In this document: piece by piece, positions 1-35,980 of the stretch
How the letters are laid out: the number at the start of each line of letters is the position of its first letter
How positions within the stretch are numbered: position 1 is the first letter of the stretch
From: a virus
Strand: one strand, 5' to 3'
IMG/VR virus record: IMGVR_UViG_3300022747_000027
Location: 1 to 35,980 of that record
DNA length: 35,980 nucleotides
The notes under the pieces: generated by a model
Told to the model about the DNA's origin: nothing
What the model saw: only the letters and a program-made list of their open reading frames with translations
Databases searched by the model: none
Translations under genes and position numbers: made by a program

Positions 1-18
1 ATCGCATAAGGAGTAATC

Positions 19-195
19 ATGATTGGAGAAGACATTTTTGAAAGCATCACAATGGGGGTTTCTTCCGCTTTTGCTGATTTTGCTACGCGCAGAGATTGCA
101 ATAACGAGGACGACTGCAACTTGACCGATGATGAAATTAGGCACATCGTAAAAGAAGTGTTTTTTTACGTCACAGGAAAAGAAAAGAAGGAGTAA
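19..195 (+). CDS. Small hypothetical protein (58 aa)
   Basis: A 58-residue reading frame opens with ATG at 19, preceded by a good Shine-Dalgarno (AAGGAG at 8-13), and stops four bases before the next gene. The peptide is acidic in its centre, with a Cys pair at residues 27 and 33 inside an Asn/Asp-rich stretch, and ends in a Lys/Glu tail. I do not recognise a family. It lies between the presumed end of a tail-fibre gene outside the window and a fibre-associated chaperone, so a role in tail or fibre biology or as a late accessory protein is possible but only inferred from position. Confidence 0.6.
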   Translation: MIGEDIFESITMGVSSAFADFATRRDCNNEDDCNLTDDEIRHIVKEVFFYVTGKEKKE

Positions 196-198
196 CAA

Positions 199-636
199 AT
201 GGAAATCAGAATTCGCGCCGATGGCGCAGTGGTGACGGAGCAGGAGTTCCGCGCCATGTTCCCCAACACAGGCTTCCCCGTTCAACTGACGGAGGCCATC
301 ATCAACGACTTCGGCGGGGATGTGGTCTTTGAAGGGCCGCAGGCTCAGCCCACTCGCTATCAAGTCGGCTTCCGCGATGGCGTGGTCGAGATGGCAGGCA
401 AGTGGTACACCAAGTACAGCGTGGCCGACATGAGCGACGAAGCCAAGGCTGCTGTGGATGAACAGCAAGCGAAAGGTGTGCGTGAAGACCGCAACCGCCG
501 ACTGGCCGAAACCGACTGGCGCTTCCGCAGCGACATGACTCCGTCGCAGGAGTGGAAAGACTACTGCCAAGCACTGCGCGACGTGACGGCTCAGGCCGGT
601 TTTCCGTGGGACATTCAGTGGCCTGCTAAACCTTAA
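199..636 (+). CDS. Phage tail (fibre) assembly chaperone-like protein
   Basis: A 145-aa protein whose C-terminal third carries the pattern typical of the phage tail assembly chaperone family (Phage_tail_APC type): RNRRLAETDWRFRSDMTP, then W-K-D-Y-C-Q-A-L-R-D and a final GFPWDIQWP. Family members are usually encoded next to tail fibre genes and are thought to help fibre or tail assembly. The start ATG at 199 follows AAGGAG with suitable spacing. The gene is visibly richer in G and C, especially at third codon positions, than the AT-rich structural genes after it, suggesting acquisition from a GC-richer genome. Its position matches a fibre gene ending just left of the window. The family call is fairly secure; the exact partner is inferred. 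Confidence 0.75.
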   Translation: MEIRIRADGAVVTEQEFRAMFPNTGFPVQLTEAIINDFGGDVVFEGPQAQPTRYQVGFRDGVVEMAGKWYTKYSVADMSDEAKAAVDEQQAKGVREDRNRRLAETDWRFRSDMTPSQEWKDYCQALRDVTAQAGFPWDIQWPAKP

Positions 637-648
637 TAGGAGATCATA

Positions 649-825
649 ATGGCAACTAAGAAGAAGAAGTCTAAAGAAGAGAAAGTAATGAAAGAGTTCA
701 AAGAAGGTACTCTTCATAGTGGCAAAGGCGGCCCTGTTGTTACAGATCGTAAGCAGGCTATCGCTATTGCCCTATCCGAATCAGGCAAAAGTAAGCCTAA
801 AAAGAAAACTAAGAAAAAGATGTAA
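649..825 (+). CDS. Small basic protein, DUF6496-like (58 aa)
   Basis: ATG at 649 is preceded by AGGAG; the product is 58 residues. It is flanked by lysine-rich ends (KKKKSKEEK near the start, KPKKKTKKKM at the end) around a core with HSGKGGPVVTDRKQAIAIAL. That core matches my memory of the DUF6496 family of small proteins found in phages and bacteria, whose function is unknown. The strongly basic ends suggest nucleic-acid binding or packaging with DNA, which is inference only. It sits directly upstream of a consensus promoter that starts the adaptor and tail gene block. Confidence 0.7.
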   Translation: MATKKKKSKEEKVMKEFKEGTLHSGKGGPVVTDRKQAIAIALSESGKSKPKKKTKKKM

Positions 826-831
826 AAGTAC

Positions 832-860
832 TTGACAAACGATGTCAAATATGATACAAT
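832..860 (+). promoter_or_regulatory. Sigma70 promoter upstream of the adaptor/tail genes
   Basis: TTGACA at 832-837, a 17-bp spacer and TACAAT at 855-860 form a near-perfect host sigma70 promoter. It lies in the only gap between the small basic protein gene and the adaptor gene at 887. Transcription would begin near 867, giving a short leader with a Shine-Dalgarno at about 872-877. It probably reinforces late expression of tail, ejection and lysis genes. Confidence 0.8.
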
Positions 861-886
861 GTTAGTATAAGTAAGGAATTATAAGG

Positions 887-1540
887 ATGGCTACAACCTA
901 TCTACAACTTGTTAATAACGTCCTTGTGCGTTTACGTGAGAATGAAGTATCTTCTGTCAGCGACACTCCTTATAGTTCCTTAATCGGTGTACTGGTTAAC
1001 GATGCTAAGAGAGAAGTTGAGAATGCTACTATGTGGCAAGCCTTGAATCAGACCATTGTAGTTCCTACAGTGGCTGGTCAACGTAACTACTCTATCACTG
1101 GCTCTGGTCAACGATTCCGTGTACATCAAGTACTGAATGATACTGATAACTTTACAGTTCGTCAAGCTGATGCTAACTGGATTGATCGTCAATATTACTT
1201 AGGTACTGTTCAGAATGCTTCTCCAAGCTTCTACAACTTCAACGGTGTAGATTCTAACGGAGACACCAAGGTGGATGTTTTCCCTCAGCCTGATAAAGTG
1301 TACAACTTACGCTTTGATCTGAACATTCCTCAAGCTGATTTGTCTGCTAACAGTGATACTATTACTATTCCCGCTTACTTAGTGCAGCTTCTGGCATATG
1401 CTAAAGCTATCGCTGAGCGTGGTGAAGACGGTGGTATGTCCTTCAATGAAATCTATCAACAGTATCGTCTTGCTCTGGCCGATGAAATCGCTATTGAGCG
1501 TAATCGCTATGATGAAGATGTTACTTGGGAAGGTGTCTAA
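887..1540 (+). CDS. Head-to-tail adaptor / tail tubular protein A-like
   Basis: A 217-aa protein starting MATTYLQLVNNVLVRLRENE, with the helical N-terminus and a later AYLVQLLAYAKAIAERGEDGG helix seen in podovirus adaptor proteins (T7 gp11-like; closest in feel to the SU10/phiEco32 adaptor group). Such proteins form a dodecameric ring beneath the portal and connect it to the tail nozzle. Length (T7 gp11 is 196 aa) and order (adaptor, then nozzle, then ejection proteins, then lysis) support the call. Shine-Dalgarno TAAGGA lies about 9 bases upstream of the ATG. The fold assignment comes from motif recall, not a search. Confidence 0.75.
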   Translation: MATTYLQLVNNVLVRLRENEVSSVSDTPYSSLIGVLVNDAKREVENATMWQALNQTIVVPTVAGQRNYSITGSGQRFRVHQVLNDTDNFTVRQADANWIDRQYYLGTVQNASPSFYNFNGVDSNGDTKVDVFPQPDKVYNLRFDLNIPQADLSANSDTITIPAYLVQLLAYAKAIAERGEDGGMSFNEIYQQYRLALADEIAIERNRYDEDVTWEGV

Positions 1541-1542
1541 CA

Positions 1543-3081
1543 ATGGTAGCAAAGTTACTGACAACTTCCATCTCAGCTCCGGGTTTCCAAGGAGTCAACA
1601 CACAGGACAGTTCTGTAACTCTTGAGAATGGTTTTGCTACTGTAGCTAACAACTGTGTTATTGACAAGTTTGGTCGTATTGGTGCTCGTAAGGGATGGAC
1701 ACCTGCTCACTCTACATTAGGTGCTTTAAGTACTGCTGATGTTAAGAGTATCCATGAGTTGATTGACACTAACGGTACTTCTTACATCGTTGCAGCAGGT
1801 AACAATAAACTGTTTAAGCTTGTTGGATCTACGCTTACTGAACTGACTTATGGCGGTGGTGGAACTGCTCCAACCATCACTGATAGTAACTGGCAAATGG
1901 CTGCTCTAAACGGTCATTTGTACATGTATCAGGCTGGACATGATCCTCTGTACTTTGATCCTGCTTCAAGCACGACTACATACAAGCGTATCTCAGAACA
2001 CTCTGATTATTTAGGTACTGTACAGAATAACAACTGTGTTATCAGTGCTTATGGTCGTACATGGTCTGCTAACAACACATCATTAAAGAGCACCATTCAG
2101 TTCTCTGATCTGTTAGCTGGTCATGTGCTTAATACAGGTACAGCAGGAACATTGGATGTTTCTCAGGTCTGGCCTGCTGGTGCTGATGAGATCATTGCTT
2201 TAGCTGCTCATAATGGTTTCCTGATGGTATTTGGTCGTAGACAGATTCTGATCTACTCCGGTGCTACAGATCCTAATAACTTGACTCTTGCTGATGCTAT
2301 CACAGGTGTTGGTTGCCTGGCTCGTGACTCTGTTGTAGTTACTGGTGGAGATGTTCTCTTCCTGTCCGATAGTGGTGTACGTTCTATCATGCGCACCATT
2401 CAAGAGAAATCTGCTCCTATGCGGGACATTAGTGCCAATGTACGTGATGATCTGGTTGCAGAAGCTATCCTTGAAGATCCTGATGAGATTAAGGCTGTCT
2501 ACTCAGACAAAGAAGCCTTCTACTTGTTGTCTTTCCCTGCTCGTCAGATCGTATATTGCTTCGATATGCGAGTGACCTTGCAGAATGGCTCTAACCGAGT
2601 CACTACATGGGATGGTTTAGTTCCTACAGCTTTCTGCTATACACGAGCTAAAGACCTGTACATGGGTAAACCCGGACATGTTGCTTTATACAATAACTAT
2701 AAGGATAATACATCTACCTATCGTATGAAGTACTATACCAACTACTTTGATTTTGGTCAAGCTACTGTAGCTAAGATCATGAAGAAAGTTGGTGTTACTG
2801 TTGTTGGAGGTGGTGGCTATCCTGTTATCCTTAAGTTTGGCTTTGACTATTCGGACATTCTTAACAGTCGTCAGTTTGCTTTGTCTAACGCTACTGTTGC
2901 AGAATATAATATTGCTGAATATGCTCTAGCTGAATACGGCGGTACTATTTTCGATAACAAGATTATCAATATCGGTGGAACAGGTAAAGTGATCCAATTA
3001 GGTTTCGAAACAGACATCAACTCTAAACCTTTAAGTATCCAGAAATTAGATGTCTACGTTAAGACAGGAAAGACACGATGA
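1543..3081 (+). CDS. Tail nozzle / packaged-DNA stabilisation-like protein
   Basis: The start is taken as ATG 1543, after GGGAAGGTG and two bases past the adaptor stop; an upstream in-frame ATG at 1525 lies inside the adaptor gene and has no better ribosome site. The 512-aa product begins MVAKLLTTSISAPGFQGVNT and contains repeated beta-rich blades (residues about 50-260) with GNNKLFKLVG and LNGHLYMYQAGHDPLYFDP, as in beta-propeller tail nozzle proteins of the P22 gp10 / podovirus nozzle type. It probably extends the tail tube and seals the packaged DNA. It overlaps the next gene by ATGA. Functional class is likely; the precise homologue is uncertain. Confidence 0.7.
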   Translation: MVAKLLTTSISAPGFQGVNTQDSSVTLENGFATVANNCVIDKFGRIGARKGWTPAHSTLGALSTADVKSIHELIDTNGTSYIVAAGNNKLFKLVGSTLTELTYGGGGTAPTITDSNWQMAALNGHLYMYQAGHDPLYFDPASSTTTYKRISEHSDYLGTVQNNNCVISAYGRTWSANNTSLKSTIQFSDLLAGHVLNTGTAGTLDVSQVWPAGADEIIALAAHNGFLMVFGRRQILIYSGATDPNNLTLADAITGVGCLARDSVVVTGGDVLFLSDSGVRSIMRTIQEKSAPMRDISANVRDDLVAEAILEDPDEIKAVYSDKEAFYLLSFPARQIVYCFDMRVTLQNGSNRVTTWDGLVPTAFCYTRAKDLYMGKPGHVALYNNYKDNTSTYRMKYYTNYFDFGQATVAKIMKKVGVTVVGGGGYPVILKFGFDYSDILNSRQFALSNATVAEYNIAEYALAEYGGTIFDNKIINIGGTGKVIQLGFETDINSKPLSIQKLDVYVKTGKTR

Positions 3082-3308
3082 GTAATTATACCAAGAGTAC
3101 TAACTTCGCTGTTAAAGATGGCTTAGTTACAGGTAACCCTTCTAAGATCATCAAGGGTACTGAGATTGATACAGAATATAACAACATTGCTTCTGCTATC
3201 ACTTCTAAAGCTGATGCTAATAATGCTGCTTTAACAGGCACTGCAACAGCAGTTAACTTAACAATTACAGGTACATTCACAGCTACTGTTGACGGAGGCA
3301 CGTTTTAA
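3078..3308 (+). CDS. Small tail/virion-associated protein (76 aa)
   Basis: The start codon overlaps the preceding stop (ATGA), indicating translational coupling to the nozzle gene. The 76-aa product starts MSNYTKSTNFAVKDGL and continues with GTEIDTEYNNIASAI, a pattern I recognise from small proteins and fibre N-termini in many environmental podoviruses. The C-terminal half is Thr/Ala/Val-rich (LTITGTFTATVDGG), beta-strand-like as in fibre shafts. It could be a virion anchor for a fibre or a small tail component. No enzymatic features are present. Family recognition is by motif only. Confidence 0.65.
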   Translation: MSNYTKSTNFAVKDGLVTGNPSKIIKGTEIDTEYNNIASAITSKADANNAALTGTATAVNLTITGTFTATVDGGTF

Positions 3309-4319
3309 ATGGCTGATACTACTGATTACTCCTCGTTAATCTCAGGTGGCTTGAATGCTCTGGGTACAGGTTACTTAGCTAACCAAGCTACCAATGCAGC
3401 TAACACCGCTGCTCAGATGTCTCAGTTCCGCCCTGTTGGTGTTACCTCTCGCTTCGGTAAGTCTGGTTTCACCTATGACCCTACTACTGGTGCTTTAACT
3501 GGTGCTGGTTATCAAGTTGCTCCCGATGTCGCAGCTATGCGTGAGGGCTTGCTTGGTTTAGCAGGTACAGGCCTTACTCAAGCTCAACAAGCTCAAGCAT
3601 TCCAGCCCGGTATTACTCAAGCTGCTCAGGGCTTGTTTAATCTGGGTCAAGGTTACTTAGCTCAGACACCTCAGCAAGCTGCTCAGGATTGGATGTCTAA
3701 ACAACAACAATTACTTGCTCCGGGGCGTGAACAGCAATTAGCTCAGTTAGAGAATAGTCAGTTCCAGAAGGGACGTACAGGCTTGGCTACTGGGGCTACC
3801 ACAGCGGGTTATACAGCAGGTTCTCAAGGCTTAGCTGCTTCCAACCCTCAAATGGCTGCTTATTATAACGCTATGGCTCAGCAGGACGCTAATCTGGCTG
3901 CTAATGCTATGCAACAGGGTCAAGCTCAGACAACATTTGGTCAAGGTTTACTCACTGGTGGTATCAGTCTTGCTAATGCTGGTTATGGTATGCAGACACA
4001 AGCTCTGGCTCCGTATACAACATATCTGCAAGGTGCTCAGACTGCTGAGAACTTAGGTCAAGGTGCTCTGACAACAGGTGCTTCGTTAGGCTCTAGTGCT
4101 GCTCAAGCAGGTGCTCAAGCGGCTCAGCAATATATGCAAGGTCAACAAGCCCAGCAGGCTGCCCTGCAAGGAGCTATCTCTGGTTTAACTGATCCTATCT
4201 CTCAACTGATCCAAGGGTTGTCTGGTTCTTCTATTCCTGCTTTAACTGCTGCTAGCGGTACTACAGGTTTTGGTACAGGTAATTACTTCGGTAATCAAGA
4301 CATTGGTGCATATCTGTAA
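3309..4319 (+). CDS. Internal virion (DNA ejection) protein, Ala/Gln/Gly-rich
   Basis: A 336-aa protein starting immediately after the previous stop, with GGAGG ten bases upstream. It is extremely rich in Ala, Gln, Gly and Thr, with repeated AAQ and GQG segments (e.g. QYMQGQQAQQAALQGAISGL near residue 280). Such composition and placement after the nozzle are typical of podovirus internal core or ejection proteins (analogues of T7 gp14-16 or P22 gp7/16/20), which leave the virion first and form a conduit across the envelope. There is no recognisable enzymatic motif. A head or tail accessory role cannot be excluded. Confidence 0.6.
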   Translation: MADTTDYSSLISGGLNALGTGYLANQATNAANTAAQMSQFRPVGVTSRFGKSGFTYDPTTGALTGAGYQVAPDVAAMREGLLGLAGTGLTQAQQAQAFQPGITQAAQGLFNLGQGYLAQTPQQAAQDWMSKQQQLLAPGREQQLAQLENSQFQKGRTGLATGATTAGYTAGSQGLAASNPQMAAYYNAMAQQDANLAANAMQQGQAQTTFGQGLLTGGISLANAGYGMQTQALAPYTTYLQGAQTAENLGQGALTTGASLGSSAAQAGAQAAQQYMQGQQAQQAALQGAISGLTDPISQLIQGLSGSSIPALTAASGTTGFGTGNYFGNQDIGAYL

Positions 4320-4328
4320 GGAGATATT

Positions 4329-5552
4329 ATGGCTGATTTAGGTTTATTCACTGCTCCTGAAGATATTCAACGTGCTCGACTGCTTCAGGAAGCACAACTG
4401 ACTCCTAACCAGCGCCTGTATATGATGGGCGCTAAAGCGGGTCAACAAGTAGGTCAAGGTATTGGTGGTTTATTTGGTGTTGATGTTCAAGACCCTACTG
4501 TGGCTCGTGCTACTAAGCTTCGTGAACTGGGTGCTAAATATGGTACTACCACTGCTGAAGCTTTAGACAAGATTGCTGCTGATCTTCAACAGACTGATCC
4601 TCAGATGTCCATGCAAGTGGCTGCTAAGGCGCAGGAGATGCGTAAAGCTACTGGTGAGCTGGAAGCTAAACAAGCTGAGACAATCAGTAAGAAAGCTACA
4701 GCTCAGAAGACTCTTCAAGATATTTCCACTGTTGGGCAGGCTCTTGATTTGGCTAAGACAGGTAAGTATACCTCTGAAAGCATCTCTAGCTACCTTAAAG
4801 GTGAGGGCGAATTAGTTCCAATTGATAAAGAAGTTAAACCTAGTTCTGACTTCGTTGCAGTGGCTAATGAGCTTGGTTTTGGTGCTAAGTCCACATACGG
4901 AGGATACACTCCTCAACAGACAGCCCAAGTGAATGCTCAGCTTCAGAGCCGTGCTATTCAGAAGCAGATTGCAGGAGCTAACCGTATGTCTGTTATCCAG
5001 CAACAAGAGACATCCTTTGCTAAGCAGCGGGGTGAGCTTCAAGCTAAAGCCTTGGCTGACTCTGAAGTACAAGCTAAAGCTTCTGCTAATGCCGTTAATC
5101 GCTTGGCTAGTATGGAACAGCTTAATAAAGGTCAAATGCTTACTGGCCCTCTGGCAGGCACTGCTATCGGTGCAGGTCAATTCTTGTCTTCTCTGGGTCT
5201 GCTCAGTCCTGAATCTGCTAAAACATTGTCTTCTTCTGAAGTCTATGATAAGCAAGCTAAAGATTTGGTGTTGCAGGATCTTGGTGGTAAGCTTGGTGCT
5301 CAAGTATCTAACGCTGATCGTGACTTCATTGAAGCACGTATTCCTCAACTCAAGAATAGCCAACAAGCCCGTACTGAACTTATTGGCAAGCTTAAAGAAA
5401 TTCATAAGAAGAACATTGATTACTATCAGCGTATGACTAAACAAGCTAACGAGAAGGGTAATCTGAATGACTTTGATTTCTCTTCGGGAGCACCTGAAGT
5501 TAAGTCTTCTAGTACTCTTGGCACTAAAGAGAATCCTATTAAATTACAGTAA
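4329..5552 (+). CDS. Internal virion (DNA ejection) protein, helical
   Basis: A 407-aa protein with TAAGGAG just before its ATG. It is predicted largely alpha-helical, with long Ala/Lys/Gln/Glu stretches (residues about 95-135 and 215-260) likely to form coiled coils. It contains a short Gly/Leu segment (MLTGPLAGTAIGAGQFLSSL) in the second half that might contact membrane. It is the middle gene of three consecutive genes between nozzle and lysis modules, each with its own strong ribosome site. Position and composition suggest an internal core protein ejected with the DNA; no catalytic motif (such as a lytic transglycosylase) is visible. Confidence 0.6.
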   Translation: MADLGLFTAPEDIQRARLLQEAQLTPNQRLYMMGAKAGQQVGQGIGGLFGVDVQDPTVARATKLRELGAKYGTTTAEALDKIAADLQQTDPQMSMQVAAKAQEMRKATGELEAKQAETISKKATAQKTLQDISTVGQALDLAKTGKYTSESISSYLKGEGELVPIDKEVKPSSDFVAVANELGFGAKSTYGGYTPQQTAQVNAQLQSRAIQKQIAGANRMSVIQQQETSFAKQRGELQAKALADSEVQAKASANAVNRLASMEQLNKGQMLTGPLAGTAIGAGQFLSSLGLLSPESAKTLSSSEVYDKQAKDLVLQDLGGKLGAQVSNADRDFIEARIPQLKNSQQARTELIGKLKEIHKKNIDYYQRMTKQANEKGNLNDFDFSSGAPEVKSSSTLGTKENPIKLQ

Positions 5553-5561
5553 GGAGCAGAA

Positions 5562-7091
5562 ATGCCTGTATATGAATATCAAGGACAACATTATGATTTA
5601 CCTGATGGCTTGTCCAATGAGCAGGCTCTTGCTAAGATTAAGAATCATTTAGGAGAGACTACAGAGGCTCCAAAGCCTGCTGAGTCTCCTTCTATAGGCT
5701 CTGAACTTGGTCGTCAGCTTGGATTGACAGCTCGTGCAGGTATCTCTGGATTATCTGCTGCTCCTAATGCTGTTGCAGACTTCTTATCAGGGGCTGCTAA
5801 TTTAGGTCTTCAAGCAGTTGGTTCTGAGAAGCGTGTTCCTTATTTGTCTCAAGTTCAACAAGAGGCTTTAAATAAAACCTTTCCTACTCCAAAACCCGGA
5901 TTAGAGCAGAATGTACAGACAGCCGCTGAGACTGTTGCTGGTATGATGACTCCCGGTATGAGGCCTACTTTTGCAGATATGGAAGGTGCTCCAGCTAAGG
6001 AGATTGGTCGTAGAGCTGCTGCTGAGACTGCTGCTGCTGTTACAGGCGCTGTTGTTGGCGAGAATGCCGCTAAAAAGGCACAAGAGATTACTGGTAGTCC
6101 TTGGGCTGGATTAGCTGCTGGTTTGGTTACTGGAACTATTGCAGGCAGTGCTACAGGTAAAGGTTTATTTGCTCTTACAGGCCCTCGTAAGGAAGCTGTA
6201 ACTATTGACCAGATTCGTGCCCGTGCCTCTAAAGGTTATCAAGCTATGGATGATGCAGGTGTAGCTCTTAAGACTACAACAATCCGAGATAAGCTTATTC
6301 CTAATATTAATAACGAACTCAAGGCTAATAACTACGATCCTGAGATTGTTGCTGCTCATAAAGATATCCAAGACAATCTTAAGCTCTTAGACAAAGTGAC
6401 TTCTAGCCCTTATGTGGATTTTGGTCGTTTAGAAAAGGTTCGTAGTGCTTTCAGCGACATTGCTAAAGGTACTGACGATAAAGCTCGGTTGGCTAAAGTT
6501 GTTACAAAAGAGATTGACTCTTATTTAGGCAACATCAAAGGCACAGATACCTTGTCCTTATCCGGCACATCTGCTACTAAGGCTATGGAAGCTCTTACAC
6601 AAGCCCGTACTGATTGGCGTAACCAGTCTCGTGCTCAGGTCATTCAAGACCTCTTAGATTCTTCGACGGCTCGTATCGAAGGTTCTACAGGAGCCACTGG
6701 CGACATTGTTAAGCGTAATCTGGTTAATTTGACAGCTAATCCTGAGAAGATGAAGATGTTCTCCACACGAGAGCAGAATATCATCAAGGCTGCTGCTAAA
6801 GCTACTGACATGGAGACTCTTCTGTCTCTGATGTCTAAGTTCAACCCTGAGCGCGGTGCTTTACAGGCTGTTATCGCCGGAAGTGCTCTTACACGGGCTG
6901 ATACCTTAAGCGGTCAGTTAGGTTTAGGCGCTGCCGGAGCAGGCTACTTATCTGACAAGGCTCTTACATCTCTGCGTAAGAAAGAGATTGAGAATCTGAT
7001 TAGTCAGATTGCTTCTGGCAACTTACAAGCCCCCAAAGAAGGATTTGCAGTTCCCGGTTTATTTGGCGCTACTATGGGAACAACAAAGTAA
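5562..7091 (+). CDS. Internal virion / DNA transfer protein
   Basis: A 509-aa protein starting MPVYEYQGQHYDLPDGLSNE, then QALAKIKNHLG. This short N-terminal module (YEYQGQ-YDLPDG-S-EQALAKI) recurs at the N-terminus of large phage proteins I know from ejection or internal virion clusters. It is followed by small-residue, potentially membrane-active segments (AAAETAAAVTGAVVGENAAK; WAGLAAGLVTGTIAGSATGK, residues about 145-205), then a helical region. These Ala/Gly-rich stretches fit a role in crossing the envelope during DNA delivery. Shine-Dalgarno TAAGGAG precedes the ATG. Lysis genes follow after 11 bases. Confidence 0.65.
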   Translation: MPVYEYQGQHYDLPDGLSNEQALAKIKNHLGETTEAPKPAESPSIGSELGRQLGLTARAGISGLSAAPNAVADFLSGAANLGLQAVGSEKRVPYLSQVQQEALNKTFPTPKPGLEQNVQTAAETVAGMMTPGMRPTFADMEGAPAKEIGRRAAAETAAAVTGAVVGENAAKKAQEITGSPWAGLAAGLVTGTIAGSATGKGLFALTGPRKEAVTIDQIRARASKGYQAMDDAGVALKTTTIRDKLIPNINNELKANNYDPEIVAAHKDIQDNLKLLDKVTSSPYVDFGRLEKVRSAFSDIAKGTDDKARLAKVVTKEIDSYLGNIKGTDTLSLSGTSATKAMEALTQARTDWRNQSRAQVIQDLLDSSTARIEGSTGATGDIVKRNLVNLTANPEKMKMFSTREQNIIKAAAKATDMETLLSLMSKFNPERGALQAVIAGSALTRADTLSGQLGLGAAGAGYLSDKALTSLRKKEIENLISQIASGNLQAPKEGFAVPGLFGATMGTTK

Positions 7092-7102
7092 GGAGTAATC
7101 AG

Positions 7103-7300
7103 ATGTCTACCACACAGCAAACAGTCGAAACAGCATCAAGTATGGCTACTAAAGCTGCCGCCCCTGTTACTGTATCTTTAGCTACCGTTGCAGGGTATCA
7201 AGTCTCTGAGATCCTGCTATGGGCGACCTTGATCTACACGATCTTGATGATTGCTCATAAATTATACAGCATCTACAAAGATGTTATGGGTAAGGAATGA
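7103..7300 (+). CDS. Holin, class II/T7 gp17.5-like
   Basis: A 65-aa protein with a polar N-terminus, hydrophobic segments (PVTVSLATVAGY about residues 21-32 and ILLWATLIYTILMIAHKL about residues 37-54) and a charged C-terminus. Size and the final hydrophobic helix followed by a short Lys-rich tail resemble the T7 holin gp17.5 (67 aa). It would make lethal inner-membrane lesions or, with a SAR endolysin, act as a pinholin that depolarises the membrane. Its TGA overlaps the ATG of the endolysin (ATGA). Shine-Dalgarno is TAAGGAG. Holin assignment is from size, topology and lysis-cassette context. Confidence 0.8.
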   Translation: MSTTQQTVETASSMATKAAAPVTVSLATVAGYQVSEILLWATLIYTILMIAHKLYSIYKDVMGKE

Positions 7301-7773
7301 TTCAGAGACTTCAATCAGCTTCTTTGGCTATCTCTGCTGCCCTGCTGGTCAGTATCGCTCTGGAGGAAGGATATTCTCCAGTGGCGTACCGACCAGTTAA
7401 GGGCGATGTAGCTACCATAGGTTTTGGTACTACCGAAGGAGTCAAGGATGGCGATAAGATAACCCCAGAACGGGCCTTAGTGAGATTATTAAATGACGCA
7501 GATAAAGTCGCTCAAGCAGTTAGACGATGTGCTCCAGTACCGATGTATCAATATGAGTTCGATTCTTATGTGTCCCTCACCTACAACATTGGTACCAATG
7601 CTTTTTGTGACTCTACTTTGGTTAAAAAACTAAAGACTTATGACTATGAAGGAGCTTGTAAAGAGATTCTTCGCTGGGATAAGTTCCAAGGCCAGCCTCT
7701 TAAGGGACTTACTATTAGGAGACAAAGAGAGTATGAAGTATGTACTAATTCTAGCACTAATGCTCATAAGTAG
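7297..7773 (+). CDS. Endolysin, GH24 lysozyme-type with SAR-like N-terminus
   Basis: A 158-aa muramidase-like protein. Residues 8-22 form a weakly hydrophobic Ala/Ser/Leu/Ile segment directly before the presumed catalytic Glu24 in LEEGYSPVAY. This is the layout of signal-anchor-release endolysins such as P21 R, which are exported without holin passage and activated when the membrane is depolarised. The GH24 core follows (KGDVATIGFGTTEGV, residues 35-49; then FDSYVSLTYNIG and RRQREYEVC). Compared with T4 lysozyme (Glu11, Asp20, Thr26), the Asp position after AY is Pro33, and Asp37 sits closer to Thr40, as in a divergent subgroup. Holin precedes it and spanins follow. Confidence 0.85.
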   Translation: MIQRLQSASLAISAALLVSIALEEGYSPVAYRPVKGDVATIGFGTTEGVKDGDKITPERALVRLLNDADKVAQAVRRCAPVPMYQYEFDSYVSLTYNIGTNAFCDSTLVKKLKTYDYEGACKEILRWDKFQGQPLKGLTIRRQREYEVCTNSSTNAHK

Positions 7774-8146
7774 TCTTGTAGGCTACGACTATGGCAAGAC
7801 ACGAGAGCATAACAAGTTACTGAGCTATCAACAGGCTCAAAAGGCTGCTGAGATAGTGCGAGAAAATCGCTATCAGGAACTACTCGTGGAGAGTCAGAAG
7901 GAGAAAGAGAATGCTATCAAAAATCTTAACAAGCGTCATGCTGCTATCGTTAGTGGCTTGCAGCAGCGTCCCCAAAGACCTACCAGTCAAGAAGCATCTA
8001 ATCCTTCCCCTGTCTGCACAGGAACAGGAAGCTCTGGAGACAGACTTTATCGGGAGGATGCAGAGTTTCTTATCGGGGAAGCTTCCCGAGCAGAAGTGAT
8101 TAAACAGGCCTTAAGAGCTTGTAGACAACAACTAGCAGCGGAGTAA
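7733..8146 (+). CDS. Rz: Rz-like inner-membrane spanin (i-spanin)
   Basis: The start is placed at ATG 7733, giving MKYVLILALMLISSLVGYDY, an N-terminal transmembrane anchor (residues 3-16) followed by a charged periplasmic coiled coil (about residues 25-75), a Pro-rich hinge (QQRPQRPTSQ) and a C-terminal helix with two Cys residues. This 137-aa layout is that of Rz, which spans the periplasm and pairs with the lipoprotein Rz1 to fuse inner and outer membranes in the last lysis step. The gene overlaps the endolysin 3' end by 41 bases. The same frame stays open to 7640, but the codons upstream of 7733 lie inside the endolysin gene and add no signal. Confidence 0.85.
   Translation: MKYVLILALMLISSLVGYDYGKTREHNKLLSYQQAQKAAEIVRENRYQELLVESQKEKENAIKNLNKRHAAIVSGLQQRPQRPTSQEASNPSPVCTGTGSSGDRLYREDAEFLIGEASRAEVIKQALRACRQQLAAE
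7911..8099 (+). CDS. Rz1: Rz1-like outer-membrane spanin lipoprotein, nested in Rz
   Basis: A 62-aa frame lying wholly inside Rz in another reading frame. It starts with MLSKILTSVMLLSLVACSS: a basic start, hydrophobic core and lipobox L-V-A-C ending at Cys17, so it should be lipidated and sorted to the outer membrane. The mature peptide is short and Pro-containing (VPKDLPVKK), as in Rz1 proteins. A GGAG lies seven bases before the ATG. Nested Rz/Rz1 pairs are well known in lambda-like and T7-like lysis cassettes, and the signal sequence makes this call strong. Confidence 0.85.
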   Translation: MLSKILTSVMLLSLVACSSVPKDLPVKKHLILPLSAQEQEALETDFIGRMQSFLSGKLPEQK

Positions 8147-8172
8147 CCGCATAAACAATAGTACAAATAATT

Positions 8173-8208
8173 AAGCCCCTTCAGAGGTAACTCTGTCGGG
8201 GCTTTTTT
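8173..8208. terminator. Intrinsic terminator between convergent arms
   Basis: AAGCCCC (8173-8179) pairs with GGGGCTT (8198-8204), with an inner CAGAG/CTCTG stem (8182-8186 with 8191-8195) and GTAA loop; a run of T follows on the plus strand (8203-8208). It lies after the spanin genes and just before the stop of the leftward ClpP-like gene. It should end rightward late transcription and, since the stem is symmetric with AT-rich flanks, may also stop leftward transcripts. Confidence 0.85.
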
Positions 8209-8213
8209 GTTAT

Positions 8214-8819
8214 TTATTCTACTTTCTTAGTACGTTTCTTCTGACCTTTCAGCAGATGAGTACGTCGCCGAAGCATCCGTTCACGGGACTCTTCAGCATC
8301 AAACCAGAACTCTCGTCCATTCTTCAGCTCATCAAGCTCCTTAGGTGTCAGGAAGCCTGCATAACAGATGTCTAAGAGTTTGTTGATTTGTCTTGTTGCG
8401 AAGTCCGTTTGTCCTTTGACGTTGGGAACAGTACCGATGCTACCATAGTGAGCAGTATGGAGCATAAACTCAGCACTGTCAGCGATGTAACACTCAGGAG
8501 CCATACAAGCAAGCATAGAAGCTGCACTATAGGCAGAGCCAATAACCGTAGCAACCACATCTCCTCGACATCCTTTCATAGCTTCAATAATCTGCCAGAT
8601 ACTGTCTGTCCTGCCTCCATTGGAGTTAATCAGGAAGTTTACAGCATCATTCTCGTTACAGGTAGCGAGGCAGTGGACAATATCACGATACAGAGCAGGA
8701 TCTCCGATATCATCATCAATGAAGACCAAGTGTGAGTTGATCTGCACCGGGATAGTACGGATAAGGCCATTCTGTTGCTGTCCAATCAGCATAATTTCAT
8801 CCTCATTAGCCTTGCCCAT
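8214..8819 (-). CDS. ClpP-like serine protease
   Basis: A 201-aa protein related to the proteolytic subunit of Clp (family S14). The nucleophile motif SAASMLA places Ser101, and MLHTAHYG places His121, matching the ClpP Ser97 and His122 contexts. The third-residue region reads GREFWFDAEES, where a Glu seems to replace the usual Asp. The start is ATG 8819, preceded by GAGGA; longer forms run into PhoH. ClpP-like proteins in phages are often prohead proteases beside the portal, but this one is the last gene of the early/metabolic arm next to PhoH. It may therefore act on host proteins or with host ClpX/ClpA. That role is inferred. Confidence 0.85.
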   Translation of the reverse strand: MGKANEDEIMLIGQQQNGLIRTIPVQINSHLVFIDDDIGDPALYRDIVHCLATCNENDAVNFLINSNGGRTDSIWQIIEAMKGCRGDVVATVIGSAYSAASMLACMAPECYIADSAEFMLHTAHYGSIGTVPNVKGQTDFATRQINKLLDICYAGFLTPKELDELKNGREFWFDAEESRERMLRRRTHLLKGQKKRTKKVE

Positions 8820-9543
8820 GATGTCCATCCTCATAGTGTGTTTTAGCAATAATGTAGTTCTTGACGAGAGAGCTTCGTACAATGTCGTCAATACCAAACT
8901 CAAAGCGGCTGAACTCTTTCATGTTACCTGCAATATCTAAGAACTTCAGGATACCTGACTTGTCGTCCTTCTTACGCAGGTCAGTCTGTCGATAGTCACC
9001 ACAGAAGATGATCTTGGATTTATCTCCGACACGAGTGATGATCGTATCCAGCTCCTCAAAGTTCATATTCTGCATCTCATCGACAATCAGGATACTGTGC
9101 ATGAAAGTAGTACCACGAATGAAACTTGTGGATACGAATTCAATATGACCCTGCTCGACCAAGCGATCCCAAGCATCTTTTCGCTTGAACAGATCTGAGC
9201 AAATCTGTCGGTAAGGCTGGATATAAACGTCCATCTTTTCATCTACGTCTCCTGGGAGAAAGCCCATATCACGACTCTGAACTGAGCTACGGATAATAGT
9301 CACCTTGTTAAAGGGATTATTACGATCCATAACCTCTTCTAAAGCCTTATACAAGGCAATGTAAGTCTTACCTGTACCGGCTACTCCGTGCAAAGCCATG
9401 AAGTAGTCGCCACGTTGGAAAGCCTCAAAGAACTCTTTCTGTTTGTCTGTCTTAGGCTTGATAACTGCTATATCATCCAGCTTCAACTTCAAACTGTTAG
9501 TCTGCTTCTCTTTAGCAGTCTCTTTCTTGACAGGCACTTGCAC
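8806..9543 (-). CDS. phoH: PhoH-like ATPase
   Basis: A P-loop protein with Walker A GVAGTGKT and Walker B ILIVDEMQNM, and the PhoH hallmark segments RSSVQSRDMGFLPGDVDEK and GDYRQTDL. PhoH is a cytoplasmic ATPase common in phages, linked to RNA or phosphate-starvation physiology; its phage role is unsettled. Start choice: an in-frame ATG at 9564 has no ribosome site, whereas AAAGGAG, located inside the last codons of the glutaredoxin gene, is ideally placed for TTG 9546 or GTG 9543. I favour GTG 9543 (245 aa). It overlaps the ClpP-like gene by 14 bases, so the two are probably co-translated. Confidence 0.88.
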   Translation of the reverse strand: MQVPVKKETAKEKQTNSLKLKLDDIAVIKPKTDKQKEFFEAFQRGDYFMALHGVAGTGKTYIALYKALEEVMDRNNPFNKVTIIRSSVQSRDMGFLPGDVDEKMDVYIQPYRQICSDLFKRKDAWDRLVEQGHIEFVSTSFIRGTTFMHSILIVDEMQNMNFEELDTIITRVGDKSKIIFCGDYRQTDLRKKDDKSGILKFLDIAGNMKEFSRFEFGIDDIVRSSLVKNYIIAKTHYEDGHHGQG

Positions 9544-9547
9544 CAAA

Positions 9548-9733
9548 TTATTCTCCTTTGTCATTATCGACAACATACGGGACTGTACGCACCGTAGGGA
9601 ACTTAGACATGAACTCTTCTCGTGTAATATCTCGTCCGATAAGCATCTCTTTAAAAGGCTCGCCTGCCTTAGCAAGCTGAGCCTTCAAAGTGACACATCC
9701 AGGACAATTAGCCTGAGTGTACACTATTTTCAT
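9548..9733 (-). CDS. Glutaredoxin-like protein
   Basis: A compact 61-aa thioredoxin-fold protein. MKIVYTQANCPGCVTLKAQL contains the redox motif C-P-G-C at residues 10-13, and TVRTVPYVV holds the conserved cis-Pro segment (TVPY) that binds glutathione or substrate. It probably reduces the ribonucleotide reductase encoded immediately upstream, whose C-terminal cysteine pair needs a dithiol donor. The start has TAAGGAG eight bases upstream and the RNR stop is nine bases away. The protein is shorter than cellular glutaredoxins (about 80 aa), lacking much of the C-terminal helix, as in several phage versions. Confidence 0.85.
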   Translation of the reverse strand: MKIVYTQANCPGCVTLKAQLAKAGEPFKEMLIGRDITREEFMSKFPTVRTVPYVVDNDKGE

Positions 9734-9742
9734 TTTTACTCC

Positions 9743-11671
9743 TTATCGAACAGGGCAAGCACCTGTGGCGCATTCGCTATCGTCAAGACCAATATCAAGA
9801 CTACTGATAGTAGTAATCAAACGGGTTTTAGCTACCAGTTCGTCATACTGTTCCTTTGTAATCTCTTCCAGCGGAGCCTGCTTGAATCCATGCTCATTAT
9901 GTAGCAGGAAAGACAAACTCTTATGGTTGTTCTTATAGTTCTTCTTAAGATACTTACGAATCTCAGGAAGTTCTTCTTTACGATAATACACAGTGCATGA
10001 AACAGAGTTGTCGCTCCAAACTTCTTGCAGCCATTTAACTGTCTCAAGCTGTTGGATAGCTGTCATATCTTTAGCAAGCGTCGCATGATCGGGATGACGG
10101 AACGGGAAGGACACCACAACAGTGCTGTGATCTTCAGAGCCATCAAAGTTTTGTTGGTATTCCACAGGATAGCCATGCTCTCGGCAGGTTTGCACAAGAG
10201 GGTGGTTAGCACTAATACGAATACGTCGGATCATGTAGCGAGCATAGGCAGGATGACAACCAGGAGTAACGCCAGGAAGCAACGACAAAGTACCCGAGGG
10301 CTTGACAGTAGTGATCTTCACAGAAGGCGGAAAACCATTCCACAAAGAATACTGTTTATCAAACTCACGAAGTTCTTTATAAACATCGCTCAGCCAGCTT
10401 TTCTGTTCTTCCGTAGCTTGGAGCACGCCCGTGACACCAATACCCATACGCATATTTTTATGTACAATCTCTTCAGTAATCTTAAGATGGAACGGGAGAG
10501 CAAGCGAGTGCTTGTTGACACGGTAGAGAAGCTTTGCAACATCTAGCATTTCCTCTTTAGAAGTAATATTGGGCAAATAAATTTCCGCAAGGCAGCAAGT
10601 CTCACCGTCAGCCAAGCTCTGCTCCGCACAAGGATTGTAACCTTGTACATCGGGATCAGGGTATTCGGTTTCACCCAATCGGCCAATCTTACGGGACAGT
10701 TTGAGGTTAATAAGGCCATAAGGCTCTCCTTTTCCTTCGTATCCATCCCAGAAGAACTCATGAAGGTCTCCAATGTCGTGACAAACAACGCTGTTGTTGG
10801 ACATTGCCCGCCAACTCGGGATGTTACCCAAGTCCCATCGTTTAGCAAGTAGATATTCCACATCGTCAGGATCTCCAATAGCAATTTGAGCACTTCGTCG
10901 AACATTGCCGGCAACAACAATAGCTCCGATGATATTCATGATATCAAGGCAGTCCACAGGACGAAGCTTCTTTCCTGCTCGTTTTTCAAGAATTTCGCCA
11001 ATCTTGCCAATACCCCACACAAGGTCTTCTGGGCCACTAGCAGTACCGCCAAAGCCTTTAATCGGAGCTCCTTTAGATCGAATCAACTGAGTCGAATACG
11101 TGAAAGTTTGTTTACCAGATTTGTGAGCCAAGAAAGCAGCTTTAAGCGTTTTACCAAGAAGGGCAACCCATCCTTCACGGCTATCAGGAACAACAAAATC
11201 AGCGTCGGGAACATCAGAGCGAACAGGGCACTTAAAATCCAAATTAACTGGAGGAAGTTTTTCAACATTGGCTTTTTGAATATTATAACCGACACCAGAA
11301 CCCAACATCAACAAATCCATGGCCCACGTAAAAGGCTCTACAGGCTCGTCAACAACCTTAAACGCACAGTTTTGAAGGCTTGCTCCGCCCAAGCGACCAA
11401 CAGTATCTGTACCGAGCTGCCACAAGAAGCGGCCAGCAACAGTGCCTTTAAGCTCCATCAAATACTTTTTAAGACGTTGTTGCTCGTCTTCTGTAAAACC
11501 AACACCTAGCTGTGTGTTTGAAGCATTGACGACGCGGTTTACAGTATCCTCAAATTCTTCCGTTGCGCTGTTGGGATCGTTTTCATCCAAACGACGAGCG
11601 TAGGTTCGTTTATAGGTAATATACCCAACAGAGCTAAACGGGGTATTATAATTCAGGGTTTCAGCAGTCAC
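9743..11671 (-). CDS. nrdJ: Class II (B12-dependent) ribonucleoside-triphosphate reductase
   Basis: A 642-aa enzyme of the monomeric adenosylcobalamin-dependent RNR type (Lactobacillus leichmannii RTPR-like). It makes deoxynucleotides from ribonucleotides. The thiyl-radical motif NPCAEQSLADGETCC supplies Cys348 and Glu350, with Cys359 exactly 11 residues after the radical Cys as in RTPR (408/419). LQNCAF gives the partner Cys102, and the C-terminus CATGACPVR has two Cys five apart for re-reduction. MNIIGAIVVAGNVRRSAQIA is diagnostic for this subgroup. The start is GTG at 11671, overlapping the end of the preceding small gene. The dependency on host or environmental B12 is notable. Glutaredoxin follows as likely reductant. 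Confidence 0.92.
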   Translation of the reverse strand: MTAETLNYNTPFSSVGYITYKRTYARRLDENDPNSATEEFEDTVNRVVNASNTQLGVGFTEDEQQRLKKYLMELKGTVAGRFLWQLGTDTVGRLGGASLQNCAFKVVDEPVEPFTWAMDLLMLGSGVGYNIQKANVEKLPPVNLDFKCPVRSDVPDADFVVPDSREGWVALLGKTLKAAFLAHKSGKQTFTYSTQLIRSKGAPIKGFGGTASGPEDLVWGIGKIGEILEKRAGKKLRPVDCLDIMNIIGAIVVAGNVRRSAQIAIGDPDDVEYLLAKRWDLGNIPSWRAMSNNSVVCHDIGDLHEFFWDGYEGKGEPYGLINLKLSRKIGRLGETEYPDPDVQGYNPCAEQSLADGETCCLAEIYLPNITSKEEMLDVAKLLYRVNKHSLALPFHLKITEEIVHKNMRMGIGVTGVLQATEEQKSWLSDVYKELREFDKQYSLWNGFPPSVKITTVKPSGTLSLLPGVTPGCHPAYARYMIRRIRISANHPLVQTCREHGYPVEYQQNFDGSEDHSTVVVSFPFRHPDHATLAKDMTAIQQLETVKWLQEVWSDNSVSCTVYYRKEELPEIRKYLKKNYKNNHKSLSFLLHNEHGFKQAPLEEITKEQYDELVAKTRLITTISSLDIGLDDSECATGACPVR

Positions 11672-11828
11672 TTAGCATCCTCTTTAGTTTATCTTGGTTT
11701 TCTTCTATTTTATCTTCAAATGCTTCGACAAGCTCATCACTGTGAATGTCTAGAAGCTCCATCAATGTGATCTCATCTAGCATCGAAAGCTTCTCTTTTA
11801 GTTCTTCAAGAGTGATCTCGTAATTCAT
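11661..11828 (-). CDS. Small acidic hypothetical protein (55 aa)
   Basis: Taking ATG 11828 (AGGGAGA upstream) gives a 55-aa acidic, helical peptide beginning MNYEITLEELKEKLSMLDEI with alternating Leu/Glu/Lys suggestive of a short coiled coil, and ending KRMLSDC. It overlaps the DUF3310 gene upstream by 23 bases and the GTG start of the RNR gene by 11 bases, so it is embedded in a tightly coupled operon. No family is recognised. An RNR-related accessory role is possible only by position. Confidence 0.65.
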   Translation of the reverse strand: MNYEITLEELKEKLSMLDEITLMELLDIHSDELVEAFEDKIEENQDKLKRMLSDC

Positions 11829-12234
11829 ACAGATCAATCTCCCTCTGAAGATACCAGAGAGCTTTCTTGAGATCTTCCAAAGGCTTTCCTTTGTGCTTGT
11901 GTCGAGCAATATACTTGATTGTATTGGCTAGACGGAAATTAAGATCCCAATCTTCAATGACGTCAATTACCTCATACTTCCCAGCAGTATAATGCTTAGG
12001 TGAGTTGATGCTGTCGCTGGCGCTATCTTTTCGTTCCACATAGTCCTCTGATCCGCCGTAATAACCGTCAAACACGTCTTCATTATCCCATGTACTGATT
12101 GTCTTGAAGTCTACAGGCTGATAAGCCATATAGTTAATATAGGCATTATAGCCCTCACAGGCTTTGCAAGGAAAGTCATTGTCTTTGTCGAAGTTCTTAT
12201 AGAAACAAGTGTTGCACTTATGCTCACTTTGCAT
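11806..12234 (-). CDS. DUF3310-type phage protein with N-terminal zinc knuckle
   Basis: A 142-aa protein with two parts. The N-terminus has C-x2-C (residues 7-10) and C-x2-C (23-26), likely a small zinc-binding knuckle. The C-terminal 65 residues (SPKHYTAGKYEVIDVIEDWD, then FRLANTIKYIARHKHKGKPL, then DLKKALWYLQREID) match the DUF3310 domain, which in phage annotation is often linked to T7 gp1.7-like nucleotide kinases. The placement amid nucleotide-metabolism genes fits, but the catalytic role is inferred. The start has GGGAGA nine bases upstream. It overlaps the neighbouring gene by 11 bases. Confidence 0.8.
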   Translation of the reverse strand: MQSEHKCNTCFYKNFDKDNDFPCKACEGYNAYINYMAYQPVDFKTISTWDNEDVFDGYYGGSEDYVERKDSASDSINSPKHYTAGKYEVIDVIEDWDLNFRLANTIKYIARHKHKGKPLEDLKKALWYLQREIDLYELRDHS

Positions 12235-12589
12235 CGTTAAGATCTCCCACCAACTGAGTAAATGTCAGACGTTCCTTGTTAGCAGTCTTACGCTCTTCTC
12301 GTGCTTCCTTGAAGCTCTCTTCAAATGTCTCGTAGTTCTGAGATAGATAGTCTTGGAACTTGAGCAGCTCGTCAATGAAACCTGCAAGCTTATCGTATGT
12401 CTCTTTTAGGCTCTTCTCGTCATGGGCGCTGAAGCCAACATTGACAGTACGGTAGCAGTCATTGATAGAAACAGTACCGTCACAACCGCCCCCATAAAGC
12501 CACTGTTCAAAGGTGATCTGGATAGCTCCCAAACCTTCCTTCTTGTTCAGGAATTTACGACTGTGATAAGGTTTAATCTTTTTTGCCAT
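12224..12589 (-). CDS. Conserved-looking phage hypothetical protein (121 aa)
   Basis: The start is ATG 12589 (MAKKIKPYHSRKFLN), embedded in the last codons of the metallophosphoesterase gene, with a GGGG-containing upstream. The N-terminal half looks beta-rich with a Gly/Cys patch (QWLYGGGCDGTVSINDCYRT); the C-terminal half is a charged helix (DKLAGFIDELLKFQDYLSQN onwards, then a Glu/Arg-rich stretch). I do not recognise a function. Overlaps on both sides show it is co-translated within the nucleotide metabolism operon. Confidence 0.65.
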   Translation of the reverse strand: MAKKIKPYHSRKFLNKKEGLGAIQITFEQWLYGGGCDGTVSINDCYRTVNVGFSAHDEKSLKETYDKLAGFIDELLKFQDYLSQNYETFEESFKEAREERKTANKERLTFTQLVGDLNDAK

Positions 12590-13343
12590 ATTTTTTCCCC
12601 AGGTATTCAATACTCAAAAACATTTCATCAAAGTGACCATCATTGACTTCATTCATCACTAGAAGTCCTCGCCAATGTCGGTTACTCAGTTGATCCATGT
12701 ACGACTCATCATGTAGATAATAGCTACCAGCGATGACAGCACAGATAGGTTTACCATCAGCTCGTTTACCGTAGGCGATCTGTTTGCCTTGTTGATGTCC
12801 TGCCACACAAGACATATGAAGCTTGTTAATAATAGCAGAGGCACTACCAGCAGGTCGCCCCATCGCTCCCACAGGCCAGTAATGATTAAAACCCACGCCA
12901 TTAATGAAAACAGGATGTAAGAAAGGATAAACTTCCCAATCACGCTCATAGCCAAGATCCTTTGTAGTAATCAAGCCTTCCAACGTAGGATTGTTGTTTA
13001 CCGCTCTGTCAATCCTGTTCTCATGGTTCCCAAGAGTAAGAATCATTCGAGGATTATACACCTTTTCCTTATTCTTACGTTGCTTACCTTGAAGCTCCCG
13101 TAGAGGTGCTAGAAGTAGCTTCATAGCCTCCTTAGCAGCTTCAATGTCCTTCTTGTATCGCAAGCCCTCAAAGTACTTAGAGCCTTTGATGTCGTGACTG
13201 GACAAGCTAGGCATATCTGCAAAGTCCCCTCCATTTACTACGACATCTGGGCGGTAATCTACAATGGCTTGACCTGCCCAAGTAAGATGGTCTAAAGGAA
13301 CACCTTCTTTTACCTGGCAGTCCGGGATAAAAAGTATCCTCAC
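12573..13343 (-). CDS. Calcineurin-like metallophosphoesterase
   Basis: A 256-aa protein with metallophosphoesterase signatures in order: PDCQ near the start (replacing the usual D-x-H), NGGDFADM (about residues 37-44), LGNHENR (about 104-110) and AGHQQGKQ (about 187-194). These supply the two-metal centre. Substrates in phages are unknown; nucleotides, nucleic-acid ends or phosphoproteins are possible. The start is GTG 13343, with CAGGAGA seven bases upstream, and it overlaps the MazG-like gene by four bases (GTGA). The gene sits between MazG-like and DUF3310 proteins, so a nucleotide pool role is a reasonable inference. Confidence 0.85.
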   Translation of the reverse strand: MRILFIPDCQVKEGVPLDHLTWAGQAIVDYRPDVVVNGGDFADMPSLSSHDIKGSKYFEGLRYKKDIEAAKEAMKLLLAPLRELQGKQRKNKEKVYNPRMILTLGNHENRIDRAVNNNPTLEGLITTKDLGYERDWEVYPFLHPVFINGVGFNHYWPVGAMGRPAGSASAIINKLHMSCVAGHQQGKQIAYGKRADGKPICAVIAGSYYLHDESYMDQLSNRHWRGLLVMNEVNDGHFDEMFLSIEYLGKKYGKKD

Positions 13344-13648
13344 CGATTGTCTCCTGAGCCGCTAATGGTCAATCGCTCTGCACGATCAGAGAGCTTCTGA
13401 AGGTTCTTAGAGGCAATGTCTGCCAAGCTCCATCCCATGACAGTAGACAGACCGGCAAGCTGCCAGAAGACATCTCCCATCTCTTTCTGGAGACCTTCTT
13501 CGTCTAGCATACCGTCACGAATCCACTTAGCATACTTACCTGCAACTTCACCAGCCTCCGAGGTCAGATTCGATACCATGTAAGCAGGATTCTTAGCAGT
13601 TTCCAAGGCAGTTTCCCACGCCTTTCGTTGATATTCTTCAATCAGCAT
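13340..13648 (-). CDS. MazG-like nucleotide pyrophosphohydrolase
   Basis: A 102-aa all-helical protein with the MazG metal-binding pattern E-x2-E (SEAGEVAGK, residues about 30-38), then E-x2-D (LQKEMGDVFWQLAGL, about 53-67). Enzymes of this group hydrolyse nucleoside triphosphates, dCTP/dUTP-like substrates or (p)ppGpp-related pools. Single-domain length fits phage members. The ATG at 13648 has AGGAGAG upstream. It is coupled to the downstream phosphoesterase by overlap and follows thyX by eleven bases, forming a nucleotide metabolism block. Confidence 0.85.
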   Translation of the reverse strand: MLIEEYQRKAWETALETAKNPAYMVSNLTSEAGEVAGKYAKWIRDGMLDEEGLQKEMGDVFWQLAGLSTVMGWSLADIASKNLQKLSDRAERLTISGSGDNR

Positions 13649-13659
13649 TATATGCTCTC

Positions 13660-14286
13660 CTACGCGCTATAGGCGCTCATAATGTTAGGACAAACGATAC
13701 TCAGGATGCTCTTACAAGCTTCGGCAACATCACGATGCTCCTTCTGAGTACTAGGATCGGTACGTACCTCAATGTAGTGCAACCAGCTACGAAGTGTGCC
13801 GTTCATGTACATACGGCTCATGGTGATGCCTTCAGGAAGCAACGCACGAGCCTGCTCTTTAGCAATGCCCCGATTCAAAGCAGCCTGATACATGAATTCA
13901 GCTTCAGATTTTACTCGATTCTGAGCTGCCTGCCACCAATCTTGCAAGCCAGGGTCATCAGTTACGAGGCTGTTCTGTCGATTCTTAGTATCCTGCATAC
14001 GGCACTCTCGTGTAGAGAACTCCTGAGCTACTGCGTAACGCTGAGAGAACTCTTGGAATGAGAAGCTACGATGACGAAGGATCTGTCGTGCAATATCACG
14101 AGTAGTCTCAATCTCCATACATACGTTAGCCATCTCAAAAGGGCTCCAGTGCTTATGCTTCATTAGGTACTTCAGAAGCTTTGGAGCAGTCTCATAGTTA
14201 CGTTGGTTGTCAGGATTACTCACACGAGCACAGTAAGCTACTTTATCCTCCAGATCAGGAGTAGCCCATACCAAGTTAACTTTCAT
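13660..14286 (-). CDS. thyX: Flavin-dependent thymidylate synthase ThyX
   Basis: A 208-aa enzyme making dTMP from dUMP with FAD, NADPH and methylene-tetrahydrofolate. The ThyX motif R-H-R-x7-S is present as RHRSFSFQEFS (residues 71-81), followed by QRY. The later segment ARALLPEGITMSRMYMNGTL (R-x-L-P plus the N-x-R-x2-like helix) is also characteristic. Length is close to typical ThyX (about 210-250 aa). The start ATG 14286 has AGGA nine bases upstream and overlaps the preceding small gene by 11 bases. It complements the phage RNR in feeding replication. Confidence 0.93.
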   Translation of the reverse strand: MKVNLVWATPDLEDKVAYCARVSNPDNQRNYETAPKLLKYLMKHKHWSPFEMANVCMEIETTRDIARQILRHRSFSFQEFSQRYAVAQEFSTRECRMQDTKNRQNSLVTDDPGLQDWWQAAQNRVKSEAEFMYQAALNRGIAKEQARALLPEGITMSRMYMNGTLRSWLHYIEVRTDPSTQKEHRDVAEACKSILSIVCPNIMSAYSA

Positions 14287-14449
14287 CTAGTTCTTTTCCT
14301 TCACAGGTAAGTTTCTCGCCTTCTTTGATACCGGCTTTCAAAGCTTCTAAGATACCATAGCAGATAAGACTGTTTTTCTCTTCCTCAGTTAGATCAAAAC
14401 TATAGCAAGTAGAACCATCAGAGTTTTCATGTAACAATGTAACCTGCAT
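14276..14449 (-). CDS. Small hypothetical protein (57 aa)
   Basis: ATG 14449 is preferred over the in-frame ATG at 14461 because GAGG precedes it at suitable distance. The 57-aa acidic product (MQVTLLHENSDGSTCYSFDL) has a beta-hairpin-like start and a C-terminal helix with a Lys/Glu tail. It overlaps the genes on both sides. The domain is unrecognised; it is a coupled operon member upstream of thyX. Confidence 0.6.
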   Translation of the reverse strand: MQVTLLHENSDGSTCYSFDLTEEEKNSLICYGILEALKAGIKEGEKLTCEGKELDES

Positions 14450-14657
14450 CTTTGACCTCATCTACAAATTGTTTAAACTCAGAGTAAGAAGTGAAGTAAC
14501 GGATAACAGTCAAGATAGCCGAAGCATTCTCAATATCGTCCCAGTCAAGACACATTAGGTAGTCTTCCTTCAGTCGTTCAACAACCAAAGCAGACATTAC
14601 TTCATTCCATGCTTCCCGTACAGAATCACTTTCTAAGATTTTAAATATACTATTCAC
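14427..14657 (-). CDS. Small hypothetical protein (76 aa)
   Basis: The GTG start at 14657 has GAGGAG about eight bases upstream, located within the end of the endonuclease I gene. The 76-aa acidic, helical product (MNSIFKILESDSVREAWNEV) ends in VDEVKDAGYIVT. No motif or family is recognised. Overlap with both neighbours supports it being a translated member of the replication/nucleotide operon. Confidence 0.6.
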   Translation of the reverse strand: MNSIFKILESDSVREAWNEVMSALVVERLKEDYLMCLDWDDIENASAILTVIRYFTSYSEFKQFVDEVKDAGYIVT

Positions 14658-15060
14658 TTAGCCACTCCTCTGGGATAGTCTTATCCGCATACTTGAACCC
14701 GTATTTATCGCACCATGCAGCATAAGTAGTCCTACTTGTCTTGCTGATACGAGCATTAGAATTACTAAAGACAAACCTAATGTCTAGTGTTGGGTTGTTC
14801 TTCCTAACCAGTAGATGCTTCTGGCGATCCAATGCAAGGAATCTACCTTTAGTCTCTACAATAATTCCGTTAGGAAGTACAAAGTCAGGTGTGTAGATGT
14901 GCTCAGAAGCTGGCTTGATGTATTTAAGCTTAACTTCTTCGTACTTGTATTCAACACCTAACTTGTCCAACTGCTCCGCAATACGCTCTTCCAAGCCACT
15001 GCGGTAGCCATGCTTCAGTCCTGCTTGCTTGGCCGTAAAAGGTTTACGTCGGGTTGCCAT
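14650..15060 (-). CDS. Endonuclease I, T7 gp3-like Holliday junction resolvase
   Basis: A 136-aa PD-(D/E)xK nuclease. The active-site residues match T7 endonuclease I in spacing: Glu24 (SGLEERIAEQ), Asp59 (YTPDFVLPNG), Glu69 and Lys71 (IIVETKGRF); T7 has Glu20, Asp55, Glu65, Lys67. The enzyme cuts branched DNA, resolving recombination intermediates before packaging and helping degrade host DNA. The start is ATG 15060, preceded by GAAGGCGAG; a longer form would run through the upstream exonuclease gene. Its neighbours are the FEN-type nuclease, SSB and polymerase, as in T7 class II genes. Confidence 0.92.
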   Translation of the reverse strand: MATRRKPFTAKQAGLKHGYRSGLEERIAEQLDKLGVEYKYEEVKLKYIKPASEHIYTPDFVLPNGIIVETKGRFLALDRQKHLLVRKNNPTLDIRFVFSNSNARISKTSRTTYAAWCDKYGFKYADKTIPEEWLSE

Positions 15061-15755
15061 AGCTCGCCTTCGTATCGTCTGAGCCACAGGAGCTGGCATT
15101 GTTCAGTAAGATATTCAATTCCATGTTCCTTTTCCTGATATACCTTCCAGACTGCTTGAAGTAGTTCTTCCTTCGTCTTCGCATCTTTAAGAGCTTTCGC
15201 TGCCTTGACAGGGCCAACCTTGTCCAAGCCGGGAATATTATCAACCCTGTCGCCCGTGAGAAGCTGAGTAGCGAAGGCTTTGTACCCTTCAAAATCCGTG
15301 ACATACTCAGTCTGTGCCTTATGAGGATTGTGATGCCATCCAGGGATCTGCTTTAGGTCTTTATCTACGCCTACAAGCAAGTACTGATCTGGCTCCTTAG
15401 TCATCCGTATAGCTACTTCATCATCTGCTTCTTGACCATCTACAACGACAGCCCCTAATCGTTTCACCATATGAGATCGAAGAGCCTCATAATGTTTAGG
15501 CTTCTTCATGTCTTTACGATTACCCTTGTAAGGGACTGTCTTTGCAATCTCATATCGGTAGTTATTCTTGCCAGTTAGGAAGGCTTCGTAAGAATCTGCT
15601 TTCAGGTGGATGTAGACCATATCTTCCATTGCCTCTACTAACCTGCTCTTAGCAAACTTCTCAGAATCTTCCTCACTTGCAAAACCTACACTGTAGATCA
15701 AGAAATCAGCATCAATGAGTAGCTTCTTTGGTACATCCTTATCAGAGGATGTCAT
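15015..15755 (-). CDS. 5'-3' exonuclease / flap endonuclease (FEN family)
   Basis: A 246-aa 5' nuclease. Metal-binding acidic motifs are visible: LLIDADFLIYSVG near the start, GQEADDEVAIRM, VGVDKDLKQIPGW, and the helix-3-turn-helix GDRVDNIPGLDKVGPVKAAK that grips DNA. It removes RNA primers and flaps, supplying the activity missing from the phage polymerase, which lacks a 5' nuclease domain. The start lies in a run of GTG-ATG-ATG-ATG; I take the last ATG (15755), eight bases after AGG. The run overlaps the SSB acidic tail codons. Confidence 0.9.
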   Translation of the reverse strand: MTSSDKDVPKKLLIDADFLIYSVGFASEEDSEKFAKSRLVEAMEDMVYIHLKADSYEAFLTGKNNYRYEIAKTVPYKGNRKDMKKPKHYEALRSHMVKRLGAVVVDGQEADDEVAIRMTKEPDQYLLVGVDKDLKQIPGWHHNPHKAQTEYVTDFEGYKAFATQLLTGDRVDNIPGLDKVGPVKAAKALKDAKTKEELLQAVWKVYQEKEHGIEYLTEQCQLLWLRRYEGELWQPDVNLLRPSKQD

Positions 15756-16155
15756 CATCATCACCTGAAGCGTCAGGATTGTACGTCTTCAGTTCAGTAA
15801 CGATCAGTTTCTTCACAGACGGAGCAGCACCGAACTTAGCTGACATCTTGTGACGATAGCTAGACACCAATGCAGACACCTTAGTACCGTTACCGATAGC
15901 GTCAATCTCCACAGGTTTACCGTCTTGGTCTACAGGATCAAACTTATACAGGCTCTTAGCGACAATATACTTGCCCATAGTGTCTTTCTCTTTGATCTGA
16001 ATACCCAGCTCCTTCAGAGCCTCGCAGTCTTTATCTGAAAGATTGCCGATAGTGCATTCGTACTTCTTGTTGTCCTCGTTGAACTTAGTATTGAACTGAG
16101 CCATCCAGTTGCTCCAGAAGAGTTCACCGCCGATCTTTACAGGTTTCATATCCAT
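15742..16155 (-). CDS. Single-stranded DNA-binding protein, gp2.5-like
   Basis: A 137-aa protein starting MDMKPVKIGGELFWSNWMAQ and ending in an acidic tail (SGDDDDIL). Size, OB-fold-like beta content and the acidic C-terminus match phage SSBs of the T7 gp2.5 / DUF2815 kind, whose tail recruits polymerase and helicase. It comes directly before the 5' nuclease and endonuclease I, as in T7 replication blocks. ATG 16155 has AAAGGA nine bases upstream. The open frame extends upstream through the tRNA gene but that part is not coding. The family call is by architecture and is fairly confident. Confidence 0.8.
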   Translation of the reverse strand: MDMKPVKIGGELFWSNWMAQFNTKFNEDNKKYECTIGNLSDKDCEALKELGIQIKEKDTMGKYIVAKSLYKFDPVDQDGKPVEIDAIGNGTKVSALVSSYRHKMSAKFGAAPSVKKLIVTELKTYNPDASGDDDDIL

Positions 16156-16230
16156 TTCATTTTCCTTTAAAAATGCCCTTACGAGCGAAACATTCGCAGC
16201 GAAGCGAGAATCCTCACTACGTTGCGGTAT

Positions 16231-16314
16231 TGGTGAGACTGGAGGGATTTGAACCCTCACGCACAAGGCGGCAGATTTTAAGTCTGCTGCGGCTACCAAT
16301 TACGCCACAGTCTC
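16231..16314 (-). tRNA. tRNA-Leu (anticodon UAA)
   Basis: The minus-strand 84-nt sequence folds as a class II tRNA. The acceptor stem GAGACTG pairs with CAGTCTC; a D-arm, anticodon stem GCAGA/TCTGC with loop CTTAAAA (anticodon TAA), and a longer variable arm follow. The T-arm is GAGGG-TTCAAAT-CCCTC, with discriminator A and encoded CCA. It reads UUA leucine codons, which are frequent in the AT-rich phage genes and rare in GC-rich hosts. A consensus promoter starts transcription just upstream. Confidence 0.95.
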
Positions 16315-16330
16315 AATAAACTATACAATT

Positions 16331-16359
16331 AGTATAGCAGCTTTATTTGTGTTTGTCAA
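16331..16359 (-). promoter_or_regulatory. Sigma70 promoter for tRNA-Leu and downstream genes
   Basis: On the minus strand TTGACA (16354-16359), a 17-bp spacer and TATACT (16331-16336) form a near-consensus promoter. Transcription would start about ten bases before the tRNA-Leu 5' end and continue into the SSB, nuclease and nucleotide metabolism genes. It fills the only clear gap between polymerase-side genes and the tRNA. Confidence 0.85.
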
Positions 16360-16365
16360 GTGTTT

Positions 16366-16551
16366 TCATTGAAATGTTACACTTTCTTTTGTGTCAAGAT
16401 AGTCTGCATAGTGGTGCAGCCAGTCAATAGCACCTGTGAAGATGCAATACAAGTCCAACATATCAAGTCCTTCGGTAGCTGCTACTTCAAAGCTATCCTC
16501 ATATACGTTAATAGTGATTACGTTAGTGGGTTTCCCGCCAGCTTTTGCCAA
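16366..16551 (-). CDS. Small hypothetical protein (61 aa)
   Basis: This frame opens with TTG at 16551 inside the last codons of the DNA polymerase gene; GGAG lies nine bases upstream. The 61-aa product is acidic and aromatic (MLDLYCIFTGAIDWLHHYAD), with no recognised domain. It ends just before the tRNA promoter. The rare start codon lowers confidence, but spacing and the operon style of overlapping genes support it. Confidence 0.5.
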   Translation of the reverse strand: MAKAGGKPTNVITINVYEDSFEVAATEGLDMLDLYCIFTGAIDWLHHYADYLDTKESVTFQ

Positions 16552-18265
16552 TTTTGTATTCTCCGTCTAGAGGACATCGCAGCTTGTAGAACTGACCAGC
16601 CTCAATGATTGATAATCTAGCAGCCTGTCCTGCTTCTTCGGCTACTTCCTTACTGCACTCGAACTGGAATTCATCATGCACATTAGCGACTAGCTTCACA
16701 GGCCATTTATTAGCCTTGATCTTGTCGTAGAAGATACACAATGCCTTCTTCATTACGATTGCTCCTGCTCCTTGTAGGAGACTATTTAAGGCAGCGTGTT
16801 CGCTACGCACCCAAATAAGTCGTCCGTCGAGACCGGGAACATAGCCTTTTGTTGATAGGCGTTTGACCCGTTCAAGGAGGCTTGCAAGTGCAGGTGTTTG
16901 GGCGAGAAACTTTGATTTGAGGCTCGCTCCTGCTTTTGCCGATCCTCCAACAATACTACCAATCTTCGCGTCTCCCGCTCCATAGAGGAAGGCATAAATA
17001 AAAGTTTTCGCATTATCTCTAGTAGCAAGTCCTGCTGCTCTTTGGTTAACTGTATGAACATCTGATCCATCTTTAGAAGATCCTTCAGTGACAGTTCTGA
17101 CATATCCTTCGTCCTTCATATAGTGAGCAAGCATACGAAGCTCCAGACCTGAAGCATCACAGCCTACCAAGACATTTCCTTCTTCGACAGTCCAGCACTC
17201 ACGACACTCGTGTCCATAGACAGACCCAGCATTGGGAATCTGAGCCATGTTAGGGCTACTATGTGTCATTCGTCCTGTCACTGCTCCGTTGGTAATGACC
17301 TTACCATGTACTCGACCATCAGCCTTTACAGCCTGTAACCAGCTCTCGATCTGTGCTACTCGTTTCTGGAGCATCAGATACTCAGCGATCATGGCTGCTT
17401 CGGGGATATTCTTGACCTCTTCCAAGACCTTTTCATCCACCATCGGCTGACCTGTCTCAGTAAACTTCTTAGGCTTCCACCCAAGCTCTATCAGCTTTTC
17501 TCCGATCTGCTTTCTTGAGCCGGGGTTGAAAGCAACCAACAAGGGCTTGAGCTGCTTTCCTGTTTTTTCTGAGACTCGTGGTACTTCGTAGGGAGGCCAT
17601 CTATGTTGCATTTGCTCATATATTCCTGCCATTTTTGACTTGATGTCAGTAAGTAACACAGTGGCGTAAACGGTGTCCAGTTTGAATCCATTTCTTTCCT
17701 GTTCTGCGATGATAGCCGCTACTTTATGTTCCAACTCTTGACTTTCTTTACTAAAGCCTTTCGAGTCCAATTCCATGACCAGATGCTTATATAGCCTAGT
17801 ACATACCTCAACGTCCCGAACACAATAATGCTCCATAAGACCCATGTGAGGATAGTCAAACTCGATACCATCTGCTACTTTCTCTTCCTTAGAGATAACT
17901 TCTCCAGGGAAATCGTTGAGCCAGAGCCAGATAGCCCTGTAATTAATCTTCGGAATCCCAAGACTCTCGCCCCATGCCTCTAGGCTGTGTCCTTTCTCTC
18001 GACTTGGATCTAACAGCCTTGAGAGAATAAGAGTATCTTGTACGTTCTTCAAGCGTATCTTCGTCTTCCATAAGCGATTGAGGATCGGCGCATCGAAAGA
18101 GATGACGTTGTGCCCGATAATCAATGTGGCGTCCTTTAGATACTCCCGTAGTTGACTTGCTTCTTTCCATACGTTTACTTCATTAGTGTCCAAGTCCTTC
18201 GTTACCACGATATGAATCTTCTTGTGACTCATATCCGTCTCGATATCCAGCACGATACGCTTCAT
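16523..18265 (-). CDS. DNA polymerase, family A (T7 gp5-like)
   Basis: A 580-aa replicative polymerase. The proofreading domain has LDIETD (Asp7, Glu9), GHNVISFD (Asn53, Asp58) and YCVRD (Tyr147, Asp151). The polymerase motifs are A (DASGLELRMLAHY, Asp370), B (RDNAKTFIYAFLYGAG, with Arg416, Lys420 and Tyr424) and C (VHDEF, His530-Glu532). Tyr424 aligns with T7 Tyr526, the residue conferring poor discrimination against dideoxynucleotides. The protein is about 120 residues shorter than T7 gp5 (704 aa), consistent with lack of the thioredoxin-binding loop. It works with the primase-helicase and SSB encoded nearby. Confidence 0.95.
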   Translation of the reverse strand: MKRIVLDIETDMSHKKIHIVVTKDLDTNEVNVWKEASQLREYLKDATLIIGHNVISFDAPILNRLWKTKIRLKNVQDTLILSRLLDPSREKGHSLEAWGESLGIPKINYRAIWLWLNDFPGEVISKEEKVADGIEFDYPHMGLMEHYCVRDVEVCTRLYKHLVMELDSKGFSKESQELEHKVAAIIAEQERNGFKLDTVYATVLLTDIKSKMAGIYEQMQHRWPPYEVPRVSEKTGKQLKPLLVAFNPGSRKQIGEKLIELGWKPKKFTETGQPMVDEKVLEEVKNIPEAAMIAEYLMLQKRVAQIESWLQAVKADGRVHGKVITNGAVTGRMTHSSPNMAQIPNAGSVYGHECRECWTVEEGNVLVGCDASGLELRMLAHYMKDEGYVRTVTEGSSKDGSDVHTVNQRAAGLATRDNAKTFIYAFLYGAGDAKIGSIVGGSAKAGASLKSKFLAQTPALASLLERVKRLSTKGYVPGLDGRLIWVRSEHAALNSLLQGAGAIVMKKALCIFYDKIKANKWPVKLVANVHDEFQFECSKEVAEEAGQAARLSIIEAGQFYKLRCPLDGEYKIGKSWRETH

Positions 18266-18353
18266 TTACGTCTTTCTGATAAGATTCTTTCAGTTCATTG
18301 AGTTCTTTCTCTAATTGTACCACACGACCAATGAGTTTGTCAAGATCAATCAT
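18183..18353 (-). CDS. Small coiled-coil protein (56 aa)
   Basis: ATG 18353 overlaps the TGA of the upstream membrane protein gene (ATGA). The 56-aa product MIDLDKLIGRVVQLEKELNE continues as a heptad-like Leu/Val/Glu/Lys coiled coil for about 35 residues, then a Tyr/Gly-rich tail (AYRAGYRDGYESQEDSYRG). It overlaps the start of the polymerase gene by 83 bases, which is long but not unusual here. A consensus promoter is embedded in it, so part of this stretch is under dual constraint. Function unknown. Confidence 0.5.
   Translation of the reverse strand: MIDLDKLIGRVVQLEKELNELKESYQKDVNEAYRAGYRDGYESQEDSYRGNEGLGH
18314..18343 (-). promoter_or_regulatory. Intragenic sigma70 promoter upstream of DNA polymerase
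   Basis: On the minus strand TTGACA (18338-18343), an 18-bp spacer and TACAAT (18314-18319) lie inside the small coiled-coil gene, about 50 bases before the polymerase ATG at 18265. The hexamers are consensus or one base off. It could boost polymerase transcription independently of upstream genes. As it lies in coding sequence, chance cannot be excluded. Confidence 0.6.
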
Positions 18354-18511
18354 TTTAAGTTCATCCAAAGCCCAACTTGAGCGAAAGCATACCCTGTCCA
18401 GATCATACCGTTAGCTGTCTCTCCTTTAGCCCACTGGAGTACACCTACGATCAGATAACCTAGTCCTGTAGCCCCCACGATCAAGTGCTCCACTGAAAGA
18501 TTAGTAATCAC
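18350..18511 (-). CDS. Small membrane protein (two predicted helices)
   Basis: The product carries VEHLIVGATGLGYLIVGVLQ, a short polar link (WAKGETANG), and MIWTGYAFAQVGLWMNLK, i.e. two hydrophobic helices. This is a small conserved-looking phage membrane protein that I have seen in related phages without known function. The start is uncertain: GTG 18511 has AGAGG nine bases upstream (53 aa, chosen); ATG 18529 would add six residues but lacks a ribosome site. It starts within the end of the Cys-rich gene and its TGA overlaps the next ATG. Confidence 0.65.
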   Translation of the reverse strand: MITNLSVEHLIVGATGLGYLIVGVLQWAKGETANGMIWTGYAFAQVGLWMNLK

Positions 18512-18674
18512 GTTTTTCAGCCTCTTCATTACGAACATACTCAGGACAACCATCCATTTGTTTAGGAGAATACATGAAGTATGCTTGTCGATATGGATTA
18601 GGTTCTGCTGTGAAGCGATAACAATACTCCTTTTTAGGACACTCATCGTCATTACACATCGTTATATCAGCCAT
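18501..18674 (-). CDS. Small Cys-rich protein (57 aa)
   Basis: This minus-strand frame starts at ATG 18674 with GAGGAG about nine bases upstream, overlapping the TAA of the preceding gene (TAATG). The 57-aa product (MADITMCNDDECPKKEYCYR) has four Cys at residues 7, 12, 18 and 43, plus Tyr/Pro-rich segments (MYSPKQMDGCPEY), which suggests a small metal-binding fold. The C-spacing C-x4-C-x5-C-x24-C resembles other small phage proteins, but I cannot name the family. It overlaps the membrane protein start. Confidence 0.65.
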   Translation of the reverse strand: MADITMCNDDECPKKEYCYRFTAEPNPYRQAYFMYSPKQMDGCPEYVRNEEAEKRDY

Positions 18675-18826
18675 TAATCGTTCTCCTCATCTTTGATAGG
18701 TTCTTCCTTGATAGGCTTCTCTTTAGGTTTGTTACGTCCAAAGATACGATCCCAACCATCGTCGTAAGCCTTCTGATCCTGCTGCTTACGTGGTGCATCT
18801 CCTTTACCGGCTTCTCTGTTACTCAT
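18674..18826 (-). CDS. Small conserved phage protein (50 aa)
   Basis: ATG 18826 has AAAGGAA upstream and lies within the final codons of the endonuclease VII-like gene. The 50-aa product contains NREAGKGDAPRKQQDQKAYD then DGWDRIFG, followed by a Lys/Glu/Pro tail. The pattern GKGD-PR-(basic)-YDD-WDRIFG is a widely shared motif in tiny phage proteins of unknown function. Coupled start/stop overlaps on both sides support translation. Confidence 0.7.
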   Translation of the reverse strand: MSNREAGKGDAPRKQQDQKAYDDGWDRIFGRNKPKEKPIKEEPIKDEEND

Positions 18827-19307
18827 GATGTTCCTTTAAATATTGAATTGCTTTATTGAGTGTTTCAATATCATCCTTTGCTTTACCGATCAAAGTATTA
18901 CAGTTAGTACAAAGCAATCCTCTTACTTTTCCTGTGCTATGACAATGATCTACACACAAAGCAGTTTCTGCTCCTTTAGCGCGTCCTTGCTCAACAACAC
19001 TTTCATGTCTGCCACAGCTTGCACAACAATAATTCTGTTTTTCACGTAATTCGTTGTACTGTTCATAAGTAATACCGTATCTTTTTAGCCTTTGTGATTT
19101 AGCCTTTTCAGGGTTTTTTTGATACCAGTTTTTTGAACCTTTACGATGAACTTCACGCTTTTTAGGATTTTCTAAATGCTTTTTTCGGCGACAGACCATA
19201 CAAGTTGAATCTCTGTACTCTTTTACAATTTCTCCTTTTAAGGTGTGTCGAGTAATGTTGAACTTTTCATCTGGTAGTTGTTGTTTACAAACTTTACATT
19301 CTTTCAT
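18819..19307 (-). CDS. HNH endonuclease, recombination endonuclease VII-like
   Basis: A 162-aa nuclease. The N-terminal zinc ribbon has C-x2-C (MKECKVCKQQ) and a second pair (STCMVCRRKK). The linker RYGITYEQYNELREKQ leads into CCASCGRHE, then the HNH core LCVDHCHSTGKVRGLLCTNC and NTLIGKAKDD. This is the endonuclease VII fold common in freestanding phage homing or resolving nucleases. It is wedged between primase-helicase and a run of tiny genes and has its own extended -10 promoter, which suggests a mobile insertion. A second, related copy lies between the terminase genes at about 26.7-27.0 kb. Confidence 0.88.
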   Translation of the reverse strand: MKECKVCKQQLPDEKFNITRHTLKGEIVKEYRDSTCMVCRRKKHLENPKKREVHRKGSKNWYQKNPEKAKSQRLKRYGITYEQYNELREKQNYCCASCGRHESVVEQGRAKGAETALCVDHCHSTGKVRGLLCTNCNTLIGKAKDDIETLNKAIQYLKEHHE

Positions 19308-19337
19308 AGAAACCTCATTAATTTATTTGACCCTATA

Positions 19338-19346
19338 ATTATATCA
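19338..19346 (-). promoter_or_regulatory. Extended -10 promoter for the HNH endonuclease
   Basis: The minus strand reads TGATATAAT (19338-19346), an extended -10 element (TGnTATAAT), about 30 bases upstream of the endonuclease ATG at 19307, in the 76-base gap after the primase-helicase. No good -35 hexamer is present, which extended -10 promoters can tolerate. It may give the nuclease autonomous expression. Confidence 0.5.
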
Positions 19347-19383
19347 CAAGATCAAGAAAAATCTATTGTGGTTTCTACGTATA

Positions 19384-20985
19384 TCACAAAGTTTCTTCAA
19401 AAACTTCTACCAATTTGTTTACTTTCTTATCAAAATACAAGCTACCCGCTGGTCCAGTCTCGCCTGTAAACCGAGCTTTCAATAAACGAAGTTCAGTAGT
19501 GTTACGGACTCTTTCATCATCATTCTGCTGATCCCTTTGAAGTCCAATCACAGCATCAGATAACTGGCTGATACCTTGAGTTCCACGCAAAGCGGACAAA
19601 GTAATCTCAGCGCCGTTTTCAAGTCCTTTCCCTTCCATCCTTCGGGTATGCGAAACACCAAATAAGCCTACACCTGTTTCTTCGACAAAGGTTCGCAACT
19701 TAGTCAAAAGCATATCAAGACCTTTTCGTTCATCCGTATCCATTCCTGAAAGGATCATCTGATAGTGGTCAAGAATAAGCCATGAACAATTTTGAGCCTT
19801 AACCATAAACTTCAAACGGTTTAGCACGTTATCAATGTCCAAGCTACCAAAATGATTAAACAACACACATCGACCTGTTCCCATTGTTGCATCATAGGCT
19901 GCTTTTAGCTCAGCTTCTGAATAAACTGTTTTAGGCAAATGCAAAGGCTTTCCTGCTTCAATGGACATGATCCCAAGAGCTGTTCTCTGTGGGGATTCCT
20001 CCAAAAAGGCCATACCTACGTTATCATCTGTTGTCTTAATCAAATGGTGAATAAGCTGACGCAAAAACGTAGACTTACCTTGTCCAGTACCAGCAGCAAT
20101 GGTAATTAACTCACGCTTACGAAGACCGGCCAGCATATCATCCAGCTTTTTGTACGGCCACGAAGCATCTGGCATCTGCTTAGGTTTTCGTAATTCTTCC
20201 CAAAGCTCATTACCATTAATGATGCCATCCGGCTTATATTGTTCAGCTCTCCACCACTCGTTAACGAACTCCTTTGTAGCCCCTGCGATCAGATAGTCAC
20301 AAGCATCTTTAAAGCCTGTCTTGTGCTTAACGATCTTAGCTTTCTGTCCGAACAGTTCAGCCACTTCTTTAGAGGCTTTGATCCCCGGCTCGTCATTGTC
20401 AAAGCAGATAACGATGTTCTCAAAGCTATTGAGCCACTCGTACTGAGCCTTACAATCCTTCAGGGCTGCTTGTGCTCCGTTACGGATACTTACACTAGGC
20501 CATTGGCTTCCGGTGAGCTGATATCCCGCCAAGGCGTCAAGTTCTCCCTCATAGACGGTGACATACTTACCACCGGCGTGAAAGAGATGCTGGCCGAACA
20601 GAGAGGCTTCTTTAAAGCTTCCGAGGATGGTAAAACTCTTGTCAACAACTGTACGTACTTTAGCAGCAACTCGATTTCCTCCTGCGTCAGCATAAGGGTA
20701 ATAGTGTTTGCCTTCATGTTGTGTAACTCCAAATTTCTCACAAGTTTGCTGGGTAATCCCACGTTCAGGGATGCTCTTTACAGTGCCTTTGATTTCCATT
20801 CGCTTAGGCGCTACGCTATCACGTAACACCGACCTTTCTTCAATAGTATTTTCCTGCTCCGTTGTGCCACAGTTAAAGCAGTATGTATGCCCATCGTCGT
20901 AGAGACTGTTAGCGTCAGAACTACCACAATGCTCACACGGGATGTGCTTCAAAAACTTGGATGGTTGTCGTTCCATGACTTTCAT
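19384..20985 (-). CDS. Primase-helicase, T7 gp4-like
   Basis: A 533-aa bifunctional replication protein. The zinc-binding primase domain has Cys17, Cys20, Cys36 and Cys39, the same positions as T7 gp4. The Toprim core includes VYEGELDALAG (Glu146 region) and CFDNDEPG (Asp196, Asp198). The RecA-like helicase has Walker A AAGTGQGKST (residues 297-306) and Walker B WLILDHYQ (Asp406). Later motifs include SHTRR and the LRGTQGISQLSDAVIGLQRD region. It unwinds DNA as a hexamer and lays primers for the family A polymerase. ATG 20985 has AAGAGG upstream. Confidence 0.95.
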   Translation of the reverse strand: MKVMERQPSKFLKHIPCEHCGSSDANSLYDDGHTYCFNCGTTEQENTIEERSVLRDSVAPKRMEIKGTVKSIPERGITQQTCEKFGVTQHEGKHYYPYADAGGNRVAAKVRTVVDKSFTILGSFKEASLFGQHLFHAGGKYVTVYEGELDALAGYQLTGSQWPSVSIRNGAQAALKDCKAQYEWLNSFENIVICFDNDEPGIKASKEVAELFGQKAKIVKHKTGFKDACDYLIAGATKEFVNEWWRAEQYKPDGIINGNELWEELRKPKQMPDASWPYKKLDDMLAGLRKRELITIAAGTGQGKSTFLRQLIHHLIKTTDDNVGMAFLEESPQRTALGIMSIEAGKPLHLPKTVYSEAELKAAYDATMGTGRCVLFNHFGSLDIDNVLNRLKFMVKAQNCSWLILDHYQMILSGMDTDERKGLDMLLTKLRTFVEETGVGLFGVSHTRRMEGKGLENGAEITLSALRGTQGISQLSDAVIGLQRDQQNDDERVRNTTELRLLKARFTGETGPAGSLYFDKKVNKLVEVFEETL

Positions 20986-20996
20986 GCTTTACCTCT

Positions 20997-21269
20997 TTAT
21001 GTGGTTAAGCCTCTTGCTCGGATGGCGTTAGCGCAGCCAGCGGCTACAGCACCATGTCCGTCATCAATCACATCGCACACCTTCGCACACGCCTCGCGCT
21101 CTGACGCTACCGCTGCTGCGGCGACAAGGGCGGCGAATTCAGACAACTCTTTTTGGCACGAATAACCACACCAAAAAATGAAGTCAGGCTGATATTTCCG
21201 TGATTGTTCATCTACGTTAAAACCAGCCTCCCGCGTCCATTTGATGATGCTTTCTCTGTCGATAGTCAT
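20997..21269 (-). CDS. GC-rich hypothetical phage protein (90 aa)
   Basis: A 90-aa protein with AAGGAG before its ATG. It has the style of small proteins very common in Burkholderiales phages and prophages: an N-terminal MTIDRESIIKWTREAGFNVD, then FAALVAAAAVASEREACAKV and a C-terminal CANAIRARGL. The function is unknown. Codons are strikingly GC-rich (GCC, GCG, CGC) relative to the replication genes on its left, marking the start of an acquired block. It overlaps the repeat-protein gene by four bases. Confidence 0.7.
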   Translation of the reverse strand: MTIDRESIIKWTREAGFNVDEQSRKYQPDFIFWCGYSCQKELSEFAALVAAAAVASEREACAKVCDVIDDGHGAVAAGCANAIRARGLTT

Positions 21270-22144
21270 GTGTTCTTCTCCTTCAATCTCTGCTCGATGG
21301 CTTGAGCAAACTCGTTGAAGCCGCCGCCCTCTTGTGTGTCATCAAAAGCAATGTCGATGTCTTGCTGGGTCAATCCAACCCATTGCCGCTGTGCTGCGGG
21401 CGGGGTGTCGATAACGCCAGAACCATCGCAAACAAAGCACTCTTGATCTGTCCCAATGTCAGGGTAACGTACCATTCGTCCTGATCCATTGCAGTGACCA
21501 CACGCTACCGGCTCATCGGCTGGCTTCCGCTCAAGGGAAGCTATTAAACCAAGAGCGGCTCTTAATCGGTCTACCTCGTTGCTCAATTTCAGTCGATCAT
21601 CGTGATAGACAAGAATCTCGTTGTGCAATCGACGTAATTCGGTGGCGGCGGCGCTACAAGTCAGATTGTCCAATGAATAACGAATATCGCCGGACACCCA
21701 AGCATTACCGTACACCCAAACATTACTGTACACCCGAGCATTACCGTACACCCGAGCATCGCCGTACACCTGAGCATTACCGTACACCCGAGCATCGCCG
21801 TACACCAGAGCATTACCGTACACCCGAGCATTACCGGACCCCAGAGCATTACCGTACACCCAAGCATCGCCGAACACCTGAGCATTACCGTACACCAGAG
21901 CATTACCGTACACCCGAGCATTACCGTACACCCAAGCATTACCGGACACCCGAGCATTACCGGACACCAGAGCATTACCGTACACCCAAGCATCGCCGCC
22001 CTGATCCAGATTTTTTTCACACTCAACATAGCCGCCAAGATCACCGGCAGCTACCAATAAACCAATAGCAGTCAACGCCCTGATTCGATACAGCGTTTTG
22101 CCTTCAAATTGTTTTGTGTCTGTTTTTACAAGTTCGTATTTCAT
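21266..22144 (-). CDS. Hexapeptide-repeat beta-helix protein with paired CxxCxGxG zinc motifs
   Basis: A 292-aa protein with three parts. Residues 1-50 (ending GDLGGYVECEKNLDQGG) are the cap seen in YdcK-like proteins. Residues 51-152 are 17 consecutive hexapeptides of form [ND]-A-x-V-[YSF]-G, expected to coil as a left-handed beta-helix. The third part is a coiled coil (ATELRRLHNEIL, about 168-195), a DnaJ-like pair CGHCNGSG and CFVCDGSG likely to bind zinc, and a tail GLTQQDIDIAF ending AIEQRLKEKNT that is common in Burkholderiales phage proteins. Function unknown; scaffold, adhesin or chaperone-like roles are possible. GGAGG precedes the start. It looks like a fusion of modules. Confidence 0.85.
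   Translation of the reverse strand: MKYELVKTDTKQFEGKTLYRIRALTAIGLLVAAGDLGGYVECEKNLDQGGDAWVYGNALVSGNARVSGNAWVYGNARVYGNALVYGNAQVFGDAWVYGNALGSGNARVYGNALVYGDARVYGNAQVYGDARVYGNARVYSNVWVYGNAWVSGDIRYSLDNLTCSAAATELRRLHNEILVYHDDRLKLSNEVDRLRAALGLIASLERKPADEPVACGHCNGSGRMVRYPDIGTDQECFVCDGSGVIDTPPAAQRQWVGLTQQDIDIAFDDTQEGGGFNEFAQAIEQRLKEKNT
21689..21994 (-). repeat. 17-copy tandem 18-bp repeat (in-frame)
   Basis: Seventeen 18-bp units encode the hexapeptide repeats. The unit on the coding strand is AAT-GCT-nnG-GTG-TAC-GGT, where the nnG codon is CGG, TGG, CTG or CAG (Arg, Trp, Leu, Gln). AAT alternates with GAT, and TAC with TCC or TTC. Because the unit length is a multiple of three, two other frames stay open through the array. 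Unit loss or gain by slippage or recombination would keep the frame. Confidence 0.95.
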
Positions 22145-22191
22145 TTGCTTTCCTCCAGCGCCTGACGCATTGCGGTTATTTGTTCAGTCAT
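22141..22191 (-). CDS. 16-codon mini-ORF, probable gene remnant
   Basis: ATG 22189-22191 overlaps the upstream TGA (ATGA), has AGGAG seven bases upstream, and encodes MTEQITAMRQALEESK before a TGA that overlaps the repeat-protein ATG. The sequence resembles the first residues of longer proteins often found in Burkholderiales phages (MTEQ-ALKQALEAL type). It is therefore probably a truncated remnant that now couples translation between its neighbours, but a functional micropeptide cannot be ruled out. Confidence 0.45.
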   Translation of the reverse strand: MTEQITAMRQALEESK

Positions 22192-22442
22192 TTGGTTTCT
22201 CCTGTTATGCCGTGGGCGGCTTCGATGGCGCGGGCGTATCCCATAAGAAGCGCCAACCATATGCTTTGCGGGGTGTGCGGTGATGGCTTCATATAAAGGC
22301 TTGATGTTCTGATTGCTTCCGTAATCTGCTCATCCGACAGCGGCTCCTCGGCTGTCTGCTTACGTGGCTCCGCCACTGGCTCAGAGGCCCAAGCGCCATG
22401 CTTGTATCCGTCTTTCCAGCCTTGGTCGTATTCAGTATTCAT
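22188..22442 (-). CDS. GC-rich hypothetical phage protein (84 aa)
   Basis: An 84-aa protein: MNTEYDQGWKDGYKHGAWAS, a Pro/Glu-rich linker, then EEPLSDEQITEAIRTSS and a C-terminal LMGYARAIEAAHGITGE. The last part is a recurrent ending of small Burkholderiales phage proteins. Function unknown. GC-rich codon use matches the adjoining repeat-protein block, so the block 20997-22442 likely shares an origin. TGAGG precedes the ATG, which overlaps the upstream gene by 11 bases. Confidence 0.7.
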   Translation of the reverse strand: MNTEYDQGWKDGYKHGAWASEPVAEPRKQTAEEPLSDEQITEAIRTSSLYMKPSPHTPQSIWLALLMGYARAIEAAHGITGETK

Positions 22443-22680
22443 TTTTCAAAGCCTCACGTATGAGTTTATCTTCATTCAAGTATATCTTTTCTTCGATCTT
22501 GATCCAGTCATGATCCGATAGTACATCGTTGATCTTAACAATGAACTTCCCAGGCTTTAGCCAAGCAGGCAACAAAGCATATACCTCCATAGACTCCCAA
22601 TCAGGCTCTTCTCCGTACCAATCAAACTCAATCGAAACATCAGCGTTATTGAGTGTAGTGTTTAGAACCATTTTACTCAT
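22432..22680 (-). CDS. Small hypothetical protein (82 aa)
   Basis: An 82-aa acidic protein (MSKMVLNTTLNNADVSIEFD) with a beta-rich N-terminal half containing WYGEEPDWESMEVYALLP and a helical Lys/Glu-rich end. TTAGGA lies six bases before the ATG. Codon use returns to the AT-rich phage norm, marking the edge of the GC-rich block. Not recognised; the operon position suggests an early accessory function. Confidence 0.65.
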   Translation of the reverse strand: MSKMVLNTTLNNADVSIEFDWYGEEPDWESMEVYALLPAWLKPGKFIVKINDVLSDHDWIKIEEKIYLNEDKLIREALKNEY

Positions 22681-22697
22681 ATCAATCCTAAGTATAG

Positions 22698-22754
22698 TTA
22701 CTTTAAAGCCACCTTGACAAAGGTAACGACAACAATAAACACAACCGACAACAT
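22698..22754 (-). CDS. Hydrophobic micro-ORF (18 aa)
   Basis: ATG 22754 begins two bases after the stop of the upstream gene, with AAGGGAA spanning that gene's last codons as ribosome site. It encodes the 18-residue MLSVVFIVVVTFVKVALK, long enough for a single membrane helix with two lysines at the C-terminal side. Such peptides are below usual annotation limits. Two other tiny membrane frames in the same operon (23890-23970, 24980-25057) make it more credible. Function unknown. Confidence 0.5.
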   Translation of the reverse strand: MLSVVFIVVVTFVKVALK

Positions 22755-22756
22755 CT

Positions 22757-22933
22757 TTAGTTCCCTTGTTCCAAGGTGTCCGTAACGTTAGCCAAAGTGA
22801 CTTCTAAGTCTACAGGCTTTAGATGTTTGTCTATATCCATTAGTACTTTAGTATATCCATAATCTTTAATAAGATCACATATGCTACCAATTACATAAAA
22901 GTAATGAGCTTCTTCCAGATCATAATCAGACAT
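22757..22933 (-). CDS. Small hypothetical protein (58 aa)
   Basis: The start at ATG 22933 follows TTGGTGACAATC; the 58-aa acidic product is MSDYDLEEAHYFYVIGSICD then LIKDYGYTKVLMDIDKHLK. It looks helical and contains several Tyr and Asp residues; no family is recognised. It is the first gene after the region with a consensus promoter and duplicated palindromes, so it may be the leading gene of a separately regulated transcript. Confidence 0.6.
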   Translation of the reverse strand: MSDYDLEEAHYFYVIGSICDLIKDYGYTKVLMDIDKHLKPVDLEVTLANVTDTLEQGN

Positions 22934-22974
22934 GATTGTCACCAATGTTAAAAGTTAACGACATTTGCCTACTA

Positions 22975-23017
22975 TAAAGGTACTTTAACGCTTCTATGTG
23001 CTTTTAAAGGTACTTTA
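22975..23017. promoter_or_regulatory. Duplicated palindromic operator candidate
   Basis: Two identical 13-bp sequences, TAAAGGTACTTTA, sit at 22975-22987 and 23005-23017, 30 bp apart (about three helical turns). Each is a perfect inverted repeat (TAAAG-GTA-CTTTA). They lie downstream of the consensus leftward promoter at 23095-23123 and before the gene at 22933. This is the geometry of a dimeric repressor binding cooperatively. The binding protein is unknown. Confidence 0.5.
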
Positions 23018-23064
23018 TAAGTGTATTTATACTATAAGATGTATTTAAACATCTATGGAACGTC

Positions 23065-23301
23065 TTAGTCATCTTCATTGTCTCCTATATAGTTATTATA
23101 TAGTGTATCCTCTGAGTTGTCAAGTTTTTCTTCAATGCCCATGCTGACAATAAGGTCTTTCCTACCTTTGACTGGCATCGGTACATCTTGGGCAATCTCA
23201 CTCAGGCAGTCAATGCAGGTATCCATGTACTCACCCGTTACAGCATGTTTAAGGGTTGTCTCATAGTCGGACAAGATTCGATTACAGACGCTACAACGCA
23301 T
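23065..23301 (-). CDS. Small zinc-ribbon protein (78 aa)
   Basis: A 78-aa protein with two Cys pairs: MRCSVCNRILSDYETTLKHA (Cys3, Cys6) and YMDTCIDCLSEIA (Cys29, Cys32), a classic zinc ribbon. It has an acidic C-terminal tail (NYIGDNEDD). The arrangement CSVCN-LSDYE-TGEYMDTC is shared by small early proteins of several podoviruses; the role is unknown, perhaps binding nucleic acid or host protein. AAGGAG precedes the ATG. A perfect leftward promoter is embedded in its last 20 codons. Confidence 0.75.
   Translation of the reverse strand: MRCSVCNRILSDYETTLKHAVTGEYMDTCIDCLSEIAQDVPMPVKGRKDLIVSMGIEEKLDNSEDTLYNNYIGDNEDD
23095..23123 (-). promoter_or_regulatory. Perfect-consensus sigma70 promoter inside a coding end
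   Basis: The minus strand reads TTGACA (23118-23123), a 17-bp spacer and TATAAT (23095-23100): both hexamers and spacing are ideal. It lies in the 3' part of the zinc-ribbon gene and would start a transcript near 23088, through the duplicated palindromes and into the gene at 22933 and on to the replication genes. Confidence 0.75.
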
Positions 23302-23330
23302 TATTTACTCCTTGTACGTAATTTTACGTA

Positions 23331-23358
23331 TTGCTTTTTTTAAAACTTATGGTACAAT
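23331..23358 (+). promoter_or_regulatory. Probable promoter for the rightward HNH gene
   Basis: On the plus strand TTGCTT (23331-23336), a 16-bp spacer and TACAAT (23353-23358) lie just upstream of the ATG at 23384. The hexamers are less perfect than those of other promoters here. The gene it serves runs against the surrounding operon, so it needs its own promoter. Confidence 0.55.
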
Positions 23359-23383
23359 TATATACCAACTTTGGAATTATACC

Positions 23384-23839
23384 ATGAACAAACGAGAAAG
23401 AACCCGCCTGTATCGCACATATCACCAGCTCTATACTCGACACTACATCGAAGAGGGCTATACGTGTATCTATTGCGGCGCTCTTGGCAACACCTTAGAC
23501 CATTCTCCGCCCTTGTCTTGGCTTGAACCGTTCGGTATAGAGGCCCTTAGACGCGCCAAAATACCTTTAACGACTGTTCCATGCTGTAGCGAATGCAATG
23601 GCCTCCTAGGTGATCGCAAACTGCTCACAGTCACGGATCGTCTCGAATACCTTGAAAAGAAATATCATTCATTGTTTGAAAAGCTGGTTAGATGGTCAGA
23701 CGAAGAGCTCGAAGAGATGGGAGAATCATTTCAGCGATCAATCCGTGCTCAACGTTACCGCGAAGATGAGCTAATCCGCAAAATTAGAGCCATTGAACAA
23801 CGCATTGTTAAGCCTTGGACTCTTCCTGATGTGGACTAG
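23384..23839 (+). CDS. HNH endonuclease (opposite strand to its operon)
   Basis: A 151-aa protein starting MNKRERTRLYRTYHQLYTRH. Its zinc and HNH elements are CIYCGALGNTLDHSPP (C-x2-C, then the D-H pair) and VPCCSECNGLLGDRKLLT (second Cys pair plus the N-x-L-x-G-D-R end), followed by a long charged helix. It probably cuts DNA as a freestanding homing endonuclease or phage restriction-type nuclease. It is the only rightward gene inside the leftward early arm, has its own promoter, and is somewhat GC-richer than its neighbours, all consistent with insertion as a selfish element. An exclusion or host-targeting role remains possible. Confidence 0.82.
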   Translation: MNKRERTRLYRTYHQLYTRHYIEEGYTCIYCGALGNTLDHSPPLSWLEPFGIEALRRAKIPLTTVPCCSECNGLLGDRKLLTVTDRLEYLEKKYHSLFEKLVRWSDEELEEMGESFQRSIRAQRYREDELIRKIRAIEQRIVKPWTLPDVD

Positions 23840-23889
23840 GGCGTAAAAACAGCTCTAAAGCCCGTTTAAGGGCCTTCTCAACCCATTGC

Positions 23890-23970
23890 TTACACATCCA
23901 GTTGACTACCAATGATGAAACAGACAATGATGAACGCTAAAAGACCAGTTACTTTGACATTCTCACGCAT
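23890..23970 (-). CDS. Hydrophobic micro-ORF (26 aa)
   Basis: ATG 23970 overlaps the end of the upstream gene (stop at 23963-23965), with GGAG eight bases upstream. The 26-aa product begins MRENVKVTGLLAFIIVCFII and ends GSQLDV: a basic/polar N-terminus, a 14-residue hydrophobic helix, and a short polar tail, i.e. a single-pass membrane micropeptide. It precedes the convergent HNH gene. Function unknown. Confidence 0.55.
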   Translation of the reverse strand: MRENVKVTGLLAFIIVCFIIGSQLDV

Positions 23971-24220
23971 TCTTCATGCTCCTATTGACTTCCATGCACC
24001 ATTCTTGAAATACCTTGTTTCTTAGGTGCTTCTTGTATTCTTTGCTTAAACACCAAAGCTCTAATGGCTTGCCTGGATCGCCTACCATATCGGCATTAAG
24101 CTCGATGCTGTTAATGATAATCTCTGGCAAGTCTCCATCCTCAAAGTCGCATAGCTCTGCCTCGATCAATAAGGGAATCCCCAGGGAATCATCCTTGATT
24201 GTGTATACTAAAGATTTCAT
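23963..24220 (-). CDS. Small acidic hypothetical protein (85 aa)
   Basis: An 85-aa acidic protein: MKSLVYTIKDDSLGIPLLIE, then a run of Asp/Glu (ELCDFEDGDLPEIIINSIEL) and a C-terminal basic helix (KEYKKHLRNKVFQEWCMEVN). GAGGAGG lies upstream of ATG 24220. The strand pattern in the first half followed by a Lys-rich helix is reminiscent of small early phage proteins, but I cannot name a family. It overlaps the genes on both sides. Confidence 0.65.
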   Translation of the reverse strand: MKSLVYTIKDDSLGIPLLIEAELCDFEDGDLPEIIINSIELNADMVGDPGKPLELWCLSKEYKKHLRNKVFQEWCMEVNRSMKNA

Positions 24221-24372
24221 ATTAATGCCTCCTCAGGCTCGGTTAATTGACAAATCTCATATGGTGTAGGCTTAGGTGGTGTTGGCATTTGCTCCAACAG
24301 TAGGCTTTCGGACGTACGTTCTCCGTTTACACTAGGGAATGGCCATGTGTGGCCTAAAGGTAAGAGTTTCAT
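24217..24372 (-). CDS. Small Pro-rich hypothetical protein (51 aa)
   Basis: ATG 24372 overlaps the TGA of the upstream gene (ATGA), and its own TGA overlaps the next ATG (ATATGA). The 51-aa product starts MKLLPLGHTWPFPSVNGERT and contains a proline-rich segment MPTPPKPTPYEICQL before an acidic end. It is likely unstructured, perhaps a peptide-binding adaptor. No family is recognised; coupling on both sides is the main support. Confidence 0.6.
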   Translation of the reverse strand: MKLLPLGHTWPFPSVNGERTSESLLLEQMPTPPKPTPYEICQLTEPEEALI

Positions 24373-24563
24373 TGTTTCACCTTTATCAACTTAAACAGAT
24401 TCAGGCAGTCTCCCTGAGCATAGTCTACAACCTCGCCAGTGTCAGGGTCAAGAACGGACTTATCGTCGCCATAGTTGTTGCAAGACAGCCAGTGCAGTGC
24501 AGCAGCTCTATCCTGGAAACGTGCAGCGACAATACCAGATGATATGAATTGAACTGTATACAT
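24369..24563 (-). CDS. Small hypothetical protein (64 aa)
   Basis: ATG 24563 is chosen because GGAGG sits seven bases before it; the in-frame ATG at 24578 would lie upstream of that site. The 64-aa product MYTVQFISSGIVAARFQDRA, then ALHWLSCNNYG, and VLDPDTGEVVDYAQGDCLN looks like a compact alpha/beta domain. It resembles small phage proteins that carry a DPDTGEV loop, function unknown. Confidence 0.65.
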   Translation of the reverse strand: MYTVQFISSGIVAARFQDRAAALHWLSCNNYGDDKSVLDPDTGEVVDYAQGDCLNLFKLIKVKQ

Positions 24564-24564
24564 A

Positions 24565-24873
24565 TCAAGCCTCCACATCTTCAGAGGTCATTTCCTGAGC
24601 ATACAGTTCAGCGACAAACCAAACCAGAGCATTCTTGAACCCTGTCAGATCGCCGAGATATTTAATGATGTACTCAGGCAGTACGTCTGTCTCTTGCTCA
24701 TATTGACCGACTACATCGTGCAGCTCTTGGGCGTGTTTATCGTACAGATCGCAAGTCTCGCTGTAATAGATCATTCCACCAGCGACACCAGAGGCGCATC
24801 CGTGCTGTGCAATCTCTTGCAGCTCTTGACGGTCATAGGTATTGAAAAGCCATTGTTTGAAAGTCTGAGACAT
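24565..24873 (-). CDS. Conserved-looking phage early protein (102 aa)
   Basis: The start is at ATG 24873, preceded by AAAAGG. The 102-aa helical product starts MSQTFKQWLFNTYDRQELQE and continues with IAQHGCASGVAGGMIYYSET, then CDLYDKHAQELHDVVGQYEQ. I recognise this pattern from hypothetical proteins in many unrelated phages, often early-expressed; no function is known to me. It is preceded by a cluster of hairpins (24894-24960) that may stabilise or regulate its message. Confidence 0.7.
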   Translation of the reverse strand: MSQTFKQWLFNTYDRQELQEIAQHGCASGVAGGMIYYSETCDLYDKHAQELHDVVGQYEQETDVLPEYIIKYLGDLTGFKNALVWFVAELYAQEMTSEDVEA

Positions 24874-24893
24874 GATGTTACCTTTTAAGGTTT

Positions 24894-24960
24894 GCCAGTA
24901 CATCACTGGCGAGATACCCTACACAGTGTAGGCCATAAGCCACTTTATCAGTGGCCTACA
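24894..24960 (-). promoter_or_regulatory. Cluster of mutually exclusive hairpins in the early leader/intergenic RNA
   Basis: Four stems occur in 67 bases: GCCAGT/ACTGGC (24894-24910), CCTACA/TGTAGG (24918-24932), TGTAGGCCA/TGGCCTACA (24927-24935 with 24952-24960) and GCCACT/AGTGGC (24939-24955). The second and third share TGTAGG, and the third and fourth share GGC, so they cannot all form at once. No T-run follows on the transcribed strand, so a terminator is unlikely. Confidence 0.6.
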
Positions 24961-24979
24961 GTCTAAACTGTCTCTTAAG

Positions 24980-25057
24980 TTACACCCCCAAAGCCAACAA
25001 GACACCCCAAAGGGCAAAGACAATGAAACAGAGGTACATTGCGGTTTTGTCAGACAT
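24980..25057 (-). CDS. Hydrophobic micro-ORF (25 aa)
   Basis: ATG 25057 with AAGGAAA upstream encodes a 25-residue peptide beginning MSDKTAMYLCFIVFALWGVL and ending LALGV: a polar N-terminus then one hydrophobic helix, a minimal single-pass membrane protein. It lies between hairpin-containing gaps in the first part of the early transcript. Function unknown; size and layout resemble the two other micro-ORFs of this arm. Confidence 0.55.
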   Translation of the reverse strand: MSDKTAMYLCFIVFALWGVLLALGV

Positions 25058-25126
25058 GATAGTTTCCTTGATTGATGATGTTGACATTGTAGGCCCATTC
25101 ATAGGCCATACAATAGGGATAAACCC

Positions 25127-25333
25127 TTAGACTTTACACTCACTGTCTACAGTGTAAGCGCCTTTGCTACTAATGATATAGTCAATCGCCATATCTTTAT
25201 CATCCAGACGGATAGTGTCCAGACGTTCGCCCACAATAGGATCGTTGACCCATTGGTGCAAGACAATCCATCCAGCACGGTTAAACTTGATAGTCTTAGA
25301 CAGTTTGTTGTGCAGTGATTCGAAGCGAGACAT
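25127..25333 (-). CDS. First gene of the leftward early transcript (68 aa)
   Basis: The 68-aa product (MSRFESLHNKLSKTIKFNRA, then GWIVLHQWVNDPIVGERLDT) is mixed alpha/beta with no recognised motif. It is the promoter-proximal gene of the leftward arm: the promoter at 25386-25413 would give a leader of about 45 bases that begins with a stem-loop, with AAAGG eight bases before the ATG. Position suggests an immediate-early protein acting on the host, but this is inference. Confidence 0.7.
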   Translation of the reverse strand: MSRFESLHNKLSKTIKFNRAGWIVLHQWVNDPIVGERLDTIRLDDKDMAIDYIISSKGAYTVDSECKV

Positions 25334-25385
25334 AGTAGGCCTTTCAAGTGTTGCTGCACTGATGTAATTGCCAGTGCATGGGTGT

Positions 25386-25413
25386 ATTGTATAACCTATA
25401 ACGTGGATGTCAA
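25386..25413 (-). promoter_or_regulatory. Main leftward early promoter (sigma70)
   Basis: The minus strand has TTGACA (25408-25413), a 16-bp spacer and TACAAT (25386-25391). Transcription would start near 25379, so the RNA would open with a stem-loop, TGCACTG/CAGTGCA (25355-25361 with 25372-25378), immediately before the ribosome site of the first early gene. Such 5' stem-loops protect phage messages from decay. Confidence 0.8.
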
Positions 25414-25484
25414 GCCCTAGATGACTGGCTTTACAAAACTTTACAATACTGTAAGTTTAGTGTCAGTACTTTGCAGTGATTCAT

Positions 25485-25499
25485 TTTAGGTATCCTAAA
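25485..25499. promoter_or_regulatory. Perfect palindrome, operator candidate
   Basis: TTTAGG-TAT-CCTAAA is a perfect 6-3-6 inverted repeat located between the leftward early promoter and the tandem sigma54-like promoters, about 58 bp upstream of the first. It could bind a dimeric repressor or the enhancer-binding activator that sigma54 promoters require. No matching known consensus was recognised. Confidence 0.4.
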
Positions 25500-25542
25500 T
25501 AGGCACCCACATCGTCTCCCACATCCTGAAATCCTATAAAGC

Positions 25543-25600
25543 TGGCATGATTCTTGCATGACCCTACACTGGATCATGAAACCTGGCACGATTCTTGCAT
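25543..25600 (+). promoter_or_regulatory. Two tandem sigma54 (RpoN) promoter matches
   Basis: Copy 1 TGGCATG-ATTC-TTGCA (25543-25558) and copy 2 TGGCACG-ATTC-TTGCA (25584-25599) match the sigma54 consensus TGGCACG-N4-TTGCW; copy 2 is perfect and copy 1 has one difference. In both, GG and GC are separated by exactly ten bases, as required for -24/-12 recognition. They are 41 bp apart, direct repeats, pointing toward the late genes. Initiation would be near 25569 and 25610. Activation would need a host enhancer-binding protein. Confidence 0.6.
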
Positions 25601-25630
25601 GGACTTCAGTGTTCCTGGCTCAAGCGTAAC

Positions 25631-25652
25631 GCAAATGAGACTGATTCGCATT
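25631..25652. promoter_or_regulatory. Fur-box-like site
   Basis: AAATGAGACTGATTCGCATT (25633-25652, with GC in front) differs at only three of twenty positions from the palindromic Fur-type sequence AAATGAGAATCATTCTCATT seen at iron-regulated promoters of proteobacteria. It is about 20-40 bases downstream of the predicted start of the second sigma54-like promoter, where bound Fur would block elongation or initiation. Confidence 0.45.
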
Positions 25653-25889
25653 CAAGACCGGGGGAGGGGTATTGAGGACTGTAAAGTTTTTGCAGGAGCC
25701 TCTAACGCTTACAAAAAAGTAAAACTGGAACTAAATAGTTGCTTAAATAATAGGCAACATTGTCACTACAAAGGCTAATAACGACAATAGTTTAGATAAA
25801 TATTCATATAGAAAACTAGGGAGGAAACTGTGCACCCTGAAAGTGGGAACTATAGAGTAGTACTTTAAAGGTAAAAAAAGAAGCAAGAA

Positions 25890-25905
25890 CGTGATTAAGA
25901 TCACA
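25890..25905. promoter_or_regulatory. Crp/Fnr-like site
   Basis: CGTGA-TTAAGA-TCACA matches the Crp half-sites TGTGA-N6-TCACA at nine of ten positions. Its centre is about 80 bases upstream of the predicted late start near 25978, a spacing compatible with activation from upstream. A Crp/Fnr-family regulator in the host could bind. Short sites of this kind also occur by chance. Confidence 0.4.
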
Positions 25906-25942
25906 TGAATGTAAAAATAATTGTAAAAGTTGTAAAAAAGAC

Positions 25943-25971
25943 TTGACAAAACAGGAAAAGTATGCTATAAT
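25943..25971 (+). promoter_or_regulatory. Rightward late promoter (perfect sigma70, extended -10)
   Basis: TTGACA (25943-25948), a 17-bp spacer and TATAAT (25966-25971) with TGC immediately before it form an ideal extended -10 sigma70 promoter. It would produce a leader of about 230 bases ahead of the small terminase gene. This is the strongest promoter in the window and should drive the packaging and head genes, so delayed timing would require repression or the upstream sites. Confidence 0.88.
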
Positions 25972-26002
25972 ATATGTACTTGTTAAATTTAGACAGTAAC
26001 AA

Positions 26003-26060
26003 GTCAGGAACTCAAGTTAAAACTATGAAGTACCTAAGAAGCCTGACCCCACTTCTTAGG
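26003..26060 (+). promoter_or_regulatory. Hairpin with potential pseudoknot in the late leader
   Basis: CCTAAGAAG (26033-26041) pairs perfectly with CTTCTTAGG (26052-26060), leaving a ten-base loop that begins CCTGAC (26042-26047). That loop sequence is the exact complement of GTCAGG at 26003-26008, so a six-base-pair pseudoknot or alternative stem is possible. Its location just after the promoter start fits an antitermination or stability element. Confidence 0.55.
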
Positions 26061-26094
26061 AATGTCACTAAAGACCGTTAACGTGCTCTCGTAG

Positions 26095-26155
26095 AGGAAC
26101 TAATTTAAGTAATACTTATAAAGAACATAAATAAGTATATTTAACTTAGATTCCT
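26095..26155 (+). promoter_or_regulatory. Long imperfect hairpin in the late leader
   Basis: ATACTTAT (26112-26119) pairs with ATAAGTAT (26131-26138). Outer segments continue the stem imperfectly: TAAGT (26106-26110) with ACTTA (26144-26148) and AGGAA (26095-26099) with TTCCT (26151-26155). The loop is 11 bases. It lies 55 bases upstream of the terminase small subunit start and could shield or process the message (for example by RNase III). Confidence 0.5.
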
Positions 26156-26209
26156 GTACTTAGACGTATTCTACAGACTCCAAAGTCTCCTACTAAGGAC
26201 AAAGACGAT

Positions 26210-26608
26210 ATGACTAAACCATCAGGTAACAAAAAAGGTAGACCTAAGAAGACAGACATTGAGACTGTCAAGACAGGCAATAGAGGCCAAGTAGGTCGTC
26301 CTAAAGGTGATGCAGCCATCATCAATGAATATAAAGCTAGAATGTTAGCTTCACCTAAGTCCGCTAAGGTCTTAGAGACTATTCTCAATGCTGCTCTGAA
26401 TGATGAACATCCTCACCAAGCTGCTGCATGGAAGTTAGTAGCTGATCGTATTGTCCCTGTATCTGCTTTTGATCAGTCTAAGAACTCAGGTTCTACACCT
26501 CAAATCAGTATCAATATCTCAGGTCTTACAGCTCCAACGGCTGAGGTCGTAGAGGACATCACGGACGTAGAAATTAAACCTTACGAACAAGATTTAGACA
26601 CCCAGTGA
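26210..26608 (+). CDS. Terminase small subunit
   Basis: A 132-aa protein with a basic, Gly/Lys-rich N-terminus (KPSGNKKGRPKKTD and QVGRPKGD, resembling AT-hook-like GRPK repeats), then a helical core (AIINEYKARMLASPKSAKVL and HQAAAWKLVADRIVP) and an acidic C-terminus. It directly precedes the large terminase module, so it most probably recognises phage DNA and recruits the motor. The pattern is known from small terminases of other podoviruses. TAAGGA lies about eleven bases upstream of the ATG. Confidence 0.82.
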   Translation: MTKPSGNKKGRPKKTDIETVKTGNRGQVGRPKGDAAIINEYKARMLASPKSAKVLETILNAALNDEHPHQAAAWKLVADRIVPVSAFDQSKNSGSTPQISINISGLTAPTAEVVEDITDVEIKPYEQDLDTQ

Positions 26609-26626
26609 TGGGCTTGAACCTCGTTT

Positions 26627-26657
26627 AACGGTGCGGGGGTCTAAACACCGTTTCCTT
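26627..26657 (+). terminator. Hairpin between small terminase and HNH gene (possible weak terminator)
   Basis: AACGGTG (26627-26633) pairs with CACCGTT (26646-26652), with a 12-base G-rich loop, followed by TCCTTTTC. The T-tract is short, so termination would be partial. It may have arrived with the adjacent HNH gene, and might lower nuclease expression. Confidence 0.4.
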
Positions 26658-26672
26658 TTCAAGAGGATCACA

Positions 26673-27041
26673 ATGAAGAAATGTAACAAATGTGGTGAAT
26701 TTAAACCGTTCACTGAATTTAACAAACACAAGTCAACTAAAGACGGCTACGGAACGTACTGCCGTCCTTGCTATAATTATCAGACATTGGCTGGGAAGCA
26801 TCGTAAGCGATACGGACTAACACCAGAACAAATGGCTGAAATGAAAAAAACAGGCTGTGAACTTTGTGGAACTATGTCGAATCTGCACATAGATCACAAT
26901 CACGAAACAAATGAGATACGAGGAGTTCTCTGCACAAACTGCAACAGAGGCCTTGGACATTTCAAAGACTCTCCGGAACTTTTAAAGAAAGCGGCTGAGT
27001 ATCTGGAAAAGAAAGGAAACTATAGCAAATGGCAGAACTGA
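26673..27041 (+). CDS. HNH endonuclease (endonuclease VII-like) between terminase genes
   Basis: The start is taken at ATG 26673 (AGAGGATCACA before it), giving 122 aa. The zinc ribbon is MKKCNKCGEFKPFTEFNKHK (C-x2-C) with YCRPCYN; the linker is KRYGLTPEQMAEMKKTGCEL, then CGTM; the HNH core is LHIDHNHETNEIRGVLCTNC and NRGLGHFKDS. It is the same family as the nuclease at 18.8-19.3 kb. Its 3' end overlaps the large terminase start by 13 bases. Homing nucleases often insert here, but HNH proteins also take part in packaging in some phages, so either role is possible. Confidence 0.88.
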   Translation: MKKCNKCGEFKPFTEFNKHKSTKDGYGTYCRPCYNYQTLAGKHRKRYGLTPEQMAEMKKTGCELCGTMSNLHIDHNHETNEIRGVLCTNCNRGLGHFKDSPELLKKAAEYLEKKGNYSKWQN

Positions 27042-28288
27042 ACTTTCAGCTTCTTCGCTGGCAACAAGAAGTGTTTAAAGACACAAAACGTTTTAAAGTT
27101 GTTGCGGCAGGACGACGCTGCGGTAAATCTAGACTATCCGCTGTTACATTGTTAATCGAAGGTTTGAATTGTCCTGAAGGCTCTTCGGTTATGTATGTTG
27201 CCCCAACGTTAGGGCAGGCCCGAACAATTATTTGGGAGTTGTTGCATGATCTAGGCAGGCCTATTATTAAAGCTAGCCACATCAACAATCTTGAAATAAC
27301 TCTAATCAACGGAAGAAAAATTCTTGTCCGAGGAGCAGATAATCCTGATTCTTTACGGGGTGTTTCTTTAACGTATTTAGTTTTAGACGAATGCGCCTTC
27401 ATTAAAGAAGACGTATGGCAAAAGATCTTACGTGCTGCTCTGTCCGATAAGAAAGGTAGAGCACTGTTCATCTCTACACCTTCAGGCCGTAACTGGTTCT
27501 ACGATGTATATAAGCTAGGCCAGGATGAGACAGACGAAGAGTGGAAGTCATGGCACTTCACTACTCAAGATAACGAGACCATTGATCCTAAGGAAATTGA
27601 GGCTGCTAAACGTACCTTAAGTTCCTTTGCCTTCAAGCAGGAATACTTGTCTAGCTTCGATAATGCAGGAGCTGATGTCTTTAAGGAAGAATGGTTCAAG
27701 CTAGGTGAAGAGCCTCAGTATGGTGAATACGTAGTAGCCATCGACTTAGCAGGCTTTGAAGACGTAGCTAAGAATGCAGGTGCTTCTAAGAAACGTCTGG
27801 ATGAATCAGCTATTGCTATCGTCAAGGTTGAAGACAATGGTGATTGGTGGGTAGAAAAGATCGTACATGGTCGATGGGACATCAGAGAGACTGCTGTCAA
27901 TATCCTGAAGACTATCCGAGACTACAAGCCTATCTCAGTTGGTATTGAACGTGGAGCATTAAAGAATGCTGTTCTGCCCTATCTGAACGATCTGATGCGT
28001 AAGAATAACATCTACGCTCATATCCAAGATTTAACTCATGGTAACCGTAAGAAGACTGACCGTGTTGTCTGGAGCCTACAAGGGCGTATGGAACATGGCA
28101 GGATCAAGTTCAATGAGGATGAAGATTGGGATGAATTCAAAGATCAGTTAGTCATGTTCCCTACAGCAGGTGTTCATGACGATCAGGTAGATGCTTTGTC
28201 TTACATTGACCAACTGGCTATCACATCTTATCAACAAGATTACGAAGAGGATGAATATGAAATCCTCGACCCTATAAGTGGATACTAA
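27029..28288 (+). CDS. Terminase large subunit
   Basis: A 419-aa packaging motor. The ATPase domain has Walker A AAGRRCGKSR (Lys33), Walker B YLVLDE (Asp120, Glu121) and coupling motif FISTPSG (residues 148-153). The RNase H-like nuclease domain has AIDLAG (Asp239), GIERGA (Glu307) and HDDQVDALSY (Asp384/385/388). It translocates DNA into the prohead and cuts it. It is shorter than T7 gp19 (586 aa) but complete in motifs. AAAGGA precedes the ATG at 27029. The start overlaps the HNH gene, so expression is coupled to it. Confidence 0.95.
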   Translation: MAELNFQLLRWQQEVFKDTKRFKVVAAGRRCGKSRLSAVTLLIEGLNCPEGSSVMYVAPTLGQARTIIWELLHDLGRPIIKASHINNLEITLINGRKILVRGADNPDSLRGVSLTYLVLDECAFIKEDVWQKILRAALSDKKGRALFISTPSGRNWFYDVYKLGQDETDEEWKSWHFTTQDNETIDPKEIEAAKRTLSSFAFKQEYLSSFDNAGADVFKEEWFKLGEEPQYGEYVVAIDLAGFEDVAKNAGASKKRLDESAIAIVKVEDNGDWWVEKIVHGRWDIRETAVNILKTIRDYKPISVGIERGALKNAVLPYLNDLMRKNNIYAHIQDLTHGNRKKTDRVVWSLQGRMEHGRIKFNEDEDWDEFKDQLVMFPTAGVHDDQVDALSYIDQLAITSYQQDYEEDEYEILDPISGY

Positions 28289-28289
28289 T

Positions 28290-28769
28290 ATGGATTACTG
28301 CCCATTACCGTTACAAAATAATAAACTTAACATCAAGAATCATGTTAAGACCATTAAAGAGCACGGTCTTGGGCCTGCTGATCCTCGTAAGCCTAACAAT
28401 GAGTTCTGGAAAGATAAGGCTTCTAAATGGAATGTTGCTGAAGGTGATGCTCGTGGTAGGCTCTGTGCTAACTGTGAGCATTATATTGAGACAACCAAGA
28501 TCAAGAAGTGTATTGATTCAGGACAAGCTAAAACATTCAAGACTTCAATGGTAGATCCTTCTATCGTTGATATCGAATCTAAACCCGTAGCTTACTGCAA
28601 CTTATACGAGATCACTTGCAGTCCATTACGTACTTGTGATTCACAGGAACTTGGTGGGCCTATTGATGATGTCAAGATGGCTGCAATTGAACAAGCTAAA
28701 GCTTTAAAAGAATCTGGATTTGATTTCGAAGAGTTTGATGATCCTTTAATGGATTCTACAAAGGAATAA
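28290..28769 (+). CDS. Cys-rich hypothetical protein between terminase and portal
   Basis: ATG 28290 (159 aa) is preferred over GTG 28278. The central part FWKDKASKWNVAEGDARGRL is followed by CANCEHYIE, then later YCNLYEITCSPLRTCDS: about seven Cys in total, consistent with a metal-binding or small redox fold. The region is conserved in position (terminase, this, portal) in environmental podoviruses I recall, without a known role. It ends one base before the portal ATG. Confidence 0.7.
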   Translation: MDYCPLPLQNNKLNIKNHVKTIKEHGLGPADPRKPNNEFWKDKASKWNVAEGDARGRLCANCEHYIETTKIKKCIDSGQAKTFKTSMVDPSIVDIESKPVAYCNLYEITCSPLRTCDSQELGGPIDDVKMAAIEQAKALKESGFDFEEFDDPLMDSTKE

Positions 28770-28770
28770 G

Positions 28771-30762
28771 ATGGCTGAAGAAGAATATAAAGACTCCCAA
28801 TTTGAGGAGCCTACGGAAGCTGAGAAGGAATTAACATCCTTTGTCTCTCAGCATACTGATCGTTGGCGTGACTGGCGTGACGCTAACTTCATGGATCTTT
28901 GGATGGAATATGAACGGATCTTCCGTGGCATCTGGGATCCCCAAGACAAGACTCGGGATTCTGAGCGTAGTCGAATCATATCTCCTGCTACTCAGCAAGC
29001 TATTGAGACTCGTCATGCTGAGATCATGGAAGCTATCTTCGGTCAAGGGGACTTCTTTGACATTGAGGATGACATCAAGGATGTGAATGGTTCTCCTCTT
29101 GATGTTGAGATGCTCCGTGAACAATTGATGGAAGACTTCAAGAAAGACAAGATCAAGAAAGCAGTTGATCAGATTGAACTGATGGCTGAAATCTACGGTA
29201 CTGGTATCGGCGAGATCGTTGTCAAGACTGAGAAAGAGTATAAGCCTGCTACTCAAGCTATCCCCGGTGTTGCCAATACAGCCGCTATCGGTGTTACAGA
29301 AGGTGAACGAGTAGCAATTAAGCTTAAACCTGTCAATCCTAAGAACTTTCTGATTGACCCTAACGCTGATTCTATCGAAGAAGCTATGGGTGTCGCCATT
29401 GAGAAGTATGTCTCTATCCATAAGATCGTTGAAGGTATCGAAAAAGGTATCTATAAGAAGGTTGACATTGGTTCTACCTACGATGATCAGGATTTAGAGC
29501 CTACTCAAGAGGTGAATCAGTACCAAGATGACAAGGTTAAACTGGTTACTTACTACGGTTTAGTGCCTAAAGAGTACTTAACTGAGGGTGAAGAAGTCGA
29601 ATATGAGGAAATTTTCCCTGAAGGTTCCGAAGCTGATGACTATTGCAACATGGTTGAAGCAATTGTTGTTATCGCTAACGACAATATGCTCCTCAAAGCA
29701 GAAGCTAACCCTTACATGATGAAGGATCGTCCTGTTATTGCTTATCAGGATGACACTGTTCCGGGTCGTTTCTTTGGTCGTGGTACGGCTGAGAAGGCCT
29801 ACAACATGCAGAAGGCTATTGATGCTCAATTACGAGCCTATTTAGATTCTCTGGCCTTGACTACAGCCCCAATGATTGCTATGGATGCTACACGACTGCC
29901 TCGTGGAGCTAAGTTTGAGATCAAACCCGGTAAAGCAATCCTTGTTAACGGCTCTCCAAGTGAGATTCTCTATCCATTTAAGTTCGGTCAGACTGATGGT
30001 AACGCTCCAGCAGCAGCTCAGAACTTTGAACGTATGCTGTTACAGGCTACAGGAACAGTAGATAGCGCAGGAATGCCTTCTAACGTACCTCGTGATGCCA
30101 GTGCAGGCGGTATGTCGATGGCTATGGCAGGGATTATTAAGAAGTACAAACGTACTCTTACTAACTTCCAAGAAGATTTCATGATTCCGTTCATCAACAA
30201 AGCTGCTTATCGCTATATGCAGTTCGATCCTGAGCGTTACCCCTCTGTGGACATGAATTTTGTGCCTACAGCTACTCTGGGTGTGCTTGCTCGTGAGTTT
30301 GAACAGCAGCAACTGATTGGATTGTTACAGACATTAGGCCCGAATACGCCTGTTCTTCCTTTGATTCTGAAAGGAATCTTACAGAACAGCTCTCTCACGA
30401 ATCGCGGTGAGCTTATTGACGCTCTTACCAAGATGTCTATGCCTGATCCGCAACAACAGCAGGCTGCTCAGCAGCAACAACAGATCCAAATGGCTCTGGT
30501 GCAGGCTGAACTTGCAGACAAACAATCCAAAGCGCAGAAACAGTCCGCTGAAGCTCAGAAAGCTCTGGTTGACGCTCAAACAGCTCCCCAAATTGCTCAA
30601 GCTAAGATCATTGGTGCTTTATCCACCAATCTTAACGAAGACAATGAAGGTAAAGACTTTGAACGTCGAGTCAAGATGACTGAACTGGCGCTGAAGCAAG
30701 AAGATATTCGTTCTAACGAGCGTATTGCTACTCTTCAATCGAGGGCTAAGCTCATTAAGTAA
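28771..30762 (+). CDS. Portal protein (head-to-tail connector)
   Basis: A 663-aa protein in the position and size range of podovirus portals, whose dodecameric ring forms the DNA channel. Features include WRDWRDANFMDLWMEYERIF near the start, RSRIISPATQQAIETRHAEI, a helical crown region, FGRGTAEKAYNMQKAIDAQL mid-protein, and a very Gln-rich C-terminus (DPQQQQAAQQQQQIQ) leading into an Ala/Gln/Lys helix. This layout resembles P22-like and large podovirus portals. It directly follows terminase and precedes the scaffold and capsid genes. Confidence 0.87.
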   Translation: MAEEEYKDSQFEEPTEAEKELTSFVSQHTDRWRDWRDANFMDLWMEYERIFRGIWDPQDKTRDSERSRIISPATQQAIETRHAEIMEAIFGQGDFFDIEDDIKDVNGSPLDVEMLREQLMEDFKKDKIKKAVDQIELMAEIYGTGIGEIVVKTEKEYKPATQAIPGVANTAAIGVTEGERVAIKLKPVNPKNFLIDPNADSIEEAMGVAIEKYVSIHKIVEGIEKGIYKKVDIGSTYDDQDLEPTQEVNQYQDDKVKLVTYYGLVPKEYLTEGEEVEYEEIFPEGSEADDYCNMVEAIVVIANDNMLLKAEANPYMMKDRPVIAYQDDTVPGRFFGRGTAEKAYNMQKAIDAQLRAYLDSLALTTAPMIAMDATRLPRGAKFEIKPGKAILVNGSPSEILYPFKFGQTDGNAPAAAQNFERMLLQATGTVDSAGMPSNVPRDASAGGMSMAMAGIIKKYKRTLTNFQEDFMIPFINKAAYRYMQFDPERYPSVDMNFVPTATLGVLAREFEQQQLIGLLQTLGPNTPVLPLILKGILQNSSLTNRGELIDALTKMSMPDPQQQQAAQQQQQIQMALVQAELADKQSKAQKQSAEAQKALVDAQTAPQIAQAKIIGALSTNLNEDNEGKDFERRVKMTELALKQEDIRSNERIATLQSRAKLIK

Positions 30763-30786
30763 CACATTACATAAGGAATAACCTAT

Positions 30787-31029
30787 ATGGCTCCTGATTT
30801 ACAGAAATATTATGAAGATCAGTTCTCGATGATGTCTACTCAGGGATGGGGAGACCTCATTGAGGACTTTTTAAGGTTAAAGGCAAGTATCAACGATATT
30901 ACATTGACTACGGACACACAAGATTTATTTTTCCGTAAAGGTCAACTGGATATTCTGGACTTGATTTTAAAACGCAAGGACACATGCGACAAAGTATACG
31001 AGGAGTTAAACGATGAAACGGATGTTTGA
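30787..31029 (+). CDS. Small head-region protein (80 aa)
   Basis: An 80-aa acidic, helical protein: MAPDLQKYYEDQFSMMSTQG, then WGDLIEDFLRLKASINDI and FFRKGQLDILDLILKRKD. ATAAGGAA precedes the ATG. The pattern (W-D-Y/LIED-...-KGQLDILDLI) recurs in small proteins next to portal genes in several phages, possibly a head assembly factor. Function unknown. It overlaps the next gene by 17 bases. Confidence 0.65.
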   Translation: MAPDLQKYYEDQFSMMSTQGWGDLIEDFLRLKASINDITLTTDTQDLFFRKGQLDILDLILKRKDTCDKVYEELNDETDV

Positions 31030-31243
31030 CTTCATGTGTGACGATGGACATGTGACTGAGCGATTAGTCGATGATAGCGTCAGGACGGTGACATGTTCTG
31101 ACTGTGGTAAGGAAGCTATTCGACTTGTATCATCTCCTCAAGTCAAACTGGAAGGGTTCTCAGGAGCTTTCCCAGACGCTTATGACAGATGGTCAAGAGT
31201 CAGAGCTGAAAAGCTCAAACAAGAACAGAAACGTAATTCCTAA
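31013..31243 (+). CDS. Small zinc-ribbon protein, FmdB-like (76 aa)
   Basis: GAGGAG precedes ATG 31013. The 76-aa product is MKRMFDFMCDDGHVTERLVD then VTCSDCGKEAIRLVSSPQVK: a Cys at residue 9 and a C-x2-C pair, as in FmdB-type zinc ribbons, then LEGFSGAFPDAYDRWSRVRA and a basic end. Similar proteins sit in head gene clusters of other podoviruses. The role is unknown, perhaps structural or regulatory. Confidence 0.7.
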   Translation: MKRMFDFMCDDGHVTERLVDDSVRTVTCSDCGKEAIRLVSSPQVKLEGFSGAFPDAYDRWSRVRAEKLKQEQKRNS

Positions 31244-31308
31244 TGGAACGTATCTGAGAACATTATTAAATTATCCTGTAATCCTATACGGACAGGGAAA
31301 GGTTAGGT

Positions 31309-32100
31309 ATGGCTTTAATTGATAACGAAGAACTGGATCAATCTAATTTCAGCGAATTAGATGCCGAAGACAACAAACAGAAGGAAACTCCTGTTGAAGA
31401 AACTCCAGCAAAATCTGTAGAGATTCCCGAGAAATACAAGGGCAAGAGTCTTGAGGATATTGTGCAAATGCATCAAGAGGCTGAAAAGCTCATTGGTAGA
31501 CAAGCACAAGAAGTTGGTGAAGTCCGGCGCTTAGCTGATGATTTGATTAAACAGCAACTCTCTGGTAACAAACAAAAAGCTCAACCAGAATTACAAGAAA
31601 CACAAGAGATTGATTTCTTTGAAGACCCTAAGACAGCAGTTCAAAAAGCTGTAGCAACACATCCTGATGTACTTGCAGCTAAGCAGGCAGCAGCTCAGTT
31701 CAAAGCTATGCAAACACAGCAGCAACTGGCTACTAAACACCCTGATTATAGTCAAGTGGTTAAAGATGGTGAATTCATTGATTGGGTTAAGGCATCCCCT
31801 GTTCGTCTGAATATGTTTGCTATCGCTAACTCAAACTATGACTTTGCAGCAGCAGATGAGCTTTTGTCTACATTCAAACAGATCCGCACAGCTAAGACAA
31901 CACAAACACAAGAGGCAGGTAAACAGGCCCTCAAGCAGAACTTAAAAGCTGCTTCTGTCGATGTTGGTGGAACTGGTGAGTCCTCGAAGAAAGTTTATCG
32001 CCGTGCCGACCTTATCCGGCTACGTATGAATGATCCTGATCGCTACATGAATATGCAACCTGAAATTATGGCTGCATATGCTGAAGGTCGGGTCAAGTAA
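31309..32100 (+). CDS. Scaffolding protein (probable)
   Basis: A 263-aa, highly charged, mostly helical protein directly before the major capsid gene, the usual place for a scaffold. The N-terminus is acidic (NEELDQSNFSELDAEDNKQK), followed by VEIPEKYKGKSLEDIVQMHQ (a motif common in podovirus scaffolds), a long coiled-coil-like middle, and a basic C-terminus with KKVYRRADLIRLRMNDPDRY. Scaffold C-termini often bind the capsid with a basic helix. ATG 31309 follows AAAGGTTAGGT. Confidence 0.78.
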   Translation: MALIDNEELDQSNFSELDAEDNKQKETPVEETPAKSVEIPEKYKGKSLEDIVQMHQEAEKLIGRQAQEVGEVRRLADDLIKQQLSGNKQKAQPELQETQEIDFFEDPKTAVQKAVATHPDVLAAKQAAAQFKAMQTQQQLATKHPDYSQVVKDGEFIDWVKASPVRLNMFAIANSNYDFAAADELLSTFKQIRTAKTTQTQEAGKQALKQNLKAASVDVGGTGESSKKVYRRADLIRLRMNDPDRYMNMQPEIMAAYAEGRVK

Positions 32101-32142
32101 AATATTTAATTTTTTATTCAATAAATCACAGGAGATTTAAAA

Positions 32143-33066
32143 ATGGCTTTAGGTACTAACCAAGTTACAACTACCACCGCAGCAACGTTCATTCCAGAAG
32201 TTTGGAGTGATGAGATTGTTGCATCTTACAAGAAGAATCTGGTTGCCGCTAACCTGTTCAAGAAGATGAGCTTCAAGGGCAAGAAAGGTGACACCGTTCA
32301 CGTTCCCGCTCCTAACCGTGGCTCTGCTTCGGCTAAGTCGGCTAACACCCAAGTGACTCTGATCGCTGCTACTGAAGGCGAGAAGATTGTGGCTATCGAC
32401 CAGCACTGGGAATACAGCCGTCTGATCGAAGACATCGTGGAAGCTCAAGCTCTGGCTTCGTTGCGTCAGTTCTACACTGATGACGCTGGCTACGCTCTGG
32501 CCCGTCAAGTTGACACCAGCCTGATCCAACTGGGTCGTGGCGTTAACGGTGGCGGCGGTACTTCTGCTTACTCTGGTGCTCTGTCCGGTGCTGACGGTAC
32601 TACCGCTTATGTGGCTGGTGCTAACACTGGCGTGGGTGCTCTGACTGATGCTGCTATCCGTCGCTCTATCCAACGTCTGGATGACAACGATGTTCCTATG
32701 GACGGTCGTTTCCTGATCGTTCCTCCTAGCACTCGTAACACTCTGATGGGTATCGCTCGTTTCACTGAGCAAGCCTTCGTGGGTGAAGCTGGTGGTAACA
32801 ACACCATCCGTAACGGCGAAATCGGCAACGTGTATGGCGTGCCTGTGTTCGTGACTTCTAACGCTGACACTACTAGCGGTTCTACTGCTACCCGTATCTG
32901 CCTGATGGGTCATAAAGACTTCGCAGTGCTGGTTGAGCAAATGGGCGTGCGTACCCAGACTCAGTACAAACAAGAATACCTCGGTACTCTGTTCACTGCT
33001 GACGTTCTGTACGGTGCTGGCGAACTGCGTGATGGCGCTGCTGTTGCTCTGGCTGTCCCAGCGTAA
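32143..33066 (+). CDS. Major capsid protein
   Basis: A 307-aa protein (MALGTNQVTTTTAATFIPEV, then WSDEIVASYKKNLVAANLF) with features of HK97-fold capsid proteins of environmental podoviruses: an N-arm, a region around GDTVHVPAPNRG, and a C-terminal FTADVLYGAGELRDGAAVAL. Codon choice differs strongly from neighbours: CTG, AAC, GGC, ATC, CGT predominate, as expected for the most abundant virion protein. AGGAG lies eight bases upstream. It is followed by a strong UUCG-capped hairpin. Assignment is supported by position, composition and codon bias. Confidence 0.9.
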   Translation: MALGTNQVTTTTAATFIPEVWSDEIVASYKKNLVAANLFKKMSFKGKKGDTVHVPAPNRGSASAKSANTQVTLIAATEGEKIVAIDQHWEYSRLIEDIVEAQALASLRQFYTDDAGYALARQVDTSLIQLGRGVNGGGGTSAYSGALSGADGTTAYVAGANTGVGALTDAAIRRSIQRLDDNDVPMDGRFLIVPPSTRNTLMGIARFTEQAFVGEAGGNNTIRNGEIGNVYGVPVFVTSNADTTSGSTATRICLMGHKDFAVLVEQMGVRTQTQYKQEYLGTLFTADVLYGAGELRDGAAVALAVPA

Positions 33067-33098
33067 GCGTACAGCCTAATAGTTCAGTAATGTAACTT

Positions 33099-33126
33099 AA
33101 GAGGGGCCACTTCGGTGGCTCTTCTT
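33099..33126 (+). terminator. UUCG-tetraloop hairpin after the capsid gene
   Basis: A 12-base-pair stem (33099-33110 with 33115-33126), including two G-U pairs, closes on the extra-stable C(UUCG)G tetraloop and is followed by only two more Ts and then CAAG. It lies 33 bases after the capsid stop. It probably acts as a partial terminator and 3' protector, raising capsid message over downstream genes. Confidence 0.7.
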
Positions 33127-33167
33127 TCAAGCTGCACTGCTTTAGTGTATCTCGAAAGGAGAAAATA

Positions 33168-33350
33168 ATGGTTAAATTCAACAGCGCTGTGCGCTTCAAA
33201 TGCACTCAAACTGAAAATATTTACTGCTTTGAGCATGAACATGACATCAAGGCTATGCGTAAGCATCCTGACTATGTTGAACTGGTCGAACAAGAAGAGT
33301 CTAAGAAGCCTGTAGGTCGTCCGCCTAAGAAAGAAGCTGAGGAAGCATAA
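33168..33350 (+). CDS. Small basic-tailed protein (60 aa)
   Basis: AAAGGAG precedes ATG 33168. The 60-aa product contains an N-terminal beta-like segment (FNSAVRFKCTQTENIYCFEH), a helix (HPDYVELVEQEES) and a Lys/Pro/Gly tail KPVGRPPKKEAEEA that resembles an AT-hook (GRP). A DNA-binding or packaging accessory role is possible. It is the first gene after the capsid hairpin and appears co-transcribed with the next. Not matched to a named family. Confidence 0.6.
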   Translation: MVKFNSAVRFKCTQTENIYCFEHEHDIKAMRKHPDYVELVEQEESKKPVGRPPKKEAEEA

Positions 33351-33352
33351 AT

Positions 33353-33679
33353 ATGCGTGAAGTATCAGTAGGAAATAACTTAACAGCTAATACAAAGACT
33401 ACAGTTTATACAGTTCCTACTGGCTACTACGCTCGGTGGAATCTGAGCTACGTAGTGAATAACTCTGGTATCAATAAGACAGTAGATGTTATTTGGTATG
33501 ACAAGAGTCAGAATACTGAGATCTATGTGGTTCACGGATATATTCTTACCATTACTCAGTTCTTAAAGTTTGATAGTCCTTCTGCTGTGATCCTTGAAGA
33601 AGGCGATGAAGTACGTATCAAGACAGAACTTGGATCTGATATGTCTGCTATCAATACTTTTGAACTTATTCGTAAATAA
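33353..33679 (+). CDS. Small beta-rich virion protein candidate (108 aa)
   Basis: A 108-aa protein with strand-rich sequence: VSVGNNLTANTKTTVYTVPT, then GYYARWNLSYVVNNSG and FLKFDSPSAVILEEGDEVRI. Pattern and position (after the capsid gene) suggest a capsid decoration or fibre-base protein, a common class of about 100 aa in this slot. GAGGAAG lies upstream of ATG 33353. There is no catalytic motif. The role is inferred from context and composition. Confidence 0.6.
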   Translation: MREVSVGNNLTANTKTTVYTVPTGYYARWNLSYVVNNSGINKTVDVIWYDKSQNTEIYVVHGYILTITQFLKFDSPSAVILEEGDEVRIKTELGSDMSAINTFELIRK

Positions 33680-33690
33680 AGGTTAAAATC

Positions 33691-34785
33691 ATGGCTGTTT
33701 CAGACCAAGAAGTTGCTGCGTGGCTTGCAGCTAATCCGACTGCCTCTAATGCAGAAATTGCTCAAGCAGCCGCTGCCGCTGGTGTTGATGCTAATCAGTT
33801 TGAGCGAGTGACAGGAACTCCTGCACCTTTTGAGGTCACTTATGGCGGGGAGATGAATACTCCTATCGCTTATAGCACAAAACAGAATATTGGTAAGGAT
33901 GTTATCGATATTCAATATGGCCCTGAAGGTCAGCAGTTAAGTGCTATAGGCATGCCGACAACTATCAATGGTCAGCGTGTCGTCACAGATTACTCTCCTT
34001 CGGGACAGGCCTCTTATCGGCTTTATAATCAGCCTGGAATGTTCAATGAACTCCTGAATGCTGCTGCTTATTTAGGCAAAGGTTACGGTTTAGTTACTGG
34101 CTTAGATTCTTTATTAGGCAATCTTCCCTCTTTAGGATCCAGTGCAGCCTCTTCCGCTGCTGATGCTGACATCGCAGGTGGAATGATTCCTGAATACGGG
34201 ACTAATCAAGCATACGATGCTTTCATGTCTCAAGCAATGACCCCTGAAGCTATCGCAGCTTTAGAGAAACAGATTGCAGAGAGTTCTGTCGGTGGCTTTA
34301 ATTATCAAGACATCCTTAATCAAGGCGGAATGATTACAGATATTGCTTCTGGTAACTTCATGGGGCCTCTCACGGCTGATGAGCTTGGTAATGCTTTTGA
34401 GAAGTACATGGCAGAGTCCGGTTACTTCCCTATCACCAACATTAACGCTCCTGTCAGCACAGTAGTTACTCCTCCTACTACAACAGTTCCTACGACAACT
34501 ACTCCAACTGTAACGACTCCTACAGTTACAACACCGACAACAGTTATTCCTTCGGTTATTACTAAGCTTTTACCGGGTCTCTTGACAGCAGGAGCAGTGA
34601 ATAAAGCTGTTACTCCTTCGCCAACAAGTACAACTCCATTGACTACAGGTATTACTACTCCTCCAGTCAATAATCAAGACTATTATAATGCTATTCAACA
34701 GTATTATAACGCATACATGCCTGAAGTCCCTCGTGATGTGACTACTCCTCTCCAACAATGGTACGATTCTAAATACGGAGCTTAA
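33691..34785 (+). CDS. Putative virion protein with Thr/Pro-rich linker
   Basis: A 364-aa protein. The start MAVSDQEVAAWLAANPTASN then AEIAQAAAAAGV (residues 1-32) is a short module I recall at the N-terminus of other betaproteobacterial phage virion proteins. The middle has Gly/Ser-rich segments, and residues about 255-290 are a Thr/Pro repeat (TTPTVTTPTVTTPTT) likely to be a flexible, possibly glycosylated-like linker. The end (QQYYNAYMPEVPRDVTTPLQ) is aromatic. It sits just before the fibre genes, so it may be a structural or adhesion component; the exact role is unknown. Confidence 0.6.
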   Translation: MAVSDQEVAAWLAANPTASNAEIAQAAAAAGVDANQFERVTGTPAPFEVTYGGEMNTPIAYSTKQNIGKDVIDIQYGPEGQQLSAIGMPTTINGQRVVTDYSPSGQASYRLYNQPGMFNELLNAAAYLGKGYGLVTGLDSLLGNLPSLGSSAASSAADADIAGGMIPEYGTNQAYDAFMSQAMTPEAIAALEKQIAESSVGGFNYQDILNQGGMITDIASGNFMGPLTADELGNAFEKYMAESGYFPITNINAPVSTVVTPPTTTVPTTTTPTVTTPTVTTPTTVIPSVITKLLPGLLTAGAVNKAVTPSPTSTTPLTTGITTPPVNNQDYYNAIQQYYNAYMPEVPRDVTTPLQQWYDSKYGA

Positions 34786-35895
34786 ATGACTACGATCATT
34801 ACCAAGAATAGTTCTACAGCTTCTGCTGTACCTTCGGCTGGTTCGCTTGTACAAGGTGAACTGGCTATCAACGTCACAGATAAGAAAGTATATACCAAGG
34901 ACTCCGGTGGTTCTGTTCAGAAGATTGTTGGTTCTTTAGGTAATCAAGAATTCAATGCTGTAACGATCACTGGTGGAACTATCACTGGTATGTCTACCCC
35001 TACTAACTCTTCGGACGTTGCTCCTAAGAGTTATGTGGATGGTCTGATTAGTACAGGCGCTTCTAACGCTGCTGCTGCGGCTGCTAGCGCCTCTGCTGCT
35101 GCATCTAGTGCTTCTGCTGCATCTACTTCAGCTTCCAATGCTTCTACCTCGGCTTCTAGTGCATCTACATCAGCTTCTGCTGCATCCAGTGCTCAAGCAG
35201 CTGCTGAAGCTGCTCGTGATGCTACACTGACTGCCTATGATAACTTTGATGATCGTTACTTAGGCACTAAGACAAGTGATCCCACAGTAGATAATGATGG
35301 TAATGCTCTGGTAGCAGGTACTCTGTACTACAACAGTGTATCTCAGATTATGAAGTTGTACACAGGTTCTGCTTGGGTTGCTGCTTATGTCTCTGGTGCT
35401 GATTACCTTGCTAAGGCTAATAACCTTTCTGATCTTACTAGTTCCTCCGCTGCTCGTACCAACTTAGGGTTAGCTATTGGCACTAACGTACAAGCTTACA
35501 GTGCTAACCTAACTACTTGGGCTGGTAAGACTGTTCCTACAGATACTGTTGTAGGTACTACGGATACACAGACTTTAACCAATAAGACTCTGACTGGCTA
35601 TACAGAGACTGTTACAGCTCTGGCTACTTCAGGTTCTGTTGCTCTGAACCCTGCTAACGGTACTATCAACACTTTAGCTGCTGCTGGTACAGTTACCTTC
35701 ACTGATTCTCTCAGTGCAGGTCAAAGCTTAGTCGTGATGCTTACTAATGGCAGCTCTTATACAATCAACTATCCCACTATGACATGGGTTGGGCCTACAG
35801 GGAATACTGCTCCTACTCTGAACTCAGCTAACGTGTTGGTGTTCTGGAAAGTTGGAACTACTCTGTATGGTGCTCATGTCGGAAAGTATGCTTAA
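34786..35895 (+). CDS. Tail fibre-like structural protein
   Basis: A 369-aa protein starting MTTIITKNSSTASAVPSAGS, then LVQGELAINVTDKKVYTKDS: this N-terminal pattern (S-VP-LV-GELAIN--DKK-Y-KD) is typical of phage tail fibre or collar proteins, seen at fibre N-termini. Residues about 90-148 are an Ala/Ser coiled-coil shaft. The second half has beta-rich repeats such as TLTNKTLTGYT and a C-terminal ALNPANGTINTLAAAGTVTF module. It begins directly after the previous stop (TAAATG) and is followed at 35901 by another fibre gene. Confidence 0.78.
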   Translation: MTTIITKNSSTASAVPSAGSLVQGELAINVTDKKVYTKDSGGSVQKIVGSLGNQEFNAVTITGGTITGMSTPTNSSDVAPKSYVDGLISTGASNAAAAAASASAAASSASAASTSASNASTSASSASTSASAASSAQAAAEAARDATLTAYDNFDDRYLGTKTSDPTVDNDGNALVAGTLYYNSVSQIMKLYTGSAWVAAYVSGADYLAKANNLSDLTSSSAARTNLGLAIGTNVQAYSANLTTWAGKTVPTDTVVGTTDTQTLTNKTLTGYTETVTALATSGSVALNPANGTINTLAAAGTVTFTDSLSAGQSLVVMLTNGSSYTINYPTMTWVGPTGNTAPTLNSANVLVFWKVGTTLYGAHVGKYA

Positions 35896-35900
35896 TACTT

Positions 35901-35980
35901 ATGTTAGCTCATAAACTTCAGGAGGCTGCTGGTAACTCTACACAGCCTTCCTACATCGAGGACGTGTTCAGCACGTACCT
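35901..35980 (+). CDS. Tail fibre protein, 5' part (runs off the window)
   Basis: An open frame from ATG 35901 to the right edge codes for 26 complete residues, MLAHKLQEAAGNSTQPSYIE and DVFSTY. The combination AHKLQEAAGNS...Y-EDVFSTYLY is familiar from the N-termini of fibre proteins in other podoviruses. The rest is absent; the left end of the window begins with genes that normally follow a fibre gene, so the missing part may lie between the two ends. The ribosome site is weak. Confidence 0.65.
   Translation, partial: MLAHKLQEAAGNSTQPSYIEDVFSTY

Follow-up and report, generated by a model that had tools for sequence, protein, structure and literature searches.

Mixed residues on uniform synonymous backbones in the 18-bp hexapeptide arrays of a phage gene family related to the YdcK solenoid

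The window, i.e. the whole 35,980-base virus record analysed in this work, has a podovirus-like gene content (DNA polymerase, primase/helicase, endonuclease VII, portal and tail fibre). On its minus strand, an open reading frame at 21266..22144 encodes a 292-aa protein which, according to its translation and to Pfam and PHROG profiles, consists of an N-terminal cap, a 17-unit hexapeptide solenoid and a C-terminal region. An RBS-like GGAGGA, read by eye in the sequence, lies six bases upstream of its ATG (22151..22156, minus strand). The cap (residues 1-50; 21995..22144, minus strand) is conserved family-wide in an alignment of 21 caps and is modelled with a pLDDT of about 90. It is followed by 17 tandem 18-bp units at 21689..21994 (minus strand; delimited by TRF and unit parsing), whose consensus is AAT GCT CGG GTG TAC GGT. 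The C-terminal region (residues 153-292; 21266..21688, minus strand) comprises predicted helices, a zinc-knuckle-like stretch and a tail found in other phage proteins; the region is probably a mobile tail common to different phage proteins, and it has a homologue (53 %) at locus L080, where no array of at least 8 units was parsed. The zinc-knuckle-like stretch (CxxCxGSG...CxxCxGSG, residues 213-247, about 21404-21508, minus strand) gave weak, sub-cut-off Pfam matches to DnaJ_CXXCXGXG and Anti-TRAP. Pieces matching the last 40 to 80 residues of the protein occur in six other loci of primase relatives.

The array gene lies in a replication-side cluster. The next gene (90 aa; 20997..21269, minus strand; open reading frame and sequence), whose start overlaps the stop of the array gene as ATGA, is the one small gene between the array gene and the primase/helicase gene (19384-20985, minus strand; phrog_239, E 2.9e-179). 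A 131-aa open frame crosses the array on the opposite strand (21673-22068, plus strand); it is probably an artefact, because a frame that is stop-free in one 18-bp unit stays open throughout, and the orf129 annotated within the array gene of phage Sfi19 probably has the same cause. Elsewhere in the window, an HNH-endonuclease-like orphan (23312-23839, plus strand; motif seen by eye, without Pfam match) lies on the strand opposite to the early genes and has homologues in 3 other loci of primase relatives. The phage further carries two different endonuclease VII-like genes (18819-19307, minus strand; 26631-27041, plus strand), and its tail-fibre-like gene (34786-35895) contains short 12- to 21-bp GCT-rich repeats at 35067-35186 (plus strand).

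The array was reported by TRF as 16.9 copies at 21690-21993 with a score of 433, every other window array scoring at most 91. A sequence-only reading made beforehand had described 17 in-frame 18-bp units at 21689-21994, and the unit parse returned exactly 17, on the minus strand. The motif it gave, [ND]A.V[YSF]G, fits 14 of the 17 units exactly, NALGSG, NARVYS and NVWVYG deviating from it. The codons it listed for the third residue (hereafter x) were all recovered (CGG 6, TGG 5, CTG 4, CAG 2), with G as third base in 17/17. It had located the variation mainly at x: this codon is indeed the most variable, with 11 of the 27 non-consensus bases of the 17 units (codon 5, 5; codon 6, 5; codon 1, 4; codons 2 and 4, 1 each), but there is variation also at positions 1 (N/D) and 5 (Y/S/F), residue diversity at unit positions 1-6 being 0.38, 0.12, 0.76, 0.12, 0.47 and 0.12. 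At the base level, the variable sites of the window array are 1, 7, 8 and 14, plus site 18, whose base goes with that of site 1 in the following unit. In codons 1 to 5 the wobble base never changes (17/17 units); the Gly wobble alone varies, and it is perfectly tied to the following codon (GGC before GAT, GGT before AAT). Just one close relative covers the whole locus, L002, and its 6,876 aligned bases, those of the array among them, are 100 % identical to the window. Among the 10 arrays polymorphic at both sites (L002 included), the Gly wobble linkage does not hold generally, L116 showing the opposite phase. The hexapeptide motif of left-handed beta-helices (LbH) has been given as [LIV]-[GAED]-X2-[STAV]-X (PMC3046976); the window units have its aliphatic residue i (V in 16/17) and its small residue i+4 (A in 16/17, V in 1/17), while at i+1 they carry Y (12), S (4) or F (1) and no member of [GAED].

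The protein matches the YdcK beta-solenoid repeat PF18836 (E 6.6e-22; 75.9 bits vs a cut-off of 30; 9 stretches) and the phage families phrog_7964 (E 3.7e-59, residues 2-156) and phrog_5070 (E 4.8e-59, residues 2-155). Its score against the NCBIfam YdcK equivalog NF040481 is 63.3 bits vs a cut-off of 350, and PADLOC gave no match. By these profile matches, it is a relative of the YdcK fold and not YdcK itself. YdcK is the sole solved relative at E < 1e-5 (a single-sequence search gives E 1.5e-15, a 70-row profile E 1.6e-28), LpxA-like left-handed beta-helices following weakly behind. A model of cap plus array, with pLDDT < 50 from residue 79 on, was superposed on YdcK by VIA-align with Z 15.5 and rmsd 2.3 A over 148 residues, and the same model reached Z 9.4 and less with LbH enzymes. 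AlphaFold model 1 has a mean pLDDT of 59 and model 2 is confident only in the cap (pLDDT about 90) and the first units; a Foldseek search of model 1 against the PDB returned nothing at E < 0.001, its best match being YdcK. The beta-helix proposed from the letters was thus supported as a YdcK-type solenoid by Pfam and by the YdcK profile match, and the structural alignment of a low-confidence model agrees with it. DSSP assigns to model 1 one short strand per hexapeptide over A-x-V-[YSF], with G-[ND] as turn; x and position 5 would therefore alternate with A and V and, by LbH geometry, face outward. The further suggestion that x lines one face of the helix did not survive: lag-3 identity at x is 0.339 vs 0.335 in shuffled arrays and x composition is alike at unit index mod 3, save for Trp in the first unit, so x shows no three-unit periodicity and does not line one special face.

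Relatives were found by tblastn in 70 of 50,697 phage records, and pattern scans located 79 viral-contig loci with peptides, 80 viral loci by the cap alone and 80 loci in bacterial genomes. The cap-only search located loci without using the array; the peptide-found and cap-found sets have some contigs in common. After removal of arrays of fewer than 8 units, arrays with N and duplicates, the sets comprised 75/79 (peptides), 65/80 (cap, viral), 60/80 (bacterial genomes) and 5/80 (primase relatives) arrays. An earlier set of 78 arrays (1,710 units), from which L001, L082, L084, L002, the duplicates L033, L057 and L062 and arrays of fewer than 10 units had been left out, was also used. For each of the 18 base sites, diversity among the units of an array was compared with diversity between arrays. 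The window protein is 58-62 % identical over residues 2-160 to the homologues of phages SFi18, Sfi19 and CHPC919. In some genomes the family is multi-copy, with 8 places in phage LfeInf (H27) and 12 in a Jeotgalibacillus plasmid (H88), and several copies occur in single bacterial genomes (L195-L228, Avibacterium; L214-L226, Bartonella raoultii). An E. coli plasmid-borne relative has irregular repeats, and coverage of the upstream query stayed below 80 % in all E. coli records. Among phages, arrays are irregular in Bp8p and in the Xanthomonas CP1 group.

Across the 75 arrays, variation is unevenly spread over the unit. At sites 1, 7, 8 and 14, within-array diversity is 0.46-0.47 and the between-array share 0.08-0.17, whereas the wobble sites 3, 6, 12, 15 and 18 have a within-array diversity of 0.04-0.08 and a between-array share of 0.83-0.92; the remaining sites are almost fixed, with mild variation at 9, 16 and 17. 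A second base is present in at least 2 units at sites 1/7/8/14 in 73/74/71/71 of the 75 arrays, and at wobble sites 3/6/12/15/18 in 7/7/5/5/8. The 65 cap-found arrays give the same pattern with more noise (diversity 0.42-0.54 at variable vs 0.07-0.18 at wobble sites; shares 0.14-0.25 vs 0.60-0.86; segregation in 54/62/56/60 of 65 vs 7/14/9/12/14 of 65). In the 60 bacterial-genome arrays, homogenisation is much weaker.

The uniformity of the wobble bases does not come from codon bias, since codon use in the flanking ORFs predicts an Ala/Val/Gly synonymous diversity of 0.691 and 0.030 is observed; perfectly uniform synonymous cases number 199 of 223 vs 0.01 expected. The homogenised backbone postulated from the window array is thus supported in the viral relatives as well. 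Meanwhile, residue diversity at x is below 0.2 in none of the 75, 65 and 60 arrays (lowest value 0.40). The 75 arrays carry 35 distinct wobble backbones, and 33 of these include an array which keeps N/D and at least 2 residues at positions 3 and 5; this holds for 68 of the 75 arrays (N and D both kept), and Q, R and W are all found at x in 56. The x wobble is mostly G in 103/108 arrays with an inner Trp vs 8/14 without (p 2.5e-4); the NNG pattern would be simply explained by the single codon of Trp, to whose third base homogenisation would lock the wobble; L008, L025, L151, L160 and L162 are exceptions despite Trp.

The means by which arrays change were sought in close relatives. Variable sites 5-7 nt apart are strongly linked, and the linkage decays within about one unit, which argues for short tracts copied between units. 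Sfi19 and CHPC919 differ at 14/324 array bases, in four clusters, with 0/1,644 differences upstream and 5/1,506 downstream; one cluster, of five changes, matches the unit four places off over 20 nt, and an isolated change matches a unit eight places off over 19 nt, whereas for the other two clusters the other phage offers no exact donor. Between SFi18 and Sfi19, 10/324 array bases differ vs 8 of about 2,770 aligned flanking bases; with the larger of the flank counts, p is 1.9e-5. In three Edwardsiella phages that are nearly identical, the parser, which takes in edge units, counted 10, 9 and 11 units. Pointing the other way, Bacillus phages Bp8p-C and Bp8p-T share one and the same irregular array, and near-identical 32-unit copies in Avibacterium differ by a single base. 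Over 20 close pairs, which were hand-picked, non-independent and mostly taken from draft or metagenome assemblies, we counted 247 substitutions at the 4 variable sites, 91 at 6 wobble sites and 39 at 8 others, together with 167 unit gaps. The idea that slippage changes array length without frameshift is consequently upheld in part: unit number does differ in frame between close relatives, but the best pairs look more like short conversion tracts.

Deposited arrays call for caution. Vibrio phage 1.034.X is a technical replicate of 1.034.O (PMC6029569), yet 15 mismatches and 15 gap bases separate their arrays, while the 2,764 flanking bases contain no mismatch; unit order and number from short-read assemblies are therefore untrustworthy, probably including those of the window array itself. 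Outside the array, Vibrio phages 1.139.A and 1.139.B show no difference save for a 48-base end offset, but within it they differ by 201 bases; a 201-bp indel is listed between these sub-lineages of one plaque, and reads were 100-150 nt long (PMC6029569). These Vibrio arrays had first looked decisive as a natural experiment, i.e. change within a plaque, and were weakened by the 1.034 replicate. That variation in order and unit number is mostly an artefact of short-read assembly is hence a serious possibility, which we nonetheless rate below even. Assembly error cannot create the per-site pattern, and per-site composition should be little affected by it. The SFi18/Sfi19 difference also stands against it, as their accession series presumably predates short reads. 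One Avibacterium genome holds near-identical 32-unit copies, differing by one base, beside copies of 3 and 6 units. Moreover, a PCR study describes alleles of 18 and 22 hexapeptides in different populations for a homologue, CLIBASIA_05650 of 'Ca. Liberibacter asiaticus', annotated as an interrupted gp229 (PMC3296602, in the portion available). In the Vibrio phage records L081-L085, stretches of coding array are labelled CRISPR spacers, and the paper behind these records tallies 32 viruses with putative CRISPR features (PMC6029569, accessible text). A CRISPR array, with constant repeats, unrelated spacers and non-coding sequence, was rejected here, the labelled spacers sitting in an 18-bp coding array.

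Several explanations of the per-site contrast were then weighed. Outward residues of solenoids are generally tolerant, and the outward positions might merely be unconstrained on an array kept homogeneous by slippage. Neutral positions would, however, resemble the wobble sites, i.e. be uniform within and different between arrays, and the opposite is observed; this contrast leads us to reject neutral slippage as highly improbable. A whole-unit simulation of selection left the wobble bases too mixed, so a nucleotide-level toy simulation was built: run neutrally, it failed, with a between-array share of 0.81-0.90 at the variable sites vs 0.07-0.16 observed in the 78 arrays. Selection for a mixture combined with 20-40-nt tracts fitted the diversity, the between-array share and part of the linkage decay, the simulated linkage at 6-7 nt reaching at most 0.10 bits vs about 0.15-0.22 observed. 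About as good a fit to diversity and between-array share came from a hot spot of 30-100-fold, by which sites 1, 7, 8 and 14 would mutate faster, through a diversity-generating retroelement or otherwise, with purifying selection limiting the outcomes. In the 78 arrays, sites 1, 8 and 14 have A among their common states, as such targeting would have it, but the A at site 2 is 99 % fixed. An RVT_1 reverse transcriptase was found neither in the window record (0/1) nor in the relative records (0/32, some being fragments), the contexts of the four sites share no motif by eye and differ between arrays, and without selection the hot spot gives a linkage of only 0.00-0.06 bits at 6-7 nt. In these simulations, the linkage decay favours selection with conversion tracts, and we regard targeted mutation as unlikely.

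The mixture could also answer a structural need, identical units being prone to aggregate or to lose register; any outward mixture would then serve and its order would carry no information. Such a need would account for the same alphabet in unrelated phages and for the fact that all 12 combinations of N/D, Q/R/W and Y/S are common in random-looking order. It further predicts that identical neighbours or stacked units be avoided, and neither periodicity nor neighbour pattern was seen in residue order (units, z -1.0 at lag 1 and 0.9 at lag 3; x, z -0.8 and 0.4), which leaves it doubtful in our eyes, though still a serious rival. Hardly more credible to us, though still ahead of it, is a modular recognition code, in which each hexapeptide would display an outward combination from a set of about twelve (N/D x Q/R/W x Y/S), reshuffled on a homogenised backbone and the string would specify the host molecule bound by an early protein, as a beta-helix counterpart of TAL effector or HNWD repeats in phage-host conflict. 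Lastly, LbH relatives are mostly acyltransferases and some relative records are so annotated, whence the protein might be an acyltransferase or part of another LbH enzyme with incidental variation. We give this very little credence: LbH acyltransferases use a catalytic His and none occurs in residues 1-152 (cap plus array), while YdcK itself has, to our knowledge, no known activity.

Genomic context bears on the role of the protein. Named neighbours are mostly regulators or genes of recombination, replication or RNA polymerase in the S. thermophilus phages, CP1, Boilgate, phiRM10, Aer_P220 and LfeInf; the neighbours in KF-1, downstream of the terminase, are all small and unnamed, and a gene close by in Acidovorax AP1 carries the annotation baseplate wedge protein. 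Among the 80 loci of primase relatives, many of them short, 5 have an array of at least 8 units, one being the same virus as the window, and, at E up to 1e-4, that virus alone showed the window cap. Because array and cap are so rare there, the array gene looks accessory, and this, together with the early/replication context, speaks for an intracellular role and against a virion adhesin.

Taken together, we lean, with little more than even confidence, towards a reshufflable outer binding surface. The gene would make an intracellular, probably early-expressed accessory phage protein, in which a conserved cap is followed by a YdcK-type left-handed beta-helix with unit residues 2 and 4 (A, V) inward and fixed and residues 1, 3 and 5 outside. 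Recombination among the 18-bp units, by short conversion tracts and whole-unit gain or loss, would homogenise the DNA of each array, so that each phage lineage has its own synonymous backbone. Selection, we infer, would keep the mixture of outward residues (N/D; Q/R/W, sometimes L/K/E/V; Y/S/F/C), the likeliest reason being that the outer surface serves as a reshufflable binding surface for a changing partner in the host cell. The sequence-only reading had spoken of diversifying change; residue variation does exceed the neutral expectation, but it is located at positions 1, 3 and 5, and a maintained mixture from a small shared alphabet fits better than open-ended diversification. Several observations count against the binding surface: very different phages use one alphabet, an odd outcome for an open-ended arms race, residue order holds no pointer to a target, members in bacterial genomes are much less homogenised, and AP1 has its baseplate neighbour.

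A widespread phage gene family carries a strong and easily tested sign of selection, in that one small alphabet is kept on 35 backbones among 75 arrays. Should the surface prove to be a reshufflable binder, phages could re-aim an intracellular protein by simple means. Were the cause a structural need or a mutation hot spot, that too would be new. In practice, short-read phage genomes are unreliable in such arrays, and databases label such arrays as CRISPRs.

Among known proteins, those of phrog_7964 and phrog_5070 (gp229/orf229 of S. thermophilus phages SFi18/Sfi19) have the same cap and repeat architecture; the window protein differs by its own C-terminal region, and the DNA-level pattern was not found in the papers on them. 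The closest solved fold, YdcK of Salmonella (PDB 2F9C, 2PIG), has irregular repeats, unlike the window array. CLIBASIA_05650 is likewise a phage-associated protein of six-residue (18-bp) repeats, whose repeat number serves as a marker, neither variable positions nor synonymous backbones being analysed in the available part of the report (PMC3296602). NeuO of prophage CUS-3 is also a prophage-encoded left-handed beta-helix with a length-changing tandem repeat, but it is an enzyme and its heptanucleotide repeats lie in an N-terminal extension and bring about phase variation (PMC3046976, accessible text). In a search mostly without subscription papers, no paper was found on a fixed-alphabet pattern in phage hexapeptide proteins. 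In TAL effector repeats, too, the tandem units are homogenised, their contact residues vary and their number changes, but the fold binds DNA and its targets are known. PRDM9 zinc-finger arrays resemble the phage arrays in the same features and differ in the same way (PMC5351255, available portion). The HNWD genes of Podospora, with concerted repeats, four surface codons under diversifying selection and unit reshuffling, work alike, but these are fungal WD40 propellers which exchange units between genes and act in allorecognition, without homology to the phage proteins (PMC1805685, available portion). By analogy only, the phage arrays share with HNWD, PRDM9 and TALE their homogenised units and a within-array variation limited to few nonsynonymous sites; this evolutionary mode is known from those three systems, and its phage case seems undescribed.

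Follow-up and report, generated by a model that had tools for sequence, protein, structure and literature searches.

Tandem RpoN-type boxes in the control region of a podovirus-like phage are probably part of an array of host-regulator binding sites

We wanted to understand what two closely spaced boxes of the sigma54 (RpoN) type do in the divergent control region of a phage, and whether they serve as promoters for its late genes. The window, by which we mean the whole stretch of DNA analyzed here, is the IMG/VR virus record IMGVR_UViG_3300022747_000027 and is 35,980 bases long. Its gene content is podovirus-like, with a T7-type DNA polymerase, a primase/helicase, endonuclease I, the terminase large subunit, a portal protein, and a major head protein; Thy1 and ribonucleotide reductase are encoded as well. 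Relatives of its terminase are many in IMG/VR; a TerL search of the GTDB genomes returned no relative, a DNA search of cultured phages no close relative, and protein searches with the portal and the DUF7222 protein no near isolate. Early genes run leftward and late genes rightward from a gap at about 25334-26209, which lies between the first leftward early ORF (68 amino acids; 25127..25333, minus strand) and the first rightward ORF (132 amino acids; 26210..26608, plus strand), the latter in the small-terminase position and without a family match. The terminase large subunit follows at 27029..28288 on the plus strand (phrog_2, E 5e-48). The gap holds a strong leftward early promoter of the sigma70 type, TTGACA-16-TACAAT (25386..25413, minus strand, score 11/12), and an extended rightward late promoter of the same type, TTGACA-17-TATAAT with TGC before the -10 element (25943..25971, plus strand), which is a perfect 12/12.

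Box 1, TGGCATGATTCTTGCA (25543..25558), and box 2, TGGCACGATTCTTGCA (25584..25599), lie between these promoters, both on the plus strand. The preliminary description had taken both for matches to TGGCACGN4TTGCW that point rightward, and we find their place and direction as it gave them, 41 bp apart from start to start and with GG-N10-GC retained in each; box 2 matches the consensus perfectly, but box 1 carries one mismatch (TGGCATG). In their extended form, AAASCTGGCAYGATTCTTGCATG, the two copies share 91% identity over 23 nt, and across the whole record TGGCAYGN4TTGCW is matched by these two boxes only. Two same-strand sites with at most one mismatch within 60 bp of each other were seen in 0 of 400 dinucleotide shuffles, in which such sites averaged 0.32 per shuffled window. 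Looser patterns did not stand out in the window: GG-N10-GC alone occurs 173 times against 168 expected, and the 7 sites with at most two mismatches do not differ significantly from the expected 4.4. Close relatives of the window phage retain both boxes: box 1 is kept in L004, L102, and L191, and in L059 the spacer between the boxes has diverged, yet both boxes, including the perfect box 2, and the 41-bp spacing are preserved. Further, 778 distinct viral boxes follow the RpoN consensus, mrNrYTGGCACGN4TTGCWNNw (PMC2725144), at the free positions as well, with Y before TGG in 86%, R at the positions next to it, and W after TTGC in 93%. Judged by their sequence, the two boxes are real RpoN-type sites.

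The boxes sit between two conserved elements. The right element, which we call the G block, reads GGGGGAGGGG-N27-AGCCTC (25660..25702, plus strand) and begins ~60 bp downstream of box 2; in relatives it takes the form GGGGGAGGGG-N27-RRCCTC-...-ACAAAAA, with the same rigid spacing, in more than 100 viral contigs (the window; L200-L317). The element resembles the G-rich CSB II of mitochondrial DNA. The left element, AGGCACCCACATCGTCTCCCAC (25501..25522, plus strand), bounds the array on the other side and is present, as AGGGTCCTACATCGCCTCCCAC, in 35 of 100 relatives at -107 to -274 bp from the G block. In the window, a palindrome, TTTTAGGTATCCTAAAT, is found immediately to the left of this element at 25486-25502. 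The idea of a conserved RNA at the G block was rejected, as neither covariation nor an Rfam match was found. The block does not look like a fixed end of the genome either: many contigs end near TerL, but at scattered points, and none of the TerL contigs inspected begins exactly at the G block. The region is like phage cos or pac sites in having a conserved element upstream of the terminase genes and unlike them in showing no sharp contig end there and in that the boxes also occur in phages with unrelated terminases.

For 100 non-redundant relatives, we surveyed the 400 bp that precede the G block and compared them with dinucleotide shuffles and with the 400 bp downstream. RpoN-type sites numbered 37 upstream (0.1 in shuffles, 0 downstream), DnaA sites, TTATCCACA, 85 (0.4 and 0), LexA sites, CTGTN8ACAG, 26 (1.4 and 0), Fur-like sites 31 (0.4 and 1), parS sites with at most two mismatches 7 (0.0 and 0), and the TetR-operator-like palindrome AGTNAGTGCNNACTNACT 59 (0.7 and 2); a mirrored RpoN control gave 0 matches in the same survey. 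Several of these families are defined by short or mismatched patterns, and their assignment to a regulator is putative. A few loci, among them L167, L189, and L414, had been retrieved by means of the RpoN box, which slightly inflates the count of RpoN sites but does not affect the other counts in this way. Some 14 of the 100 regions are without the A-rich part that follows downstream in the element; these are possibly chance matches, which would only dilute the counts. At least one regulator site is present in 84 of the 100 relatives, and all site types cluster near the G block, the nearest often beginning within about 35 bp of it. In the window, the site nearest the G block is a weak Fur-box-like palindrome, ATGAGACTGATTCGCAT, with 2 mismatches (25635..25651). 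RpoN boxes vary from 0 to 9 copies per relative and point right in 19 cases and left in 18. In L379, L394, L412, and L373, 8-9 boxes alternate in direction with a period near 47 bp, and these arrays stop just short of a G-rich block. We note that four of the 7 parS sites are exact copies of the chromosomal-type TGTTTCACGTGAAACA, located in the control regions of L060, L167, L189, and L247, and that the palindrome AGTNAGTGCNNACTNACT stands directly before the G block in relatives such as L016, L210, and L242.

Similar arrays occur beyond the relatives that carry the G block. In 138 arrays without this element, DnaA sites (34 versus 0), Fur-like sites (26 versus 1.7), and T sites (33 versus 0) were found near the boxes and not at 1.5-2.5 kb from them. 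The tandem box pattern had at least 120 matches in the viral collection, whereas the genomes of bacteria and archaea, 257 billion bases in all, gave 39, and no plasmids carrying the array were found. The preliminary description had suggested looking for the boxes before terminase genes in related phages. The exact 18-mer TGGCAYGATTCTTGCATG, present in 117 IMG/VR contigs, often lies upstream of terminase genes of several groups. Gene-context statistics from our crude ORF calling give rough support. Searches of the open-access literature brought up no account of sigma54 or LexA/Fur arrays in phages.

The box search also led to KIT04 and VCPH, two Vibrio phages of the Demerecviridae, and to Pseudomonas phage SYP. 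In these phages, one or two noncoding gaps hold a concentration of RpoN, LexA, Fur, DnaA, or parS sites, and noncoding gaps of T5, SPC35, and DT57C do so for LexA, Fur, and DnaA sites. The examined gaps hold 8/10 sites in T5, 9/11 in KIT04, 14/14 in VCPH, 13/21 in SYP, 14/16 in SPC35, and 12/13 in DT57C; the gaps were picked after the matches had been seen, so the binomial values are descriptive. Vibrio phage pVp-1 was left out of this comparison, its pre-early region lying outside the sequence examined. T5 (L482) carries the LexA site CTGTATAAATATACAG twice, and its LexA, DnaA, and Fur-like sites, at 6213, 9411, 9510, 9553, 9657, and 9692, fall in two places, the divergent gap of the pre-early region and the injection stop signal, five of them within the annotated extent of the latter (9140-10149). 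DnaA boxes and palindromes are known in this signal and are thought to bind host components (PMC13250531); a report of LexA and Fur sites in it was not found in the open-access literature. No RpoN box is present in T5 1-16 kb, and T7 gave one DnaA match and no other site. As clusters of host-protein sites and palindromes in noncoding DNA, the arrays in relatives of the window phage strongly resemble the T5 injection stop signal, whereas the window has, besides its two RpoN boxes, a single weak Fur-like site, and its phage, unlike T5, has no known two-step DNA transfer or defined genome ends.

On these grounds, we consider it probable that the two boxes make up one module in an array of binding sites for host regulators, which would act by occupancy or titration and not by directional initiation. 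RpoN can bind DNA on its own, without core, and the closed complexes that it forms are stable (PMC2725144). Both boxes would then be high-affinity sites for host RpoN, alone or as closed-complex RNA polymerase holoenzyme, in a modular array placed between the two conserved elements of the divergent early/late control region, and the same slot in relatives would hold RpoN sites that differ in number and orientation, or else sites for LexA, Fur, DnaA, ParB, or TetR-like proteins. From the interchangeable contents of the slot, we infer that selection acts on how abundant DNA-binding proteins of the host occupy the array or are titrated by it. Most likely, host proteins would coat the array during DNA entry or replication and form a protein-bound barrier or anchor, much as has been proposed for the injection stop signal of T5, or the rising phage copy number would pull regulators off host promoters, or both; either effect, barrier or titration, could be the one that matters. 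Loci for protein titration, such as datA-like loci that titrate DnaA and decoy sites, gather high-affinity sites for a host regulator away from its regulon. The array would resemble them in its clustered, apparently high-affinity sites and differs from them in that several unrelated regulators share one interchangeable slot. Points against the array reading are that the window's array is small, because its only other site is the weak Fur-like palindrome, that every box in the window's own clade (the window, L004, L059, L060, L167, and L189) points right, as late-operon promoters would, that a sister clade has a sigma54-type box in a true promoter position (see below), and that several of the site families are short or mismatched patterns.

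More tentatively, and with less confidence than in the reading of this locus, we suggest that the arrays represent a widespread, previously unrecognized piece of phage anatomy, in which interchangeable high-affinity sites for whichever DNA-binding regulators a host offers (RpoN, LexA, Fur, DnaA, ParB, TetR-like) are gathered at a fixed control site and act through occupancy, for instance as sponges during replication or, as in the injection stop signal of T5, as brakes or anchors on entering DNA. If this is right, the host regulators bound to the arrayed sites would be the working part, and the cause of the T5 injection stop, together with the odd repeats beside early promoters of many uncultivated phages, would become testable with host mutants. 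It would also counsel caution in taking every phage-borne box of the sigma54, LexA, or Fur type for a promoter or an operator.

The alternative that survives best is that of the preliminary description, namely that the boxes are working tandem sigma54 promoters, directed rightward into the late leader, with starts near 25569 and 25610 and in need of a host enhancer-binding protein. The boxes are near-perfect and resemble sigma54-dependent promoters in sequence, GG-N10-GC spacing, and flanking preferences at the free positions, L059 keeps them at 41 bp despite its diverged spacer, and the rightward direction throughout the window's clade fits such a role. A sister clade also speaks for this reading. 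In twelve relatives, a left-pointing box with a match of at least 11/12 precedes the first leftward ORF called by our script; the box of L081 was discounted, being an array box, and in the other eleven (L030, L070, L207, L209, L211, L274, L287, L294, L296, L309, and L311) it lies 55-72 bp before the ATG, in a distal position. None of these eleven has a strong sigma70 early promoter, and fifteen others have one of the sigma70 type and no box. Their boxes stand at promoter distance, and these phages may therefore recruit RpoN as a promoter factor and use sigma54-type promoters in their early region, in which case early expression would depend on host activators. For the two boxes of the window, several features speak against late promoters. 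Among relatives, the number and orientation of boxes are free (19:18, with up to 9 in alternating arrays), and the slot interchanges with repressor and initiator sites. Box 2 is about 600 bp from the first late ORF. Moreover, the sigma70 late promoter is conserved, with a score of at least 11/12 in 43 of the 86 regions left after those lacking the A-rich part were dropped, against 0/86 shuffled sequences; therefore, an ordinary promoter is available to serve the late operon. Nor was an enhancer-binding protein (bEBP) over the cut-off, or the sigma54 DNA-binding domain, found in 50 box-bearing virus records, some of which are fragments. Thus, the earlier sigma54 reading holds for the nature and conservation of the boxes and gains from the sister clade, but its late-promoter part is possible, not favored, and in our estimate rather unlikely, and the array reading is the better supported of the two.

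We also considered that the boxes might be sites for a phage protein, such as the terminase small subunit, an initiator, or an iteron-binding protein, that shares the RpoN consensus by coincidence. In many phages, the arrays precede the terminase genes, and they are found close to DnaA boxes; moreover, box spacing suggests helical phasing: among the 778 viral boxes, same-strand spacing has a sharp minimum of 25 bp and peaks near 26, 36-37, 47, and 54, and opposed pairs are 17-22 or 22-26 bp apart, a spacing pattern that counts toward the array reading as well. However, the motif is also present in unrelated phages, including T5-like phages of Vibrio and a large Pseudomonas phage, its free positions follow the RpoN consensus, and the slot is common to sites of known host proteins, which together make this explanation improbable. 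Chance or a simple local duplication without function is very improbable indeed, for although the two copies of the 23-nt unit could be one duplication, the shuffles gave no such pair, the boxes are kept while spacers diverge, and the core motif has 328 matches in box-bearing loci versus 4 for a reversed control, of which at least 129 of the 328 arise by construction since the loci were retrieved by the exact box.

In four further loci (L112, L139, L156, and L173), we note that box arrays lie upstream of an intein/Hint-like ORF, which is followed by a terminase-like protein of 480-482 amino acids.
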